In this document: piece after piece, positions 1 through 64,000 of the stretch
Layout: every line of letters begins with the position of its first letter
Position numbering within the stretch: position 1 is the first letter of the stretch
Assembly (NCBI RefSeq): GCF_014836985.1
Contig: NZ_JACSPU010000004.1
Coordinates: 186,001 to 250,000 of the forward strand
Direction: 5' to 3'
DNA from: Planococcus wigleyi
GTDB taxonomy: Bacteria > Bacillota > Bacilli > Bacillales_A > Planococcaceae
Length of the DNA stretch: 64,000 bases
Program-made: the position numbers and the translations under genes
The notes under the pieces: model-generated
What the model saw: the letters and a program-made list of their open reading frames with translations, nothing else
The model's database searches: none
What the model was told of the DNA's origin: nothing

Positions 1-1
1 A

Positions 2-1375
2 CTTGCTTTCGGATGGGCCGGATTTGCACTAATGACTGCTGGGACAATCATCGCCGCCTTTTTCATCTTGGCTGGCGACGCTAACGTTCTTTACACATTC
101 TATACACCGATGCAGGCACATCCATGGTTTTACATCGGACTGGCTCTTCTGGTCGTTGGAATCCTGTTGAATTGCATCGGGATGTTCATCACCTACCAGA
201 GTTGGAGAAAACGAAATCCGGGCGTGCTGACTCCACTATTTGCCTTCTTCTCGAATGCTGTTTTTGTTCTGTGGGTTTTCGCTTCTCTCTTTATCGCTGT
301 ATTCGTCGTCGGAATGGTCATTCCTTGGGCATTCGGATGGGTGCCGACCATCGATCCAATGATGGGGCGTACTTTGTTTTGGGCGTTCGGCCATACACTC
401 GTCAACATTTGGATGCTGACATCTATTTCTGCCTGGTATGTCTCTATGCCGAAAATCATTGGCGGAAAAGTGTTCAGTGATTCACTGGCACGTGTCGCAG
501 TCGTCATTCTTGTGGTTGCCAATGTACCTGGTGGGTTCCACCACCAGATCCTCGACCCGGGACTGTCGGTTGAATTGAAATTCTTGCATGTCATCCAAAC
601 GTTTATGATTATCTTCCCTTCCCTTATGACAGCTTTTGCAATGCTCGCAACCATGGAGCGTTCCGGAAGGGCAAAAGGCGTGACGAGTTTATTAGGATGG
701 TGGAAAATTTTGCCTTGGTCCGATGCACGCTTTTTCGCTTTGATTGTCGCGATGCTTGCTTATATTCCCGCTGGGCTTGGTGGCATCATCAATGCCAGCA
801 ACCAGGTCAACCAAGTGGTCCATAACTCGATCTGGGTTACCGGCCACTTGCATTTGACTGTCGGCACGACGGTCATGCTGACTTTTTTCGGCATATCCTA
901 TTGGTTGATTCCATATCTGTCCGGAAGAAAACTGACGAGGAACCTTAACCGACTGGGCATCGCCCAAACCATCATTTGGGCTTGCGGCATGTTGCTTATG
1001 TCGGGTGCCATGCATGCCAATGGCTTACTTGGCAGCCCGCGCCGAACTGCGAATACGACGTATAACGGCCACAGTGCCGCTTCTGACTGGGCGCTTTATG
1101 AAATGTTCATGGCCATGGGTGGTGTTATCCTGTTCGTGGGCATTCTGCTGTTGGTCTATATCTGGATTCAATTGGCATTTTTCGCACCAAAAGGTGATAC
1201 TGATTTTCCGATCGGCGAGGATTACAATCCGAAAGACGCTTCGCCTTTATTCATGGACCGCTGGTCGATATGGGTGGTGCTTGCCACACTTTCAATCGCC
1301 ATTGCCTATGTGATTCCATTGCTGGACTTCGCTTCAGGCCACAGTCCGGGTTCACCGCCATTTTTGATGCCTTGA
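2..1375 (+). CDS. cbaA: ba3-type cytochrome c oxidase subunit I, 3' part
   Basis: Haem-copper oxidase subunit I of the b(a/o)a3 class: the membrane subunit that reduces oxygen to water at the haem-CuB centre and pumps protons. The frame is already open at base 2, upstream of the first Met at 32, so the 5' end lies outside the window and about 100 N-terminal residues are missing. The visible part has roughly ten hydrophobic segments. It also has histidine-containing helices typical of the family (FGHTLVNIW, GGFHHQ, VTGHLHLT), where CuB and haem ligands sit. It stops just before a strong hairpin terminator, so it is the last gene of its operon; subunit II would be expected upstream. Family identity is firm, the ba3 subtype less so. 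Confidence 0.88.
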   Translation, partial: LAFGWAGFALMTAGTIIAAFFILAGDANVLYTFYTPMQAHPWFYIGLALLVVGILLNCIGMFITYQSWRKRNPGVLTPLFAFFSNAVFVLWVFASLFIAVFVVGMVIPWAFGWVPTIDPMMGRTLFWAFGHTLVNIWMLTSISAWYVSMPKIIGGKVFSDSLARVAVVILVVANVPGGFHHQILDPGLSVELKFLHVIQTFMIIFPSLMTAFAMLATMERSGRAKGVTSLLGWWKILPWSDARFFALIVAMLAYIPAGLGGIINASNQVNQVVHNSIWVTGHLHLTVGTTVMLTFFGISYWLIPYLSGRKLTRNLNRLGIAQTIIWACGMLLMSGAMHANGLLGSPRRTANTTYNGHSAASDWALYEMFMAMGGVILFVGILLLVYIWIQLAFFAPKGDTDFPIGEDYNPKDASPLFMDRWSIWVVLATLSIAIAYVIPLLDFASGHSPGSPPFLMP

Positions 1376-1400
1376 TCCAGGCACTAATTTACGATATCCA

Positions 1401-1436
1401 AAAGAGGAAGAACCCAAACGGGCTCTTCCTCTTTTG
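1401..1436 (+). terminator. Rho-independent terminator after the oxidase gene
   Basis: A 15-bp stem (one mismatch) with a 4-base AAAC loop, ending in TTTT. It lies 26 bases after the oxidase stop and before the convergent kinase gene. The A-rich 5' arm could let it work in both directions. Confidence 0.8.
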
Positions 1437-1500
1437 CTGTTTCTTTTATCATCAATCTGGCATCCAGCAGTTCCTGTTATCAAAGTACAAATTTCCTCAT

Positions 1501-3552
1501 CTAGCCATCCTGTCGAAATCTGACGAAAAACACGGTCCCTTCATCGCTCGTGTTAACATCAATTTGCGCGTTGTGGCGTGCGGCGATGGCATAGGTTACC
1601 CCAAGGCCCAGTCCGGTTCCATTGTCTTTTGTGGTATAGAAAGGTGTGCCGATTTTTTTCAATACGTTCTTGTCTATTCCTCCGCCTTGATCACGGATTT
1701 CCAGAACAGGTGTATTTTCATTTTCCATATACGTTCGGATTGTCAGCAACTTGCCCGGCTCCATGGCTTCTAAGCCATTGCGGCATAAGTTAATGAGCAA
1801 TTGGCGGATTTCATCCCGGTTCAGCAACATTTCAGGAATCGGCTGTGTAAAGAATTCAATCGCCTTATTTTGATTGAAAGTATCGATTTCCAAAAGAGGT
1901 GCAATGTCATAGATAATGGCATTCAGATTCTGCATTTTCATATCCGAAGAACGTGTATTGCCGATGGATAGAAACTCAGAAATAATCGAGTTGGCGCGAT
2001 CGAGTTCATCAATCATCAAATCAAAGTACGTATTGTATTTCTCTAATCCTTGCTCACCTGTCAGCAATTGCAGGAATCCCCGGACGGTGGTCATCGGATT
2101 TCGGATTTCGTGGCTGATTCCGGCTGCCATCTGGCCGATCAGCTCGAGGTTCGACAAACGCTGCAATTCCATTTCATATTTCTTCTTCTCGGTGGTATTT
2201 TTGCACAGGCAGCAAATACCGTCATCAAAGGGATAGGCAACCACTTCAAAACAGCAGCCATTTGCTGAAGACACTTCAAACTGGACAGGGACTCTCTCGA
2301 CCATTGCCCGATGGAGTTCCTCATGCAGAACCGGATTAAGTGTATCGGGGTAAATTGTCCAAATGCTTTCCCCGAGTACATTTTTAAAAGTTTTTCCTTT
2401 AGGCAGGTATTGATGTTCATTGATGTAAATGAACTCCCATTCCTTGTTGAGTGCAAAAAATCCATCCGTGATGCTTCCAATAAGACTCGTTACTTTGTCG
2501 TTGGCAGTCGCCAACTGATTGGTCCGCCTCGCCACACGCAGCTCCAGCTGGTCCATATACGTTAGATTCGAATAAGTCAGCGCTGTAGCATCAACAATGG
2601 AATGCGCTAAATGGACCTGTGATTTTTCATCGGCTTGCAGCGTCTCCATCAGGCAAGCAATGGCGATAAATCCGAAGACCTCTCCTTTGGAAATCATCGG
2701 AATCAACAGCAGCCTGCATCTGTCCTCACTTGGGATAAATTTGACTGTCCGGTTGACCATGACTTCATGAATCACATGGTCCGTCTGTTGGTTGGTTTGA
2801 ATATCTTCAAGCGCTCTTTTCCATTCATCTTCAGACCACTCGGAATCTTTGCCCATTTTCTTGAAACTGAGGTTTCCTTCTTGTTGCGGGTCGCGAAGAA
2901 AAGCTGCGACGTTATTGCAATCTACCGTCTTGCCCAAATAATGAAAACACGTATCCAAGGTTTCCGAAATGGTTGAACACATGGATAGTTCCCGGTTTGC
3001 ATCAAGCAACAGCTGCTTCTCCGCAATCAAGTACTCCTTCTGTTTCAAGTTGTTGGCATTCTGAATAGCGACAGCCGCCATATTGACGTACGCTTCTATG
3101 CTTTGGATCTCAATTTCCGTCAAATTCATCCGCTTTCCGCAATCAAACAAAAAAATCAGCCCGTATAAATGCTGTTCATAAATAATTGGCAGCCCTAGCA
3201 GTGATTTGATATTAAACGCAGCCACCGACCTTGGATCCGGACGCGAATCAATGGAGGTATCCGGAATATAAATCGTTTGTTTAGTTTCCATGACTTGTCT
3301 AGCAAATGCATCTGCTTCAAAATCGATCAGTTGTGCAGTAATCATCTCGTTATTGATGAAGTCAGGTTTACCAGCCACCCCTCTGTATACTCCATCTTCA
3401 CCCGGCAAATAAATTCCGACAGAATCGCATTGGACGATTTCTTCAGATATTGCTGTAGTGACATGCTGCAGCATGTCGTTCAATTCCAGCTTGGTATTGA
3501 TGATTTTCGTCAATTCAGCCAGCCTCGAATATCTTGTTTGTTCTTTTAACAT
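1501..3552 (-). CDS. GAF/PAS sensor histidine kinase
   Basis: Cytoplasmic sensor kinase of 683 residues; no membrane segment is visible. Order seen: GAF domain about 24-165, second GAF-like domain about 190-330, a short coiled linker, a PAS-like domain about 355-455, HisKA dimerisation domain with phospho-acceptor His481 (SHEIRNPMTT), and a HATPase domain with N box (NLCRNGLEAM), G1 box (DQGGGID) and G2 box (GTGLGLG). The H-box resembles sporulation-type Kin kinases, but the input signal is unknown. No response regulator gene is adjacent, so it is an orphan. The start follows GGAG with 9-base spacing. It is convergent with the oxidase gene. Confidence 0.88.
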   Translation of the reverse strand: MLKEQTRYSRLAELTKIINTKLELNDMLQHVTTAISEEIVQCDSVGIYLPGEDGVYRGVAGKPDFINNEMITAQLIDFEADAFARQVMETKQTIYIPDTSIDSRPDPRSVAAFNIKSLLGLPIIYEQHLYGLIFLFDCGKRMNLTEIEIQSIEAYVNMAAVAIQNANNLKQKEYLIAEKQLLLDANRELSMCSTISETLDTCFHYLGKTVDCNNVAAFLRDPQQEGNLSFKKMGKDSEWSEDEWKRALEDIQTNQQTDHVIHEVMVNRTVKFIPSEDRCRLLLIPMISKGEVFGFIAIACLMETLQADEKSQVHLAHSIVDATALTYSNLTYMDQLELRVARRTNQLATANDKVTSLIGSITDGFFALNKEWEFIYINEHQYLPKGKTFKNVLGESIWTIYPDTLNPVLHEELHRAMVERVPVQFEVSSANGCCFEVVAYPFDDGICCLCKNTTEKKKYEMELQRLSNLELIGQMAAGISHEIRNPMTTVRGFLQLLTGEQGLEKYNTYFDLMIDELDRANSIISEFLSIGNTRSSDMKMQNLNAIIYDIAPLLEIDTFNQNKAIEFFTQPIPEMLLNRDEIRQLLINLCRNGLEAMEPGKLLTIRTYMENENTPVLEIRDQGGGIDKNVLKKIGTPFYTTKDNGTGLGLGVTYAIAARHNAQIDVNTSDEGTVFFVRFRQDG

Positions 3553-3722
3553 GGCTATTCGCTCCGCTCTTGATCATCGGGAAACGGGGTTGCAGCTTCC
3601 CGATGCAACTCCCTCTATTCCGTCAAGACATTATGTCAGTAGCTTACCATAAATGATTTCTCGCGGCTAAATAATTTCTGCTGAACTTGCGGTTAGTCGC
3701 AATTCTGTTAAGCTGACTGCCG

Positions 3723-4106
3723 TTAGACAGGCAGAATGATGCCTGCAAATCCACCGATCAACACTTCTTTAGAAAATTGGTTTTTGCAGCTGAAGGAAGC
3801 TTCTATCGCCGTCCGCCTGTTTTCCAATCGATCGTAGCGATCGATTTTCACGTCACAACGAATGGTATCTGTAGAAAAAACGGGACGCAGAAATTCAAAG
3901 TTCATGGTGCGTGCCAGTACATTGTTATCTCCACCCACTTTTGTCGGCAACGTGGCTGTCAATAGACCTTGCACAACCAGCCTGCCTTCTTCGTCGGGCG
4001 TCAGGTGATGATTTCCGTAGTCCCCAGAAACCTTAGTGAATAATTCTATGTCTTCTTTCGTAAATGTCCGTTCGAATGTAATGATATCTCCGACAGATAG
4101 TGACAA
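3723..4106 (-). CDS. MaoC-like (R)-specific enoyl-CoA hydratase
   Basis: A 127-residue single hotdog-fold protein of the MaoC/PhaJ group, which hydrates 2-enoyl-CoA to (R)-3-hydroxyacyl-CoA. The catalytic Asp and His keep the family spacing (D-Y-G-N-H-H after SG). The usual HG of the following loop reads QG, a small departure. The TTG start is chosen because AGGAGG lies 7 bases upstream. It stands alone between the kinase and a divergent transporter operon, so the physiological substrate cannot be told from context; fatty-acid or polyester metabolism is possible. Confidence 0.75.
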   Translation of the reverse strand: MSLSVGDIITFERTFTKEDIELFTKVSGDYGNHHLTPDEEGRLVVQGLLTATLPTKVGGDNNVLARTMNFEFLRPVFSTDTIRCDVKIDRYDRLENRRTAIEASFSCKNQFSKEVLIGGFAGIILPV

Positions 4107-4338
4107 AGCATTTCCTCCTTTTTAGCAGCCTGTTTCATAAAGATGACCTTAATTGTTTTTTCACCCGCTCTTACTCGGCAACTTTTTTGTAGTTGAATAC
4201 TTGCTTTCCTTCAAATAGGCTGTGTTCTTCTATTATAAACATAAAGAATCGATTCATCTGAAAAATTCATCGTATATTTTTTCGCTGATTATGTTCCAAT
4301 CAAACTTTCTGCAAAACAGTTAATCTTTCCTTGCACCC

Positions 4339-4358
4339 AAAAGGACATATGTCCTTTT
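4339..4358. promoter_or_regulatory. 20-bp palindrome before the ydcZ-crp-ydcZ operon
   Basis: A perfect 20-bp palindrome (AAAAGGACAT and its complement), followed on the + strand by further T residues. It lies 43 bases upstream of the likely first start codon, next to an AT-rich stretch that could hold the promoter. It could be an operator for the Crp-family regulator of the operon, or a compact terminator. The rest of the 4107-4401 gap shows no gene. Confidence 0.35.
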
Positions 4359-4401
4359 TTTTGATATCGTAAACTATAGCCAAAGAAAGGGTGTGAAGCG
4401 C

Positions 4402-4827
4402 TTGAAAGGAATCTTTTTTGCATTAGCGGGTGGGTTCTTCCTGACCTTCCAAAGCGTCGCCAACGCCACAATCAGCGACAGCATCGGCACTTGGCAAGCT
4501 GCCACGTTGACGCAGTTCACCGGCTTTGTGCTGGCAATATTGATTGTCATTGTGCTGCGTGACCGATCTTACTGGAACTTGAAAAACGTGCCGCTTCTTT
4601 ACGCTTCCGGCGGGCTGCTGGCCGCCATCGTGCTCTACACCAACATGACTGCTGTCCACAGAATGGGCGTGACGCTGACCATCGGCATTTTCCTGATTGC
4701 CCAATTGCTAACAGCCGTATTGGTTGACGCCAAAGGCTGGTTTGACATGGTCAAACAACGGATCGGTGTAACGCAGATTGCCGGGCTGCTGCTGATGATC
4801 GTGGGAGTTGTCGTTCTTAAATGGTGA
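4402..4827 (+). CDS. YdcZ-type DMT transporter, first copy
   Basis: Small membrane protein of the YdcZ (DUF606) branch of the drug/metabolite transporter superfamily, about 141 residues with four or five hydrophobic helices, beginning KGIFFALAGG. Half-size members usually act as pairs, and a second copy lies two genes downstream. TTG at 4402 is preferred because AAAGGG lies 10 bases before it; GTG at 4393 would sit directly on that site. It is the first gene of a three-gene operon and overlaps the regulator gene by 7 bases. The substrate is unknown. Confidence 0.8.
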   Translation: MKGIFFALAGGFFLTFQSVANATISDSIGTWQAATLTQFTGFVLAILIVIVLRDRSYWNLKNVPLLYASGGLLAAIVLYTNMTAVHRMGVTLTIGIFLIAQLLTAVLVDAKGWFDMVKQRIGVTQIAGLLLMIVGVVVLKW

Positions 4828-5498
4828 AAAATCGAGAACAAACCATCCATGATTACCTCAATCAATACGGAATAGCATCCGTGTTCCCGGAACGTGTCCA
4901 GCGGTCAATGCAGCTGGAAAACTTGGCACTAGGAGATTGCTTATTGTCTCAAGGCGACATTTCACAGTCACTGTATTTGCTGGTGGAAGGAAAACTGAAG
5001 ATTTCCATGCTGTCTCCTGAAGGGAAGCGCCTGATTCTGGCTTTTAAAACGCCTTTCGATCTGGTTGGTGACATTGAATACATTCAGCAATGCCCGTTAA
5101 TCAATACAGTGGAAGTTGTCACGGATTCACGGGTCATCCGGATTCCCTATGAGGTTTTACGTAAAGAAATGGAGAACCATGTTCCTTGGCTTCAATTCCT
5201 TCTGGGGACCATCACACAGAAGTTCAAAATGAAATCGCAGGCAATGAATTTCAATCTGTTTTATCCTGTAGACGTGCGTTTGGCGAGCTACTTATTGTCG
5301 ATGACGCCAAAGCAGCCACAACTCGACTCCGCGTCGCTTATCGATATAGCCGATTTGATCGGTACCAGTTACCGCCATTTGAACCGCGTCTTGCAGCAAT
5401 TCGAAAAAGCCGGATGGATCACGAAGAAGCGCGGGAAAATCACTGTCCTTGACCGCTCTTCCCTGCTCGTCGAGGCGGGTCAAAATATTTACGAATAG
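4821..5498 (+). CDS. Crp/Fnr-family transcriptional regulator (YeiL-like)
   Basis: A 225-residue regulator with an N-terminal cyclic-nucleotide-binding-like beta roll (about 20-140) and a C-terminal winged helix (about 150-215; recognition region around GTSYRHLNRVLQ). No N-terminal cysteine cluster is present, so an Fnr-type Fe-S sensor is unlikely. The layout and the missing cAMP-site signature recall E. coli YeiL. It overlaps the preceding transporter gene by 7 bases and the second transporter gene starts 11 bases after its stop, so the three are surely co-transcribed. It probably controls their own operon, perhaps through the palindrome at 4339-4358. Confidence 0.82.
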   Translation: MVKNREQTIHDYLNQYGIASVFPERVQRSMQLENLALGDCLLSQGDISQSLYLLVEGKLKISMLSPEGKRLILAFKTPFDLVGDIEYIQQCPLINTVEVVTDSRVIRIPYEVLRKEMENHVPWLQFLLGTITQKFKMKSQAMNFNLFYPVDVRLASYLLSMTPKQPQLDSASLIDIADLIGTSYRHLNRVLQQFEKAGWITKKRGKITVLDRSSLLVEAGQNIYE

Positions 5499-5509
5499 GA
5501 GATATGTAT

Positions 5510-6004
5510 ATGGCTATCGGCATATTACTGGCATTGCTTGGCGGGGCATTTGTCTGCCTTCAAAATACATTCAACGCCAACGTCAAAAAACAGGTCAGCG
5601 TCTGGTCTACTACAGCCCTTGTCCTGCTCCTCGGATTTGTGGCTTCACTCGCCGCCGGCCTCGCTTTTGAAGGCAGTAGCCTGTTCGAATTCCAGGCACA
5701 GCCCTGGTTCTGGTTCAGTGGCATTCTCGGTGTCGGCGTTGTCGCTTGTGTAACGCAAGGCGTCCAGCTTCTCGGACCCAGCCGCGCCATTTCCCTGATT
5801 ATGGTGTCGCAGATTTTCTTCGGCCTCATGTGGGACACACTCGGCTGGTTCGGCCTGGAAAAAGTGCCTTTCACCTGGCAGTCTTTGCTTGGCGTCCTGC
5901 TGATTAGCGGAGGCGTCTTGTTGTTTCAGCTTGGACCTAATCTCGAACAACGCTATGCCTTGAAACGAAAATCCGTTCGCACAGACAGTTCTGTAAAAGG
6001 GTGA
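5510..6004 (+). CDS. YdcZ-type DMT transporter, second copy
   Basis: Second YdcZ-family protein, about 164 residues with five hydrophobic segments and a charged C-terminal tail. ATG at 5510 is preferred to ATG at 5504 because AGGAG (5497-5501) then has 8-base spacing instead of 2. It differs clearly in sequence from the first copy (it begins AIGILLALLGG), which fits a heterodimeric transporter rather than a recent duplication. It ends 38 bases before a strong terminator. Confidence 0.8.
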   Translation: MAIGILLALLGGAFVCLQNTFNANVKKQVSVWSTTALVLLLGFVASLAAGLAFEGSSLFEFQAQPWFWFSGILGVGVVACVTQGVQLLGPSRAISLIMVSQIFFGLMWDTLGWFGLEKVPFTWQSLLGVLLISGGVLLFQLGPNLEQRYALKRKSVRTDSSVKG

Positions 6005-6042
6005 AATGCCTAATTATCTACGTTTTATTAATAAACCACATC

Positions 6043-6078
6043 AAAAAGGAAGAGCCGTTGTTGCAGCTCTTCCTTTTT
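6043..6078. terminator. Bidirectional terminator between ydcZ and fbp
   Basis: A perfect 13-bp stem (6043-6055 with 6066-6078) with A-run and T-run on opposite sides, placed between two convergent genes, so it can stop transcription from both. Confidence 0.85.
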
Positions 6079-6098
6079 GTATGCCATTCAATAATAGA

Positions 6099-8033
6099 TC
6101 ATTTCATATATCGGTATTCGCGCAGGCTGTTCAAATTGAAGATTTCCTGCAATAAGCCTTCACCGATATTCGTTTCTCGTACTTTTTTGCGTTCCAGCTC
6201 TTCATCGACGAGGCGTTTCGCCGACAAGACATCGGTCCCTTTTTGCAGGACTTCTTCTTTCGAATTGAAGAGCTGATGCGCGACCAGCTGCATGCCATAT
6301 GAATTGTACAACAGCGTATAGCCTGCGATTCCGGTGGTCGATTGATAGGCTTTAGAAAATCCGCCGTCGATGACCAGCATCTTGCCGTTCGCTTTGATTG
6401 GATTTTCGCCGTCGCGTTCCTTGACTGGCGTATGGCCATTGATGATGCGCCCGTGGTCCGGATTCAAATCAAACTCCTCCAGCATTTTACGGCACATGTC
6501 CTCATCTTCACGCAAATAATAATACGGATTTTTCCGTTCCTTATGCGTGTCTTTGTCTTTGATGAAATAACGCTCGAACGTCGTCATTTCCCTTTTGCCG
6601 AAAAGCGAGGAATATTCGCCAGTCCATAAATACCAGACCATATCGGTCGCGAAATCGTCGGTTTCTTCAGGATGGGCAAAGGAATGGCGAAGATAATCTT
6701 CAAACAGATCCAGCAGATCACGGCCGGCATAACTTTTCCCATCTATTTCCATCTTCTCCATATTGCCTTCTTCATCCAGCGGGATGCACCCATGGATCAG
6801 CAGGTTGCCATTATACTTCAAATAAAGGCTGCCTTTTTTCATAAGGAAATTCATATGCCTTGCCAGTTTTTCAGAATGCTGGAGTGAGAACAGCAATTTA
6901 TCGATGACCTGCTCTTCTTCTTCCAGCAATTCATCCGGTTTTTCCGGATTGACAGTAGCGAAACAACCGTTTTCAAGTGGATAGGTTTTCCCGTGGATGG
7001 TGGCTTCATTTTTATCATAATCCACTTTTTCAAGCAGGAGACGATCTTCCATAGCAAAACATGGACGTCTCTTGATGATCGGGCTTTCCAGCTTGAACTG
7101 GATGATGGAAATGGCCTGGTGGATTTTGGTGATTTGCAGCTGTTCCTGTGCCGTCATGGTTTCCCCTGAAATTCTTTTCGGGTGGAACGCTGGATTGTCC
7201 TCATAGTATTTTTCGGCCAGGTTCAGCAACGGCCGCAGATTGATGCCGTAGACGTCTTCAATGATGTCCAGATTGTTGTAACGTGCACAAATGCGGATGA
7301 TGTTCGCAAGACACACTTTCGATCCTGCAAAAGCCCCGATCCAAAGAACATCGTGATTTCCCCATTGAATATCGACGGAATGGTAGTCGATCAGCGTGTC
7401 CACGATTTTATGCGGATCCGGCCCCCGGTCATAAATGTCGCCCACCACATGCAGATGATCCACAACCAATCGCTGTGTTGTATAAGCAAGCCCGATAATC
7501 AGCTTATCGGCTTGGCCAAGCGCAATGATCTGCTCAACCATTTTGGCGTAATACTCTTTTTTGTTTTTGAATTCATCGGTTTTGTACAACAGCTCTTCAA
7601 TGATATAGACGAATTGCTTCGGCAAGGCTTTGCGAAGCTTTGAGCGCGTGTATTTGGATGACGCATATGAAACAAGTTTCAGCATCCGCTCAATAACTTC
7701 TATGTACCATTCCTGCAATTCCTTTTTGCTGGTGAAATTGCTTTTGATCAATTGCAGCTTTTCTTCAGGGTAATAGACCAATGTCGCAAATTCATTGAGT
7801 TCTTTTTCACTCAGTTCCTCTTTAAATAAGTCCTTGATTTTCACTTTGACATTGCCGGAACCATTTCGCAATACGTGCTGAAATGCCTGAAACTCCCCGT
7901 GTAAATCGCTTACAAAATGCTCCGTCCCTTTCGGCAGATCCAGGATGGACTCCAGGTTGATGATTTCAGTCGCCACTTTCTCTTCACTATCGTATTTTTG
8001 CGCCAACAGATCCAAGTATTTTAAATTCAACAT
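6099..8033 (-). CDS. fbp: Fructose-1,6-bisphosphatase, class III
   Basis: Class III enzyme of the Firmicutes, dephosphorylating fructose 1,6-bisphosphate to fructose 6-phosphate in gluconeogenesis. Metallophosphatase motifs are in order: VSDLHGEF near residue 40, [23 protein letters not shown] and, near the C-terminus, INGHTPV. The length of 644 residues is close to the roughly 670 usual for the family. The start is set at ATG 8033 because AAGGGAG lies 7 bases upstream; the frame stays open for 17 further codons but without a good site. It is a single gene. Confidence 0.95.
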
Positions 8034-8318
8034 GGTGCATCTCCCTTCACAACTTGCTCGTAATTTTCTGTCGATTAAATCCAAATAGATTATGGCTTAA
8101 ACACCGGTATCCAACTCTAATGTTATCCTTATGAAAAACAGTTTACTTACACTTTAAATAATGGTCTTATTTGGATAGAAGGTAAATTAACCAGCTTCTT
8201 TTACTGATAAATGAGAATGGAAGCGAACTTTTGTCAATAAGACCTCCAATAACCAGATAACAGGAAAAATTAGGCTTCCTTATGATTCAGTTTACCGCAG
8301 AACCCTTATAAGCTCTAG

Positions 8319-8609
8319 TGGAAAAAAGTAGGATTAGAAGAACAAATTGCAAACGGTGTTGAAAAGCGATACACCAAATGAAAAGAGGAATGGTAAGTTG
8401 ATGGATTTCTCGGTAATTGTCAATACCACGGCGTTTCCACAGTAGGAAGAGTTTTAGCTACCGCGTTGAACCTGGCAGATGAATCTGGCGTGGTTTTCCC
8501 TGACTGCCCGTACGATCCTGAAAACCCTTTTCTTAACGGCAAACAAGAAATCTCTTCCTTGCCCAACCTAAAAGTCGGGCGTTGGCCGAATATAGTCCAC
8601 TGCAGTTAA
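8319..8609 (+). pseudogene. Decayed reading frame of unknown family
   Basis: One frame reads as protein-like sequence (VGLEEQIANGVEKRYTK; then GVSTVGRVLATALNLADE) but is broken by in-frame TGA at 8379 and TAA at 8394, and has no start codon with a ribosome binding site. A second open stretch just upstream (about 8220-8330) lies in another frame, as a frameshifted 5' part would. I do not recognise the family. The rest of 8034-8689 shows no other gene. Confidence 0.35.
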
Positions 8610-8689
8610 ACTATTCTGCTCATTCGTTACATCATGGCTATTTCCTTTATTCGCCTCTTTTTTGGAAATTCCTTCTAGAAATAAAAAAA

Positions 8690-8721
8690 GCAGCAGAAAA
8701 GGATTTCCTTTTTCCGCTGCT
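8690..8721 (-). terminator. Terminator after tag
   Basis: Hairpin of AGCAGC-type arms (12-13 bp with a mismatch), followed on the - strand by seven T residues, 34 bases after the tag stop. Confidence 0.75.
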
Positions 8722-8754
8722 CACTTCATGCCTCGTCATTCAAGTTTCCAGCCG

Positions 8755-9315
8755 TTATTCAACCAGCCGATATGCACAGTTTTCAATATGGTCATGAACC
8801 ATTCCGATCGCCTGCATAAATGAATAGGTTGTAACGGGACCAACAAACTTGAAGCCGCGCTTTTTCAATTCTTTGCTCAGTTGAACGGACAGAGGCGATT
8901 GTGCAGGAATCTGTGCATCACTTGTCCAATTGTTGTAGACCGGCTTGCCATCGGTAAAGCTCCATAGAAAATCAGCAAACCTTCCCCATTCTTTTTGGAG
9001 ATCCAATATCGCCCGTGCATTGCTGCGGACAGACTGAATTTTGGCGATGTGTTTGACGATCCCATAGTTCTCTTTAATGGACACCAAATCCTCATCTGAA
9101 AGTTTTGCACAATAGGAAAGGTCAAAATGATGGAACGCTTCCTGATAAGCTGTCCGTTTTTTCAGCACAATATTCCAGGATAAGCCTGCTTGTGCGCCTT
9201 CAAGTGTCAGCATTTCGAAAATGTAGCGGTCATCAAAGCTCGGCCTGCACCATTCTTCGTCATGATAAGCCTGCATAAGTGCATTGCTTTGCGCCCACAA
9301 ACAGCGGTTTTCCAT
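8755..9315 (-). CDS. tag: DNA-3-methyladenine glycosylase I
   Basis: Constitutive base-excision glycosylase that removes 3-methyladenine from alkylated DNA. The zinc-binding set of the family is present: Cys5 and His18 near the N-terminus (RCLWA, AYHDEEW) and a His and Cys in the C-terminal GMVHDHIENC. The core EGAQAGLSW motif is present. The length of 186 residues is typical. ATG 9315 is preferred over GTG 9324 because GGGGTGG lies 5 bases before it. It is a single gene with its own terminator. Confidence 0.93.
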   Translation of the reverse strand: MENRCLWAQSNALMQAYHDEEWCRPSFDDRYIFEMLTLEGAQAGLSWNIVLKKRTAYQEAFHHFDLSYCAKLSDEDLVSIKENYGIVKHIAKIQSVRSNARAILDLQKEWGRFADFLWSFTDGKPVYNNWTSDAQIPAQSPLSVQLSKELKKRGFKFVGPVTTYSFMQAIGMVHDHIENCAYRLVE

Positions 9316-9372
9316 ATGCGCCACCCCATTTCTTAAGTTCTTTCTACTATACCATTTTAATCCTGAAACGAT

Positions 9373-9406
9373 AAAAGGGTGTTCAGCCTAGGCTGAACAC
9401 CCTTTT
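9373..9406. terminator. Perfect 34-bp palindromic terminator after ilvA
   Basis: Arms of 16 bp around a central TA (CCTAGG core), with flanking A and T runs. It terminates ilvA on the - strand and separates it from tag. Confidence 0.85.
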
Positions 9407-9436
9407 TACCGGATTCGCGGGTACTTGGCGCAATCC

Positions 9437-10726
9437 TTAAATCAATAAATTGAACAGCATCGAATCGTTGTTAAGGTCTTTATAAGGGAAGCCGTTTTCC
9501 GCCATGCGTTGAACAAGCGGCTCGTAGTCTTCACGGCATTTCAGTTCGATTCCGACCAGCACCGGCCCTTCTTCGCGGTTTGTCCGTTTCGTGTATTCGA
9601 AATGCGTAATGTCATCCGTCTCGCCCAGGACCTGTTCCATGAATTTACGGAGCGCTCCTGCACGCTGAGGGAACGTGACGATGAAATAATGCTTCAAGCC
9701 TTCATAAATCAAGGATTTCTCTTTGATTTCCTGCATGCGCTCGATGTCATTATTGCCGCCGCTGATCACACACACCACATTCTTGCCTTTGATGTCGTCT
9801 TTATAAAAATCAAGCGCGGCGACAGATAAAGCTCCTGCCGGCTCCGCGACGATGGCATTTTCATTATACAGCTGCAAAATCGTCGTACAGACCTTGCCTT
9901 CGGGAACCAAAGCGATATCGTCCAAAACATCCGTGCAGATCGCCATAGAGAGATCGCCTACCTGTTTAACCGCAGCACCGTCCACAAATGTATCAATGGT
10001 ATCCAGGCGCGTCACTTGCCCATTGGCAAGTGACGTTTTCATGCCGGCAGCACCTTGAGGTTCCACGCCAACCAATTTCGTCGAAGGGCTGATTCCCTTC
10101 AAATAGGAACCCACTCCGGACGCCAATCCGCCTCCACCGATCGCACAGAACATATAATCCACCGGTTCTTGCATATCGTTCAGCACCTCGACCGCGACCG
10201 TTCCTTGGCCCGCAATGATGCGGCTGTCATTGAACGGATGAACAAAGACTTTTTCTTCCACTGTGCAATAATCCATTGCCGCAGTGAATGAATCATCAAA
10301 AGTATCGCCGATCAAAACAACCGATACCTTATCTCCACCAAAGCGTTCCACTTGCGACACTTTTTGGCGAGGTGTCGTCAGGGGCATGAAGATTTTGCCT
10401 TCAATGCCAAGCGCAAAGCATGAGTAAGCGACGCCTTGCGCGTGATTGCCTGCACTGGCACAAACCACACCTTTGGCACGGTCTGCGGGGCTCAGGCTGC
10501 GGATGAAGTTATAAGCGCCGCGCAATTTAAAGGACCGCACCACTTGCAGATCCTCACGCTTTAAATAGACGTTGCAGTCATAGCGTGCAGACAACAGTTC
10601 GTTTTTCTGCAAAGGTGTCTTGATGACGACATCTTTGAGCGCTTGGTTGGCTACCATAATTTCTTCCACGGATACTCTGGCTAATGTAAGTTCTCTGTCG
10701 AGCTCTTTGATGTTGCTCTTAGTCAT
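9437..10726 (-). CDS. ilvA: Threonine ammonia-lyase (threonine dehydratase)
   Basis: PLP enzyme converting threonine to 2-oxobutyrate, the first step of isoleucine synthesis. The PLP lysine sits in SFKLRGAYN (about residue 66), the phosphate-binding glycine loop is GGGGLASG, and SAGNHAQG is intact. A C-terminal ACT-like regulatory domain (from about 330, beginning YFIVTFPQRAGAL) points to the biosynthetic, feedback-controlled form. The start is ATG 10726, 5 bases after AGAAGGTGA; upstream GTG 10735 overlaps that site. It is a single gene; a candidate CodY box lies about 80 bases upstream. Confidence 0.95.
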   Translation of the reverse strand: MTKSNIKELDRELTLARVSVEEIMVANQALKDVVIKTPLQKNELLSARYDCNVYLKREDLQVVRSFKLRGAYNFIRSLSPADRAKGVVCASAGNHAQGVAYSCFALGIEGKIFMPLTTPRQKVSQVERFGGDKVSVVLIGDTFDDSFTAAMDYCTVEEKVFVHPFNDSRIIAGQGTVAVEVLNDMQEPVDYMFCAIGGGGLASGVGSYLKGISPSTKLVGVEPQGAAGMKTSLANGQVTRLDTIDTFVDGAAVKQVGDLSMAICTDVLDDIALVPEGKVCTTILQLYNENAIVAEPAGALSVAALDFYKDDIKGKNVVCVISGGNNDIERMQEIKEKSLIYEGLKHYFIVTFPQRAGALRKFMEQVLGETDDITHFEYTKRTNREEGPVLVGIELKCREDYEPLVQRMAENGFPYKDLNNDSMLFNLLI

Positions 10727-10802
10727 AGATGTCACCTTCTTATTTTTATTTATCTCACTACTCTAACACATCACAGCGTCATAATGTCTAGAAGATTGCG
10801 AC

Positions 10803-10817
10803 AATTTGTTGAAAAGT
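10803..10817. promoter_or_regulatory. Candidate CodY box before ilvA
   Basis: Matches 12 of 15 positions of the CodY consensus (AATTTTCWGAAAATT). CodY represses ilvA in related Firmicutes when branched-chain amino acids are plentiful. The remainder of the 10727-11029 gap holds the parC terminator and nothing else recognisable. Confidence 0.45.
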
Positions 10818-10992
10818 TTTTCATGACTGCTTGCTATGAAATTCCACACCTTCTTTCAACAAAATTCAGGCCTCCCTCTAGTTCCCTATATTCATCTTTA
10901 ATCACTTCTCTATCCATTTGTTCCCCATTGCTTTTTCATGGATTCCAAATGAATAATTAACCATTTCTATACCTTATCGAATGAATGAATAA

Positions 10993-11022
10993 AACCCACT
11001 CCTACATTCAAAGGAGTGGGTT
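10993..11022 (-). terminator. Terminator after parC
   Basis: An 11-bp stem (AACCCACTCCT with its complement) and 8-base loop, just after the parC stop; the - strand continues with a T-containing tract. Confidence 0.7.
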
Positions 11023-11029
11023 AATTTGT

Positions 11030-13456
11030 TTATTCTTTTGTTTCAATTCGGTAAGCTGCAACTACTTTGCCGTCTGTCGCTTCATCAGCAATGAATGATC
11101 CGTTTGAATAACGGTCCACATTTTTTAGTGAGTTGGCAACCAATGGAATTCGTATTCCTTTAGCTGTTTCAAGCAGAATCTCTTCTTTTCCGGTTGCCCC
11201 AATAACGGCGACGACACGATGAGGATTTGATTTCAATTCGCGCAGCATCACTACGCCTCGTTTCGCGCGGCTGCCACTTTCGAATTCCTGAAGCTTCATT
11301 TTCTTAGCTGCTCCCCGTTGGGTCACCAGCACAAGTTCCTGTTTCACTTCCGGGTCAATCATCACAGCAGAAACAACTTCATCGCCGTCCTTCAGGTTGA
11401 CGCCTTTGACTCCGGCGGTGCGAAGTCCAGTAAGCGGCACTTCATCCATCGGGAAACGAACACCATATGCTTGGTTGGTTCCGATGAACAGTTCCGTCTC
11501 TTTTGTCACCAATCCAGCGAATATCATGGCATCGCCAGATTTCAAGTTCATGGTTTTAATGGCACGCGAATACCGCTGGATATGATAGTCTTTTAAAGCT
11601 GAACGTTTAACCTGGCCGAATTTCGATACGGTCAGGATACTGGCATCCGCATCAAAGTTCTCAAATGGGCAGACGGCAAGGATCGATTCATTCGCATCCA
11701 ATTGGACGATGCTTGATAAATGCTGGCCGAGGTCTTTCCATTTGATGTCCGGTAATTCGTTGATCGGCTGGTAAACGAAATTCCCGGCTGTAGTGAAAAT
11801 CAGAATCGTATGCTGAGTGTTCAAATTGCCTTCGAACAACAAATAATCCGATTCCTTCATCGCAAAATCTTTGCCGTTGGAAGCCGCATGCGAACGGGTG
11901 CTGGTCCGCTTGACATAGCCTTCCTTCGTAACCGTCACGACCACTTCTTCACTCGGAATCATGATTTCGCGTGTAATGGTGATTTCTTCAATTTTGTCTT
12001 CAATGACTGAACGGCGCGGTTCGGCGAACTTCTTGCGGATCGTTGCCAATTCTTTTTTGATGACGTTTTTCAACTTGGTTGCACTGGTCAGGATGCCGGT
12101 CAACTCAGCGATGAGTTTTTTCAGATCCTGCTCTTCTTTTTGAAGATCGGTGATGTCCGTATTGGTGAGACGGTATAATTGCAGCGACACAATCGCTTCT
12201 GATTGAGCTTCAGAGAAATCATACGATGTAATCAAGTTGTTTTTAGCATCCCGTTTATCTTTTGAAGAACGAATGGTTTTGATCACTTTATCCAGAATCG
12301 ACAAAGCTTTCATCAAGCCTTCCACAATATGCATGCGGTCGCTTGCTTTTTGCAGATCAAATTCCGAGCGCTTGGTGATGACTTCTTTTTGGTGTTCAAT
12401 ATAGGCGTCAAGCATCGTTTGCAGGGTCATCATCGTTGGCCGGCGATTATGGATCGCCACCATGTTGAAATTGTAGCTGACCTGCAAATCGGTATTTTTG
12501 TATAAATAATTAAGGATGCCAATAGCCTGAACATCTTTTTTCAGTTCAATGACAATACGCAGGCCAGTTCTGTCGGATTCATCGCGTACTTCAGAAATCC
12601 CTTCGAGTTTGCGGTCAAAGCGGTGATCATCGATTTTCTTGATCATACTGGCTTTATTGACTTCAAACGGAATTTCCGTAATGACGATTTGTTCTTTTCC
12701 GCCTTTTAATGGTTCAATTTCCGCTTTTGAGCGGACAATGATCTTGCCTTTACCGGTTTCGTAAGCTTTACGGATGCCGTCCACCCCTTGGATGATGCCC
12801 CCTGTCGGGAAATCTGGTCCTTTGATGACGGTCATCAATTCAGCAACGGTTGCCTGTGGATTGTCCATGCGCATCAGTACCGCATCCAGCACTTCGTGAA
12901 GGGCGTGAGGTGGGATATCAGTCGCATAGCCGGCAGAAATACCAGTTGATCCATTGACTAAAAGGTTCGGAAAACGTGCTGGCAGAACGGTCGGCTCCAT
13001 ATCCGAATCATCAAAGTTCGGAATGAAGTCAACGGTGCGTTTGTCGATGTCCCGCAGCAATTCAGATGAAATCGCTGACAGGCGTGCTTCTGTATAACGC
13101 ATTGCAGCCGGCGAATCGCCGTCCATCGATCCGTTGTTGCCGTGCATTTCAACGAGCATGTGGCGGATCTTCCAGTCCTGGCTTAAGCGAACCATCGCTT
13201 CATAAACCGAACTGTCACCATGTGGATGGTAGTTACCGATAACGTTACCGACAGTTTTTGCTGATTTCCGGAACGCTTTATCATTGGTATTGCCTTCGTG
13301 GTACATAGCATATAAAATCCGGCGCTGAACGGGTTTTAAGCCGTCACGGGCATCCGGCAGTGCACGGTCCTGGATGATGTATTTGCTGTAACGGCCAAAC
13401 CGATCACCGATTACTTCTTCCAGTGGCAAATCTTGAAATCGTTCGGTTTGTGTCAT
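11030..13456 (-). CDS. parC: DNA topoisomerase IV subunit A
   Basis: DNA cleavage and rejoining subunit of topoisomerase IV, which decatenates daughter chromosomes. It has 808 residues. The active-site tyrosine is Tyr121 in [11 protein letters not shown]. The quinolone-determining region reads [15 protein letters not shown] (Ser82, Ser83, Glu86), matching the drug-sensitive form in related species. The C-terminal beta-pinwheel repeats cover about residues 490-800. Its start overlaps the parE stop by 4 bases, so the two are translationally coupled. Confidence 0.96.
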
Positions 13457-15423
13457 ACAAGTTCCTCCTCAGCGTGAATCAAATCATTTTCAAGAATATT
13501 GCTGTCTTCTTCCAGTCCGAAGTCGACATTGTTTTCAATCCAGCGGCGTCTTGGCTCCACTTTGTCACCCATTAGCGTCGTGATGCCGCGTTCTGCACGG
13601 GCACTGTCTTCAATGGTTACGCGGATCAGCGTCCGTGTTTCCGGGTTCATGGTGGTTTCCCACAATTGGTCTGCGTTCATCTCACCCAGACCTTTATAAC
13701 GCTGCAGCATATAGCCTTTTCCGACTTTTTTGATGGATTCATCAAGATCGGCTTCTGTCCATGCATAGTCGATCACTTCTTTTTTGCCGATGCCTTTGGA
13801 GACTTTGTACAGTGGGGGCAAGGCGATGAAGACTTTGCCTGCTTCAATCAAAGGCTTCATGTAGCGGAAGAAGAACGTCAGCAGCAGCACTTGGATGTGC
13901 GCACCATCTGTATCGGCATCCGTCATGATAATGACTTTGTTATAAGCGATGTCGTCGATTGAAAAATCCGAAGATACCCCACCGCCGATGGCATGGATAA
14001 TGGTCGAGATTTCTTCGTTCTTCATGATTTCCTCAAGTTTTGCTTTTTCAGTGTTGACGACTTTCCCGCGCAGCGGCAAAATCGCTTGGAATGTCCGGTC
14101 GCGCCCCTGTTTTGCAGAGCCGCCGGCCGAATCTCCCTCCACCAGGTACAATTCATTTTTTGCAGCATTTCGGGATTGGGCAGGCGTCAATTTACCGGAT
14201 AACAAAGCATCCGATTTTTTTCGTTTCTTGCCGTTTCGTGCGTCTTCTCGTGCTTTTCTGGCGGCCAGGCGAGCCTGTGATGCCCGAATCGCTTTGCGTA
14301 CCAGAGATGCGCTGAGATCGGCGTTTTCTTCCAGGAAATACATTAACTTTTGGGACACGACCGAATCGACGATGCTCCGTGCTTCGCTCGTACCCAGCTT
14401 GCTTTTCGTCTGTCCTTCAAATTGCAGCATCCCTTCGGGAATACGGACAGAAACGATAGCTGCCAATCCTTCGCGGATATCCGAGCCTTCCAGGTTCTTA
14501 TCTTTATCTTTCAAGAGATTTATTTTTCTTGCGTAATCATTGAAGACTCGGGTCATCGCTGCTTTTGCGCCGGTTTCATGTGTACCGCCGTCACGAGTGC
14601 GGACGTTATTGACGAATGACAAAATCGTCTCGGAATAGCCATCGTTGAATTGGAAAGAAAACTCGATTTCCATCTCATCCTGCTGCCCCTCGATATAAGC
14701 CACTGGATGCAGCACATCTTTTTCTTCGTTCAAATAAGAGACAAATGCCTCAATACCGGTTTCGTAATGGAAAACATCCTTGGCTTCTGTCCGTTGATCG
14801 AACAGCTCGATCTTCAGTCCTTTCAGCAAGAAAGCCGATTCGCGAAGACGTTCTGACAATGTTTCATAATTGTATTTGCTTACAGAAAAAATGGCGTCAT
14901 CCGGCAAAAAGTGAATGACTGTACCGGTTTCTTTCGTTGAACCGATTTCTTCCAATGTGGTGACCGGCTTGCCGCCATTTTCAAAACGTTGGCGGTATTT
15001 TTTGCCGTCGCGGTAAATAGTGACTTCCAAAAACTTGGACAGTGCATTGACCACTGACGCACCAACTCCGTGCAGGCCTCCGCTTGTTTTATAGCCGCCT
15101 TGCCCGAATTTCCCTCCAGCATGCAAAACCGTCAAAATCACTTCTGGTGTGGGTTTGCCGCTGCGGTGCATTCCTGTAGGCATGCCGCGTCCATAATCCC
15201 GGACACTGATGCTATTGTCTTCGTGGATCGTAACGGTGATTCTGTCTCCGTAGCCTGCAAGCGCTTCATCAACTGAGTTATCAACAATTTCATAGACTAA
15301 ATGATGAAGTCCGCGTGTGTCCGTCGAACCGATATACATTCCCGGCCGTTTTCTGACGGCATCTAAGCCCTCGAGTACTTGGATCGCTTCTTCGTTGTAT
15401 GCCGTGCTTTGAATTTTAGCCAT
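13453..15423 (-). CDS. parE: DNA topoisomerase IV subunit B
   Basis: ATPase subunit of topoisomerase IV, 656 residues. The GHKL ATP-binding region is N-terminal ([35 protein letters not shown]). The TOPRIM domain shows [15 protein letters not shown] and the metal-binding DADTDG. The [15 protein letters not shown] form is shared with GyrB; the neighbouring parC and synteny with B. subtilis settle the assignment. It is preceded by a recognisable sigma-A promoter and forms a two-gene operon with parC. Confidence 0.96.
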
Positions 15424-15468
15424 CTAATTCCCTCCAACAAACATCTGTTCGTATAATTCTCTCTCTTA

Positions 15469-15498
15469 ATCGTATTCTATTCTATGGCCATCTGTCAA
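15469..15498 (-). promoter_or_regulatory. Sigma-A promoter of parE-parC
   Basis: On the - strand a perfect -35 TTGACA (15493-15498) is followed after 18 bases by TACGAT (15469-15474), about 45 bases upstream of the parE start. Confidence 0.5.
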
Positions 15499-15505
15499 AC
15501 TTCAT

Positions 15506-15530
15506 AGAAAAAGAGCGCTGGGCGCTCTTA
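15506..15530 (-). terminator. Terminator after yneT
   Basis: An 8-bp GC-rich stem (AAGAGCGC with its complement, 3-base loop) followed on the - strand by T residues, right after the yneT stop. Confidence 0.7.
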
Positions 15531-15541
15531 GCGGTAATGCC

Positions 15542-15949
15542 TTATTTCAAAATGGCGTGTTCCACTTTGATGCAGCGGTCCATGATGACCGTATAGCCTG
15601 CATCAGCCAATCGATTAAATACATTTTCATCCACTACATTCAATTGTGTCCAAAAAACTGGACAATCGATTTTCACAAATTCATCAGCGATATCTACCAA
15701 AAACTCACTGCGCCGGAAAACGTTGACGATATCCACTTTTTCTGGAATATCACTCAAAGAAGCGTAACTTTTTTCGCCCAGTACGGAATCTGTCTGCGGA
15801 TTAACTGGGATAATGCGATAACCGGCCCGTTGCATAGCTTCCGAAACCATATAGGATGTTCGGCTCGGATTAGGGCTGAGCCCGATTACAGCGATGGTTT
15901 TCGCATTGTCGAGTACGTTTTTGATTTCTTCACGGCTAGGATTGTTCAA
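15542..15949 (-). CDS. yneT: CoA-binding (Rossmann) protein YneT
   Basis: Small CoA_binding-domain protein of the YccU/YneT family, about 135 residues. The nucleotide-binding loop is IAVIGLSPNPSR near the N-terminus, and the central strand-turn IIPVNPQ and DIVNVFRRSE are typical. Biochemical role unknown. TTG 15949 fits best: AGGTGATC, complementary to the 16S rRNA end, gives about 8-base effective spacing, whereas GTG 15958 lies within that site. The position next to parE and plsY matches B. subtilis. Confidence 0.82.
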   Translation of the reverse strand: MNNPSREEIKNVLDNAKTIAVIGLSPNPSRTSYMVSEAMQRAGYRIIPVNPQTDSVLGEKSYASLSDIPEKVDIVNVFRRSEFLVDIADEFVKIDCPVFWTQLNVVDENVFNRLADAGYTVIMDRCIKVEHAILK

Positions 15950-16085
15950 GATGATCACCTGTCCTTTTTATTCTATCATACACGATTTCGTCTTGCCTGT
16001 TGAATAATCTGCCATCTATTGTTCAAAGATCTTCAGTCATGGTAAACTGATACTACAAAATAAGGTTGTTTTAAAGGAGTTTATC

Positions 16086-16676
16086 ATGAGTACATTGCTT
16101 CCTATTCTATTAGCTTACCTGCTCGGCTCAATTCCATCTGCTCTGTGGATCGGAAAGTTATTCTACAATACCGATATTCGCACAAAAGGAAGCGGCAACC
16201 TGGGCGCCACCAACACATTCCGGACTCTCGGCAAAAAAGCAGGCATTGTCGTTACGCTGCTGGATATCCTGAAAGGGACCGCTGCTACATTGATTCCCCT
16301 GTACATTGCTACTGATATCCATCCATTGATATTCGGGGTCGTTGCAGTCATTGGCCATATCTATCCTGTATTCGCCAAATTTAAAGGCGGAAAAGCAGTT
16401 GCAACTTCAGGCGGCATTCTGTTGGGCTACCAATGGCCACTATTCATCATGGCAGTTGCAGTGCTGTTGATTGCATTGAAAATCACTAAAATGGTATCTT
16501 TGTCTTCAATCATCTTGGCCGTGGTGTTCATCATCTACACCACCATCTATGGAGTGATCACCGGTGATTACTTGTTTATGGTCGTCATCTACATTTTAGC
16601 GATTTTCATCATTTTCCGCCACCGGGCTAATATTTCCAGAATCCGTGCGGGTACAGAACCAAAAATCAACTGGTAA
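16086..16676 (+). CDS. plsY: Acyl-phosphate:glycerol-3-phosphate acyltransferase
   Basis: Membrane enzyme that transfers the acyl group from acyl-phosphate to glycerol 3-phosphate, the first step of phospholipid synthesis. It has 196 residues and five to six helices. The three conserved cytoplasmic motifs are seen: GSIPSA near residue 15, [12 protein letters not shown] near 40 and [10 protein letters not shown] near 100. AAAGGAG lies 7 bases before the start. It is divergent from yneT and is followed by yneR after 22 bases. Confidence 0.95.
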
Positions 16677-16698
16677 CATCTGCGAAAGGACGTGCCAT

Positions 16699-16998
16699 AT
16701 GCAAATCAAAATCAGTGACGACGCATTCAATTGGTTTAAGGAAGAAATGGAAGTGTCTCCCGGTGAGTCGGTAAGGTTTTTTGTCCGCTACGGAGGTGCA
16801 AGCAAGCTTCAGCCCGGATTTTCATTGGGCGTCACTAAAGATCAGCCCCATGAAATGGCTGTTCAGGTGGAGGAAGACCAAGTCACCTACTTTATTGAAC
16901 AAAGCGATGTCTGGTATTTTGATGGACACGATCTTCAGGTCACGGTTAATGATGACCTGCACGAACTTGATTATTCATACTCTAAACAGAACGCTTAA
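16699..16998 (+). CDS. yneR: HesB/IscA-like protein YneR
   Basis: A 99-residue protein with the HesB/IscA fold. It lacks the three conserved cysteines that bind Fe-S clusters in true A-type carriers; no cysteine is present at all. A cluster-carrier role is therefore doubtful and the function is unknown. Start ATG 16699 has GAAAGGA 8 bases upstream, and the open frame before it overlaps the end of plsY and is not used. Probably co-transcribed with plsY, then terminated at 17046-17094. Confidence 0.8.
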   Translation: MQIKISDDAFNWFKEEMEVSPGESVRFFVRYGGASKLQPGFSLGVTKDQPHEMAVQVEEDQVTYFIEQSDVWYFDGHDLQVTVNDDLHELDYSYSKQNA

Positions 16999-17045
16999 AT
17001 GAATGAATAGTTGGTTGTTTTATACATTCTCATGCATATAAACAT

Positions 17046-17094
17046 AAAAGCTGCCGTTAACTGTCTTGATTTTGACAGTTGACGGCAGCTTTTT
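17046..17094 (+). terminator. Terminator after yneR
   Basis: A long stem of about 20 bp with one G-T pair (AAAAGCTGCCGT arm, 8-base loop) ending in TTTT. Confidence 0.8.
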
Positions 17095-17256
17095 CGATGT
17101 ATTCCGGACAAATTCCAGACTGGTTTAGATGTTCAAAACCTGGGAATTGCAACAAAATTTATCAGTTGAATAATATTGCTACACGTATTCCCCCGAAAAT
17201 CACGAGTCTTTTCGTCCGCACATCTTTCGGCAATTCGAGTAGAATAAAGAGTTTTT

Positions 17257-17556
17257 TTACCGATGAAATCTGTTTAATTGCTCCAGATAACCTTCAGTCT
17301 CCAAGATTTCCCGTTGCCGATCGCCGAAAAGATCGAAATGCGGGTAATCTCCCCGCAAATCCATCCACTCCCGTTTCAATCCGTATTTTTTGCCCCATTC
17401 CTCCAATTTGTCCATGTCGCAGCAACCCACTTTCGTCACGGTGCTGCAGCCGGGAAAACGCTCATCCACCCAGTAATGCGTCAAGAAAGCAATTCGGCCG
17501 TCCGTGACATCCTGTTTCCAGCGATTCAATTCGTCCCTTTTAATTCCGAACGCCAT
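17257..17556 (-). CDS. yneQ: YneQ family protein
   Basis: A 99-residue protein matching the small YneQ family by size, place and sequence character (starts AFGIKRDELNRWK; later HYWVDERFPG and DYPHFDLFGD). No domain of known function; conserved Cys-Cys (VGCCDMD) and His/Asp residues suggest possible metal binding, but this is speculation. The start, ATG 17556, overlaps the end of yneP by 17 bases and has AGGTG 4 bases upstream. A longer in-frame reading upstream lies inside yneP and is rejected. Confidence 0.75.
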   Translation of the reverse strand: MAFGIKRDELNRWKQDVTDGRIAFLTHYWVDERFPGCSTVTKVGCCDMDKLEEWGKKYGLKREWMDLRGDYPHFDLFGDRQREILETEGYLEQLNRFHR

Positions 17557-17986
17557 CGGCCACCTGCTTTTTGATTTCTTCGTATTTGGCGTGCCATTCG
17601 GGATAAATCTTTTTGATGGACACTGGTCGGAAGTTGTCTTTTTTGACCACGACATGTTCAGAGATTGCGGTAGCGGCGATCGTTCCATCTTCATGGAGAA
17701 TTTCATAGCCATATTTGGTCCGCAACCGGCCATGCTCCTCGACCCACGTCCGGACAACAGCTTTCTGTCCATAGCGGAGTGCCGCCTTATACTGGATGGA
17801 GATGTCTGTTACGGGGGATAAATACCCGTCCTTTTCCATACCTGCATAGGTAAATCCCAGGTCTTCAATGAGCTTTGTACGGCCAATTTCCAGCCAAATG
17901 ATGTAGTTGGCATGATAGACCACACCCATTTGATCGGTTTCTGCGTAACGGATTTCTATTTCTTTTTCACTTATGTACATGTCCAT
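17540..17986 (-). CDS. yneP: Acyl-CoA thioesterase YneP (4HBT hotdog fold)
   Basis: Hotdog-fold thioesterase of the YbgC/YneP type, 148 residues. The active-site loop reads YAETDQMGVVYHANYIIW, with the catalytic Asp in place and the long helix after it. It likely hydrolyses acyl-CoA; the substrate is unknown. Two starts are possible, ATG 17986 or ATG 17980, both served by AGAGGTGA. It overlaps yneQ by 17 bases, so the two are co-transcribed. Confidence 0.85.
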   Translation of the reverse strand: MDMYISEKEIEIRYAETDQMGVVYHANYIIWLEIGRTKLIEDLGFTYAGMEKDGYLSPVTDISIQYKAALRYGQKAVVRTWVEEHGRLRTKYGYEILHEDGTIAATAISEHVVVKKDNFRPVSIKKIYPEWHAKYEEIKKQVADGVRN

Positions 17987-18035
17987 TTCACCTCTACATT
18001 AGTATACAAGAAATCTCATTCTTTATGTAACAGAA

Positions 18036-18065
18036 AAGGCTGCCGGAGAATTCCCCGGCAGCCTT
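18036..18065 (-). terminator. Terminator after citB
   Basis: An 11-bp stem AAGGCTGCCGG with its complement, 15 bases after the aconitase stop; the T-run on the - strand is short. Confidence 0.65.
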
Positions 18066-18079
18066 CACATGAATAAATC

Positions 18080-20794
18080 TTATACTTCTAGCAATTTGTT
18101 GCGCAGCACCATTTGCAGGATGCCGCCGTGGCGGAAGTAATCCACTTCGACTTCAGAATCGAAACGTGCCAATACTTTGAACTCAGTCACTTTACCGTCT
18201 TCAGCAGTAGCTGTAACAGTAAGGACGTCGCGAGGTTTCACGTCATCAGTCAAGTTGACGCTAATTGTTTCGCGGCCAGTCAAACCAAGAGAATCCGCGC
18301 TTTCGCCATTGACGAATTGCAATGGAAGAACACCCATCATCACAAGGTTTGAACGGTGAATACGCTCATAGCTTTCAGCGATAACTGTTTTGATGCCTAG
18401 AAGGAATGTACCTTTAGCAGCCCAGTCACGTGAAGAGCCCATGCCGTAATCTTTACCAGTCAAGACAACAAGTCCTGTGCCTTGCTCCTGGTACTTCATA
18501 GCAGCATCGTAGATCGCCATTGTTTCGCCCGTTGGCCAGTAAGTTGTGTAACCGCCAGTTGTGCCTGGAGCTACTTGGTTACGGATACGGATGTTAGCGA
18601 AAGTTCCGCGCATCATAACTTCGTGGTTACCGCGGCGAGATCCGTAAGAGTTGAAATTACGTGGCTCTACGCCGTTTTCACGAAGGTATAGGCCTGCTGG
18701 CGTATCTTTGCCGATGGCACCAGCTGGTGAAATGTGGTCAGTCGTGATAGAGTCTGCAAATTTCGCAACTACACGAAGGCCGGATAGTGCTTGGATCGGT
18801 GCCGGTTCTTTAGAAAGACCTTCAAAGAATGGCGGGTTTTGGATATAAGTTGATGTTGCATCGAACTCATACAATGAATCGTCGTTAGTTTCAATCGCAT
18901 TCCATGCTTCGTTCTCGTTGAATACGTGCTCGTATTCTTTGCGGAACAATTCTGGAGTAACTGTGTCTTTAACGACTTGTTTGATTTCTTCAGTTGTAGG
19001 CCAGATATCTTTGAAGAAGACATCTTTTCCTTCTTTGTCTTTGCCGATCGGCTCAGATTCAAAGTCGATATCCACAGTTCCAGCAAGTGCATAAGCAACA
19101 ACAAGCATTGGAGATGCCAAGTAGTTAGCTTTAACAAGTGGGTGGATACGTCCTTCGAAGTTACGGTTACCTGACAATACAGATGATACCAATAGATCGT
19201 TGTCCAAGATCGCTTCTTCAATTTCAGGAAGCAATGGACCCGAGTTACCGATACATGTTGTACAGCCGTAGCCAACAAGGTTAAAGCCGATTTGGTTCAT
19301 GTAGTCCAACAAACCAGAATCGTTCAAGTAACCTGTAACGACTTTAGATCCCGGCGCCAATGAAGTTTTCACGTAAGCAGGTGGAGTCAATCCTTTTTCT
19401 ACTGCTTTTTTCGCTACTAATCCAGCACCAAGCATTACGTACGGGTTAGAAGTGTTTGTACAAGACGTGATTGCCGCAATCGCCAATGCACCCGTCTTCA
19501 TTTCGGCAGTTTTGCCGTCTTTGAAGTTAACTGTTGCTGTTTTCGCGATTTCAGCTGCATCAAGTGCAAAACCGTGTGGTCCTTCTTCGCCTGTTACAGC
19601 TTTGTTGAACTCAGGTTTCATTTGAGACAAAGGAATCAAATCCTGTGGACGTTTTGGTCCAGCAAGGTTAGGTTCGATTTCAGAAAGATCGATTTCCACA
19701 AGGTCTGTGTAGATCGGATCTTCGTTGTCAACTGTGAAGAACATGCCGTTCTCCTGCAAATATTTTTTAGTGACAGCAATTTGGTCTGCATCACGTGCAG
19801 TCAAACGCATATAGTCAAGCGCTTCTTCGTCAACTGGGAAGAATCCGCAAGTTGCGCCGTATTCTGGAGCCATGTTGGCAATCGTTGCACGGTCAGCAAG
19901 TGGCAATGTTGTAACACCAGGGCCGAAGAACTCAACAAATTTACCTACAACACCTTTTTTACGCAAAGTTTGTGTAACTTTCAACGCCAAATCGGTTGCA
20001 GTAGCACCGTTTGGAAGTTCGCCAGTCATTTTAACTCCGATAACTTCAGGAATCGGGAAATATGAAGGCTGCCCAAGCATACCGGCTTCTGCTTCGATAC
20101 CGCCTACGCCCCATCCAAGAACACCGATTCCGTTGATCATTGTCGTATGTGAATCTGTACCGACTAATGTATCAGGGAATGTTTCGAAAGTACCATCCGC
20201 ATTTTCAACAGCATGGACAACGTTTGCAAGATACTCAAGGTTTACTTGGTGAACAATACCAGTTGCGGGTGGAACTGCACGGTAGTTGTCATAAGCTTTT
20301 TGAGCCCAGCTAAGGAATTGGTAACGCTCAGCGTTGCGGTCGAATTCAAGTTCCATGTTAATGCGTAGTGCATCTTGTGTTCCGTAGTTGTCAACCTGTA
20401 CCGAGTGGTCAATAACCAGATCCACTGGAATTTCAGGGTTGATTTTGTTCGGGTCTCCACCCATTTCAGCCATAGCTGAACGAAGTGCAGCCAAATCAAC
20501 GACTACTGGTACGCCTGTGAAATCCTGAAGGATAACGCGTGACGGCTTGAATGGAACTTCAGCTTCTTTGTTAGCGTCTTTGCCCCATTTTGCTAATTCT
20601 TCAACGTGCTCATCTTTGATTACGTACCCGTCGTGCTGACGCAATACGGATTCCAATAGGACTTTGATTGAATAAGGAAGGCGTGATACTTTAGCGATCC
20701 CTGCTTCTTCTAATGCTGCTAAACGATAATAGTTAAACGTTTTGCCATTTAGCTCAAAAGAAGTGCGGCTGTTGTGCAAACTGCTCTTTGCCAT
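18080..20794 (-). CDS. citB: Aconitate hydratase A
   Basis: TCA-cycle aconitase that interconverts citrate and isocitrate; the apo form of the B. subtilis homologue also binds RNA. It has 904 residues of the AcnA/IRP type. The Fe-S cluster cysteines are in [12 protein letters not shown] and [14 protein letters not shown]. The C-terminal swivelling domain has the active-site region [19 protein letters not shown] lies 9 bases before the ATG. It is monocistronic, in the same neighbourhood as yneP-yneT and parEC, as in B. subtilis. The upstream 140 bases contain a plausible promoter (TTTACT, 17 bases, TATGAT on the - strand). Confidence 0.97.
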
Positions 20795-20935
20795 TTGTGT
20801 GTTCCTCCTTTAAATCTTCTGAAAAGGCTCGTGACAGCACTTTTCTCCTCTTCCATCATACCTAATGCTTGAGCATAAGTAAATTACATTAAAATTATAC
20901 AATGTGATAAGTTTTTCGAATGACTTTCTTTCGAC

Positions 20936-21439
20936 TCAATCGAGTTTGCTTAAGGTCTCTTGCAGTTGCTTGAAATGGCGCTTTTCGTGTAAGCCCACAA
21001 ATGGAAACCACTGGACCAGAGGTACTTTCCCAAAGACCGGGTGCGGCATTGATTTTTGTTTCAGCTGTTCAGGCGTAGCCTGGCTGTACACTTCGTACAG
21101 GAAATTATGGGAAGCATTCAGGCGTTCTTTCATTTCTTCGAGTGTAACAAAGTCTTCGGTGGGCACTACGTGTTTCGGAGCATCCACTTTAAAAGAACGG
21201 CTGACAGTCAACGCAATCGGTTTTTTCACCGCTTTTTCACCAGTTTCTTTTTTCAGCTCACGGGATACGCCTTTGGCGACAGTTGTCTCCATTAATTGAA
21301 GATGATCCAAGATTTGAATAGGTGACCATTCTTCAGGTGTCGGTTTTCTGTTCAGCTTTTCATCAGGCATCCCTTCTACGGCCTGCAGAATCTGGTTCCT
21401 GATTTTGGCATTGTCTTCTTTGAACATATCAGTATGCAC
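20936..21439 (-). CDS. DinB-fold protein
   Basis: A four-helix-bundle protein of the DinB/YfiT superfamily, 167 residues. Candidate metal-binding histidines are in ILDHLQLME (about residue 46) and near the C-terminus in LHEKRHFKQL. Members are often thiol-dependent transferases, but this one's substrate is unknown. Start uncertain: GTG 21439 (GAGG 8 bases upstream) or ATG 21427 (AAGGTG 9 bases upstream). No LexA box was found before it, so SOS control, as known for B. subtilis dinB, is not supported here. Confidence 0.78.
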   Translation of the reverse strand: MHTDMFKEDNAKIRNQILQAVEGMPDEKLNRKPTPEEWSPIQILDHLQLMETTVAKGVSRELKKETGEKAVKKPIALTVSRSFKVDAPKHVVPTEDFVTLEEMKERLNASHNFLYEVYSQATPEQLKQKSMPHPVFGKVPLVQWFPFVGLHEKRHFKQLQETLSKLD

Positions 21440-21648
21440 CTTCGTTTCCTCTAATTGCCTATCCTTATTAACATACCCTAAATCGAATGGTTTATATACA
21501 TTTATGGCGATAGATTTTCTTTTCCCTTCTATAGAAAGAATAAAAATGAGATTGGTTTCTTCAAAATAGGAACGAAAGGGAAAATACGTTCTATTTACCT
21601 GTATTAATGGTATAATTTAAGGAAATCCCTTAGAAGAGGTGACGCTTT

Positions 21649-22509
21649 ATGCCTTATGGTTACGAGAAATTCCGATTGGACAACGGCATCAGCCCCAACA
21701 CGGTTGTCCATGAAGTCCAATTGATCCGCTCGCTCTTCGCTTTTCTTAGGCATACGTACAAAAGACCGGTGGAACCTCACGAAATCCGTCCTTCCGATAT
21801 TCAGCAATTTCTGCAGGACCAGCACGCTGCCGGCATCAAAGACAGCACACTGAACCGAAAACTGATCTATATAAGAAGATGGTTCGATTATATGTGGCAG
21901 ATCGGACGCATTCCCAACGATTTTATGCCCAAGTTCAAATTCAACAGAAAACTGGATTTGACCCCTTCCGATATTCACTTGGATTACGAAGACCTGCTGA
22001 AAAAGAAAGACGCGGTGCTCGAAGCCGATCACCTTTCATTAAATGCTAAGATTTTATATATCCTTTACCTGCGCGGCCTCCGCCTGCGGGATATGGTGGC
22101 TATTGATATCGATAACTTTGATGACCGAGATGGTCAGCTGGCGTTGGCAGTCGAGAAAAAAGACGGCTATCAATGCCGCCTTGAATTCACAGACAAAGAA
22201 ATCCCTGTTATGTTGGATGGAATTGAACGCGCCGTCTTTCGCGGTACGCCCTACCTGTTATCTTCGAAAGTGAAAAATGAATACACCATGTTCCAGATGG
22301 GTTCATTGTCCGATTACACCGAAGCCCTTTCCTCGTTTGTCGGCATGCCCATGAGGTCAGGTGATATTCGTTTTGCTTATGTATATTACCTTTACTCTGT
22401 GGAGCATAAGAATTTGGAAGAAATCCAGGAAATTTTAGGAGTTTCACTCGACTCCGCATCCCGAATCCTAAAAGATTCTTTGGTCCGCCTGAAAAGAGGC
22501 ACCCATTAA
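21649..22509 (+). CDS. Tyrosine-recombinase-like protein without catalytic tyrosine
   Basis: A 286-residue protein with the two-domain build of Xer-type recombinases: an N-terminal SAM-like core-binding domain (about 10-95) and a C-terminal catalytic-type domain (about 110-280). Arg145 (RGLRLRDM) and Arg241 (GDIRFAYVYYL) align with the two catalytic arginines. The box II histidines are replaced (Gly238, Phe242), the GH of the next motif is GV (Val265), and no tyrosine occurs after residue 248, where the nucleophile should be near 273-276. It should bind DNA but not recombine it. No att site or prophage is nearby. Confidence 0.72.
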   Translation: MPYGYEKFRLDNGISPNTVVHEVQLIRSLFAFLRHTYKRPVEPHEIRPSDIQQFLQDQHAAGIKDSTLNRKLIYIRRWFDYMWQIGRIPNDFMPKFKFNRKLDLTPSDIHLDYEDLLKKKDAVLEADHLSLNAKILYILYLRGLRLRDMVAIDIDNFDDRDGQLALAVEKKDGYQCRLEFTDKEIPVMLDGIERAVFRGTPYLLSSKVKNEYTMFQMGSLSDYTEALSSFVGMPMRSGDIRFAYVYYLYSVEHKNLEEIQEILGVSLDSASRILKDSLVRLKRGTH

Positions 22510-22544
22510 AAAAGCCTATCCCATTGAAAACGGGATAGGCTTTT
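22510..22544. terminator. Bidirectional terminator
   Basis: A perfect 13-bp stem (AAAAGCCTATCCC with its complement). It starts 1 base after the recombinase-like gene and 13 bases past the end of the small - strand gene. Confidence 0.85.
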
Positions 22545-22556
22545 GCTTGTTTCGCT

Positions 22557-22664
22557 TCATGTCAAGAAACCGAAATCCAATGCAAAATTAAAAATAAGCA
22601 ATGTATGAAGGACCACAAATATTAAAGCTTGTCTGTCAAGCTTCTCAACATTTTCGTATTGCAT
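22557..22664 (-). CDS. Small membrane protein, 35 residues
   Basis: A short gene with a very strong ribosome binding site (GGGAGGGG, 8 bases before ATG 22664). The peptide begins MQYENVEKLDRQ and continues as one hydrophobic helix (ALIFVVLHTLLIFNFAL) to a short tail. Convergent with the recombinase-like gene and sharing its terminator. I do not recognise the family. Translation is suggested by the binding site, the clean amphipathic start and the helix. Confidence 0.55.
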   Translation of the reverse strand: MQYENVEKLDRQALIFVVLHTLLIFNFALDFGFLT

Positions 22665-22781
22665 CAAGACCACCCCTCCCTTATGAATAGTCTGATTATA
22701 CTGAATTCGAATGAAGATGGCAAGCATTGTTTCTTTCTCCTGCTTTTAGCTATAATCAAGAAAAAGGATTGGAGTGATTTT

Positions 22782-23324
22782 ATGAAGAAAGCATTATTGG
22801 TTGTCGACTATACAATAGATTTTGTAGCAGATGATGGAGCCTTAACCTGCGGAAAACCAGGACAGGCTATTGAAGAAGCGATTTGCAATCTGACAGAAGA
22901 ATTTTTGACTGAAAAAGAGCTGGTGGTTATGCCGGTTGATCTTCATGAAAAAACCAACGCCTTTCATCCGGAAGCAGAACTCTTTCCTCCCCACAATATA
23001 AGAGGAACTGCCGGAAGAGAACTTTATGGCCGCCTAGCAGAAGTCTATAAAGCCAATGCCGACCGGATCATTTGGATGGACAAAACCAGATACAGTGCAT
23101 TTGCGGGTACCAACCTGGAATTGCTGCTGCGGGAACGAAAAATTGAAGAAATCCATATCGTAGGCGTTTGTACAGATATCTGTGTACTGCATACTGCGGT
23201 CGATGCCTATAACAAAGGCTATAAAATATTCATTCATGAAAATGCTGTTGCAAGCTTTGATCAAGCTGGCCATGATTGGGCCCTGCGCCACTTCAGCACT
23301 ACCTTGGGCGCACACGTTTTATAA
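22782..23324 (+). CDS. pncA: Nicotinamidase/isochorismatase-family cysteine hydrolase
   Basis: A 180-residue cysteine hydrolase of the isochorismatase fold. The catalytic Asp is in LVVDYTIDF, the nucleophile Cys in VGVCTDICVLHTA, and the metal-site pattern (DLHEKTNAFHPE) fits nicotinamidase, which makes nicotinate from nicotinamide in NAD salvage. The central lysine lies in DKTRYSAFAGT. ATG 22782 follows GGAG by 7 bases; the longer reading upstream has no site. Family sure, nicotinamide as substrate likely. Confidence 0.85.
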   Translation: MKKALLVVDYTIDFVADDGALTCGKPGQAIEEAICNLTEEFLTEKELVVMPVDLHEKTNAFHPEAELFPPHNIRGTAGRELYGRLAEVYKANADRIIWMDKTRYSAFAGTNLELLLRERKIEEIHIVGVCTDICVLHTAVDAYNKGYKIFIHENAVASFDQAGHDWALRHFSTTLGAHVL

Positions 23325-23414
23325 CTTTTTTTCTCTTTTATGTTTCAAACGTCCTGATTCCGGTTATACCTAGAGTGTAGCACTTATTCATTACATTAAA
23401 AGGAGCTGGAAAAA

Positions 23415-23675
23415 ATGGGTTTTATTTTATACCTTATTATGGGCGGTATCATCGGTTGGATCGCAGGAATGATTTTAGGTAAGGATGTTCCAGGCGGCAT
23501 TATCGGTAACATCATCGCAGGTATCATAGGTGCCTGGTTAGGTGGATTGATTCTAGGAGATTTAGGTCCTGTCATTTGGGGCGTAGCTATTATCCCTGCA
23601 TTAATCGGTGCTTTGATCTTCGTATTCGTTCTTAGCCTGATTATGGGATCTATGAGAAAAGGCCGTAGAGCCTAA
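23415..23675 (+). CDS. GlsB/YeaQ/YmgE-family stress membrane protein
   Basis: An 86-residue, glycine-rich, three-helix membrane protein (GGIIGWIAGMILG, then GGIIGNIIAGIIGAWLGG) of the former 'transglycosylase-associated' family. Members are often induced by general stress and may anchor Asp23-type envelope proteins. AAAAGGAG stands before the ATG. It is a single gene closed by a strong terminator. Confidence 0.88.
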   Translation: MGFILYLIMGGIIGWIAGMILGKDVPGGIIGNIIAGIIGAWLGGLILGDLGPVIWGVAIIPALIGALIFVFVLSLIMGSMRKGRRA

Positions 23676-23711
23676 TAAAAAAAGAGTGGACATATGTCCA
23701 CTCTTTTTTTT
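23676..23711. terminator. Bidirectional palindromic terminator
   Basis: A perfect palindrome centred on CATATG with long A and T runs, placed between convergent genes. Confidence 0.85.
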
Positions 23712-23715
23712 GCCG

Positions 23716-24354
23716 TCAATTATAATCTTCTTCGTAAAGATGATAATAATGAAGAACATCTGCTACGTATTCCTCACTATGGTTGTACTGGAAAATCGCT
23801 CTTTCCAAATCCCCATCCGCTGCTCCATTTAGGGACAGATAGTTGGCTGCACTGTACAGTGCATCCGTTAAATTATAAGGATCTGCTATGCCGTCTCCAT
23901 TGCCGTCAACTCCATAACCGCCATAATAAGCGATTACTTCGAGGTTGGTCTTGTCTTCTTCGCTGATCTCCCCTTGGCCTTTCCCAGAACAAGTCGGATG
24001 TCTCCATCCCACAAACGTACAAGGCATAAATTGCAGATGCCCTTCTGCCCCTACTGGAGACAGCAACGGATCCATTGTCGAAAATCTTGTTTCGATCCGG
24101 TGATGCGCAGCCAGCAACGTCCATGGAATGCCATATACTTCAGCCGCATCTTTGTAAAGCGGAATATTTTCTTCTGGAAATTCCATCTCTATCAAGTGGC
24201 TTGGTGCTTCTTTGAGCGTAGTGAACACAGAAGCCGAATTGGCCAGCATAAAAACAAGGATTCCTAGTGTCGCTAAGACAATGGCTCCTGGCACCAAAAG
24301 GATCAGGCAACCGATTTTCCGCTTCCATTTCATGGGTAGTTTCTTTTTTTTCAT
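23716..24354 (-). CDS. Membrane-anchored lytic transglycosylase-like protein
   Basis: A 212-residue protein with a basic N-terminus, one membrane anchor (about 14-38), and an extracellular lysozyme-like domain. The segment IPWTLLAAHHRIETRF holds the candidate catalytic Glu, and GAEGHLQFMPCTFVGW is the usual SLT second motif. An insertion with DGNGDGIADP resembles a calcium-binding loop, as in some large lytic enzymes. It likely cleaves peptidoglycan glycan strands. No partner gene is adjacent. Confidence 0.8.
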   Translation of the reverse strand: MKKKKLPMKWKRKIGCLILLVPGAIVLATLGILVFMLANSASVFTTLKEAPSHLIEMEFPEENIPLYKDAAEVYGIPWTLLAAHHRIETRFSTMDPLLSPVGAEGHLQFMPCTFVGWRHPTCSGKGQGEISEEDKTNLEVIAYYGGYGVDGNGDGIADPYNLTDALYSAANYLSLNGAADGDLERAIFQYNHSEEYVADVLHYYHLYEEDYN

Positions 24355-24629
24355 TTACACACACCTATTATCCCGTTTCAACAGACAACATAACTCCACT
24401 TTTCCAAGCGGAAATAGCTAGCTGTTAAAGCTTGATTAAATACTGACAATCAATAGAGACGAGTCCCTAATGATTTAAGTTGCTTTTTATCTATATCTTT
24501 TAGTGTAACATAGCTTCCAGACTATATCGTTCCATACACCGGTGCTCTTTCAAAAGCACTCTTATATTTTTCTTTATTTTTCAGAATATTTCTGATAGAC
24601 TAAACAAATGAACAGAGGAGGTGAATACT

Positions 24630-25019
24630 ATGTGGGAAGATTTTAAAAAGTTCGCCTTAAAAGGAAATGTCCTTGACCTTGCAGTAGCAGTCGTTATCGG
24701 TGCCGCTTTCGGGAAAGTTGTTTCTTCTTTGGTGGAAGACATCATTATGCCACTGGTCGGGATTTTGGTCGGCGGAATCAGCGTGGAGAATTGGAGCTAT
24801 ACCTTCAATGACGTAGTCTTGAATTACGGGCTATTTATCCAAGCTATCATCGATTTTTTTATTATTGCATTCTCCATCTTCATGGTGATCCGCGTTTTCA
24901 CCAAACTGAAACGCAAAAAAGATGTACCTGCCGACGAAGAACCGGAAGTCCTGGACAAAACTCAGGAAATCCTTCTCGAAATCAGAGATCTTTTGGGCAA
25001 AGAAAAAACCGGTCTTTGA
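24630..25019 (+). CDS. mscL: Large-conductance mechanosensitive channel
   Basis: A 129-residue channel that opens under membrane tension to release solutes on osmotic downshock. It has the N-terminal amphipathic helix (WEDFKKFALKGNVLDLAVAVVIGAAFGKVV), the first pore helix, the external loop and the second helix, then a charged C-terminal bundle. ATG 24630 is chosen, 8 bases after AGGAGG; GTG 24621 lies too near the site. Its last codons and stop are part of the terminator shared with the next gene. Confidence 0.96.
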   Translation: MWEDFKKFALKGNVLDLAVAVVIGAAFGKVVSSLVEDIIMPLVGILVGGISVENWSYTFNDVVLNYGLFIQAIIDFFIIAFSIFMVIRVFTKLKRKKDVPADEEPEVLDKTQEILLEIRDLLGKEKTGL

Positions 25020-25029
25020 CCGGTTTTTT
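25003..25029. terminator. Shared terminator containing two stop codons
   Basis: A perfect 12-bp stem AAAAAACCGGTC with its complement and a 3-base loop. It contains the stop of mscL (+ strand) and reaches the stop of the SCO1-like gene (- strand). Confidence 0.85.
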
Positions 25030-25591
25030 ACTTCCCTTCAATTAATCCGCGCAAGTCTTCCTTGATCTCTTCTATCGGCACATCTTCAAAACCGTCGTAA
25101 TTATGGGCAACGGTTCCTTCTTGATCCACTAAATAAAAAGCGGTACCATGAATGACCTGATCACTTTCAGGATCATTTTTGACAAAAGAACTGAAATTAT
25201 CTTTCGCAAATTCAGCTATTTCGGGTTGTGTATACCCCGTCAACAGGTGCCATTTTGATTCATCAGGAACCGAATACTTCGCTAAATAATCTTGCATCGT
25301 CTCAGGCGTATCCACAGTCGGATCGACACTGAACGCTACTATTTTATAATCTTCAATTCCCTCAGCTTCCAACTCTTCCTGAATCCCGCTTAAATTGAAA
25401 GTCATTGGCGGACAGACAGTTTCACAATTCGTGAACATAAAAGTCGCCAGCCATGGCGTTCCTTTTAAATCTTCAAGAGACACCGGTTCTCCCCGATGGT
25501 CTGTATAGGAGAAATCCTCAATTGTTGAACTGCCGCATGCTGTTAACAGCAGAACCAGGCTGAGCAAAGCCAAAAAGTAAGTATATCGCAT
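25028..25591 (-). CDS. SCO1/SenC-family copper chaperone lipoprotein
   Basis: A 187-residue thioredoxin-fold lipoprotein that delivers copper to the CuA site of cytochrome oxidase. A signal peptide ends in the lipobox LLTAC (Cys19). The copper ligands are the CxxxC of FTNCETVCP and the His of VIHGTAFYLV. It is likely the YpmQ/ScoA orthologue. GGAG stands before the ATG. It is placed 24 kb from the oxidase gene at the window start, so any link is functional rather than by operon. Confidence 0.92.
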   Translation of the reverse strand: MRYTYFLALLSLVLLLTACGSSTIEDFSYTDHRGEPVSLEDLKGTPWLATFMFTNCETVCPPMTFNLSGIQEELEAEGIEDYKIVAFSVDPTVDTPETMQDYLAKYSVPDESKWHLLTGYTQPEIAEFAKDNFSSFVKNDPESDQVIHGTAFYLVDQEGTVAHNYDGFEDVPIEEIKEDLRGLIEGK

Positions 25592-25685
25592 AAAATGCCC
25601 TCCACTCTTCCGTCATCCTTATCATAGCGAAAGCGCAGAATCCGCACAATACATATCGCGCTGCCATTGTCACGAATTTGTGAAG

Positions 25686-25814
25686 TCAGGACAGCTTTAA
25701 TGTAATCAATGCGTCATGAATCGCGACCAGTTTCGTTTCCACACGATGCATCAAATAAAATGACACAAAAATGGGGAATCCGAGTTCTTGGATCCATTGC
25801 ATCCACTCAGCCAT
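25686..25814 (-). CDS. yvrJ: YvrJ-family small membrane protein
   Basis: A 42-residue protein with one hydrophobic helix (LGFPIFVSFYLMHRVE) followed by an amphipathic tail, the typical YvrJ make-up. GGAG lies 7 bases before ATG 25814. It is downstream of the DUF2922 and DUF1659 genes, the usual partners of YvrJ genes in Bacillales. A terminator sits between it and DUF2922, so it may be made at a lower level or from its own promoter. Function unknown. Confidence 0.8.
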   Translation of the reverse strand: MAEWMQWIQELGFPIFVSFYLMHRVETKLVAIHDALITLKLS

Positions 25815-25837
25815 AGTTTCACTCCTTTCTACTGAAA

Positions 25838-25868
25838 AAGAAGCTCTCCCAAATCAGGAGAGCTTCTT
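25838..25868 (-). terminator. Terminator between DUF2922 and yvrJ
   Basis: A perfect 12-bp stem AAGAAGCTCTCC with its complement, 7-base loop, and a T-run on the - strand, directly after the DUF2922 stop. Confidence 0.8.
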
Positions 25869-25870
25869 GC

Positions 25871-26086
25871 TTATACTGCGTACTCTACAATATTCCGTTC
25901 AACCACACGCGCACCTTTTACCGATGCGAATGAAGAACCTTCCACTTCAAAAATATCCTGAGCGATGATTGCCTGCATTCCTGCCAGCAATTCTGCATCG
26001 TTGATATTTTCCCGTGGCTCTTCTACAGTCAAAGTGACGTCTTTCCCAGCAGTGGTTGTAAAAATCAATTCCAATGTTTTAGCCAT
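25871..26086 (-). CDS. DUF2922 family protein
   Basis: A 71-residue protein (AKTLELIFTTTAGKDVTLTV at the start), characteristic of DUF2922. Mainly beta and soluble. Function unknown; it is nearly always found with DUF1659 and YvrJ, as here. GGGGG lies 8 bases before the ATG, 21 bases after the DUF1659 stop, so the two form an operon. Confidence 0.85.
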   Translation of the reverse strand: MAKTLELIFTTTAGKDVTLTVEEPRENINDAELLAGMQAIIAQDIFEVEGSSFASVKGARVVERNIVEYAV

Positions 26087-26107
26087 TTTCCATTCCCCCT
26101 ATGCCGA

Positions 26108-26326
26108 TTATTGGTAGATCGTGATGGTCGATTGTTTCTCGACATCCATCAACGTTCTTGTTCCGAAATTTGCCAGTACAGCTGTTGCTCCGAAAATGTT
26201 GTCTGTGGCTGCTGTTTCTTTCACATTGTGGTACGCTTTAATCTTTTTCTTTACTTTGCCGTTGGCATCCAAGCCGTTTTCGTAAGTGCAACGGATGCTG
26301 GCGTTTTTAAAATCACTAAAGGCCAT
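26108..26326 (-). CDS. DUF1659 family protein
   Basis: A 72-residue protein of DUF1659 (AFSDFKNASIRCTYENG at the start; C-terminal STITIY). ATG 26326 has a perfect AGGAGG 8 bases upstream; GTG 26335 would sit on top of that site. It is the first gene of the pair with DUF2922. Function unknown. Confidence 0.85.
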   Translation of the reverse strand: MAFSDFKNASIRCTYENGLDANGKVKKKIKAYHNVKETAATDNIFGATAVLANFGTRTLMDVEKQSTITIYQ

Positions 26327-26446
26327 GTTTACCACCTCCTTTCATTCGCTATATAGACACAGATGAAAAAAAGAGATACATTTTTAATGAATTTCTTTTC
26401 AAACCCTTCTATAATAGAAGTAATGGGAAAAACGAGGTGAAACAAT

Positions 26447-26881
26447 ATGGAACTGAGTGGCTGGTTTTTATGGTTTATCCTATTTTGGGTTGTGGTGCTG
26501 GTTGGGTTATTCGCGATTGGCGGATATTTCATGTTCAGAAAGTTCCTCAAGTCCATGCCAAAGGAAGATGGCCTTTCAGATTTGAACTGGGAAGAATATT
26601 ATGTCGATAAAACCATCCATTTATGGGGGGATGAAGAAAAAGCGATGTTGAATGAGCTGGTGCAACCTGTTCCTGATTTATTCCGTCCGGTTGCAAAACA
26701 GAAAATCGCGGGCAGGATCGGACAGGTTCTGCTTGAAGAAAAAGCTAAAAAGATGAAACTGGAACATATTATCCGTGGATACATCCTGGCAACACCAAAG
26801 CGTGACCATAAGTTTTTGCGGAAAAAGTTAGCTGAACTCAAGATTGACGTAAGCCCTTACGAGCAATATTTTGAACAATAA
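26447..26881 (+). CDS. yneK: DUF2621 membrane protein YneK
   Basis: A 144-residue protein with an N-terminal membrane helix (about 6-30) and a conserved cytoplasmic domain (DLNWEEYYVDKTIHLWGDEEK; PVAKQKIAGRIG). In B. subtilis yneK neighbours the ccd genes, as it does here, though it is convergent with ccdC in this window. Function unknown; a link to cytochrome c maturation is only suggested by place. Confidence 0.82.
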   Translation: MELSGWFLWFILFWVVVLVGLFAIGGYFMFRKFLKSMPKEDGLSDLNWEEYYVDKTIHLWGDEEKAMLNELVQPVPDLFRPVAKQKIAGRIGQVLLEEKAKKMKLEHIIRGYILATPKRDHKFLRKKLAELKIDVSPYEQYFEQ

Positions 26882-26915
26882 AAAGCGCTGCTCCCTTAGA
26901 TGGGAACAGCGCTTT
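26881..26915. terminator. Bidirectional terminator between yneK and ccdC
   Basis: A 15-bp stem (one mismatch) AAAAGCGCTGCTCCC with near-complement. It begins at the last base of yneK and overlaps the last codons of ccdC. Confidence 0.8.
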
Positions 26916-27396
26916 TACCTTTTGCTGCGATTTTTTTATATTGCCAAAGCATGCTCAAACGCCATGGCCAAAGCATTCCGAATGCCAGAATCCAGAACAT
27001 GCCTCCTAATTCGCCGACATCAATGCTAGAGCTTAATACCACTTTTCCAACTACGCGCAGAAGCAATAGCCCAAACAGGATGAAAACAAAGGCTTTCGAT
27101 TGTTTCAAATAAATCTCACCATCACGGACTTCGAATTTCGAAGTCCAAATCAAGACAGTCGAGAAAAGAATACCGACACCTAATGCTTCGAGAATCTGTA
27201 TAGGTGCTACACGAAAGATTGGGAAAATGAACATCAACGCACCAGTCGACATGAAGAAAGGCGGCAGAATGATTTTTTTGACCGATGCCGGTTTTTTTGC
27301 CGATTTCGAACGGACAAACATGGCCAATAACCCCATAGCGAATGCCCCCGCGGTAGTGATAATCAAATAGACTTCTGAAGGAATCTGATCAAACAT
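26896..27396 (-). CDS. ccdC: CcdC-like membrane protein
   Basis: A 166-residue protein with about five membrane segments, of the CcdC (YneJ) family. It is linked by place to cytochrome c biogenesis in Bacillus, although loss of ccdC in B. subtilis has little effect. Its ATG overlaps the preceding thioredoxin-like gene by 8 bases. The C-terminal codons (KSAVPI) are inside the terminator stem. Confidence 0.82.
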   Translation of the reverse strand: MFDQIPSEVYLIITTAGAFAMGLLAMFVRSKSAKKPASVKKIILPPFFMSTGALMFIFPIFRVAPIQILEALGVGILFSTVLIWTSKFEVRDGEIYLKQSKAFVFILFGLLLLRVVGKVVLSSSIDVGELGGMFWILAFGMLWPWRLSMLWQYKKIAAKGKSAVPI

Positions 27397-27712
27397 TCAA
27401 ACTCTCCTCCAGTTCATCTAACCGGTGGCGCAATTCATCGATAGGCACGAACCGCGCCCATCGTTGAATTTCTTTCCCTTGACGGAACAACAGGATAACC
27501 GGTGCAGTAAAAAGCATCAACTGTCCTGCCAATTCCGGCACTTTTGCCGCATTAACCAAATAGAAAGGCAGCCCGTAATCGGATTCGAACGCTTCGACCT
27601 GCGGGCGCAACCCTTCACAGACCGAGCAATTTTCCGTTTTTACAAATAACAGAAATGACTGCTCTTGTGCAATTTTTGATTGATATTCTTCTATCGCAGA
27701 AATGATTTCCAT
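27389..27712 (-). CDS. Thioredoxin-like protein
   Basis: A 107-residue thioredoxin fold with a CxxC redox pair in KTENCSVCEGLRPQ (Cys-Ser-Val-Cys). There is no signal peptide, so it acts in the cytoplasm. It lies between ccdA and ccdC, where it could pass electrons to CcdA or serve the same pathway. ATG 27712 with AGGTG 6 bases upstream is preferred over GTG 27721. Confidence 0.82.
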   Translation of the reverse strand: MEIISAIEEYQSKIAQEQSFLLFVKTENCSVCEGLRPQVEAFESDYGLPFYLVNAAKVPELAGQLMLFTAPVILLFRQGKEIQRWARFVPIDELRHRLDELEESLNV

Positions 27713-27737
27713 CTTGCTCACCTACTTAGTTGTTGTT

Positions 27738-28448
27738 TTAAAATCCTTGGAAATCACCAAAGACTGGGCTCATGATCCGGATTAAATACGTCAAACCGTC
27801 GAAGAACAGCAGAATTCCGACTGCAATCATAATGTAACCGCCAATATTCATGATTTTCTTGTTATGCTTGCGCAGCCAACCCATACGTGTCACGAAGAAC
27901 GATAGGACGAAGAATGGAATCGCAAACCCTAAAACATAAGCCAGCATGTACCAGACACCTGATCCTGGATTTGTGGCAGCAAGAGCGTAAATAGCTGCTG
28001 TAATCGGCCCTGTGCAAGGTGTCCATCCAGCTGCAAATGCCAATCCGATAACAAATGTCCCAAAAAATCCGGAAGGCCGGTTTTTAAATGAGAACTTGCG
28101 GTCCTGCATAAGGAATTTCGGTGAGAAGACACCAACAATCATCAATCCGAATAAGACGATGAAGATTGCGCCTACCTGTCGAATCAATTCATCATATCGG
28201 ATAAACCATTCATAGAAAAATGAAGTACTGAATCCGAGGGCTATAAAAATTGTTGAAAACCCTAAAAGGAAAAACAAGGTGTGGAACATGCCCCGGCGTT
28301 GCATGACTTTTTTATCGTTTTTGATTTCATCCATGGTCATACCTGTTATATAGGATAAAAATGCAGGATACAAAGGCAAAGTACAAGGTGAAACAAAACT
28401 TAAAAAGCCGGCTCCAAAAGCCAAAAATAAATTGATATCAGATGCCAC
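27738..28448 (-). CDS. ccdA: Cytochrome c biogenesis protein CcdA
   Basis: A 236-residue DsbD-like membrane protein with six helices that carries electrons from the cytoplasm to extracytoplasmic thiol proteins during cytochrome c maturation. The redox cysteines are in FVSPCTLPLYPAFLSY (first helix) and GWTPCTGPI (fourth helix). GTG start 28448 follows AGGAG by 8 bases. It is the first gene of the ccdA-thioredoxin-ccdC operon. Confidence 0.93.
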   Translation of the reverse strand: MASDINLFLAFGAGFLSFVSPCTLPLYPAFLSYITGMTMDEIKNDKKVMQRRGMFHTLFFLLGFSTIFIALGFSTSFFYEWFIRYDELIRQVGAIFIVLFGLMIVGVFSPKFLMQDRKFSFKNRPSGFFGTFVIGLAFAAGWTPCTGPITAAIYALAATNPGSGVWYMLAYVLGFAIPFFVLSFFVTRMGWLRKHNKKIMNIGGYIMIAVGILLFFDGLTYLIRIMSPVFGDFQGF

Positions 28449-28711
28449 TGGTAATTCTCCTTCCTATACTTCTCCCATCTTACCAAATTTTTATGCGAAA
28501 CACCGCCCTTGCGCCTGTGAAATCTTTGTGGACAAATGCCTAATTGTTCTCTTCGGTAGCTTAAACCCCTGCTGAATGTCTCTTTTTCTGTTTTGCCACT
28601 GTTTTTTACTTGTTGACGTGTTTAGGTTTTAGGATAAAACCTTTGGTAGTTTACTACATAGTAAGTAAAAAAGAGCATTACTTAAAATTGGATAAAATTT
28701 ATGAAATAAAA

Positions 28712-28733
28712 AGAACGGCCTGAGCCGTTCATT
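28712..28733 (-). terminator. Terminator after the ABC exporter operon
   Basis: A short GC-rich hairpin (AGAACGGC with its complement, 4-base loop) next to the stop of the second exporter gene. The 28449-28711 gap has no gene; a possible + strand promoter at 28613 is discussed under findings. Confidence 0.55.
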
Positions 28734-28734
28734 T

Positions 28735-30519
28735 TCACTCAACAATACCATTCTGAAGCAAATACATTTTGTGGTACAGTCCGCGTTGATAAAGCAGCTG
28801 CTGATGTGTTCCTTGCTCAACGATTTCGCCGTTATGCAGCACCAAAATCAAATCCGCATCCTGGATGGTGCTGAGCCTATGCGCAATCGCAATCGTCGTT
28901 CGTCCACGCCGCATGCGCTCCAAACTGGCTTGAATAGCCACTTCAGTTTCCGTGTCAATGTTCGCGGTGGCTTCATCGAGCACCAGAATCTTTGGGTCGG
29001 TTGCCATGGTCCGCGCAAAAGCCACCAATTGACGTTGGCCGCTCGAAAATGTCGAGCCCCGTTCTGTCACTTGCTGGTTATAGCCTTGCGGCAAAGCTTC
29101 AATAAACGGGTTCGCCTGTACAAATTCTGAAGCTTTTCGGACCTCATCGTTCGTCAGTGTTTGATCATACAACCGGATGTTGCTGGCAATCGTTCCGTAA
29201 AACAAGAAAGGATCTTGCAGCACCAACCCCATTTTCCTGCGCAGTTCATCTGTTTCATATTCCTTTACTGAGTTGCCGTCAATCAGGATTTCCCCTTTTT
29301 CGAATTCATAAAAACGCAGCAATAAATTAATGATGGAACTTTTTCCGCTGCCGGTGTGGCCGACTAAAGCGATCGTTTGCCCTGGCTTAGCTTTAAAGGA
29401 AATATTCTTCAGCACTTCCTTATTGCCATCATAGGAAAAACTGACATTGCGAAATTCGATTTCGCCATTTGTGATTTCACCAGCAGTGCCAAACTGCCGG
29501 GGTGCTTTCTCCTGTTCATCCAGCAGCAAAAAGACGCGAGAAGCTGCGACGATCGCTTGCTGAAAAATTGACAGCCGCTGCATCACTTGATTGATTGGTT
29601 CGAAAAAGCGATCGATATACGTCACAAATGCATAGATGACACCAACTTCTACCGTATTTGAAAATGAGGTGATGCCGAAATAACTGAGCAGCATGATGAG
29701 CGCCAATGCATATACGAGGTCTATCGCCGGCCGCAGCAGCAAACCGTCAATTTTAATATTACGTTTGCCTGCCTGCCAATGTTTATCGTTAATCTTATTA
29801 AACTCATCCTTCAATCGTGTCTCCTGGCCAAAAGCCTGAATCATCCCCATTCCTTGGATCGATTCGGATAATTTGGCATTCAATTGCCCGAGACGCTCCC
29901 GTAAATCCTGATAAAATACTGAGCTGTATTTCCGGTACAGATAAATGATCCACCCGAGAATCGGCAGCAGCAGAAGGGTGATAAGCGCCAACCGGATATT
30001 CAGGAAAAACATGGCGATATAGACGCCGACAATCAGAAAAGTGCTTTGGATAAAGCCGATGAGAACGGTGACGAACATTTCTTTGATGGCTTCGGTGTCA
30101 TTGGTGACACGCGAGACGATTCCGCCGGCAGGAGTCTGGTCGAAATAACGCATGCCGAGCCCATGCACTTTCGCAAAAGCATCAATCCTCAGCTGCTGGA
30201 TAATTTTCAATGCCACTTCCTGAAATTTCAGCAGCTGAAAATAACTGATGATGACATTGGATGTTTGAATGAACAAGTAAGCGCCTGCCAATCCTATAAT
30301 CGGCCCTGTCGGAAAGCTTCCAGGCGTCAAATAATCATCGATGAATATTTTAATGAGCAAGGGCCCAAGGACATCTCCAAGCACAGTCAAAATCAACAGC
30401 CCCAATGCCAAAATCAGCATTTTCTTGTGCGGTGCCAAATATTTCAGCAAACGCTGAAAAACAATCCATTGGTCCCGTCCGGTGAGTTCTTGTTGTTTTT
30501 GGGTTTCTTTAGCCAGCAT
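28735..30519 (-). CDS. bmrD: Heterodimeric ABC exporter, YheH/BmrD-like half
   Basis: A 594-residue fused membrane-ATPase half transporter: six helices (about 30-325) and a C-terminal nucleotide-binding domain. Walker A GHTGSGKSS; Walker B ILVLDEATAN with the catalytic Glu; the signature reads FSSGQRQ instead of LSGGQ. Paired with the partner below, this gives one normal and one degenerate ATP site, as in B. subtilis BmrCD multidrug exporters. Its start overlaps the partner's stop (TAATG). Confidence 0.88.
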   Translation of the reverse strand: MLAKETQKQQELTGRDQWIVFQRLLKYLAPHKKMLILALGLLILTVLGDVLGPLLIKIFIDDYLTPGSFPTGPIIGLAGAYLFIQTSNVIISYFQLLKFQEVALKIIQQLRIDAFAKVHGLGMRYFDQTPAGGIVSRVTNDTEAIKEMFVTVLIGFIQSTFLIVGVYIAMFFLNIRLALITLLLLPILGWIIYLYRKYSSVFYQDLRERLGQLNAKLSESIQGMGMIQAFGQETRLKDEFNKINDKHWQAGKRNIKIDGLLLRPAIDLVYALALIMLLSYFGITSFSNTVEVGVIYAFVTYIDRFFEPINQVMQRLSIFQQAIVAASRVFLLLDEQEKAPRQFGTAGEITNGEIEFRNVSFSYDGNKEVLKNISFKAKPGQTIALVGHTGSGKSSIINLLLRFYEFEKGEILIDGNSVKEYETDELRRKMGLVLQDPFLFYGTIASNIRLYDQTLTNDEVRKASEFVQANPFIEALPQGYNQQVTERGSTFSSGQRQLVAFARTMATDPKILVLDEATANIDTETEVAIQASLERMRRGRTTIAIAHRLSTIQDADLILVLHNGEIVEQGTHQQLLYQRGLYHKMYLLQNGIVE

Positions 30520-32273
30520 TACAACTCGCCTCCCTGTTCGACGAGCGCTTCCAGTCGCTGCAGCTCATACATTTCGTAATAATGTCCTTTTTTCTTCATC
30601 AATTCTTCATGCGAACCGATTTCCGCAATGGTGCCTTTGTCCATCACCAAAATCTGATGGGCATGTTGGATGGCGCTTAAACGGTGTGAAGTGATGATGG
30701 TGGTTTTTCCGCTCCGTGTCGTCTTCAGTGACTGCAAAATCGCTTCTTCTGTCTTGGCATCCACGGCAGACAGCGAATCATCCAAGATCAGCAGCTCCGG
30801 CTCTTTCAGCAATGCCCGTGCAATCGAAATCCGCTGTTTCTGCCCACCAGACAACGACACGCCGCGCTCTCCCACCATTGTTTCATAGCCTTCCGTAAAG
30901 TTCTCGATGTCTTCATGAATATGGGCCAATGATGCAGCTTCCTGAATTTCCCGGAGACCGGCATTTGGCTGCGCAAAAGCGATATTTCCGGCAATGCTTG
31001 TCGAAAATAAAAAATGATCCTGCGGGACATAGCCGATTGCTTGACGCAAACGCTGCATTTTATAGGAATCGATCGCTATACCTCCAAAGAGAATTGACCC
31101 TTTATAGTCGTCAAATTCCCTTAGCAGCAGACGCAGGATCGCGGATTTTCCGGAACCGGTCTTGCCCGCAATCCCTAAGGTTTCACCTTGTTTGACAGTG
31201 AAGTGGACATCCTTGAGCGCCGCCCGCTCGTCACCGGTGAAGTTGAATTGCTCAATAGAAAAAACCAAGTCGCCGGATGGCTCTTCATCAATGGCATCTT
31301 CACGGTCATCGATATCAACCGGTTCTGCCAGCAATGCCTGAATTCGGTCATAAGAGGCACGACCACGTTCCACAATATTGAAAAGCCAGCCGAATGCCAG
31401 CATCGGCCATACCAAAAGCCCGAGATAGGCAGTAAAAGCGACCAAATCTCCGATGGTCATCTCCCCATTCACGACGAAATAACAGCCGAAACCGATGGCC
31501 AGAAAATAACAGATGCCGATAATCGCGGAAATTGTCGGATCGAATAAAGAGTCGACACGCGCCACTCGGATATTCTCTTCCACCACACGTTCCGATAAAC
31601 TTTTAAAATCATCGATGTCTTGTTGTTCCTGGCCGAAGGTTTTGATGACCTTCATTCCGGAAATGCTTTCCTGGGTTTTGTCATTAAGCCCTGAAAAAGC
31701 CTGCTGTGCCCCGTGAAACCGCTCGTGCATCAATTTTCCGTAATAATTGGTCATATAAGCCATCAACGGCATCGGCAACAGCACAATCAAAGTCAATTTC
31801 CAATCAATGGTGAGTGCCATGGCCGCGATGACGAAGCCGCCGGTCGCGATGGAGTCGACCAGCGTCAGTACACCCGCACCCGCTGTCTGTTGCACCGCCT
31901 GCAGATCATTGGTGGCATGTGCCATCAAATCACCGACACGACGTTTTTGATAGAAAGCCGGAGACATCTGTGTAAAATGCTGAAACAGCTGTGCCCGCAG
32001 ATTACGTGCCAAAATGATGGAGGAACCGAATATCAACAGACGCCAAATGTAGCGCAGCACGTACATCACTAAAGCGGCGCCAGCCAAAATGGCCAACCAT
32101 GTCGCAAGGTATTCCGGCGTCAAGCTGCCTTCACTGATGCGGTCCACTACAAATCCGATAATGCGCGGAGGCAATACACCAAGAAATGCCACCATCAGCA
32201 ACAGCAGGATCCCCAATGTGTATTGCTTTTTGCGTTCTTTGAAAAACCAGCCTAGCTCCCAAAAGACTTTCAT
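30519..32273 (-). CDS. bmrC: Heterodimeric ABC exporter, YheI/BmrC-like half
   Basis: A 584-residue half transporter. Walker A GKTGSGKSA; canonical signature LSGGQKQR; Walker B LLILDDSLSAVD with Asp replacing the catalytic Glu. Together with the degenerate signature of the partner this forms the inactive site, while its own LSGGQ completes the active one. Start ATG 32273 follows AGGGG by 9 bases; in-frame ATGs at 32309 and 32324 lack a good site. Likely a multidrug exporter; substrates unknown. Confidence 0.88.
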   Translation of the reverse strand: MKVFWELGWFFKERKKQYTLGILLLLMVAFLGVLPPRIIGFVVDRISEGSLTPEYLATWLAILAGAALVMYVLRYIWRLLIFGSSIILARNLRAQLFQHFTQMSPAFYQKRRVGDLMAHATNDLQAVQQTAGAGVLTLVDSIATGGFVIAAMALTIDWKLTLIVLLPMPLMAYMTNYYGKLMHERFHGAQQAFSGLNDKTQESISGMKVIKTFGQEQQDIDDFKSLSERVVEENIRVARVDSLFDPTISAIIGICYFLAIGFGCYFVVNGEMTIGDLVAFTAYLGLLVWPMLAFGWLFNIVERGRASYDRIQALLAEPVDIDDREDAIDEEPSGDLVFSIEQFNFTGDERAALKDVHFTVKQGETLGIAGKTGSGKSAILRLLLREFDDYKGSILFGGIAIDSYKMQRLRQAIGYVPQDHFLFSTSIAGNIAFAQPNAGLREIQEAASLAHIHEDIENFTEGYETMVGERGVSLSGGQKQRISIARALLKEPELLILDDSLSAVDAKTEEAILQSLKTTRSGKTTIITSHRLSAIQHAHQILVMDKGTIAEIGSHEELMKKKGHYYEMYELQRLEALVEQGGEL

Positions 32274-32544
32274 CGCATCTTGCCCCTTGCTTTTTAATGT
32301 TTTACTCATAACCCACTGAGCCATTTTTTAGTTACGTGAATAATGGGACTTTTTTTGCCTGCCGTTCATGCAAAACATAGACAAATTCAGCTGGTACCGA
32401 TATTTTTTATCTCATATATTTTACCAAAGCCTGTTAACTATTGGAAAGAGAATATTTCGATTTGCAAAATAAATCAGTCTTGCGGCTGAACTTCTTTTTC
32501 TCTGTATACCTCAATCATTCTTCAGAAAAAAAGGCAAAAAAAAT
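32274..32544. other. Intergenic region before the exporter
   Basis: No conserved gene was found. A 17-codon frame on the - strand (ATG near 32378) has no ribosome binding site. B. subtilis bmrCD is controlled by a translated leader (bmrB), and no clear counterpart is visible here. Confidence 0.4.
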
Positions 32545-32585
32545 AAAAGCCGATTTTCCATAGGGGAAGAGGAAAATCGGCTTTT
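32545..32585 (-). terminator. Terminator after argH
   Basis: A perfect 15-bp stem AAAAGCCGATTTTCC with its complement, 11-base loop, 52 bases past the argH stop. Confidence 0.8.
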
Positions 32586-32636
32586 ATGGACCGGCAGCGG
32601 GTACCAACCGCCAACGGCTTTATAGAGATGGACTTT

Positions 32637-34010
32637 TTACCCGATGAGCTGCTTGGCAAGTCCCAATTGATGATGTACTTGTTCAAAACCAGTGCCGCCC
32701 AGTGAGTTTCTTCGCTCTACTGCAGTTCTCGGCATCAACGTATTGTATATGTCTTCATCGATCAATGGACTTGCTTCCTGCAAATCTGCAAGAGGCAGGT
32801 CTTTTAAGAAATAACCGCGCTGGATGCATGTGAAAACCAGTTTTCCGGTTACATCGTGCGCTTCGCGGAACGGCATGCCTTTGGCAGCGAGGTAATCCGC
32901 CAATTCCGTCGCATTGGAGAAATCCGAATGAACGGCTTTTTCCATGGAATCGGTACGGACGGTCATGGTGCGGATCATGCCTTCGAAAATCGGCAGCGCC
33001 CCCATCAGCGTATGGACCGTATCGAACATCCCTTCTTTGTCTTCCTGCATGTCTTTATTGTAAGCAAGCGGAAGGCCTTTCAAGGTAGTCAGCAAGCCAA
33101 ACAGATTGCCGTAGACACGGCCTGTCTTACCGCGGATCAACTCCGCCATATCCGGGTTTTTCTTTTGGGGCATGATGCTCGATCCCGTTGAGAAGGTATC
33201 ATCCAGCTCGATAAAGCGGAATTCTTCGCTTGACCACAGAATGATTTCTTCCGCAAAACGGGACATGTGCATCATCAGCATGGACGCATTGCTGAGAAAC
33301 TCCAAAATAAAATCACGGTCGCTGACAGCATCCAAGCTGTTCTGGTAAACGTTTGAAAAGCCCAATAGCTCGGCTGACAATTCACGGTCAATCGGGAAAG
33401 TCGTGCCCGACATCGCTCCCGCTCCAAGCGGAGAAATGTCAATACGCTTCAACGATTCCGTCAACCGCTCTTTGTCGCGCTGCAGCATCCAGAAATACGT
33501 CAACAAGTGATGGCCGAAGGAAATCGGCTGGGCACGCTGAAGATGGGTATAGCCCGGAACAACCGTTTCTACATGCGTTTCCGCTTGTGCCACAATAGCA
33601 TCCTGGAACGCCGTGATGGCTTCGATGATTTCCTGGACGCGGTTTTTTAAATACAGATGCATATCAGTCGCTACCTGGTCGTTTCGGCTTCTTGCAGTGT
33701 GCAGCTTGCCGCCGACAGGTCCGATTTCATCTATTAAATGCTTTTCCAAGTTTAAGTGGATGTCTTCATTCGATACACTGAATTCTAAATCGCCGTCCTG
33801 CGCTTTTTGTTTCAGCGTTTTAAGACCCGATAAGATCAGATTTGCATCTTCTTCCGGAAGGATGCCACAGGCAGACAGCATTTTTACATGCGCCGTACTG
33901 CCTTCCAGATCCTCCATCACCAATTTTTGATCGTAGGAAATTGAAGCGCCGAACTCATCGACCCACTGTTCGGCCGATTTTTGAAAACGGCCGCCCCACA
34001 GTTTGGTCAT
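32637..34010 (-). CDS. argH: Argininosuccinate lyase
   Basis: Last enzyme of arginine synthesis, splitting argininosuccinate into arginine and fumarate. It has 457 residues of the fumarase/aspartase superfamily. The signature [16 protein letters not shown] is intact with the catalytic Ser, as are [13 protein letters not shown] and [10 protein letters not shown]. The start overlaps the argG stop by 4 bases, so the two are coupled. Confidence 0.96.
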
Positions 34011-35239
34011 GCTTTCACCTTCTCTTTCAAATCTTCAGGTACTGTAACTTCTTTTTTATTGACCATCGAGTTGACAACTGTTGGAAGGCCCCATAATTCG
34101 ATAAAGCCGACTGCAGATTCATGGTTGAATGTATCATCCGTAGAATAAGTCGCCAATTGCTCACTGTATAGAGAATTAGGTGATTTACGGCCTTCAATGA
34201 TTGCATGTCCTTTAAACAATTTCACACGTACAGTTCCGTTGACATAAGCCTGTGTTTCTTTCAAGAATGCTTCGAGCGCAACACGCAATGGAGAGAACCA
34301 TAGTCCTTCATAGATCAATTCTGTCAGTTTCTTCTCAATAACCGGCTTGAAATGAGCCATTTCTTTTACCAATGTGATGTCTTCCAACTCTTTATGCGCA
34401 GCAATCAATGTCATGGCAGCAGGAGCTTCATAGACCTCACGCGATTTGATGCCGACCAATCTGTTTTCGATATGGTCAATTCTTCCCACTCCATGCTTGC
34501 CGGCAATTTCATTTAGTTCAAGGATCAAGTTAGAGAATGAGTACGAAACGCCATTCAATTGAGTCGGTACGCCATTGACGAATTCAATTTCGACGATGTC
34601 TGCTGTGTCTGGGGTGTTTTCAAGTGAAGAAGTAATGTCATAAGCTTCTTCCGGCGGTGTAGCCCATGGATCTTCCAATACGCCACATTCATTTGCGCGG
34701 CCCCATAAGTTTTGGTCGATAGAAAACGGGCTGTCCAAATTAACCGGAATCGGAATGTTATGCTCTTTTGCATAAGCGATTTCTTCATCACGTGACCAAG
34801 CCCATGCACGCACAGGTGCTACCACTTCAAGGTTCGGATTCAATGACTTGATGGATACTTCGAAACGTACCTGGTCATTCCCTTTTCCAGTGCAGCCGTG
34901 TGCTACAGCAGTAGAGTTTGTCGCTTCAGCGATTTCTACCAATTTTTTCGAAATCAATGGACGCGATAACGCAGATACTAACGGGTACTTGCCTTCGTAT
35001 AGCGTATGCGCCTGCAATGATATTAATGCATATTCTTCTGCAAATTCGTCTCTTGCATCGATCATATAGCTTTCAACCGCTCCGACTTGAAGCGCTTTTT
35101 GTTTAATGAAGTCCAAATCTTTTCCTTCCCCGATATCCAGGCAAACAGCGACGACGTCGTAGCCTTGTCCCTTCAGCCACGGAATGGCCACTGATGTATC
35201 TAATCCACCTGAGTATGCGAGTACAATCTTTTTATTCAA
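34007..35239 (-). CDS. argG: Argininosuccinate synthase
   Basis: ATP-dependent ligase that joins citrulline and aspartate. It has 410 residues. The N-type ATP pyrophosphatase loop is [13 protein letters not shown] near the N-terminus; [18 protein letters not shown] is the second signature. TTG 35239 (reading [12 protein letters not shown]) is chosen because TTGGAGG lies 8 bases upstream. The in-frame ATG 35269 comes before that site. It heads the argGH operon and has a candidate ARG box just upstream. Confidence 0.95.
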
Positions 35240-35252
35240 TATGAAAACCTCC

Positions 35253-35270
35253 AATGTATTTTTATGCAAT
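35253..35270. promoter_or_regulatory. Candidate ARG box before argG
   Basis: On the - strand the 18 bases match about 13 of 18 positions of the AhrC/ArgR half-operator, with the central ATAAAAAT exact. The position, immediately upstream of the TTG start, suits arginine-dependent repression. Confidence 0.45.
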
Positions 35271-35342
35271 GTTTGAAATGAATATACAAACTATATCATG
35301 GATTTTTGCCCAGCGCAAGAGATACAACTATAATTTTTCATG

Positions 35343-35366
35343 AAAAAAAGCAGCCGCAGCTGCTTT
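35343..35366 (-). terminator. Terminator after the DUF3221-like gene
   Basis: An 8-bp stem AAAGCAGC with its complement and 4-base loop, followed on the - strand by a run of seven T, 18 bases past the stop. Confidence 0.75.
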
Positions 35367-35383
35367 CTTTTTCTTAATTTACT

Positions 35384-35935
35384 TTATTCTCCGTCAATTG
35401 TATAGTCATATGTCTCGAGATCGATCCGCACTTCGGAAATTTCCCCTGATTCCATATTGTTGAAAAGGAAGCCGATTTCATTATCACGGACAATGGGCTG
35501 GCCCATCATGATCAGGCGCGGCAATTGTTCCTTGGTAATGAATGCTTCAAGTGCTTCCGATTGTTTGGCTGAATCCTCATCGGTCAGAATCGTCACCGTT
35601 TCCGCCTCTCCCTGCATTGGAAAGGACTCTTCAAGAGGCCCCTGGTAATCCAGGCTCACTTTCATTCCAGTTCGTATATCCCGCACTTCAGCTTCCGTCG
35701 CTTCGGCGCCATCACTAAATTGAACTTTCACATCTTCGGGAATGCTGAAATAAATACTGTTGATTAAAATATCGGTTTCATTGATCTGTGTAATAAAACC
35801 TTCTTCTGTCATGCTTTTCTGTTCGACAGCCATCTCGGCTTGATCGGCTTGTTCTTTTTCAGCCGGCTCAGCTTCTTCGTTTGAACATGCTGCCAATAAC
35901 AGGACACTTGCTAAAAATAATCTCCATTTTTTCAA
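35384..35935 (-). CDS. DUF3221-like lipoprotein
   Basis: A 183-residue secreted lipoprotein: signal peptide KKWRLFLASVLLLAAC with the lipid-modified Cys in the LAAC box, then an acidic linker rich in Glu, Ala and Gln (about 18-45). After that comes a beta-rich domain with the GPLEESFPMQGEA pattern seen in YobA/DUF3221 proteins. A second, unassigned region follows. TTG 35935 is chosen for its AAGGA 9 bases upstream; the frame stays open another 28 codons. Function unknown. Confidence 0.7.
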   Translation of the reverse strand: MKKWRLFLASVLLLAACSNEEAEPAEKEQADQAEMAVEQKSMTEEGFITQINETDILINSIYFSIPEDVKVQFSDGAEATEAEVRDIRTGMKVSLDYQGPLEESFPMQGEAETVTILTDEDSAKQSEALEAFITKEQLPRLIMMGQPIVRDNEIGFLFNNMESGEISEVRIDLETYDYTIDGE

Positions 35936-36092
35936 AACGACCCAATCCTTTTCCTGTAATTTCGTGATGCCAAAACCTATCGACCAGCTAATTTTACCTG
36001 TTGTACGGAATAGTTGCAATTGTCAGCAATGAGCCGATTGGCGTTTTTCTTACGCCTGAAAACCAACATATCGCTACGCGCGAATTTTCAAT

Positions 36093-37040
36093 TCATACCT
36101 TATTATAATAGAAAATTCCATCCTCACCCAAACGCTCTGTAATCAGACCGTCTTCCAGCAGGTAATCGATTTGCCCGATGGTTTCCGATAGCGTCAGGCC
36201 AAGTTCTTTTTCGTAGGCATGGGCAAACAACTCTTTTGTCAGCCCATAGACAGTACGCTCTTCGTCACCGATCATCCCCAACGCTTTCATGGCCCGCTGA
36301 TGCTGTTTGGTGAGGCGGGCTGTAATCAATTCATCAACATTTCGGATTTCTTCACCGTGCCCGCTGTAGATTACATCCACCGGCATTTTCAGCAAGCGGC
36401 TGAGAGATGCATTGTATTGCAGCAGCGATTTCGGCCGCCCTTGTGTCGGATCCAACGGCGGTTCAATCAAAGGATTTGAGGAAACTTTGGCTATAACGTG
36501 GTCACCACCGATCATTTCATGCGTTTCTTTATTCCAAAAAGACAAATGGCTCTGTGCATGGCCCAATGTTTCAAGGACTTGCCATTCAGGGTGGCCTGGC
36601 AGCGTATCGCCTTCATTAATGGACATATCAAGCGGACGGCTCCCCATCAGATTTAAGGGGCGCTTCATCTTCTTGACCCAAAATTCCAGATCGCCTGGAA
36701 CCCCTTCTTCTTTTAACCGCTCCAAATAGAAGGCATCATGATAATCAAAGAAATTTTGGTCACGGCGCAACCAAGGATCGTTGTAAGGATGCCCATATAA
36801 TTTTGCATTTTCGAAGCCGTCCACCCACCCGGCATGATCAGGATGGTGATGCGTCAACACAACTTGTTCTACGTCACCTGGTTCTGCACCAAATTCTTTT
36901 AATCCTGCTTTAATGGCCATCCAGGCTTCCGGTGTTTTCGGACCAGCATCAATCAACGTCAGCATATCCCCTTTTAATAGATAGGAATTGACGTCTCCTA
37001 CCGCAAAGGGTGTCGGAATAATAATCTTATGTAAAGTCAA
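36093..37040 (-). CDS. Metallo-beta-lactamase-fold hydrolase (YqjP-like)
   Basis: A 315-residue MBL-fold protein. The metal-binding motif is VLTHHHPDHAGW (about residue 65), with further ligands in GHAQSHLSFW, GGDHVI and YSGHGE. A winged-helix-like C-terminal domain is present, as in the LACTB2/YqjP group. It lies next to proC as yqjP does in B. subtilis, but here it is divergent from the T-box. TTG 37040 follows AGGAG by 9 bases; ATG 37049 touches the site. Substrate unknown. Confidence 0.8.
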   Translation of the reverse strand: MTLHKIIIPTPFAVGDVNSYLLKGDMLTLIDAGPKTPEAWMAIKAGLKEFGAEPGDVEQVVLTHHHPDHAGWVDGFENAKLYGHPYNDPWLRRDQNFFDYHDAFYLERLKEEGVPGDLEFWVKKMKRPLNLMGSRPLDMSINEGDTLPGHPEWQVLETLGHAQSHLSFWNKETHEMIGGDHVIAKVSSNPLIEPPLDPTQGRPKSLLQYNASLSRLLKMPVDVIYSGHGEEIRNVDELITARLTKQHQRAMKALGMIGDEERTVYGLTKELFAHAYEKELGLTLSETIGQIDYLLEDGLITERLGEDGIFYYNKV

Positions 37041-37118
37041 TATGGCCATCTCCTTTAAATGAATCGCTATTCATCCATCATACATGGAAAACGGAATGCC
37101 GTCACTTCTTTCAGGCAT

Positions 37119-37148
37119 TTGACAAGAAGCCGATTTATCCTCTATAAT
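37119..37148 (+). promoter_or_regulatory. Consensus sigma-A promoter of the proC leader
   Basis: TTGACA (37119-37124), 18-base spacer, TATAAT (37143-37148). Transcription should start near 37155. Confidence 0.8.
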
Positions 37149-37154
37149 TCACTA

Positions 37155-37390
37155 TCATATGTGAGCGAAGATAAAGATCAGTACACGGAGTGATGGAGTA
37201 AAGAGAGTGCAGCTTTTGCTGAAATGCGCACCCCCTCTCCTCTGTGGAACCTGCTTTTGAGCTGCCGTGAAAACACGGCCGTTTGTCCGCGTTATGGACA
37301 TCGAGTGGTGTCTTTATGGCAAACTTAGGTGGTACCGCGGAAACAAAGCGTTTTCGTCCTTGTAACAACAGGGATGATTGCGCTTTTTAT
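37155..37390 (+). ncRNA. Proline T-box leader
   Basis: tRNA-sensing riboswitch. The T-box sequence AGGTGGTACCGCGG (37327-37340) pairs with uncharged tRNA and competes with a terminator whose T-run is at 37384-37388. The specifier reads GAA-CCT-GC, so CCT (37250-37252) is the codon and the sensed tRNA is tRNA-Pro. This matches the downstream proC gene and the known T-box of B. subtilis proI. When uncharged tRNA-Pro accumulates, the antiterminator forms and proC is made. Confidence 0.93.
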
Positions 37391-37413
37391 TATGAAGAAA
37401 GTTGGTGAGTCGA

Positions 37414-38217
37414 ATGAAAATCGTATGTGTAGGAGCCGGCTCTATGGCCGAATCGATGATCCATGGCTGGATCAATAAACGAATCATGAAACCGGAAGAA
37501 ATTTCCGTTATGAACCGATCCGATCAGGACCGTTTGGAATTTTTGAGTGATGAATACGGCGTCAATATCGTCTGTCCGGAGAAAACGGAACTGAAAGATG
37601 CCCACTTTATCCTCTTGGCGATGAAACCGAAAGATGTGGAAGCAGCGCTAAGCGGAATTAAAGATAAACTGGTTGGCAATACCGTCATCTTGTCAGTCGC
37701 AGCCGGTGTATCCATCGACACCATCCAACGGCATGTCGGGAATTTCCCGGTTGCCCGCGCTATGCCGAATACATCTGCTAAAATCGGCAAGTCGGCTACT
37801 GGAGTTGCCTGGAGCAAACACGTGTCGCTTGAACAACAGCATGAATTGCGCAAGCTCCTGTCTTCCATCGGCAGCGTGACCGTTGTAGCAGAAGAACAAT
37901 TGCATGCAGTGACAGGCGTTGCCGGAAGCGGCCCTGCTTATATCTATTATTTCGCAGAAGCGATGACAGAAGCGGCAGTCGCCAATGGATTATCCCATGC
38001 CGATGCAAAAAAATTGGTGCGCCAAACTTTTTCCGGTGCAGCCGAAATGCTCCAACAGGAAGATTTCGCGGAACTGCGGATAAAAGTGACGAGCCCGAAT
38101 GGTACAACAGCAGCCGGCCTCAAGACACTCGAGGAAAATCATTTCAAGGAAACGATTGGAGCTTGTGTGACAGCAGCTTCCCAGCGTTCCCAAGAGCTCG
38201 GAAAAGAATTTAAGTAA
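37414..38217 (+). CDS. proC: Pyrroline-5-carboxylate reductase
   Basis: Last step of proline synthesis, reducing pyrroline-5-carboxylate with NAD(P)H. It has 267 residues. The Rossmann motif is [10 protein letters not shown] at the N-terminus; the C-terminal signature [24 protein letters not shown] is intact. ATG 37414 follows GGTGAG and comes right after the T-box terminator; upstream in-frame TTG/GTG codons lie inside the likely binding site. namA follows after 46 bases without a terminator, so the two may be co-transcribed. Confidence 0.94.
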
Positions 38218-38263
38218 ACTCTTCTGTATAATTTACAGTTGTATCTATAGAGGAGGTTGTCTG

Positions 38264-39280
38264 ATGGCTAAGTTATTTGAACCGTTTGAAATTAAAGATG
38301 TCGTTTTTAAAAACCGCATTGTAATGGCGCCGATGTGCATGTACCAAAGTGATAAGGAAGATGGAATGGTGACGGACTGGCATCGCATCCATTATCCAAC
38401 CCGAGCAGTCGGCGGCGTCGGACTCATTATCACCGAAGCGACGGCTGTCCAGCCACAAGGACGCATTTCAGCACAAGACCTCGGCATTTGGGATGACCGC
38501 CATATAGAAGGGCAAGCAGAAATTGTCCGCCTGATGAAACAGCACGGGGCAAAAACCGGCATCCAATTGGCACATGCCGGAAGAAAAGCAAGAGTTGAAG
38601 GCGCCATCCACTCAGCGAGTGCATTGGCATTCGACGAGAATTATAAAAAACCGGCAGAAATGGCTCCAGCAGATATTGAAGAAACCATTGAAGCGTTTAA
38701 AAAAGGAGCAATCCGCGCCAAAACCGCAGGCTTCGATGTCATCGAAGTCCACGCCGCACATGGCTACTTGATCAACCAGTTCCTATCCCCATTAACAAAC
38801 AAGCGCACCGACGCATACGGCGGCAATGCAGAAAATCGCTATCGCTTTCTGCGTCAAATTATCGATGCTGTCAATGAAGTATGGAACGGTCCGTTATTCG
38901 TCCGAATTTCCGCCCATGACTACAGCAATGGCGGCATGACACCGGAACAATACGTGGAAATGTGCCAATGGATGAAACAACAAGGCGTCGATTTGATCGA
39001 TGTCAGTTCAGGCGCGGTCGTACCTGCAAAAATTTCCGTCCATCCTGGGTACCAAGTGCCGTTTGCAGAGACCATCAAAAAGCAGACTCCAATAGCTACT
39101 GGAGCGGTCGGCTTGATCACCAGTGCACTGCAGGCAGAAGAAATCCTTCAGAACGGACGCGCGGATCTGGTCTTCCTAGCCCGTGAATTGCTTCGTAATC
39201 CTTATTGGGCGTACACAGCTGCGCAGGAACTTGACGCCGATTTAGAGGCTCCAGTGCCTTATAAACGCGGTTGGGTATAA
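38264..39280 (+). CDS. namA: NADPH dehydrogenase of the old yellow enzyme family (YqjM)
   Basis: A 338-residue FMN enzyme that reduces activated C=C bonds of enals, enones and nitro compounds, linked to oxidative stress in B. subtilis. The YqjM-type cysteine is seen in [11 protein letters not shown] (about Cys26). The His pair binding the substrate carbonyl is in [18 protein letters not shown], and Tyr28 follows the Cys as in the class. AGGAGG lies before the ATG. It is the last + strand protein gene before the toxin-antitoxin locus. Confidence 0.93.
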
Positions 39281-39285
39281 GGCGG

Positions 39286-39313
39286 TTGCAAAATGTTTGA
39301 GATTTAGTATACT
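39286..39313 (+). promoter_or_regulatory. Promoter of the antitoxin RNA
   Basis: TTGCAA (39286-39291), 16-base spacer, TATACT (39308-39313). It starts 6 bases after the namA stop, and transcription should begin near 39320. Confidence 0.7.
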
Positions 39314-39319
39314 AAGGGT

Positions 39320-39442
39320 AACGTAAAAAACCGAATGCGTGAGCATTCGGCCAGCTGTATGCCGCCACGAGAGCGGTTGGCTGGAATATAGGCTTAAAAG
39401 ATAACCGTCATTCCACGCCACATGGGACGGTTATTTTTTTTT
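39320..39442 (+). ncRNA. Antisense RNA, type I antitoxin (RatA-like)
   Basis: A predicted RNA of about 120 nt with no reading frame. It has a perfect hairpin at 39331-39350, a second hairpin about 39351-39384, and a terminator with 9-bp arms (39401-39409 and 39426-39434) ending in nine T residues. It is antisense to the whole 3' untranslated region and last codons of the small toxin gene on the other strand. This layout is that of txpA/ratA and bsrG/SR4 of B. subtilis. Confidence 0.7.
39325..39350 (-). terminator. Terminator of the toxin mRNA
   Basis: On the - strand a perfect 8-bp stem CCGAATGC with its complement and 4-base loop is followed by six T residues (39325-39330), about 80 bases past the toxin stop. 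The same hairpin is the first stem of the antitoxin RNA. Confidence 0.75.
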
Positions 39443-39538
39443 GTTGATGACCAAAATCATGGAAACGACAAGTGTCAGAGCGCTGATCGTTATCCCGATA
39501 CTCGTAAACACGAGACCGAATGATTCTGCTATGGTCAT
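39431..39538 (-). CDS. Holin-like type I toxin, 35 residues
   Basis: A small hydrophobic peptide beginning MTIAESFGLVF, with one membrane helix and ending INKKK, the form of the 'putative holin-like toxin' family. Such peptides insert in the membrane and stop growth when in excess. GGGGG lies 7 bases before ATG 39538. On the mRNA that site can pair with an upstream CCCC inside a hairpin (39543-39565), a usual guard on type I toxins. The three Lys codons and stop lie on the terminator of the antisense RNA. Confidence 0.72.
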   Translation of the reverse strand: MTIAESFGLVFTSIGITISALTLVVSMILVINKKK

Positions 39539-39594
39539 GTTACCACCCCCTTTCCTGGGGAATGGCCAAACCGCCCTCATACAGCTGTACCTTT

Positions 39595-39623
39595 ATTTTA
39601 GCACAACGGGAACATTTGTTCTA
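39595..39623 (-). promoter_or_regulatory. Toxin promoter with LexA box
   Basis: On the - strand -10 TAAAAT (39595-39600) and, 17 bases away, a weak -35 TAGAAC (39618-39623). The 14 bases 39609-39622 read AGAACAAATGTTCC and match 13 of 14 positions of the Bacillus LexA (DinR) consensus CGAACRNRYGTTYC, overlapping the -35 and spacer. LexA bound there would block the promoter until DNA damage. Confidence 0.6.
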
Positions 39624-39667
39624 TTATTTCCATTAAATATTTTAACGCAACCAAAAAAAGCCATCTT

Positions 39668-40627
39668 TTAGAAACGGCTTTCTTGTTTTTTCCTTATTTT
39701 TTTAGCTTGCTGCAGCCACTCGAATTCCGAAAAATCATGTGCAATAAATCCAAGCGGATGAATTTCCTTCATCTGCTTCAACAGCATCCGCTCGTCTTCC
39801 GGAAGGAAGCGTGCGCTGATATGCGTCATGATTAACGTATCCACTCCTGCTGCACGAGCCGTTTCCGCCGCTTCGTAGACCGTTGAATGGCCGTATTCAG
39901 CAGCCATTTTCTTAGCGGTTCCGTCAAAGGTCGCTTCGTGCACCAGTACATCTGCACCGCGCCCCAATTCTATTGCTGCTTCGCAAAAACGGGTATCCCC
40001 GAGAATCGTGACAACAAAACCGGGTTCTTCCGGTTCTGTTACATCCGCACTTCTGACCCAATGCCCCTCAGCTGTTTCAACGTCTTCCCCATTTTTCAGC
40101 TTTGCCAGCAGCGGACCTTTTGGAACGCCCAGCGCCAAAGCTTTTGCAATCAATAATTTAGGCGGCAACGGCTTTTGCGTGATCCGAAAACCATAGGACG
40201 GAATCACATGGTCCAACAAGCGCGTTTCCACCACCATCAACTCATCTTCAAACAGTAAACCGTCTGCCAGTTCATGATAAACAATCGGGTATGCCAAGTG
40301 GGTTCGGCTGAGCGCCAAAGCCATTTCAACAAACTCCCGGATTCCAGCAGGTCCGTATATATCCAGTGTCTCATCGCCCCCTTGGAAAGAACGGGATCCC
40401 AGAAGGCCAGGCAGACCGAAAATATGGTCGCCATGCATATGTGTAATGAAAATCTTTTCAATTTTCCGCGGTTTCACCGTCGTATGTAGAATCTGGTGCT
40501 GTGTCGCTTCTCCGCAGTCAAATAACCACACAGTTCCCCGCTCTTCGAGTAATTTCAAAACCAGTGCAGATGTATTGCGCTGTTTAGAAGGCATTCCGGC
40601 ACCTGTGCCCAGAAATAATAATTGCAT
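39668..40627 (-). CDS. rnz: Ribonuclease Z
   Basis: Endonuclease that trims the 3' trailer of tRNA precursors lacking encoded CCA. It has 319 residues. The metal motif is ITHMHGDHIFGLPGLL (about residue 62); other ligands are in HEATF and MTHISARF, and the N-terminal LFLGTGAGMPSKQRN is typical. ATG 40627 is used, with AGGGG just upstream; the frame continues into polY1, which ends 8 bases before. A hairpin with a T-run on the - strand overlaps its end (about 39651-39683). Confidence 0.95.
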   Translation of the reverse strand: MQLLFLGTGAGMPSKQRNTSALVLKLLEERGTVWLFDCGEATQHQILHTTVKPRKIEKIFITHMHGDHIFGLPGLLGSRSFQGGDETLDIYGPAGIREFVEMALALSRTHLAYPIVYHELADGLLFEDELMVVETRLLDHVIPSYGFRITQKPLPPKLLIAKALALGVPKGPLLAKLKNGEDVETAEGHWVRSADVTEPEEPGFVVTILGDTRFCEAAIELGRGADVLVHEATFDGTAKKMAAEYGHSTVYEAAETARAAGVDTLIMTHISARFLPEDERMLLKQMKEIHPLGFIAHDFSEFEWLQQAKKIRKKQESRF

Positions 40628-40634
40628 GCTTCCC

Positions 40635-41876
40635 CTACTTTCTCTCGTGGTCGTGATCATCCAAAAAATCCTTGCTGAAGCTTGTTTTGGAGTCGTAATT
40701 CGTTTTTTTGATTTTTGTCCCCCGCGTGAGGACACTTTTGCCGAAACGGCTTTCGAGTTGTGCCATCAAGTCGAGAATCGGCTCTTCCTTGGCATGTTCC
40801 TGAAAATTAAAGATTGATAATTGTTCGGTCATATCGCCTTTGTCCGCAACGTTCGATACTGTAACTCCGATTAGCCGCAGGGGTTCTCCGTTCCAATGCC
40901 GTGTGAACAATTGCCAGGCATTCCGGTGGATGTCTTCTGCTTTCCAAACGGTATTGTTCAGCGTGACGCTGCGTGATCGGTTTTTCCAATCGGAGCTGCG
41001 GGTCTGAATACTGACAGTTGGGCCCGCCAGTTCTTTCGCTTCCAAACGATTGGCCACCTTTTCACTGAGCTGGCGGAACAATGCCTTTAGATTCTGTTCA
41101 TCCGTTTCATCAATCGGCAAGGTTGTGGATGTTCCGACACTTTTGGTATCGTAAATGGAATCCGGATCCACCAGCCGATCGTCCAAACCGTTCGCACGAG
41201 CTTGCAGCCGGATGCCGTTTTTGCCCATTTTTTCCTTGACCAGGCCTTCATTTGCTGTTGCCAGATCTCCAATGGTCTCAATTTTCAAGCCCTTTAATCT
41301 GGCTGCCGTACTATCGCCGATGCCATGCATATCAATTACTGGTTTAGGCCACAACATTGCCTGAATATCCCGTTTCCTTAAAACAGTTATGCCCATGGGT
41401 TTTTTCATATCGGATGCGGTTTTGGCCAGGAATTTGTTCGGTGCAATGCCGATTGAACATGGCAGATCCAATTCACTTAGCAGACGCCGTTGGATTTCAT
41501 CCGCAATTTCCAATGCATGGCGCTGCTCTGTCAATTCCGTCACATCCACATACCCTTCATCTATCGAAACCGGTTCCACCAAATCGGTATAGGAACGCAA
41601 AATTTCAAACATCGCTTTGGATGCTGCCCGGTAACGCTCGAAATTCGGCGGCAGCAGCAAAAGTTCCGGATATTTCCGCTTGGCTTCATGTACCTGCATG
41701 GTCGTGTAGATCCCATGCGCGCGCGCTTCATAAGAACAGGTGACGATAATGCCTCTCCGTTCTTTCGGATTCCCGGCAATGGCAATCGCTTTTCCCTTCA
41801 GTTCAGGATTATGCGATTGTTCGACAGAGGCATAAAAACTATTCATATCGATATGAAAAATAACTCGGCTGGCCAT
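40635..41876 (-). CDS. polY1: Y-family DNA polymerase IV
   Basis: Translesion polymerase, YqjH-like, 413 residues. Catalytic acidic residues are in FHIDMNSFYASVE and VSIDEGYVDVTE; the helix-hairpin-helix (MHGIGDSTAARLKGL) and little-finger domain follow. It inserts bases opposite damaged templates with low fidelity. rnz follows after 7 bases, so the two form an operon. No LexA box was found before this gene. Confidence 0.93.
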   Translation of the reverse strand: MASRVIFHIDMNSFYASVEQSHNPELKGKAIAIAGNPKERRGIIVTCSYEARAHGIYTTMQVHEAKRKYPELLLLPPNFERYRAASKAMFEILRSYTDLVEPVSIDEGYVDVTELTEQRHALEIADEIQRRLLSELDLPCSIGIAPNKFLAKTASDMKKPMGITVLRKRDIQAMLWPKPVIDMHGIGDSTAARLKGLKIETIGDLATANEGLVKEKMGKNGIRLQARANGLDDRLVDPDSIYDTKSVGTSTTLPIDETDEQNLKALFRQLSEKVANRLEAKELAGPTVSIQTRSSDWKNRSRSVTLNNTVWKAEDIHRNAWQLFTRHWNGEPLRLIGVTVSNVADKGDMTEQLSIFNFQEHAKEEPILDLMAQLESRFGKSVLTRGTKIKKTNYDSKTSFSKDFLDDHDHERK

Positions 41877-41914
41877 GAAAATCGCTCTTCTTTCCGTTTT
41901 CTTTCAGTGTATCA

Positions 41915-41951
41915 AAAAAAGAGAGAACATACATCCTGTTCTCTCTTTTTT
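41915..41951 (-). terminator. Terminator after the yqjE-like gene
   Basis: A perfect 15-bp stem AAAAAAGAGAGAACA with its complement and 7-base loop. Confidence 0.85.
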
Positions 41952-41962
41952 GAAGGCGCTCT

Positions 41963-43084
41963 TTATTCGATTGATGTTGATTCTTTGACAATTTCAACCA
42001 ACAGTTCAGCCAATTTCTCAAGCTCTTCAATCGGCATGCGTTCGTTTTTCGTATGGATTTCTTCATATCCGACACATAGGTTGACGGTCGGGATGCCAAA
42101 ACCATTGAAGATATTGGCATCACTTCCGCCTCCGCTTGTGAGAATCGGAGAAGGACGACCGATTTTCGCGGCTGCTTTCTGGGCAATCTCTACGACCGGA
42201 TCCATGTCATCAAAATGGAAGCCCGGATACATCAGCTTAACTTCCGTTTCAGCACGTCCACCCAATAGTTCAGCCGTCTGTTCAAAAACGGATTCCATAT
42301 GGATAGTCTGTGCCGCCAATTTATCTTCGCTGATCGAACGTGCCTCCGATAAAATATTCACTTCATCGCAAACAATATTGGTGGCTTGTCCGCCTTCGAA
42401 TCGTCCGATATTGGCCGTTGTTTCTTCGTCGATGCGCCCAAGCGTCATTTTAGCAATGGCTTTGGCTGCAATTGTAATGGCAGAAATGCCTTTTTCAGGT
42501 GCAACGCCGGCATGGGCCGTTTTGCCATGGATGGTCGTCCATAATTTTGCCTGGTTCGGAGCAGCTGTTACAATACCGCCCACTTTGCCATCGCTGTCCA
42601 CGGCATAACCGTATTTGGCGATCAATAGAGATGAATCCAATTCCTTGGCGCCGACCAATCCGCTTTCTTCTCCAGCTGTAATCACCAATTGAATATCCCC
42701 ATGGTCGATTTGCTGTTCTTGAAGAGTGCGGATCATTTCAAACAAAGCGGCAATGCCGGCTTTGTCGTCAGCCCCCAGAATGGTCGTTCCATCCGAGTAG
42801 ACATAGCCATCACGGATTTCAGGTTTGACGCCGACTCCAGGAGTCACCGTGTCCATATGGACCGTAAAGTAGATAGCAGGAACCTGGCTTAACGTGCCGC
42901 GCAAAGTTGCAATGATATTGCCTGCGCCATGCCCCGTCACTGCCGCTGATTCATCTACTGCTACATGGAAACCCATCGCTTCAAGTTTGGTCTGCAAAAT
43001 GGCAGCGATTTCGCCTTCGTGTTTGGTTTCTGAATCGATTTGCAGCAATTCCAGAAACTCGTTCATCAGTCTTTCATTGTTCAT
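41963..43084 (-). CDS. yqjE: M20-family peptidase, tripeptidase-T-like (YqjE)
   Basis: Zinc aminopeptidase-like protein, 373 residues. Metal and catalytic motifs are in order: FTVHMDTVTPG, LGADDKAGIAA and TAGEESGLVGAKELD, with a small dimerisation lid (about 180-290) and a final His-containing region. It likely cleaves tripeptides; the natural substrate is not known. ATG 43084 follows AGAGG by 8 bases; GTG 43093 overlaps the site. It is the last gene of the mce-pccB-yqjE operon. Confidence 0.88.
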   Translation of the reverse strand: MNNERLMNEFLELLQIDSETKHEGEIAAILQTKLEAMGFHVAVDESAAVTGHGAGNIIATLRGTLSQVPAIYFTVHMDTVTPGVGVKPEIRDGYVYSDGTTILGADDKAGIAALFEMIRTLQEQQIDHGDIQLVITAGEESGLVGAKELDSSLLIAKYGYAVDSDGKVGGIVTAAPNQAKLWTTIHGKTAHAGVAPEKGISAITIAAKAIAKMTLGRIDEETTANIGRFEGGQATNIVCDEVNILSEARSISEDKLAAQTIHMESVFEQTAELLGGRAETEVKLMYPGFHFDDMDPVVEIAQKAAAKIGRPSPILTSGGGSDANIFNGFGIPTVNLCVGYEEIHTKNERMPIEELEKLAELLVEIVKESTSIE

Positions 43085-43107
43085 TTCTAGCACCTCTTCT
43101 ATTTCTC

Positions 43108-44649
43108 TTAAAGCGGCATATTGCCGTGTTTTTTAGCTGGACGTGTATCTTTTTTATTGCGCATCATTTCCAATGCCTGGATCAGTTTGATGCGTGTTTC
43201 GCGTGGATCGATGACATCATCGACCATTCCACGTGCTGCAGCAACATAAGGATTGGCGAATTTCACGCGGTATTCCTCAATTTTTGCTGCGCGTGTTTCT
43301 TCCGGGTTATCGCTTGCAGCGATTTCACGTGCAAAAATGATATTCGCAGCGCCATTCGGCCCCATAACCGCGATTTCAGCATTCGGCCATGAGTAAACCA
43401 AGTCGGCACCGATCGATTTGGAGTTCAACGCCACATAAGCGCCTCCATAAGCTTTTCTCAAAATCACCGTCATTTTAGGCACAGTCGCTTCCGAGTAAGC
43501 ATAAAGAATTTTCGCTCCGTGGCGAATGATGCCGCCGTGTTCCTGTTTGATGCCTGGGAAGAATCCAGTAACATCTTCAAAAGTGATCAATGGAATATTG
43601 AACGAGTCACAGAAACGGATAAAGCGTGCTGCTTTATCGGATGAATCGATATCAAGTCCGCCAGCCATCACTTTCGGCTGGTTACAGATCAAGCCGACCG
43701 TTTCGCCTTTGATGCGTGCTAAGCCGATCACGATGTTGCGCGCAAATTCAGGCTGCACTTCCATAAAGCTGTCCTTGTCGACCACCTGCTCAACCACTTT
43801 CCGTACATCGTAAGGACGGATCGCTTCATAAGGAACGACGTCAGCCAAGTCGGGACGGTAATCGTCTTCTTCTCCACCTTCCAGGCGAGGCGGCATTTCC
43901 GTATTGTTCTGTGGCAGATAGCTGATCAGTTGGCGTACCATTTCCAGTACTTTCTGTTCTGAATCGCCACGGAAATGAGCGTTTCCGCTAATTGCAGTAT
44001 GTACTCTCGATCCTCCAAGATCCTCAGAGGAGATTTTTTCACCCGTAACCGTTTCAATGACTTTCGGTCCTGTGATGAACATTTGGCTGGTTTTATCAAC
44101 CATGAAAACAAAATCAGTGATTGCAGGCGAATATACTGCACCGCCGGCAGATGGTCCCATAATGACAGAAATTTGAGGAATGACGCCAGAATAAATCGAG
44201 TTGCGGTAGAAAATTTGGCCATAGCCATCAAGTGACAAGACGCCTTCTTGAATCCGTGCTCCGCCTGAATCATTCAATCCGATAAACGGTGCGCCATTGC
44301 GTGCTGCCAAATCCATTACATTGGCGATTTTCTTTGCATGCATTTCTCCAAGTGCTCCACCAAAAACCGTGAAATCCTGTGAGAATAAATAGATTGGCCG
44401 GCCGTTTACTTTACCGTAACCAGTGACAACTCCTTCGCCAGGCCCTTTAGCCATACCGAAATCTGTTGTGCGGTGCTCAACAAAAGGACTCAATTCAACG
44501 AATGTGCCTTCATCAAGCAATAAATCAATACGTTCACGTGCTGTCAATTTGCCTTTTTGATGCTGTTTGTCTATACGTTCTTCGCCTCCGCCAAGCTCAA
44601 TTTCACGCTTGCGGTCATACAATTCATTGATTCTTTCGTAAATGTCCAT
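43108..44649 (-). CDS. pccB: Acyl-CoA carboxylase carboxyltransferase subunit (propionyl-CoA type)
   Basis: Carboxyltransferase that moves CO2 from biotin to propionyl-CoA (or another short acyl-CoA), giving methylmalonyl-CoA. It has 513 residues. Oxyanion-hole motifs are GGARIQEGV and MGPSAGGAVYSPA in the first half, and AYGGAYVAL and MGPNGAANIIF in the second. No biotin carboxylase or biotin carrier gene is in the window, so the partner subunit is coded elsewhere. ATG 44649 is the likely start, about 11 bases after GGGAG. It lies directly after the epimerase gene, which supports the propionyl-CoA assignment. Confidence 0.9.
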   Translation of the reverse strand: MDIYERINELYDRKREIELGGGEERIDKQHQKGKLTARERIDLLLDEGTFVELSPFVEHRTTDFGMAKGPGEGVVTGYGKVNGRPIYLFSQDFTVFGGALGEMHAKKIANVMDLAARNGAPFIGLNDSGGARIQEGVLSLDGYGQIFYRNSIYSGVIPQISVIMGPSAGGAVYSPAITDFVFMVDKTSQMFITGPKVIETVTGEKISSEDLGGSRVHTAISGNAHFRGDSEQKVLEMVRQLISYLPQNNTEMPPRLEGGEEDDYRPDLADVVPYEAIRPYDVRKVVEQVVDKDSFMEVQPEFARNIVIGLARIKGETVGLICNQPKVMAGGLDIDSSDKAARFIRFCDSFNIPLITFEDVTGFFPGIKQEHGGIIRHGAKILYAYSEATVPKMTVILRKAYGGAYVALNSKSIGADLVYSWPNAEIAVMGPNGAANIIFAREIAASDNPEETRAAKIEEYRVKFANPYVAAARGMVDDVIDPRETRIKLIQALEMMRNKKDTRPAKKHGNMPL

Positions 44650-44667
44650 TTCGCCAATCACTCCCAA

Positions 44668-45066
44668 TCACTCTTTTTCACAAAGTTCGTATAATACTCC
44701 ATTCGATGATTTCGGATGCAAAAATGCCACCATGGCTCCGCCAGCTCCAGGGTTCGGCTTGTCGCTCAAAAGGCGGACGCCCTTGTCGCGCAATTCTTCC
44801 ATACGCTGTTCGATGTTTTCGACACCAAAAGCGATATGGTGAATGCCTTCACCTTTTTTTTCTAAAAATTTGTAAATGGCGCTCTGATCATCCATCGCTT
44901 CCAACAATTCCAATTTGACATTGCCGGCATCGATGAATGCAACCCGCACTTTCTGCGACTCAACTTCTTCGATCTTCATAAGCGGAAGCCCAAGTGTGTC
45001 CGTATAATAAGGGAGGACAGCATTCAGATCCCGTACAGCGATTCCAATATGGTCTACTTTCTTCAT
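44668..45066 (-). CDS. mce: Methylmalonyl-CoA epimerase
   Basis: Converts (S)- to (R)-methylmalonyl-CoA, linking the carboxylase to MutAB. It has 132 residues of the glyoxalase/vicinal-oxygen-chelate fold. Metal ligands are His in KVDHIGIAV, the second His in EGIHHIAFGV, and a late Glu in SNGVLYELCE. ATG 45066 is chosen (reading MKKVDHIGIAV). It is the first gene of the operon. Confidence 0.92.
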   Translation of the reverse strand: MKKVDHIGIAVRDLNAVLPYYTDTLGLPLMKIEEVESQKVRVAFIDAGNVKLELLEAMDDQSAIYKFLEKKGEGIHHIAFGVENIEQRMEELRDKGVRLLSDKPNPGAGGAMVAFLHPKSSNGVLYELCEKE

Positions 45067-45234
45067 CCTTTTTTCACTTCCTTTTTTAGCTTCTCTCTTA
45101 TTGTACAGATACAGAGCCAAAAACTCTAGGCTCTTAGCGAATATTGTGAATTCTATATCTGCCTCTCTTCAAATATGTTGGGAAATATGGTATGATTCAT
45201 TCAAAGATTTGATTGATAAAGGAGTTTATTATTA

Positions 45235-45330
45235 ATGAGAAACGCAGCTTTCCGTAAGTTTATCGTCTACGCGATGATTGCCATCATGCTGTTATCCAGT
45301 TTATTGATGGGATTGAGCTTTGTAATTTAA
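45235..45330 (+). CDS. prli42: Prli42-like stressosome-associated membrane miniprotein
   Basis: A 31-residue peptide starting MRNAAFRKFIVYAMIAIML: a short basic N-terminus (Arg2, Arg7, Lys8) and one membrane helix. Size, charge pattern and place beside mce fit Prli42, which in Listeria tethers the stressosome to the membrane and senses oxidative stress. AAGGAG lies upstream of the ATG. It is divergent from mce and closed by a strong terminator. Confidence 0.78.
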   Translation: MRNAAFRKFIVYAMIAIMLLSSLLMGLSFVI

Positions 45331-45339
45331 TAGAGTGAT

Positions 45340-45376
45340 AAAAGACAGCTGGAGCTTTTTGCTCCAGCTGTCTTTT
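45340..45376 (+). terminator. Terminator after prli42
   Basis: A perfect 16-bp stem AAAAGACAGCTGGAGC with its complement and a TTTTT loop. Confidence 0.88.
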
Positions 45377-45418
45377 ATGGTTGAAAATGTATCAATCCTG
45401 CTCCAGCAAACAGATCTA

Positions 45419-45745
45419 AACGGCTGCTTCCGCTTTTCATATTGTCCAGCTCCAGCAGCCAGCTCTTTGGGTCATAAGCCAACCCGGCTGTGCGGCAAAA
45501 AGCGCCGCTTCGCCGGTCCGTCTTATGCCCTGCAGAGCTACACGGGCACCTCAGCTTTTCTTATTGTCCAGCTCCAGCAGCCAGCCACTCGAGTCGCTTC
45601 AGCCTTACCAGCAATGGCAAAGAACGCCATTACCGGTAAGGCTTCCAGCGCTTGTCGGAGGCCCGCAGGATGCGGGTCAGCTAACCGTTGCGACAGGAAG
45701 TCGCGTTCTTAGGTTAGCTTCTACTGACAGCTGCTTCCGCTTTTC
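45419..45745. repeat. Structured dispersed repeat, copy 1
   Basis: A chain of hairpin modules joined by a linker (CGCTTTTC, then ATTGTCCAGCTCCAG). Module A at 45469-45529 (GGTCATAAGCC to CTTATGCC). Module C about 45600-45645 (CCTTACC/GGTAAGG outside AATGGC/GCCATT). Module B about 45663-45727 (CCCGCA/TGCGGG, then CAGCTAACC/GGTTAGCT around GCGAC/GTCGC). It shares modules A and B with 53670-53965. It fills the 340-base gap after prli42 and runs into the 3' end of yqjA. Confidence 0.8.
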
Positions 45746-46715
45746 TTGTATGAAAGCCTTTATATGACTGCTTGATTTCCAAATACTTTTCCATTTCCTG
45801 AATGACTTGATATAGTTCGGCCATGGCCAAAAATTTCTTATGGCTGTCCGGCAATGGCAGCTTGGCAAAATTTTCTTTCACGATGTCCAGCTTCGAAATA
45901 TAGCGGTATGCTGTATTGCCGGAGTGGACGTGTTCCGCCAAATCTTCCAGGAAATCCGCGACCAGGTCTGTTTGGTCTACAATCACAGGCAGTGCGGTGA
46001 TTTTCGGCAAGATACGCTCGATGATTTCCAACTGCTGCTCCCGCATTTCAAAATAATGATAGTATTTATTTTCATGTCGGGTGATGTGATTCTCGACATC
46101 CTGGTAAGCCAGCGCTTTCGCCTTCTCCAGCAATTTCCTGGCATCCATCAATTCTTTGCCGCTCCAACCAGATTCACCTTCCCGCAAATAAATGACGATT
46201 TCACGGAAAATGGAAGCGTATAAATTTTCAATTTCGTGCCGGTAATTATCCAGTTTCTTCTCAATGCTCGGCATGTACATATTGACCACCAATGCTGTAC
46301 CGAAACCAACCAGCATCAAAATCAACTCATTGGTCAGCAAATCAAAATTCAAATTTTTTGCATCATATAAATGCAGCAAAATGACTGAACTCGAGACAAA
46401 GCCGTCCTGAAACCGCAATGTCACCAATAAAGGAATAAAGAGCACAATCAGAATGCCGAGCATGACCGGATGATAGGCGATGCCTTCAAAAAAGATGAAA
46501 GCGTAGGCAATCCCGATAATGCTCGCAATAAATCGGGAAAAAGCGGCCCGTATCGATTTCTTTTTGGTCGGTTGTATGCAGAGGATGGTCAGGATGCCGG
46601 CAGATACATAATAATCCAACTGCAGCCATTGTGCCATGGTTATAGCGATTGCCACACCTAAAGCAGTCTTCATCGTGCGGTAGCCAATTGAATAAGACCT
46701 CAAATTCAGCTTCAT
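45714..46715 (-). CDS. yqjA: YqjA-like aromatic acid exporter-family membrane protein
   Basis: A 333-residue protein: N-terminal half with five to six membrane helices (about 15-145, with QPTKKKS after the second helix) and a C-terminal helical, charged cytoplasmic domain (about 150-320). This is the DUF939/ArAE pattern of B. subtilis YqjA. Transport role presumed, substrate unknown. GGAGGGGG lies just before the ATG. The last codons (AEAAVSRS) and the stop lie inside a dispersed repeat, so the natural tail was probably replaced. Confidence 0.82.
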   Translation of the reverse strand: MKLNLRSYSIGYRTMKTALGVAIAITMAQWLQLDYYVSAGILTILCIQPTKKKSIRAAFSRFIASIIGIAYAFIFFEGIAYHPVMLGILIVLFIPLLVTLRFQDGFVSSSVILLHLYDAKNLNFDLLTNELILMLVGFGTALVVNMYMPSIEKKLDNYRHEIENLYASIFREIVIYLREGESGWSGKELMDARKLLEKAKALAYQDVENHITRHENKYYHYFEMREQQLEIIERILPKITALPVIVDQTDLVADFLEDLAEHVHSGNTAYRYISKLDIVKENFAKLPLPDSHKKFLAMAELYQVIQEMEKYLEIKQSYKGFHTRKAEAAVSRS

Positions 46716-46740
46716 CTTCCCCCTCCAAATTTCGGCATGA

Positions 46741-46765
46741 AAAAAATGCCCCTAAAAGAGGCATT
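46741..46765 (-). terminator. Terminator after brxB
   Basis: A short hairpin AATGCC/GGCATT with a T-run on the - strand, 6 bases past the stop. Confidence 0.7.
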
Positions 46766-46770
46766 CCTTC

Positions 46771-47211
46771 TTAAACTTCATCGCAATGCTGTTCGAAAAT
46801 GGCTTGGATATGCGTAATGACAGACATTGGGTCATGGCCTTCAATTTCATGGCGGCCAATTTCATCAACCATTTTTCCATCTTTCATGAACACGAAAGAG
46901 GGAGATGATGGCAAGTGATCGTCCCCGAAAATCGCACGTGCCTGAGCTGTCGCTTCTTTGTCTTGACCAGCGAAAACCGTATACAGGTTATCCGGGCGTT
47001 TGTCGTAATGAATCGAATGCAAGGCTGCTGGACGGGCGATGCCGCCTGCACATCCACATACAGAGTTGACCATGACAAGGCTTGTGCCTTTTTGAGAAAA
47101 TGCTTCATTCACCGCTTCAGGTGTTTCAAGCTGTGTGTATCCACCATCAATCAATTCCTGGCGGGCTTGTGTAGCTATATCGTTCATCAGAAAATTAAAA
47201 TCCATGCTCAT
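46771..47211 (-). CDS. brxB: Bacilliredoxin
   Basis: A 146-residue thioredoxin-like protein of the YphP/YqiW family that removes bacillithiol from oxidised proteins. The active site is the CGC motif in [14 protein letters not shown] (about residues 53-55). Its presence suggests the host makes bacillithiol. ATG 47211 follows GGAG by 9 bases; a TTG one codon upstream is in frame but less likely. Confidence 0.92.
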
Positions 47212-47276
47212 CAAATATCACTCCTTATTGTCGCTTCTTTTATCATAGCAGGTGTTTATCCCACTTGCAAAAAAGC

Positions 47277-48344
47277 TTACTCAAACAGTTGCATAATTGC
47301 CTGTGCCACGGTCAATTCGTCGTTCAACACCTGCGTTTCCAATGTTTTGACCAATTGGCGTCGTTCTGCGTGATCGAAAAAACGGCTATGCAGTTCATCC
47401 GTGATCATCGAGCGGAACCAGTCCTTGGTCTGTTCCTGACGGCGTTTTTTCCAGTAGCCGCTGACTTTCACCGTATCTTCGAACTCCTTGACCATTTTCC
47501 AGACTTCGGGAATTCCCGTTTCTTCCACAGAGGACGCCGCAAGCGAACGCGTTTTCCAACTGTCCGTGGCCGGTTGCAGGAAATGCATCATCTGTTTGTA
47601 TTCTGAAACGGTCTTTTTCGCCAACTGGGCGTTTTCCCCATCCGCTTTGTGGACAATGATGGCATCCGCCAACTCCAGGATGCCTTTTTTCATGCCCTGC
47701 AATTCGTCTCCGGCACCCGTCAACACCAACAACAGGAACATGTCGACCATTCCACGGACCAGTGTTTCGCTTTGTCCAACCCCAACCGTCTCCACCAAGA
47801 TGACATCGTATCCTGCAGCCTCGCATAACAACATCGTTTCGCGGGTCTTTTTATGGACACCGCCAAGTGTTCCTGCTGTAGGGGAAGGGCGGATGAATGC
47901 TTTGGGATTTCGAGCCAATTGTTCCATCCGCGTCTTGTCTCCAAGAATGCTGCCGCCGGTAAGCGACGAACTCGGATCGATCGCCAAAACGGCGACCCGA
48001 TGCCCAAGCCCAGTCAGCATTTCACCAAACGTTTCTATGAAGGTGCTTTTCCCGGCACCGGGAACACCGGTGATGCCGATGCGGATACTATTGCCGGTGA
48101 ATGGCAGCAATTGGTTGAGCAGTTCCTGGCCATTTTTCTTATGTTCGGCACTCGAACTTTCCAGCAAAGTGATCGCTTTGCCCAAGTACAGACGCGAACC
48201 ACTCCGGACTCCAGCCGCAATAGCCTGGATATCCATGGTTGCATCAGCCGGTTTCTTGAACTTTTTCCGAGGCAAGGCTTTCATGCCGTCATGTGCAGCT
48301 TGAACACCCTCCATCACATGCCTGGAATTTTTCTTGCGGCTCAT
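47277..48344 (-). CDS. meaB: Methylmalonyl-CoA mutase-associated GTPase MeaB
   Basis: G3E-family GTPase that loads and protects the B12 cofactor of methylmalonyl-CoA mutase. It has 355 residues. Walker A is GVPGAGKST (about residue 96), the switch region has ETVGVGQSE, and the base-recognition loop is HKADG in place of NKAD. The basic N-terminal extension and C-terminal dimerisation arm are present. Its start overlaps the mutB stop by 1 base, making the third gene of the operon. Confidence 0.94.
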   Translation of the reverse strand: MSRKKNSRHVMEGVQAAHDGMKALPRKKFKKPADATMDIQAIAAGVRSGSRLYLGKAITLLESSSAEHKKNGQELLNQLLPFTGNSIRIGITGVPGAGKSTFIETFGEMLTGLGHRVAVLAIDPSSSLTGGSILGDKTRMEQLARNPKAFIRPSPTAGTLGGVHKKTRETMLLCEAAGYDVILVETVGVGQSETLVRGMVDMFLLLVLTGAGDELQGMKKGILELADAIIVHKADGENAQLAKKTVSEYKQMMHFLQPATDSWKTRSLAASSVEETGIPEVWKMVKEFEDTVKVSGYWKKRRQEQTKDWFRSMITDELHSRFFDHAERRQLVKTLETQVLNDELTVAQAIMQLFE

Positions 48345-50491
48345 CAGTCTGCCACTTCCTCGTAACCAAGTCGCACGTAAATCTCTTCGATGACTTTCTG
48401 TGCCGCTACCGGAATCACTGTCCCCGGACCGAAAATTGCGCTGGCCCCATTATTGCGAAGGAATTCATAATCCTGTGCCGGTATAACTCCACCAACCACA
48501 ATCAGAATGTCTTCGCGGCCAATTTTCGCCAGTTCCGCTTTCAGATCCGGAACCAATGTCATATGCCCAGCTGCCAGCGAACTTACGCCGATAACGTGGA
48601 CGTCATTTTCTGCTGCCTGTTGTGCAGTTTCAGCCGGCGTTTGGAACAATGGCCCGATATCCACATCAAAGCCTAAATCAGCAAACGCTGTTGCTATGAC
48701 TTTCGCTCCGCGGTCATGTCCGTCTTGCCCCATTTTGGCAATCAGGATACGCGGGCGGCGTCCTTCGTTTTCAATAAAGTCTTCCGTCATTTCTTTGACG
48801 ATTTCCATTTCCTTCTGGTTAGAGAAATTCGAACTGTAAACTCCGCTCACTGAACGAATCACCGCCTTATGTCTTCCGGATGCTTTCTCGATGGCATCGG
48901 AGATTTCACCTAATGAGGCACGGTGACGTGCTGCCTCAACGGCGCAAGCCAAAATATTGTCTTCTCCGCTTTGTGCCGCTTTTGTCAATGCTTCCAGCGC
49001 GTCTGCCACTTTATCGCTGTCACGCTCTGCTTTCATGCGTTCCAAGCGTTCAATCTGTGTTTTGCGGACCATCGTGTTGTCGATGTTCAAAATATCAATC
49101 GGATCTTCCTGGTCCAGGCGATAACGGTTAACCCCGATGATCACTTCTTCATTGGAATCGATTTGTGCCTGTTTTTTCGCCGCTGCTTCTTCAATGCGCA
49201 TTTTCGGCAAGCCGGTTTCGATGGCTTTTGCCATACCGCCCAATTCTTCAACTTCTTCAATCAATGCCCAAGCTTTTTCCGTCAATTCCTTGGTCAGCGA
49301 TTCGACATAATAAGAGCCGCCCCATGGATCGATGACATTCGTCATCATGGTTTCTTCCTGAAGGAACAATTGTGTATTGCGGGCGATGCGTGCCGAGAAA
49401 TCAGTCGGCAAGGCAATCGCTTCGTCGAGCGCATTGGTATGCAGTGATTGTGTATGCCCCATAGCTGCTGCATTCGCTTCAATCAAGGTACGGGTGACAT
49501 TATTAAATGGATCCTGTTCCGTCAAACTCCAGCCGGATGTTTGGGAGTGCGTACGCAATGCCAAAGCTTTGCTGTTTTTCGGATCGAAGGTTTTCATCAT
49601 TTTCGCCCAGATCTCACGGCCGGCACGCATTTTCGCAACTTCCATGAAATAGTTCATGCCAATGCCCCAGAAGAAGGATAGGCGCGGCGCGAAATGATCG
49701 ATGTCGATGCCTGCTGCAAGCCCGGTACGGACATATTCAAGCCCGTCCGCTAGTGTATAGGCCAATTCAAGATCGGCGGTTGCTCCAGCTTCCTGGATGT
49801 GATAGCCCGAAATCGAAATGGAGTTGAACTTCGGCATATGGTCGGATGTATATTTGAAAATATCTGCAATGATCTGCATCGACATGGCCGGCGGATAAAT
49901 ATACGTATTGCGGACCATGTATTCTTTAAGAATGTCATTTTGGATGGTTCCGGCCAATTGTTCCGGAGACACACCCTGCTCTTCTGCTGCCACAATAAAG
50001 AATGCCATGATCGGCACTACGGCGCCGTTCATTGTCATCGATACGGACATTTGATCCAATGGGATGCCATCGAATAGGATTTTCATGTCTTCAACACTGT
50101 CTATTGCAACGCCGGCCTTGCCGACATCTCCAACAACTCGTTTGTGATCGGAATCATAGCCGCGGTGAGTCGCAAGGTCAAAAGCAACAGACAAGCCTTT
50201 TTGCCCCATCGCTAAATTGCGTCGGTAAAACGCATTACTTTCTTCCGCTGTTGAAAAACCGGCATATTGGCGTACAGTCCAAGGACGCGACACATACATG
50301 GTCGGATAAGGTCCGCGGACATTCGGTGCAAATCCAGGCAGGCTTTCTTCAAGGAAATCTATGTCCTTTTTTGTATATGTCGGTTTGATGTCAATGCCTT
50401 CATTGGTGGTAAAGGCGCTTTGCTGCTGAACTGTCTGTGAAGCAATAGCTAATTGGTCGAGTGTGACTTTTGAAAAATCGGGTTTAGCCAT
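48344..50491 (-). CDS. mutB: Methylmalonyl-CoA mutase large subunit
   Basis: Adenosylcobalamin enzyme converting (R)-methylmalonyl-CoA to succinyl-CoA. It has 715 residues: a TIM barrel with [18 protein letters not shown] and the active-site His in [13 protein letters not shown], then a C-terminal cobalamin domain with the ligand His in [12 protein letters not shown] and the GVSSLAAGH loop. AGGAGG precedes the ATG, 1 base after the mutA stop. Substrate specificity follows the methylmalonyl pattern and the neighbouring mutA and meaB. Confidence 0.96.
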
Positions 50492-50492
50492 C

Positions 50493-52187
50493 TTATAGCG
50501 CCTCCTTTCCTAGAGCGAGAATTTTCTCCAGTTTCGCGGTCATCTGCTTGCCGGAATACACGGTATCTTTAATGCCATAGGTTGCCCATTCTGCTAATTG
50601 CTCTTTCGGATATTTGCCTGCAAGATCGATGCTGGCTTGACTGTCCAATCCTGGCACAAGTGCTGATACAGCTTCTTTTGATCCGCACAAGATGGCATAG
50701 TCCATTTTCTCGTCAGCTAGAAATTGATTAACTTCTTCAGCCGTAGCCAAATGCGGGCTGACTAATGCTTCGATTCCGCCAACTGCTAAAAAGCCGGAAA
50801 CGAAATCTACTTGAGGCTTGATTTTCTTCAATGGTTCGATAAGGATGATTGCTGACTTAAGACTTGTTACTTTGCTCTGGGCACGTAGATTTTCAAATGG
50901 CGTCGCCAGACGTTTCGCTGTCATGTATTCAAGGTGGCCATCATCGATTTTCGCATCTTTTACCGGCTCTTGAGGATTGGCATAGACATTGGTTCCAATC
51001 AGCGATTGTTTGCGGGTAGCCACATTTTTTTCGCGCTCCACCCATTTCGCCTGGATGTCATCTGTCAGCCAGCCTGATTTGATGACTTCTGAATAGCCGC
51101 CAGCTTCTTCAATTTCAAGAAAATAGCTCCATGCTGCCTCAACGTATTCTTTTGTCAGCGTTTCGATAAAGTAAGAGCCTGCTGCTGGGTCGATCACATG
51201 CGACACATGGGCTTCTTCTTTTATGACTAATTGGACATTGCGGGCAATGCGCCGGCTTGAAGGATCCGGTTCTGTCAAAAAGTCATGTGGATGTACGCTG
51301 TGGGCATCGGTTCCTCCCAATACTGATGCAAATGTAGAATTTCCTGCACGCAGCAAGTTCACATAAGGATCCAGTTTAGAGTAGGAACGGACAGACGTTT
51401 CCGTAAACAATGGAATTGTCGGAGCTTCTTCGCCATATGCAGAACTGAAGGCTTGCCATAATACGCGGAAGGCACGCAATTTAGCGATTTCCTGGAAAAA
51501 TTGTGTATCCACCGCAAAGCGGATCCAGCTATTTTCAGCACTTTCTTTGAAATTGTCTTCTGACATACGCTCAGACAAGATGCTGAGTGCGACTCCAAGT
51601 TCATGGATCACGGTTCCGCCAGCATGGTGGATTGGAATCGTGTCTACAACCTGTGTACGAATACTTGCCGGTGCCTCAACAGGTTCTTCAGAGAAAATAA
51701 CCCCTTTGAGTTTCGGCAATTGTTCTGGAGTTACAAAATCGAAAACACGCAGAATGTCTTTATCGTCCCCTGTCAGTTTAAAGTACAAAGGATATTGGAC
51801 AATCATTTCTGCCAATTCAGCCAATTGGGCATCTGTCCAGTCAAACTTACGGAATCCTTTATAGACAACAGTTTCATTGCCGCGAAGGATATCATCTTTC
51901 ATCAAGGCCAAATATTCTTCCGCCGAATCCGCCATCACTTCCTGGGACACGAGCCAATTTGGCTGATGTTTTCCTTGTTGGACAGCTGCTGTTTGAGCTG
52001 TGATATAGCTGCCTAATTGTTCAAGCATGTCTTTGGTATAAAGAGGTTCCAGTGTTACATCTTCAATTGTGGGGGTCTTTAATGTTTCTTCAAACGGCTT
52101 GCCTTTAATCGCTTTTACTGCCGCTTCTTGCCATTCAGTATATGTACGGATTGGAAATTTCGTCTTTTTCATCGATTCGATTGTCAA
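50493..52187 (-). CDS. mutA: Methylmalonyl-CoA mutase small subunit
   Basis: A 564-residue partner of MutB, without a working active site, that forms the heterodimer. The barrel domain is recognisable ([30 protein letters not shown]). The C-terminal region, about 440-560, is a degenerate cobalamin domain that lacks the DxHxxG ligand motif, as usual for small subunits. The TTG start is supported by AAGGAGG, 7 bases upstream. It is the first gene of mutA-mutB-meaB, downstream of the bkd operon and separated from it by a terminator. Confidence 0.93.
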
Positions 52188-52254
52188 ACTGTTCCCTCCT
52201 TAAAGGCTTTCTAGTTTCATTTTACCCGACTCACGACAGACATTAAAGAGGAAA

Positions 52255-52285
52255 AAAAGCTGGAAGTCCGAAGACTCCAGCTTTT
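52255..52285 (-). terminator. Terminator of the bkd operon
   Basis: A stem of about 13 bp with AAAAGCTGGA/TCCAGCTTTT ends, 2 bases after the bkdB stop, with a T-run on the - strand. Confidence 0.85.
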
Positions 52286-52286
52286 C

Positions 52287-53630
52287 TTAATATACAGACG
52301 TATTTTCTTTGGACATATTCTCCAATATTTCTTTGACGCGCGCAAGGAATTGGCCGCATACCAAACCATCAAGTACACGATGATCCAGTGACAAACAAAG
52401 ATTGACCATGTCGCGTGCAGCAATCATGCCGTTGTCCATAATGACTGGGCGTTTGACGATCGATTCCACTTGCATGATAGCTGCCTGTGGGTGGTTAATG
52501 ATTCCCATAGACTGAACAGAACCGAACGATCCGGTGTTGTTGACGGTGAAAGTACCGCCCTGCATATCCGTGGATTTCAATTTTCCAGAGCGTGCTTTAA
52601 GTGCCAATTCATTAACTTCTTTGCCGATGCCTTTCACTGATTTTTCATCAGAATTCTTGATGACCGGTACGAATAAAGCACTATCTGAAGCGACAGCGAT
52701 GGAAATATTGATGTCTTTCTTCTGGATGATTTTGTCTCCAGCCCACATCGAGTTCATCATCGGGAATTCTTTCAATGCCTGTGACACAGCTTTGACAAAG
52801 AAAGCAAAGTAAGTAATATTGAAGCCTTCTTTTTTCTTGAATTCGCCTTTGATGGAGTCGCGGTACTGGACAAGGTTGGTGACATCCACTTCGACCATCA
52901 TCCATGCATGCGGTGCTTCGTGTTTGCTCTTCAGCATATTCGCAGCTATCGCCCGGCGGACGCCGGTTACTGGGATTTCGATATCTCCCGGAGCACTTTC
53001 AATCGGTGCAGCTGCTGCTTTCGGAGCTTCCTGGACAGGCGTTTCCTTAGGTGCTGGTGGCTGTTCCTGCTGCTGAGCCTGAGGTTGTGCCGCCGGAGCT
53101 TCTCCCGCTTTTGGAATATTGCCGCTGTCGATCAATGCCATCAAATCTTTGCGTGTAATGCGCCCTTCGTTGCCAGAGCCTTCAACTTGTGACAAATCGA
53201 TGTCATTGTCTTGAGCAAGACGCAAAACAGCTGGTGAGTAGCGCCCTTTCGCCCCTGAAGTTTTAACCGGTTGCGAAGATCCTTTCGTCCCTTCTAGTTT
53301 TTCCGTCGGTTTTGCGCCGGCTGCCGGCATTTCGGTCGCTTTCTCGCTGCTGGCAGGTTTTGCTTCTTTTACAGGAGCCGCGTCGCCGCCTTCGGTTTCA
53401 ATCGTGCAGACGATTTCGCCTACCGCTAAAGTTTCGCCTTCTGAAGCAATCAATTCCTTGATTGTGCCGGTAAACGAAGATGGAACCTCCGCAGTCACTT
53501 TGTCTGTATTGACTTCAGCAAGCGGATCGTATTTATTCACATGGTCGCCTGGCTGGACGATCCATTTTTCTATAGTGCCTTCTGTAACACTTTCACCCAG
53601 CTGAGGCATTTTAATGTTTTCAATAGCCAA
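52287..53630 (-). CDS. bkdB: Branched-chain keto-acid dehydrogenase E2 (acyltransferase)
   Basis: Core enzyme of the Bkd complex; it transfers the acyl group from E1 to CoA. It has 447 residues: one lipoyl domain with the lipoylated Lys in EVNTDKVTAEV (about residue 44), a Pro/Ala/Gln-rich linker, the E3-binding domain (about 127-165; RYSPAVLRLAQDNDIDLSQV), a second linker, and the catalytic domain ending in the His/Asp motif SLDHRVLDGL. The TTG start has AGGAGG 7 bases upstream. It is separated from E1 beta by a 300-base repeat. Confidence 0.95.
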   Translation of the reverse strand: MAIENIKMPQLGESVTEGTIEKWIVQPGDHVNKYDPLAEVNTDKVTAEVPSSFTGTIKELIASEGETLAVGEIVCTIETEGGDAAPVKEAKPASSEKATEMPAAGAKPTEKLEGTKGSSQPVKTSGAKGRYSPAVLRLAQDNDIDLSQVEGSGNEGRITRKDLMALIDSGNIPKAGEAPAAQPQAQQQEQPPAPKETPVQEAPKAAAAPIESAPGDIEIPVTGVRRAIAANMLKSKHEAPHAWMMVEVDVTNLVQYRDSIKGEFKKKEGFNITYFAFFVKAVSQALKEFPMMNSMWAGDKIIQKKDINISIAVASDSALFVPVIKNSDEKSVKGIGKEVNELALKARSGKLKSTDMQGGTFTVNNTGSFGSVQSMGIINHPQAAIMQVESIVKRPVIMDNGMIAARDMVNLCLSLDHRVLDGLVCGQFLARVKEILENMSKENTSVY

Positions 53631-53669
53631 GGGAGTTCCTCCTTTACTTGATGGTGTTTGATCGTTCTA

Positions 53670-53965
53670 TTGGAGCTTCAGTGCCCGTCGAGGGACCGCA
53701 GGATGCGGGTCAGCTAACCGTTGCGACACGATGTCGCGTTCTTAGGTTAGCTTCTGCTGACGGCTGCTTTCGCTTTTCTTATTGTCCAGCTTCAGTGCCC
53801 AGATTCTAGGGTCATAAGCCAACCCAGCTGTGTGGCAAAGAACGCCACACTGCTGGTCTGTCTTATGCCTGTCGAGGGCCTGCAGGATGCAGGTCAGCTA
53901 ACCGTTGCGACACGATGTCGCGCTTTTAGGTTAGCTTCTGTTGGCGGGCACTTACGCTTTTCGTT
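53670..53965. repeat. Structured dispersed repeat, copy 2, inside the bkd operon
   Basis: Same module family as 45419-45745, in the order B (about 53695-53761), linker, A (53809-53869), B (about 53878-53945). Compared with copy 1, both arms of several stems change together, keeping the pairs. It fills the gap between the E1 beta stop (53966) and the E2 start, so it is transcribed as part of the bkd mRNA. Confidence 0.8.
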
Positions 53966-54949
53966 TTAAAACTCAGCTAATTCTCTCATCGCTTTTTCTA
54001 CTTTGTCCGGGTTGATCATGAAGAATTTCTCCATGGTTGGCGCATAAGCCATTGCCGGGATATCCGGCCCAGCAAGACGTTTGATTGGAGCGTCTAAGTC
54101 GAATAGGCAGTTTTCAGCAATGATTGCCGCTACTTCTCCGATGATGCTTCCTTCTTTATTGTCTTCTGTGACCAATAGCACTTTGCCGGTTTTCTTAGCG
54201 GCTTCGATGATGCCTTCTTTGTCCAACGGATAAATCGTACGCAAATCGAGGATATGTGCAGAGATGCCGTCTTCTGCCAAACGTTCGGCAGCCTGCAGCG
54301 CAAAGTGAACTGCTAAGCCGTAAGTAATGACAGTGATGTCTTCGCCTTCGCGTTTAACGTCCGCTTTGCCGATTTCAATGGTGTAGTCTTCTTCCGGCAC
54401 TTCGCCTTTGATCAAGCGGTATGCCCGTTTGTGTTCGAAGAACATAACCGGATCTTCGTCGCGGATCGCTGCTTTCAAAAGGCCTTTTGCATCATATGGA
54501 GTGGAAGGAATGACAATTTTCAATCCAGGCTGGTTGGCGAAAATCGCTTCCACTGACTGGGAGTGGTAAAGAGCTCCGTGTACCCCTCCGCCAAAAGGTG
54601 CACGGAAGACGATTGGACATGACCAGTCGTTGTTCGAACGGTAACGGATGCGGGATGCTTCAGAAATGATTTGGTTGACAGCCGGCATAATGAAATCCGC
54701 AAATTGCATTTCTGCAATCGGCCGTAAGCCATACATTGCTGCGCCAATTCCAACACCGGCAATCGCCGATTCCGCAAGCGGTGTATCCAAGACGCGGTCT
54801 TCACCGAATTGGTCGTAGAGGCCTTGCGTCGCTTTAAAGACGCCGCCTTTTTTACCGACATCTTCTCCAAGAACAAAGACGTTTTCGTCACGTTCCATTT
54901 CTTCTTTCATGGCAAGCGTGATGGCATCAATATAAGACATAATAGCCAT
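53966..54949 (-). CDS. bkdAB: Branched-chain keto-acid dehydrogenase E1 beta
   Basis: A 327-residue beta chain of the thiamine-diphosphate decarboxylase. Typical motifs: VFVLGEDVGKKGGVFKAT, FGEDRVLDTPLAESAIAGVGIGAA (with the Glu contacting the thiazolium cofactor), FRAPFGGGVHGALYHSQS and a C-terminal transketolase-like domain. Its start overlaps the E1 alpha stop (TAATG). Branched-chain rather than pyruvate specificity is inferred from ptb/bcd/buk in the same operon. Confidence 0.94.
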   Translation of the reverse strand: MAIMSYIDAITLAMKEEMERDENVFVLGEDVGKKGGVFKATQGLYDQFGEDRVLDTPLAESAIAGVGIGAAMYGLRPIAEMQFADFIMPAVNQIISEASRIRYRSNNDWSCPIVFRAPFGGGVHGALYHSQSVEAIFANQPGLKIVIPSTPYDAKGLLKAAIRDEDPVMFFEHKRAYRLIKGEVPEEDYTIEIGKADVKREGEDITVITYGLAVHFALQAAERLAEDGISAHILDLRTIYPLDKEGIIEAAKKTGKVLLVTEDNKEGSIIGEVAAIIAENCLFDLDAPIKRLAGPDIPAMAYAPTMEKFFMINPDKVEKAMRELAEF

Positions 54950-55953
54950 TATTCGTCTCCTCCTTCTTCGGCATAGACATATTTCATTGCATGTTCAGGT
55001 TCTGCATAAGGTGCATTTTCAGCGTAATCAGTCGCTTCATTGACTGTTACCATGATTCGGTCGTTGATGTCTTTTTCAAGCTCGTCGTCCATGATGCCAT
55101 GCTCTTTCAAGTACGCTCCAAATGTCAGGATTGGATCCGTCGATTTTTGCGCAGCCAATTCGTCTGCTGAGCGGTATTGGCGATGGTCATCATCTGATGA
55201 GTGGGCGGTCATCCGCTCGGAAACGGTTTCGACCAAACTAGGGCCTTCGCCGCGGCGCGCACGGTCGGCAGCCTCTTTGACATGTTTGTATACTTCAATC
55301 GGGTCATTGCCGTCAATCGTCACACCTGGCATGCCATAACCGATTGCACGGTCCGAAACATTCTTGCTCGCCAATTGGCGTTCAACCGGCACCGAAATCG
55401 CATATTTATTGTTTTCGACCATGATGACGACCGGCAATTTATGGACACCGGCAAAGTTCATCCCTTCGTGGAAATCACCTTGGTTGGAAGAGCCTTCACC
55501 GAGCGTCGTGAACGTAATAAAGTCTTTTTTCTTCATTTTTCCAGCTAAAGCTACGCCTACTGCGTGAGGCAATTGAGTCGTTACAGGCGAAGAACCGGTA
55601 ATGATGCGGTTGCTCTTCTGCCCAAAATGGCCAGGCATTTGCCGTCCACCTGAATTCGGATCCTCCGCTTTGGCAAAAGCCGACAGCATCAAATCTTTTG
55701 GCGTCATGCCAAAATGCAGGACCACACCGATATCACGGTAATAAGGAGCGATATAGTCTTTTGAGTTGTCAAGAGCGAAGGCAGCACCCACTTGAGCCGC
55801 TTCCTGCCCCTGGCATGAAATCACAAAAGGAATTTTCCCGGCACGGTTCAAGAGCCACATGCGTTCATCTACACGGCGTGCCATTAACATCGTTTCGTAC
55901 ATTTTCAATAAATCATCATTTGTTAAACCGATTTCTTCGTGTTTTGAAGCCAT
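54949..55953 (-). CDS. bkdAA: Branched-chain keto-acid dehydrogenase E1 alpha
   Basis: A 334-residue alpha chain that binds thiamine diphosphate and decarboxylates branched 2-keto acids. The cofactor motif GEGSSNQGDFHEGMNFAG (GDG-like to NN) and the phosphorylation-loop-like ERMTAHSSDDDHRQYR are seen. ATG 55953 (reading MASKHEEIGL) is used because AGGAGG lies 8 bases before it; the frame is open 6 codons further. It lies 14 bases after lpdV. Confidence 0.94.
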   Translation of the reverse strand: MASKHEEIGLTNDDLLKMYETMLMARRVDERMWLLNRAGKIPFVISCQGQEAAQVGAAFALDNSKDYIAPYYRDIGVVLHFGMTPKDLMLSAFAKAEDPNSGGRQMPGHFGQKSNRIITGSSPVTTQLPHAVGVALAGKMKKKDFITFTTLGEGSSNQGDFHEGMNFAGVHKLPVVIMVENNKYAISVPVERQLASKNVSDRAIGYGMPGVTIDGNDPIEVYKHVKEAADRARRGEGPSLVETVSERMTAHSSDDDHRQYRSADELAAQKSTDPILTFGAYLKEHGIMDDELEKDINDRIMVTVNEATDYAENAPYAEPEHAMKYVYAEEGGDE

Positions 55954-55967
55954 TGTTTTTTCCTCCT

Positions 55968-57395
55968 TCAACTATGGATTGCTTTTCCGTCAACGGCCAA
56001 CGCCGCTTCTCCCATGACCTCTGAAAGAGTCGGGTGCGGGTGGATCGTATCCGCAATTTCCCACGGGGTCGCGTCCAGAACCATGGCCAGCCCTGCTTCA
56101 GAAATCATGTCTGTGACATGCGGGCCAATCATATGGACTCCCAGGATATCGTTCGTTTCTTTGTCGGCAATGATTTTGACAAATCCATCAGATTCGCCGT
56201 AGACCAATGCTTTACCGATCGCTTTGAAAGAAAACTTGCCGACTTTGACGTCATGCCCTTTTTCTTTTGCCTGATCTTCCGTAATTCCGACGCTTGCTGC
56301 TTCCGGATTGGAATAAATGCAGCGTGAAACCAAATCGTAATTGATGGCGTGCGGGTTGTTGCCTTTGATGTGTTCAATCGCTGTGATCCCTTCATGCGAA
56401 GCAACATGCGCCAATTGCAGCCCACCGATCACGTCACCGATTGCATAGATATGGGATTCTTTTGTTTGGAAAGTTTTTTTCACTTGGATAAAGCCGTTTT
56501 CAATGATGATATCCGTATTTTCGATGCCGATATTTTCGACATTCGCCTGACGGCCGACAGAAACCAGCATTTTTTCAGCGGAAAAACTTTCGTTCTTGCC
56601 ATTGATTTCTGCCTGGATCGTTACACCATTCTCACCTGTTTCCAATGTATCCGCCATCACTTTTGCACTTGTCGCAAACTTAATGCCTTTTTTCTTCAAT
56701 AGCTTCAACATTTCTTTGGAGATATCTTTATCTTCCGTCGGGATGATTCGTTCTGCATATTCGATAACGGTTACATCAACGCCGAAATCATTGAGCATGG
56801 ACGCCCATTCGATGCCGATGACACCACCGCCGACAATCAGGATTGATTTTGGCAGACTTTCCATTTTCAAAGCTTCGTCGGAACTCATGACGAATTCGCC
56901 ATCAATTGTCAGCCCAGGCAATGTACGGGGGCGTGATCCGGTTGCAATGATGACATTGCTTGGAATCAGCATTTCATTTTCTTCTCCATTTTTCATCTCA
57001 ACGGAAATGGTACCCGCGTTTGGAGAAAAAATGGATGGTCCAAGAATTCTGCCGATGCCTTCATAGACATCGATTTTCCCTTTTTTCATCAATCCCTGTA
57101 CGCCTGCATGCAATTGATCGACAATTCCCTGCTTGCGCTGTTGGACACGTGCGAAATCCAGTGAAACTTCGCCGGTTTCAACACCAAAGTCAGCCGCATG
57201 ATGTTTTGTTGTTGAATAGACTTCCGCACTGCGGAGCAATGCTTTACTTGGAATGCAGCCTCTATGTAAGCATGTGCCGCCCAGTTCGCCTTTTTCAACA
57301 ATCGCTGTTTTTAAACCGAGTTGTGCCGACCGAATGGCCGCTACATAACCGCCGGTCCCGCCGCCTAGAATGACGACATCATAATTTTGAGCCAT
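55968..57395 (-). CDS. lpdV: Dihydrolipoyl dehydrogenase (E3)
   Basis: FAD enzyme that reoxidises the lipoyl group of E2 with NAD. It has 475 residues. FAD motif VVILGGGTGGYVAAI; redox disulfide GGTCLHRGCIPSK (about Cys42/Cys47); NAD motif ILIVGGGVIGIEWA; C-terminal His-Glu pair in AHPHPTLSE-like IHPHPTLSEVMGEA. It is part of the bkd operon and serves this complex specifically. Confidence 0.95.
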   Translation of the reverse strand: MAQNYDVVILGGGTGGYVAAIRSAQLGLKTAIVEKGELGGTCLHRGCIPSKALLRSAEVYSTTKHHAADFGVETGEVSLDFARVQQRKQGIVDQLHAGVQGLMKKGKIDVYEGIGRILGPSIFSPNAGTISVEMKNGEENEMLIPSNVIIATGSRPRTLPGLTIDGEFVMSSDEALKMESLPKSILIVGGGVIGIEWASMLNDFGVDVTVIEYAERIIPTEDKDISKEMLKLLKKKGIKFATSAKVMADTLETGENGVTIQAEINGKNESFSAEKMLVSVGRQANVENIGIENTDIIIENGFIQVKKTFQTKESHIYAIGDVIGGLQLAHVASHEGITAIEHIKGNNPHAINYDLVSRCIYSNPEAASVGITEDQAKEKGHDVKVGKFSFKAIGKALVYGESDGFVKIIADKETNDILGVHMIGPHVTDMISEAGLAMVLDATPWEIADTIHPHPTLSEVMGEAALAVDGKAIHS

Positions 57396-57466
57396 GATTT
57401 CTTCCTCCTTTATCCCACTTCAATCCATGGAAAATCAATTCCTGCTGATTGAAGTCTTTACTCTGG

Positions 57467-58549
57467 TTAAAATGAATAATGCTTGACCCGTTCTTCCCCA
57501 TTCAATATGCGGACCGCTCCTTCAGCCAAAGCCTGAAGCTCATTTTCACCCGGCTGGATGTCCACATCGGCAATCCAGTTGACCCGTTCTGTGATTGCTT
57601 TAACAAAGCTTTCACCATGCGCAAGTTCCCCAGTCAAAATGATCGCATCTATTTGCCCCTTCAATACCGCGCTGGCAGCGCCGATTTCGCGGGCGATCTG
57701 ATAGGCCATTGCCTGATAAACCAAATCCGCTTGAGAATCACCTTTTTTTATGCGTTGTTCAACTTTCACGACATCATTGGTATCCAGATAGGCCGTCAAT
57801 CCACCTTGTCTGACCAACTTCATCATCATTTCCTGCCGGTTAAACTGTCCGGAAAAGCACAATTCCACTAAATCGCCTGCCGGTACGGCCCCTGCCCGTT
57901 CAGGACTGAATGGACCATCGCCATGCAGACCGTTGTTGACATCAATAACGCGGCCTCCTTGATGTACACCTACCGTGATGCCGACACCCATATGAGCGAC
58001 AATCAGGTTGACCTCTTCATAAGAGCGTCCAACTTTGCTGGCGTATCGCCGGGCAACGGCCTTTTGGTTGAGTGCATGGAAAATGGACTTGCGTTCAATG
58101 GACGCAAAACCGGATATCCGGGCAATCGGCTCCATTTCATCAACCACTACCGGGTCGACGATATATGCGGGAATGTTTAACCCATCTGCAATTTCCGAAG
58201 CCAAAATTCCTCCCAGGTTGGATGCATGCTGACCTGCATAGCCTTGCCGCAAATCCTCAAGCATCTGTTCGTTCACCGTGTAGGTTCCACCTTCGATGGG
58301 GCGCAGCAAGCCGCCTCTTCCACAGACCGCGGACAACTTGGAAACATTCATGCCTTCTTCGTCCAACGCCTCCAGAATGGTTTGTTTCCTGAAGGGATAT
58401 TGACTGAAAATATCAGCGGACTTCCCTAAATCTTCTGCCGTATGGAGAATGGTTTTCTCCATAATTAAGATATCGTTGTCAAAAACACCTATTTTAGTCG
58501 AAGTGGTTTTAGGGTTGATGGCCAGGATACGATTTTGCTGTTTTTGCAC
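57467..58549 (-). CDS. buk: Butyrate kinase (branched-chain)
   Basis: Acetokinase-family enzyme, about 360 residues, making ATP from (branched) acyl-phosphate produced by Ptb. The phosphate loop near the N-terminus reads [29 protein letters not shown] and [11 protein letters not shown] are family motifs. The likely start is GTG 58549, 6 bases after GGAGGG; the upstream GTG 58555 touches it. The gap to bcd (about 240 bases) holds a hairpin, unlike the tight spacing in the rest of the operon. Confidence 0.92.
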
Positions 58550-58657
58550 ATCCACCCCTCCATTTCTTTCTAAAATAACGTTTATTGGTTTTCCTTTTTA
58601 TAAACTGTTCTTTCTTTTCGAGCAATGCTTCCGGCAGTTTGCTGTTTAAGCCAAGCA

Positions 58658-58686
58658 AGAAGCCAGGCATCAGATGCCTGGCTTCT
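58658..58686. other. Perfect hairpin between bcd and buk
   Basis: A 13-bp perfect stem AGAAGCCAGGCAT with its complement and a 3-base loop. No real T-run follows on either strand, so it is a weak terminator at best. It may instead be a transcript-stability or processing element that lets bcd and buk be made in different amounts. Confidence 0.5.
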
Positions 58687-58793
58687 CACGGGAGCGGTGC
58701 CCAAAGCAGCCGAAGCGGTGTTTATGGGAAACTTCTCAGAGGAAAGCTGCTCTTTTACAGTGGTCGTAAAAGAAACCTCCTGCTGATTGAAGT

Positions 58794-59888
58794 TTATCTT
58801 CTGCTTAAAATATTGTGTTCGTTTCTTAAGAATTGCGAACGTGATTTGCGGACGCGCTCAATGCGTTCTTCAGCCATGCGGTCTGCCGCAATGTAACTTG
58901 GTACGTTGTCGCGTTTAGAAATTTCAAAGATTTTTGTGATGCTGTCATAAATTGTTTCTACACGTTTCATTGCACGTTCGTTATTGTAGCCATACAATTC
59001 ATCCGCAACGTTGATGACGCCGCCAGAGTTGATAACAAAGTCAGGAGCATAAACGATGCCGCGTGCTTCAAGTTCATCGCCATGGCGTTCTTCTTTCAAT
59101 TGGTTGTTGGCAGAACCGGCAACCACTTTCACTTTCAATTGGGGAATCGTGTCATCATTGATGATAGCGCCCATTGCACATGGTGCAAAAATATCCGCTT
59201 CCTGTGAATAGATGTCATTTGGTGCAACTGCTGTTGCGCCAAATGCAGTGACTGCACGTTGCACTGCTTCTTCGTTGATGTCCGTAACGATCAATTTCGC
59301 GCCTTCTTTATGAAGGTATTCGCAAAGCGGGTAAGCAACATTCCCTACTCCCTGTACTGCAACTGTTTTGCCTTCAAGAGAATCATCGCCGAAAGCTTCA
59401 AGTGCAGCAGCTTTCATGCCGATGTAGGCCCCGTATGCAGTAACAGGAGATGGATTGCCTGAAGAACCGAAAGCTGGCGAAATCCCAGTAACGTAATCTG
59501 TTTCTTCATGGATCAAATCCATATCCGCAACTGTAGTTCCAACATCTTCAGCAGTTATGTAACGGCCATTCAACCCTTGGATAAAGCGTCCGAAAGCGCG
59601 GAACATTTCTTCATTCTTGTCTTTTAACGGGTCACCGATGATAACTGTTTTTCCGCCGCCCAAGTTTAGGCCAGCTGCAGCATTTTTATAGGTCATTCCG
59701 CGCCCTAGGCGGATTGCGTCTTCAATTGCTTCTTCTTCAGTTGCATAATTCCACATGCGCGTGCCGCCAAGTGCCGGTCCAAGCGTCGTATCGTGGATAC
59801 AAATAATGGCTTTAAGCCCTGAGTTTTTATCTTGGCAAAAAATTAATTGTTCGTAATCATGTTGTTCCATTCTGCTGAAAATTTCCAT
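58794..59888 (-). CDS. bcd: Leucine (branched-chain amino acid) dehydrogenase
   Basis: NAD-dependent oxidative deaminase of Leu, Ile and Val. It has 364 residues of the Glu/Leu/Phe/Val dehydrogenase family. The catalytic Lys is in [22 protein letters not shown] (two conserved lysines), and the Rossmann motif is [23 protein letters not shown] lies 7 bases before the ATG. It is the second gene of the operon, 25 bases after ptb. Confidence 0.95.
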
Positions 59889-59913
59889 TTCAATTCCTCC
59901 TAGTAGTTGTTCC

Positions 59914-60822
59914 TTATGTTAATGATGAACAAATTGCCAAAGCCAATGAATATAATTTGCTTTCGGCACTGTCGGCACGGGACGTCAGAACAATTGGCGC
60001 TTTCGCACCCGCAACAATACTGCCGACTTTTGCATTTGAAAAGAATACCAGCGACTTATACAGGATATTGCCCGATTCAATAGTAGGAACCAGTAGAATG
60101 TCGGCTTTGCCGGCGTTGTCGCCGGCAATCCGTTTATGTTTGGCTGCATCAATGGAAATTGCATTGTCGAGGGCGAAAGGGCCGTCCACGATACAATTCT
60201 TTATTTGGCCGCGGCGGTTCATTGCGGTCAATGCGGCTGCATCCAGCGTGGCCTGCATATTCGGATTGATGACTTCCACTCCTGCTAATGGCGCGACAAT
60301 CGGCATAACTACTCCGACTGAACGTGCAATCTGGACAGCATTTTGGATAATTTGTACTTTTTGAGGTAAGTCCGGATTGATGTTCATGCCCGCATCCGTG
60401 ACGAAAATCAGCCGGTCGAATCCAGCTACTTCAAAAGCGGCAATTTGGGACATGACTCTTCCGGTTCTTAAGCCGTAATCCGGATGCAACACTGCTTTCA
60501 GCAGTATGGCGGTTGCAATCTGGCCTTTCATCAAGATATCGGAGTCATTTCTGTACACCGATTTCACGGCTTCTTCAGCAGCCATTTCCAGGCTGCTGAC
60601 ATGATGAAGCTGAATATCCGGATGATCCAGCAATTGAGGGAAATGCTCCCGCATCATTGCTGTTGTTGCCGATTCATCATCGTATAAGCGAAAACGCACC
60701 ATGTTTCGGGCAACGGCCATACTCACCGCTTCCAGGACAGCCGAATCAGCAGCTGCAGCAACAGCGACAGTGAGATTTGAATCTGTTGGAACATTTTCGA
60801 TCAATTGTGTTAATGTGGCCAT
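59914..60822 (-). CDS. ptb: Phosphate butyryltransferase
   Basis: Converts (iso)butyryl-CoA or other short acyl-CoA plus phosphate into acyl-phosphate. It has 302 residues of the PTA/PTB fold; [14 protein letters not shown]-like [18 protein letters not shown] and [13 protein letters not shown] are typical, as is the glycine-rich [17 protein letters not shown] near the end. It is the first gene of the bkd operon. The 133-base gap upstream holds the phased TTGCAA array and a candidate cre site. Confidence 0.94.
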
Positions 60823-60878
60823 TGATGCTCACCTCATTCTTCTTAATTAAAACAGAACAAATGAGGATATATAAGAGA

Positions 60879-60892
60879 TGAAAGCGTTTTAT
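60879..60892. promoter_or_regulatory. Candidate CcpA cre site before ptb
   Basis: TGAAAGCGTTTTAT matches 12 of 14 positions of the cre consensus TGWAANCGNTNWCA, about 57 bases upstream of the ptb start and downstream of the TTGCAA array. Carbon-catabolite repression of the operon is suggested. Confidence 0.45.
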
Positions 60893-60914
60893 TTGCAGTT
60901 TTAACCATATTTTA

Positions 60915-60950
60915 TTGCAAATTCTTGCAAAACCCTGCAATAAATTGCAA
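60915..60950. promoter_or_regulatory. Four TTGCAA hexamers at 10-bp spacing before ptb
   Basis: TTGCAA at 60915, 60925 and 60945, and CTGCAA at 60935: four hexamers each starting exactly 10 bp after the last. The hexamer is self-complementary, so all sites would face the same side of the helix. They lie between the bkdR stop and the ptb start. Likely BkdR binding sites. Confidence 0.6.
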
Positions 60951-60955
60951 AGTCG

Positions 60956-63001
60956 TTACATTAAACCGTATTTTTCTAATTTGTAATACAAGGTCCGCAA
61001 AGAGATTTCCAATTGCTTGGCTGTCTTCGATTTATTGCCGTTGTATTGCTGCAATGCACGGTGAAGAATTCCTCGTTCAACTGTATCCAACTGTTCCTGA
61101 AGCGGGGCCGAAGACTGGATAACGACTTCATTTTTGGCTTCCGCAACTTTTAGCATATTCAAAGGGATATGTTCTTCGGTCAACACTTTATCGTTCATCT
61201 GCATAAAAATCATGGCGCGGCTGAGGACGTTCTCTAGTTCTCTGACATTCCCCGGCCAATCGTAGACGCGCAAATACTGCAGAGCTTTGTCTGACACAGA
61301 CTCAACACTTCGGCCATATTCCTGGTTCAGCTTCAGCAATAGCCGTTCAACGATTCTTGGAATGTCCTGCTTGCGGTTTCGCAGAGGCGGGATGAGGATC
61401 GGCATCCGGTTAAGGCGATAGTAAAGATCTTCACGAAACTTGCCGTCCAGCAAAGCTTTTTCCATATTGGCATTTGTCGAAGCGATAACACGGACATTGA
61501 CAGGAATCGGTTTGCCGCCGCCAATCCTCAACGTTTCATGTTCTTGCAGCACGCGCAACAGCTTGCTTTGCAGCGAAGAAGACAATTCACCGATCTCATC
61601 GAGGAAAATACTGCCGTTATTCGCTTCTTCGAACAACCCGCGCTTTTCTCCAGTCTTGATGCCGGGAATCGCCCCTTCTTCATAACCGAACAGTTCACTT
61701 TCTAGCAATTCTTCAGAAAGCGCTGCACAATTGACACGCACGAATTTGTTGAATTTCCGTTCACTCGCGCTATGGATGGCATGCGCAAAAAGTTCTTTGC
61801 CTGTACCGGATTCCCCGCGCAGCAAAACCGTCACCAAAGTCTGTGCCGCCAGTTTCGCCTGCTGAAGAGACAATTGCATTTCCGAAGACAAGCCGATGAT
61901 GTCATCGAAGGTATATTTCGATTCCAATGTCCGGATGATGCTGCGGGCGCGGTCCAACTCTTTCATCAATGAGCGGATCTCGGTGGTATCATGAATGACC
62001 CCGACGCTGCCCTTTAATTTATTGTCGACGATTATTGGAGCGACATTGACGATGACTTCCCGGTTTGATGGGCCCACCTTCAAATTGACGCCCCGAACCG
62101 GTTTACGGGTCTGCAGCGCTTTCAAGTGCATACTTTCCCCTTCCGAAATATCCGCAGAGGCCGGTTGGCCGATGACGTCTTCCATCTGCAATCCGGTAAT
62201 TCGCGTATAGGCAGGGTTGACCAGCAAGCCATTGCCTTTCTCATCAACGACTGAAATGGCATCGTCACTCGATTGGATGATGGCTTCCAGCATGGTCTGT
62301 ATTTCCTTCAAATCTGTAATTTCCTCTGCCAGCGACACCACTTCCGTAATGTCCTTGAATACTGCAAATGCACCGATTGTCTCTCCATTTTCATCGATCA
62401 TCGGAAAGCGTGAGGTGACAATCGTTGCTCCATTCATCAGTTCCAGCTCTTTATTCAGTTCAATCCGGCCGGTTTCGTAGATTCTTGGCAATTCGCTGAG
62501 TGAAATGAATTCATGAATGTGCCGTCCGATAGTTTCTTCCACCTGCACCCCCAGCATTCTTGCTGCGCTTTTGTTGATAAAAGTGATGCGGCTTGTTTTA
62601 TCGATGCCGATCATGCCTTCTTCTATGGAATTGAAAATGATTTTTTCCCTGTGGCTATCTTTGCTGAGTTGCGTGATGAAATGCTCTTTCTCTTCCAGCA
62701 GCCGGACAAAGACATTTGCCAAGCTCCCCGGAATGACAACCGTTTTCTCCAAATAATAGTCCTTCAATTCCTGATAAAGCTGATCACTTCCCGTTACATT
62801 AAAAACAATATCCACCTGTTGCTTGTCGAATTTCGCGTAGTCTTCAGCGGTTGGAATGCCGCGGGATGCTGCTGTTTTAATGGCTGAAGCATTCGGATTT
62901 AAATCCACAACTCCATAGACATGCAGGTAATCCGTTTCCATTAGCGTATTGAGGATAGCTGATCCTCCAACGCCTCCTCCAATGATCAATACGTTTTGCA
63001 A
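60956..63001 (-). CDS. bkdR: Enhancer-binding-type regulator BkdR with altered GAFTGA loop
   Basis: A 681-residue activator: an N-terminal Rossmann-like domain ([14 protein letters not shown]; 1-110), two PAS-like domains (about 120-240 and 240-340), an AAA+ domain (about 360-600; Walker A GESGTGKE, Walker B FLDEIGEL, arginine finger region [12 protein letters not shown]), and a Fis-type helix-turn-helix at the end ([20 protein letters not shown]). In B. subtilis BkdR activates the bkd operon with sigma-54. Here the sigma-54-contacting loop reads GAIPGI at residues 443-448. The TTG start follows GAGG. Confidence 0.9.
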
Positions 63002-63027
63002 GATAGTTCAACCTCATTTCCGATGTT

Positions 63028-63043
63028 TTGCAAGTAATTGCAA
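63028..63043. promoter_or_regulatory. Two TTGCAA hexamers at 10-bp spacing before bkdR
   Basis: TTGCAA at 63028 and 63038, the same hexamer and the same 10-bp step as before ptb, 27 bases upstream of the bkdR start. TATAAT at 63044-63049 follows directly and may be the -10 of the divergent yqzF gene. Binding by BkdR could control both directions. Confidence 0.55.
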
Positions 63044-63125
63044 TATAATTTAAGGGTAACGCAGGAAGGATTTCTTGACAACTTTAACCGAATTGGAAAC
63101 AATAGATGAAGAAGGATGTGGAATT

Positions 63126-63359
63126 ATGGGACGTTTAGTAGCATTTATTATTTTGCTGATCCCTGGAATCATGGCGGCATACGGCATCAAATTGATGCGC
63201 GATACCTTGTTCAATAAATTGCTCGAGCCTTATCCGGCTCTTTGGATTCAATTTACTTTAGGAACTATTTTTGTGGTTCTCGGAATCGGCTTTTTTGCTG
63301 GTTTCCTGCTGAACCGTGATCGAAAAAAAGGAACCGTGTCGAAAAGATTCCAGAAATAA
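63126..63359 (+). CDS. yqzF: DUF2627 membrane protein YqzF
   Basis: A 77-residue protein of DUF2627 with two membrane helices (about 4-22 and 43-63) and a charged tail. It stands beside bkdR as in B. subtilis. ATG 63126 follows AAGGA by 9 bases; the frame open upstream of it has no site. Function unknown. Confidence 0.85.
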   Translation: MGRLVAFIILLIPGIMAAYGIKLMRDTLFNKLLEPYPALWIQFTLGTIFVVLGIGFFAGFLLNRDRKKGTVSKRFQK

Positions 63360-63360
63360 A

Positions 63361-63397
63361 AAAATTGCGTCTACCCGATAAGGGAAGACGCAATTTT
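63361..63397. terminator. Bidirectional terminator between yqzF and yqiK
   Basis: A perfect 12-bp stem AAAATTGCGTCT with its complement. It starts 2 bases after the yqzF stop and overlaps the last codons of the convergent yqiK. Confidence 0.8.
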
Positions 63398-64000
63398 TCG
63401 TTTAACACGATCCGGATAATTGGTAATGATTCCTACCAATTGCGGATCCAATCGTTTCATAAGGGGTTCTGACCCCAGAACTCCATATAAACGGACATTC
63501 TTATCAAGTTTCAACACATCTGCTTTAACGGATTTTGCAAGAAGCCGTTTATGAAGATGAATGCTATCCACCCATTCCAATTCTTTAATTCGGGACAACT
63601 GGACATTTTTCTTGATGATCCACGCCATTTCCGTGGAAGGCATCAACTTTTTCATTTCCTTCAATAACTCTGCATTAAAGGAGGACAGATGGATCTCTTT
63701 CATCCCTTCCAGCATAGCAGCGAGTATCTGTGGCCCCTTGGCATTTTTCGCAAACGAGCTTTTCAGTTCAATATTCAACGGGATGTTCTTTTTCTTTGCC
63801 CATTGAAAAACTTCATAAGCCAGCGGCATCTGATGGTGCTGAAATTTGCGCAGCCACCTCCGGCCGACAGGCAGATCCTTTATTTCTTCGTAATCGAGCG
63901 TTTCAATTCCAGCATCGACGCCAGTCAAGCGCCGCAGATTATCGTCATGGTAAACGACAACAACGCCGTCTTTGGTGATCTGGACATCCAATTCGATGCC
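63371..64000 (-). CDS. yqiK: Glycerophosphodiester phosphodiesterase, partial
   Basis: C-terminal 210 residues of a GDPD-family enzyme that splits glycerophosphodiesters to glycerol 3-phosphate and an alcohol. Seen are ELDVQITKDGVVVVYHDDNLRRLTG (metal-binding Glu/Asp and the second catalytic His region), NIELKSS and the final IITNYPD. The frame runs off the end of the window at 64000, so the N-terminus with the first catalytic His is missing. No signal peptide can be judged. Confidence 0.9.
   Translation of the reverse strand, partial: GIELDVQITKDGVVVVYHDDNLRRLTGVDAGIETLDYEEIKDLPVGRRWLRKFQHHQMPLAYEVFQWAKKKNIPLNIELKSSFAKNAKGPQILAAMLEGMKEIHLSSFNAELLKEMKKLMPSTEMAWIIKKNVQLSRIKELEWVDSIHLHKRLLAKSVKADVLKLDKNVRLYGVLGSEPLMKRLDPQLVGIITNYPDRVKRKIASSLIG

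Follow-up and report, generated by a model that had tools for sequence, protein, structure and literature searches.

A cleavage-dead Xer-fold gene of the Planococcus chromosome and its relatives in plasmid replication and partition modules

What can a protein with the fold of a tyrosine recombinase still do once the residues that cut DNA have been lost? The question is raised by a gene, here called the dead-Xer gene, in the window, by which we mean the whole stretch of 64,000 nucleotides of Planococcus wigleyi DNA that was analyzed. A sequence-only reading of this stretch had described a living Xer-like gene that lost its nucleophile and proposed a new role for it, either in DNA binding or as a partner of XerC/XerD.

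The gene, its residues and its predicted fold

The coordinates and the intact frame of 286 codons given by the sequence-only reading are exact, and they are collected with the neighboring features in Table 1. The terminator that it reported is represented by a 16-nt inverted repeat (94% complementary, right arm ending in TTTT) directly 3' of the stop codon, a hairpin that the consensus scan did not list; the same scan called no promoter at the extended -10 sequence, and Rfam gave no match within positions 20800-23400.

Table 1. Positions of the dead-Xer gene, its parts and its neighbors in the window, and of the plasmid site discussed in the text
Feature	Position	Strand	Remarks
Promoter-region element GGGAAAATACGTTCTATT	21578..21595	+	Imperfect GAAC-N4-GTTC palindrome; kept in most of Planococcus
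Extended -10 like sequence TGGTATAAT	21608..21616	+	Placed by reading the sequence
Cleavage-dead Xer-fold gene, 286 aa	21649..22509	+	ATG at 21649, stop ending at 22509, no internal stop
N-terminal core-binding region, residues about 4-100	21658..21948	+	Pfam SAM-like match at 8-82; of the first 100 residues, 60 are invariant in 36 orthologues
Degenerate catalytic region, residues about 101-286 and stop	21949..22509	+	Kept: R145 (RI), D148 (E/D), K171 (K; less certain, its column lies beside alignment gaps), R241 (RII). Lost: His to G238 (HII), His to V265 (HIII), Tyr nucleophile to L274
Terminator-like hairpin	22510..22544	+	Arms 22510-22525 and 22529-22544
DinB-like neighbor (name presumed from its sequence)	20936..21439	-	Conserved, adjoins the dead-Xer gene; dN/dS control
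Aconitase, acnA (name presumed from its sequence)	18080..20794	-	Conserved near neighbor of the dead-Xer gene
31-bp plasmid site	L039 9497-9527 and equivalents		Behind the rep stop of PriCT-type Planococcus plasmids

Judged by profile scores, the homology of this open reading frame to the tyrosine recombinases is above chance. The SAM-like core-binding domain PF02899 is matched with 34.1 bits (cut-off 22.3) and the integrase profile phrog_1 with an E value of 2.4e-9. The catalytic domain PF00589 reaches 12.4 bits, below its cut-off of 27.1, and a search of the whole genome with PF00589 matched eight other places, the dead-Xer gene not being among them. The NCBIfam models for XerC and XerD score 47.4 and 46.0 bits, under their curated cut-offs of 335.15 and 329.6, so that the protein is not an equivalog of either, and the PRK00283 model, at 46-47 bits, is likewise far below its cut-off.

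The catalytic columns were set by alignment with nine active Xer proteins (residues in Table 1). All seven columns agree across 38 of 38 chromosomal rows, which comprise 36 from Planococcus and two from the neighboring genus g36, save that HIII is Ile in two: the arginines RI and RII are present in every row, HII is Gly, HIII is Val or Ile and the nucleophile position is Leu. The loss of the box II histidine, the GH histidine and the tyrosine noted from the letters is therefore borne out, and it is the same loss throughout the chromosomal group.

An AlphaFold2 prediction built on a 23-row alignment (mean pLDDT 91.5, pTM 0.74) shows the complete fold of a tyrosine recombinase along its full length. 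Its best Foldseek match is XerH (E 7.5e-10), and VIA-align superimposes it on an integron integrase with Z 17.6 (rmsd 3.4 over 254 residues) and on Cre and XerH with Z 16.9, which agrees with the earlier statement that the fold is recognizable. The protein thus shares with XerC, XerD, XerH, XerA and Cre the whole-length fold, the core-binding domain, RI, K and RII, and differs from them in lacking the tyrosine, HII and HIII and in falling under the PF00589 cut-off; the common fold by itself does not establish a function. A separate sigma-like C-terminal domain was considered and rejected, since the Sigma-70 region 4 match at residues 247-282 (18.6 bits, cut-off 24.1) aligns with the C-terminal helices of the recombinases.

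Conservation, genomic place and selection

A lack of orthologues, which the sequence-only reading had named as the sign of recent decay, is the opposite of what was found. In a set of 60 genomes the gene is present in 36 of 36 Planococcus genomes searched, the 35 relatives having 73-95% identity, and the 24 genomes of other families gave either no match or matches at background level (best E 1.3e-7). A scan of 200 genomes of the family added five further positive Planococcus genomes (G084, G142, G184, G190 and G232) and, outside that genus, two of g36 (62-64% identity), one of g29 (47%) and one of g41 (41%). Matches occurred in four of the 19 genera, and 168 of the 200 genomes had no match at E 1e-10.

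Ten larger loci were compared (six Planococcus, two g36, one g29 and one g41), their neighbor genes bearing names presumed from the sequences. The order acnA, DinB-like gene, dead-Xer gene is kept in 8/8 of the Planococcus and g36 loci. In the six Planococcus loci this group is framed by parE on one side and a GlsB-like gene on the other, with small gaps such as a missing isochorismatase gene in L076. The GlsB-like gene lies more than 6 kb further away in the two g36 loci, and in one of these, L067, the genes from the thioesterase gene to parE were not found to the left of acnA. None of the Planococcus chromosomal neighbors is present at the g29 and g41 loci.

By the NG86 method the median dN/dS of the gene is 0.025 over the 60 usable pairs of 630, usable meaning a dS between 0.1 and 1.5 and hence the closer relatives. 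The value is 0.023 for residues 1-100, 0.026 for residues 101-235 and 0.047 for residues 236-283, and it is 0.024 over the 35 pairs without a plasmid-type paralogue in either genome; the DinB-like control gave a median of 0.076 (51 usable pairs of 630). These substitution rates indicate strong purifying selection on the gene in every Planococcus genome searched. With its conserved place and the uniform residue losses, the gene fits the earlier description of a living gene without its nucleophile.

Plasmid relatives and descent

Equally dead, more distant relatives were shown by sequence comparison to belong to plasmid modules that recur and that hold genes for Rep, partition or TubZ, a kinship with plasmid replication and partition that is new here and was invisible to a reading of the letters alone. 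Eleven additional copies with 32-35% identity to the chromosomal gene are carried by 9/36 Planococcus genomes, one of them on the 528-kb contig C15 of the window's own genome; copies on contigs without a plasmid label were assigned as plasmid-type by their neighbor genes. A tblastn search of PLSDB gave 15 records from seven genera, nine of which cover at least 80% of the query, and ten of the 15 were inspected (H4 and H12-H15 being left out). Among the plasmid loci counted below, L045 and L058 are the same plasmid, as are L057 and L077, and L042 and L056 are nearly so.

Two types of module can be told apart. In the first, the gene found next upstream of the dead-Xer gene is a PriCT-type rep in 10/10 loci, within about 160 bases in nine and at about 1 kb in L043, the PriCT_1 domain itself having been verified in one locus. 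Behind the rep stop, 11 of 11 loci of this type (10 distinct plasmids at most) carry the same 31-bp sequence with no more than one mismatch, and the window's genome has a single copy of a 26-base part of this sequence. This site is possibly an origin, a control site or a binding site, and it could be Rep's own; the 49-base stretch around it folds no better than shuffled sequences (z 0.35). In the second type, three genes, d1-d2-d3, lie downstream of the dead-Xer gene in 13/13 loci and ThiF-like genes follow further on in 11; d1-d2-d3 had no Pfam match above cut-off in the one plasmid scanned. Annotations place a TubZ/FtsZ-like gene upstream in five of the seven Bacillaceae plasmid records. As a separate observation, the ThiF-like genes behind the second-type module are mostly accompanied by JAB/Mov34-like genes and, where annotated, by E2-like genes (L057, L059-L062, L064, L065, L044, L048, L049 and L077).

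HII, HIII and the tyrosine are missing from 12/12 Planococcus plasmid-type rows and 7/7 Bacillaceae plasmid rows. RII is present in all of these, RI is Arg or Lys, and the catalytic Lys is not kept. The 15 plasmid records are labeled as "site-specific integrase" (nine) or as a "phage integrase N-terminal SAM-like domain" protein (six). Judged by their residues, the aligned plasmid proteins can hardly be integrases, and the database labels would then be wrong. Outside Planococcus and g36 no relative is closer than the g29 copy, which lies in neither plasmid module nor in the Planococcus place. Among the titles and abstract openings listed by searches of an open-access library, none described dead Xer-like genes from Planococcus or from plasmid modules.

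Other sources of the gene were tried and set aside. For a phage origin, no tblastn match was obtained in 50,697 phage records, and a scan of viral contigs gave 33 stretches with the pattern, none a relative by tblastn. For a defense gene, PADLOC matched neither the window protein nor the P. versutus plasmid relative. Negative results from structure and profile libraries speak only for the families that those libraries contain.

In two trees, the second omitting five long-branch rows of the first, the dead plasmid rows and the Planococcus rows form one clade (support 100/99 and 100/97), within which the chromosomal clade (97/95 and 93/92) stands beside the Planococcus plasmid-type clade (100/100); g29 and g41 have no firm placement in either tree. 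An arrangement that unites every plasmid row in one separate clade is rejected (p-AU 0.0017, for a group named after the first tree was seen). By our own count the tree requires two or three plasmid-to-chromosome changes of location or three separate captures by plasmids, a count that alone leaves the direction of transfer unsettled. The homologous d1-d2-d3 genes common behind the dead Xer in Bacillaceae, g41 and second-type Planococcus loci favor a plasmid ancestor, because shared neighbors of this kind would not result from separate captures. Since the Bacillaceae and second-type Planococcus plasmid copies share neighbors and lie in one clade with the chromosomal gene, we infer that the latter descends from a plasmid gene.

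A second dead chromosomal Xer-like group was found in family f11 (Aneurinibacillus and its kin; 10 rows from three genera), with Gln at HII, Ile at HIII and Val or Ile in place of the tyrosine. Its rows branch between the active Xer rows (100/99) and the clade of dead plasmid and Planococcus proteins, a position compatible with a single old loss, though long branches meet there. The f11 loci (L089-L095, L097-L099 and L106-L109) thus hold a second chromosomal Xer-like family without tyrosine or catalytic histidines at the usual places, and in the five loci that were read it is adjoined by genes that we presume to encode a guanylate kinase-like protein, a chalcone synthase-like protein or both.

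A binding role and the explanations that compete with it

The protein probably acts now only by binding DNA, because the parts needed for cutting are lost, yet the gene is kept throughout one genus and its kin stand beside plasmid replication genes. The explanation that we favor, and think reasonably probable from these comparisons, is that a plasmid-derived, cleavage-dead recombinase fold has been retained on the chromosome as a stable site-specific binder, either a repressor or an architectural protein. The two recombinase domains would clamp a short DNA site whose backbone would be held by R145, K171 and R241, and since both domains could grip the site and cleavage would be impossible, binding would be stable. 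Plasmid copies may tune replication or partition, and the chromosomal copy may regulate its own promoter, other sites or both. The near-invariant 31-bp plasmid site counts in favor of this reading.

A precedent is MrpR (YopR), the master repressor of the Bacillus subtilis prophage SPbeta, a DNA-binding protein with a recombinase fold that does not recombine; the authors who described it think that recruitment of this kind will prove "more widespread than previously anticipated" (PMC10516654). According to the same paper, MrpR keeps Tyr304 and the Lys, has lost RI, HII and HIII, and needs the tyrosine crucially for binding DNA (PMC10516654). The dead-Xer protein, which keeps RI, K and RII and lacks HII, HIII and the tyrosine, would on that description be dead in a different way. 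It resembles MrpR in having a recombinase fold without, as judged from its residues, the recombination chemistry. Both come from Bacillota, and the structural alignment (PDB 8A0A) has Z 11.0 and an rmsd of 16.7 over 253 residues, which implies that the domains agree better than their arrangement, at 9% identity. MrpR is a prophage gene, whereas the dead Xer belongs to the core genes of a chromosome and has kin on plasmids. SroF of phage phi3T (PDB 9rd5, 9rgl), a DNA-bound recombinase-fold protein called a repressor in the titles of its entries, aligns with Z 13.2 and an rmsd of 6.3 over 265 residues; it differs in being a phage gene, with 8% identity. The new role in DNA binding suggested from the letters would fit the fold and the MrpR precedent: a plasmid-maintenance DNA-binding protein may have been taken over as a core gene that, like MrpR, binds without cutting.

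The streptococcal "XerD-like" protein is a Xer relative that is not known to be needed for recombination at the streptococcal dif site; no "XerD-like" family was among the NCBIfam matches of the dead-Xer protein.

The other half of the earlier proposal, a partner of XerC/XerD, found no positive support here. A non-cutting partner or modulator that occupies a half-site or joins the synapse at dif, or at dif-like sites of plasmids, appears unlikely to us. It would share the fold of XerH and Cre, the genome has six dif-like matches at three mismatches where the control has none, and one half of the 31-bp site matches, by eye, the right arm of the plasmid dif-like sites at 8/11 positions, by our own estimate an event of about 4% chance over all offsets. 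Against it, the other half of the site is unlike dif, so that we reject the resemblance as unconvincing, no linkage to xerC or xerD was seen, and the 168 family genomes without a match presumably have XerC and XerD. Sites of about the form ACTTCYGATAA-N6-ATATGTAAACT/C occur several times on contigs C15 and C5 of the window's own genome and in L041, and a candidate chromosomal dif lies on contig C16 (dif-like loci L167-L172, L039 and L041). These dif-like sites recall the pdif modules of Acinetobacter plasmids and lie here in Bacillota.

The promoter region bears on a second alternative, that of an SOS-response gene under a weakened LexA box, with a protein that would have damaged chromosomes or induced elements as its targets. 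With 18 of the 36 orthologues aligned, GGGAAARYACGTTCTATT is recognizable upstream of the extended -10 in 17 of 18 rows, and there it has the form of a GAAA-N4-GTTC palindrome with an RNRY core, the remaining row having AAAC-N4-GTTC. A shorter form of the element is exact in 23/38 Planococcus genomes (30 loci, seven of them repeats). The element matches the LexA consensus at 11 of 14 positions, holding the same off-consensus letters in 17/18 rows, whereas the Planococcus boxes upstream of lexA and recA score 13/14 and 14/14 (14/14 genomes each), and GAAC-N4-GTTC with at most one mismatch occurs 23 times in the window against a chance mean of 25; the SOS explanation is accordingly improbable. 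The element has one exact copy genome-wide, still a single copy at up to two mismatches, and the twelve other matches carry three mismatches (control count ten). It was seen upstream of neither g36 orthologue and is altered in the most divergent Planococcus member aligned, which together with the LexA score suggests that it may belong to another regulator. The element may thus be the site of such a regulator, a weak SOS box or an operator bound by the dead-Xer protein itself.

Two further sequences in the window were noted in passing. A perfect GAAC-N4-GTTC palindrome at 39608-39625 lies upstream of a short hydrophobic peptide frame read by eye on the minus strand (about 39430-39540) that is reminiscent of an SOS-controlled small membrane toxin, and a LexA-like box, CGAACAGATGTTTG, lies on the minus strand at 15438-15451, just upstream of parE.

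Just as doubtful as the SOS explanation is a captured incompatibility determinant, with which the chromosome would counter incoming plasmids that bear a relative of its own copy. Kin in plasmid replication and partition modules would be expected of such a gene, but nine of 36 Planococcus genomes hold the chromosomal gene together with a plasmid-type copy, the two are only 32-35% identical, and selection is equally strong where no plasmid-type copy is present. That the protein is still a recombinase with its nucleophile elsewhere is very improbable. Some tyrosine does stand between 8 columns before and 12 after the usual place, often seven beyond it, in 11/12 Planococcus plasmid-type and 6/7 Bacillaceae plasmid rows; both histidines are missing in all 57 rows of the three groups, and 0/38 chromosomal rows have a tyrosine in that range, so that a hidden tyrosine, the other finding named in advance as contrary to a lost nucleophile, is ruled out for the chromosomal gene. 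Recent decay of a recombinase would account for the lost catalytic residues and is refuted, to our minds almost completely, by the presence in 36/36 genomes, the kept locus and a dN/dS of 0.025 against 0.076 for the control.

The gene is real and well conserved, its plasmid kin are, judged by their residues, mislabeled in the databases, and a phage precedent exists. We propose tentatively the wider picture in which dead Xer proteins are a standing, mislabeled part of large Bacillota plasmid replication and partition modules, and in which one such protein was captured to become a Planococcus core gene and chromosomal regulator. As a lineage conserved in plasmid modules, the dead Xer proteins are candidates for a part in plasmid maintenance, and the chromosome of Planococcus provides a simple setting for studying the conversion of an enzyme that cuts DNA into a regulator that binds it. 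For a phage, such a change was demonstrated with MrpR; here it would concern plasmids and a core chromosomal gene, and the dead-Xer family would, if the binder reading is true, be a case of such recruitment outside phages.
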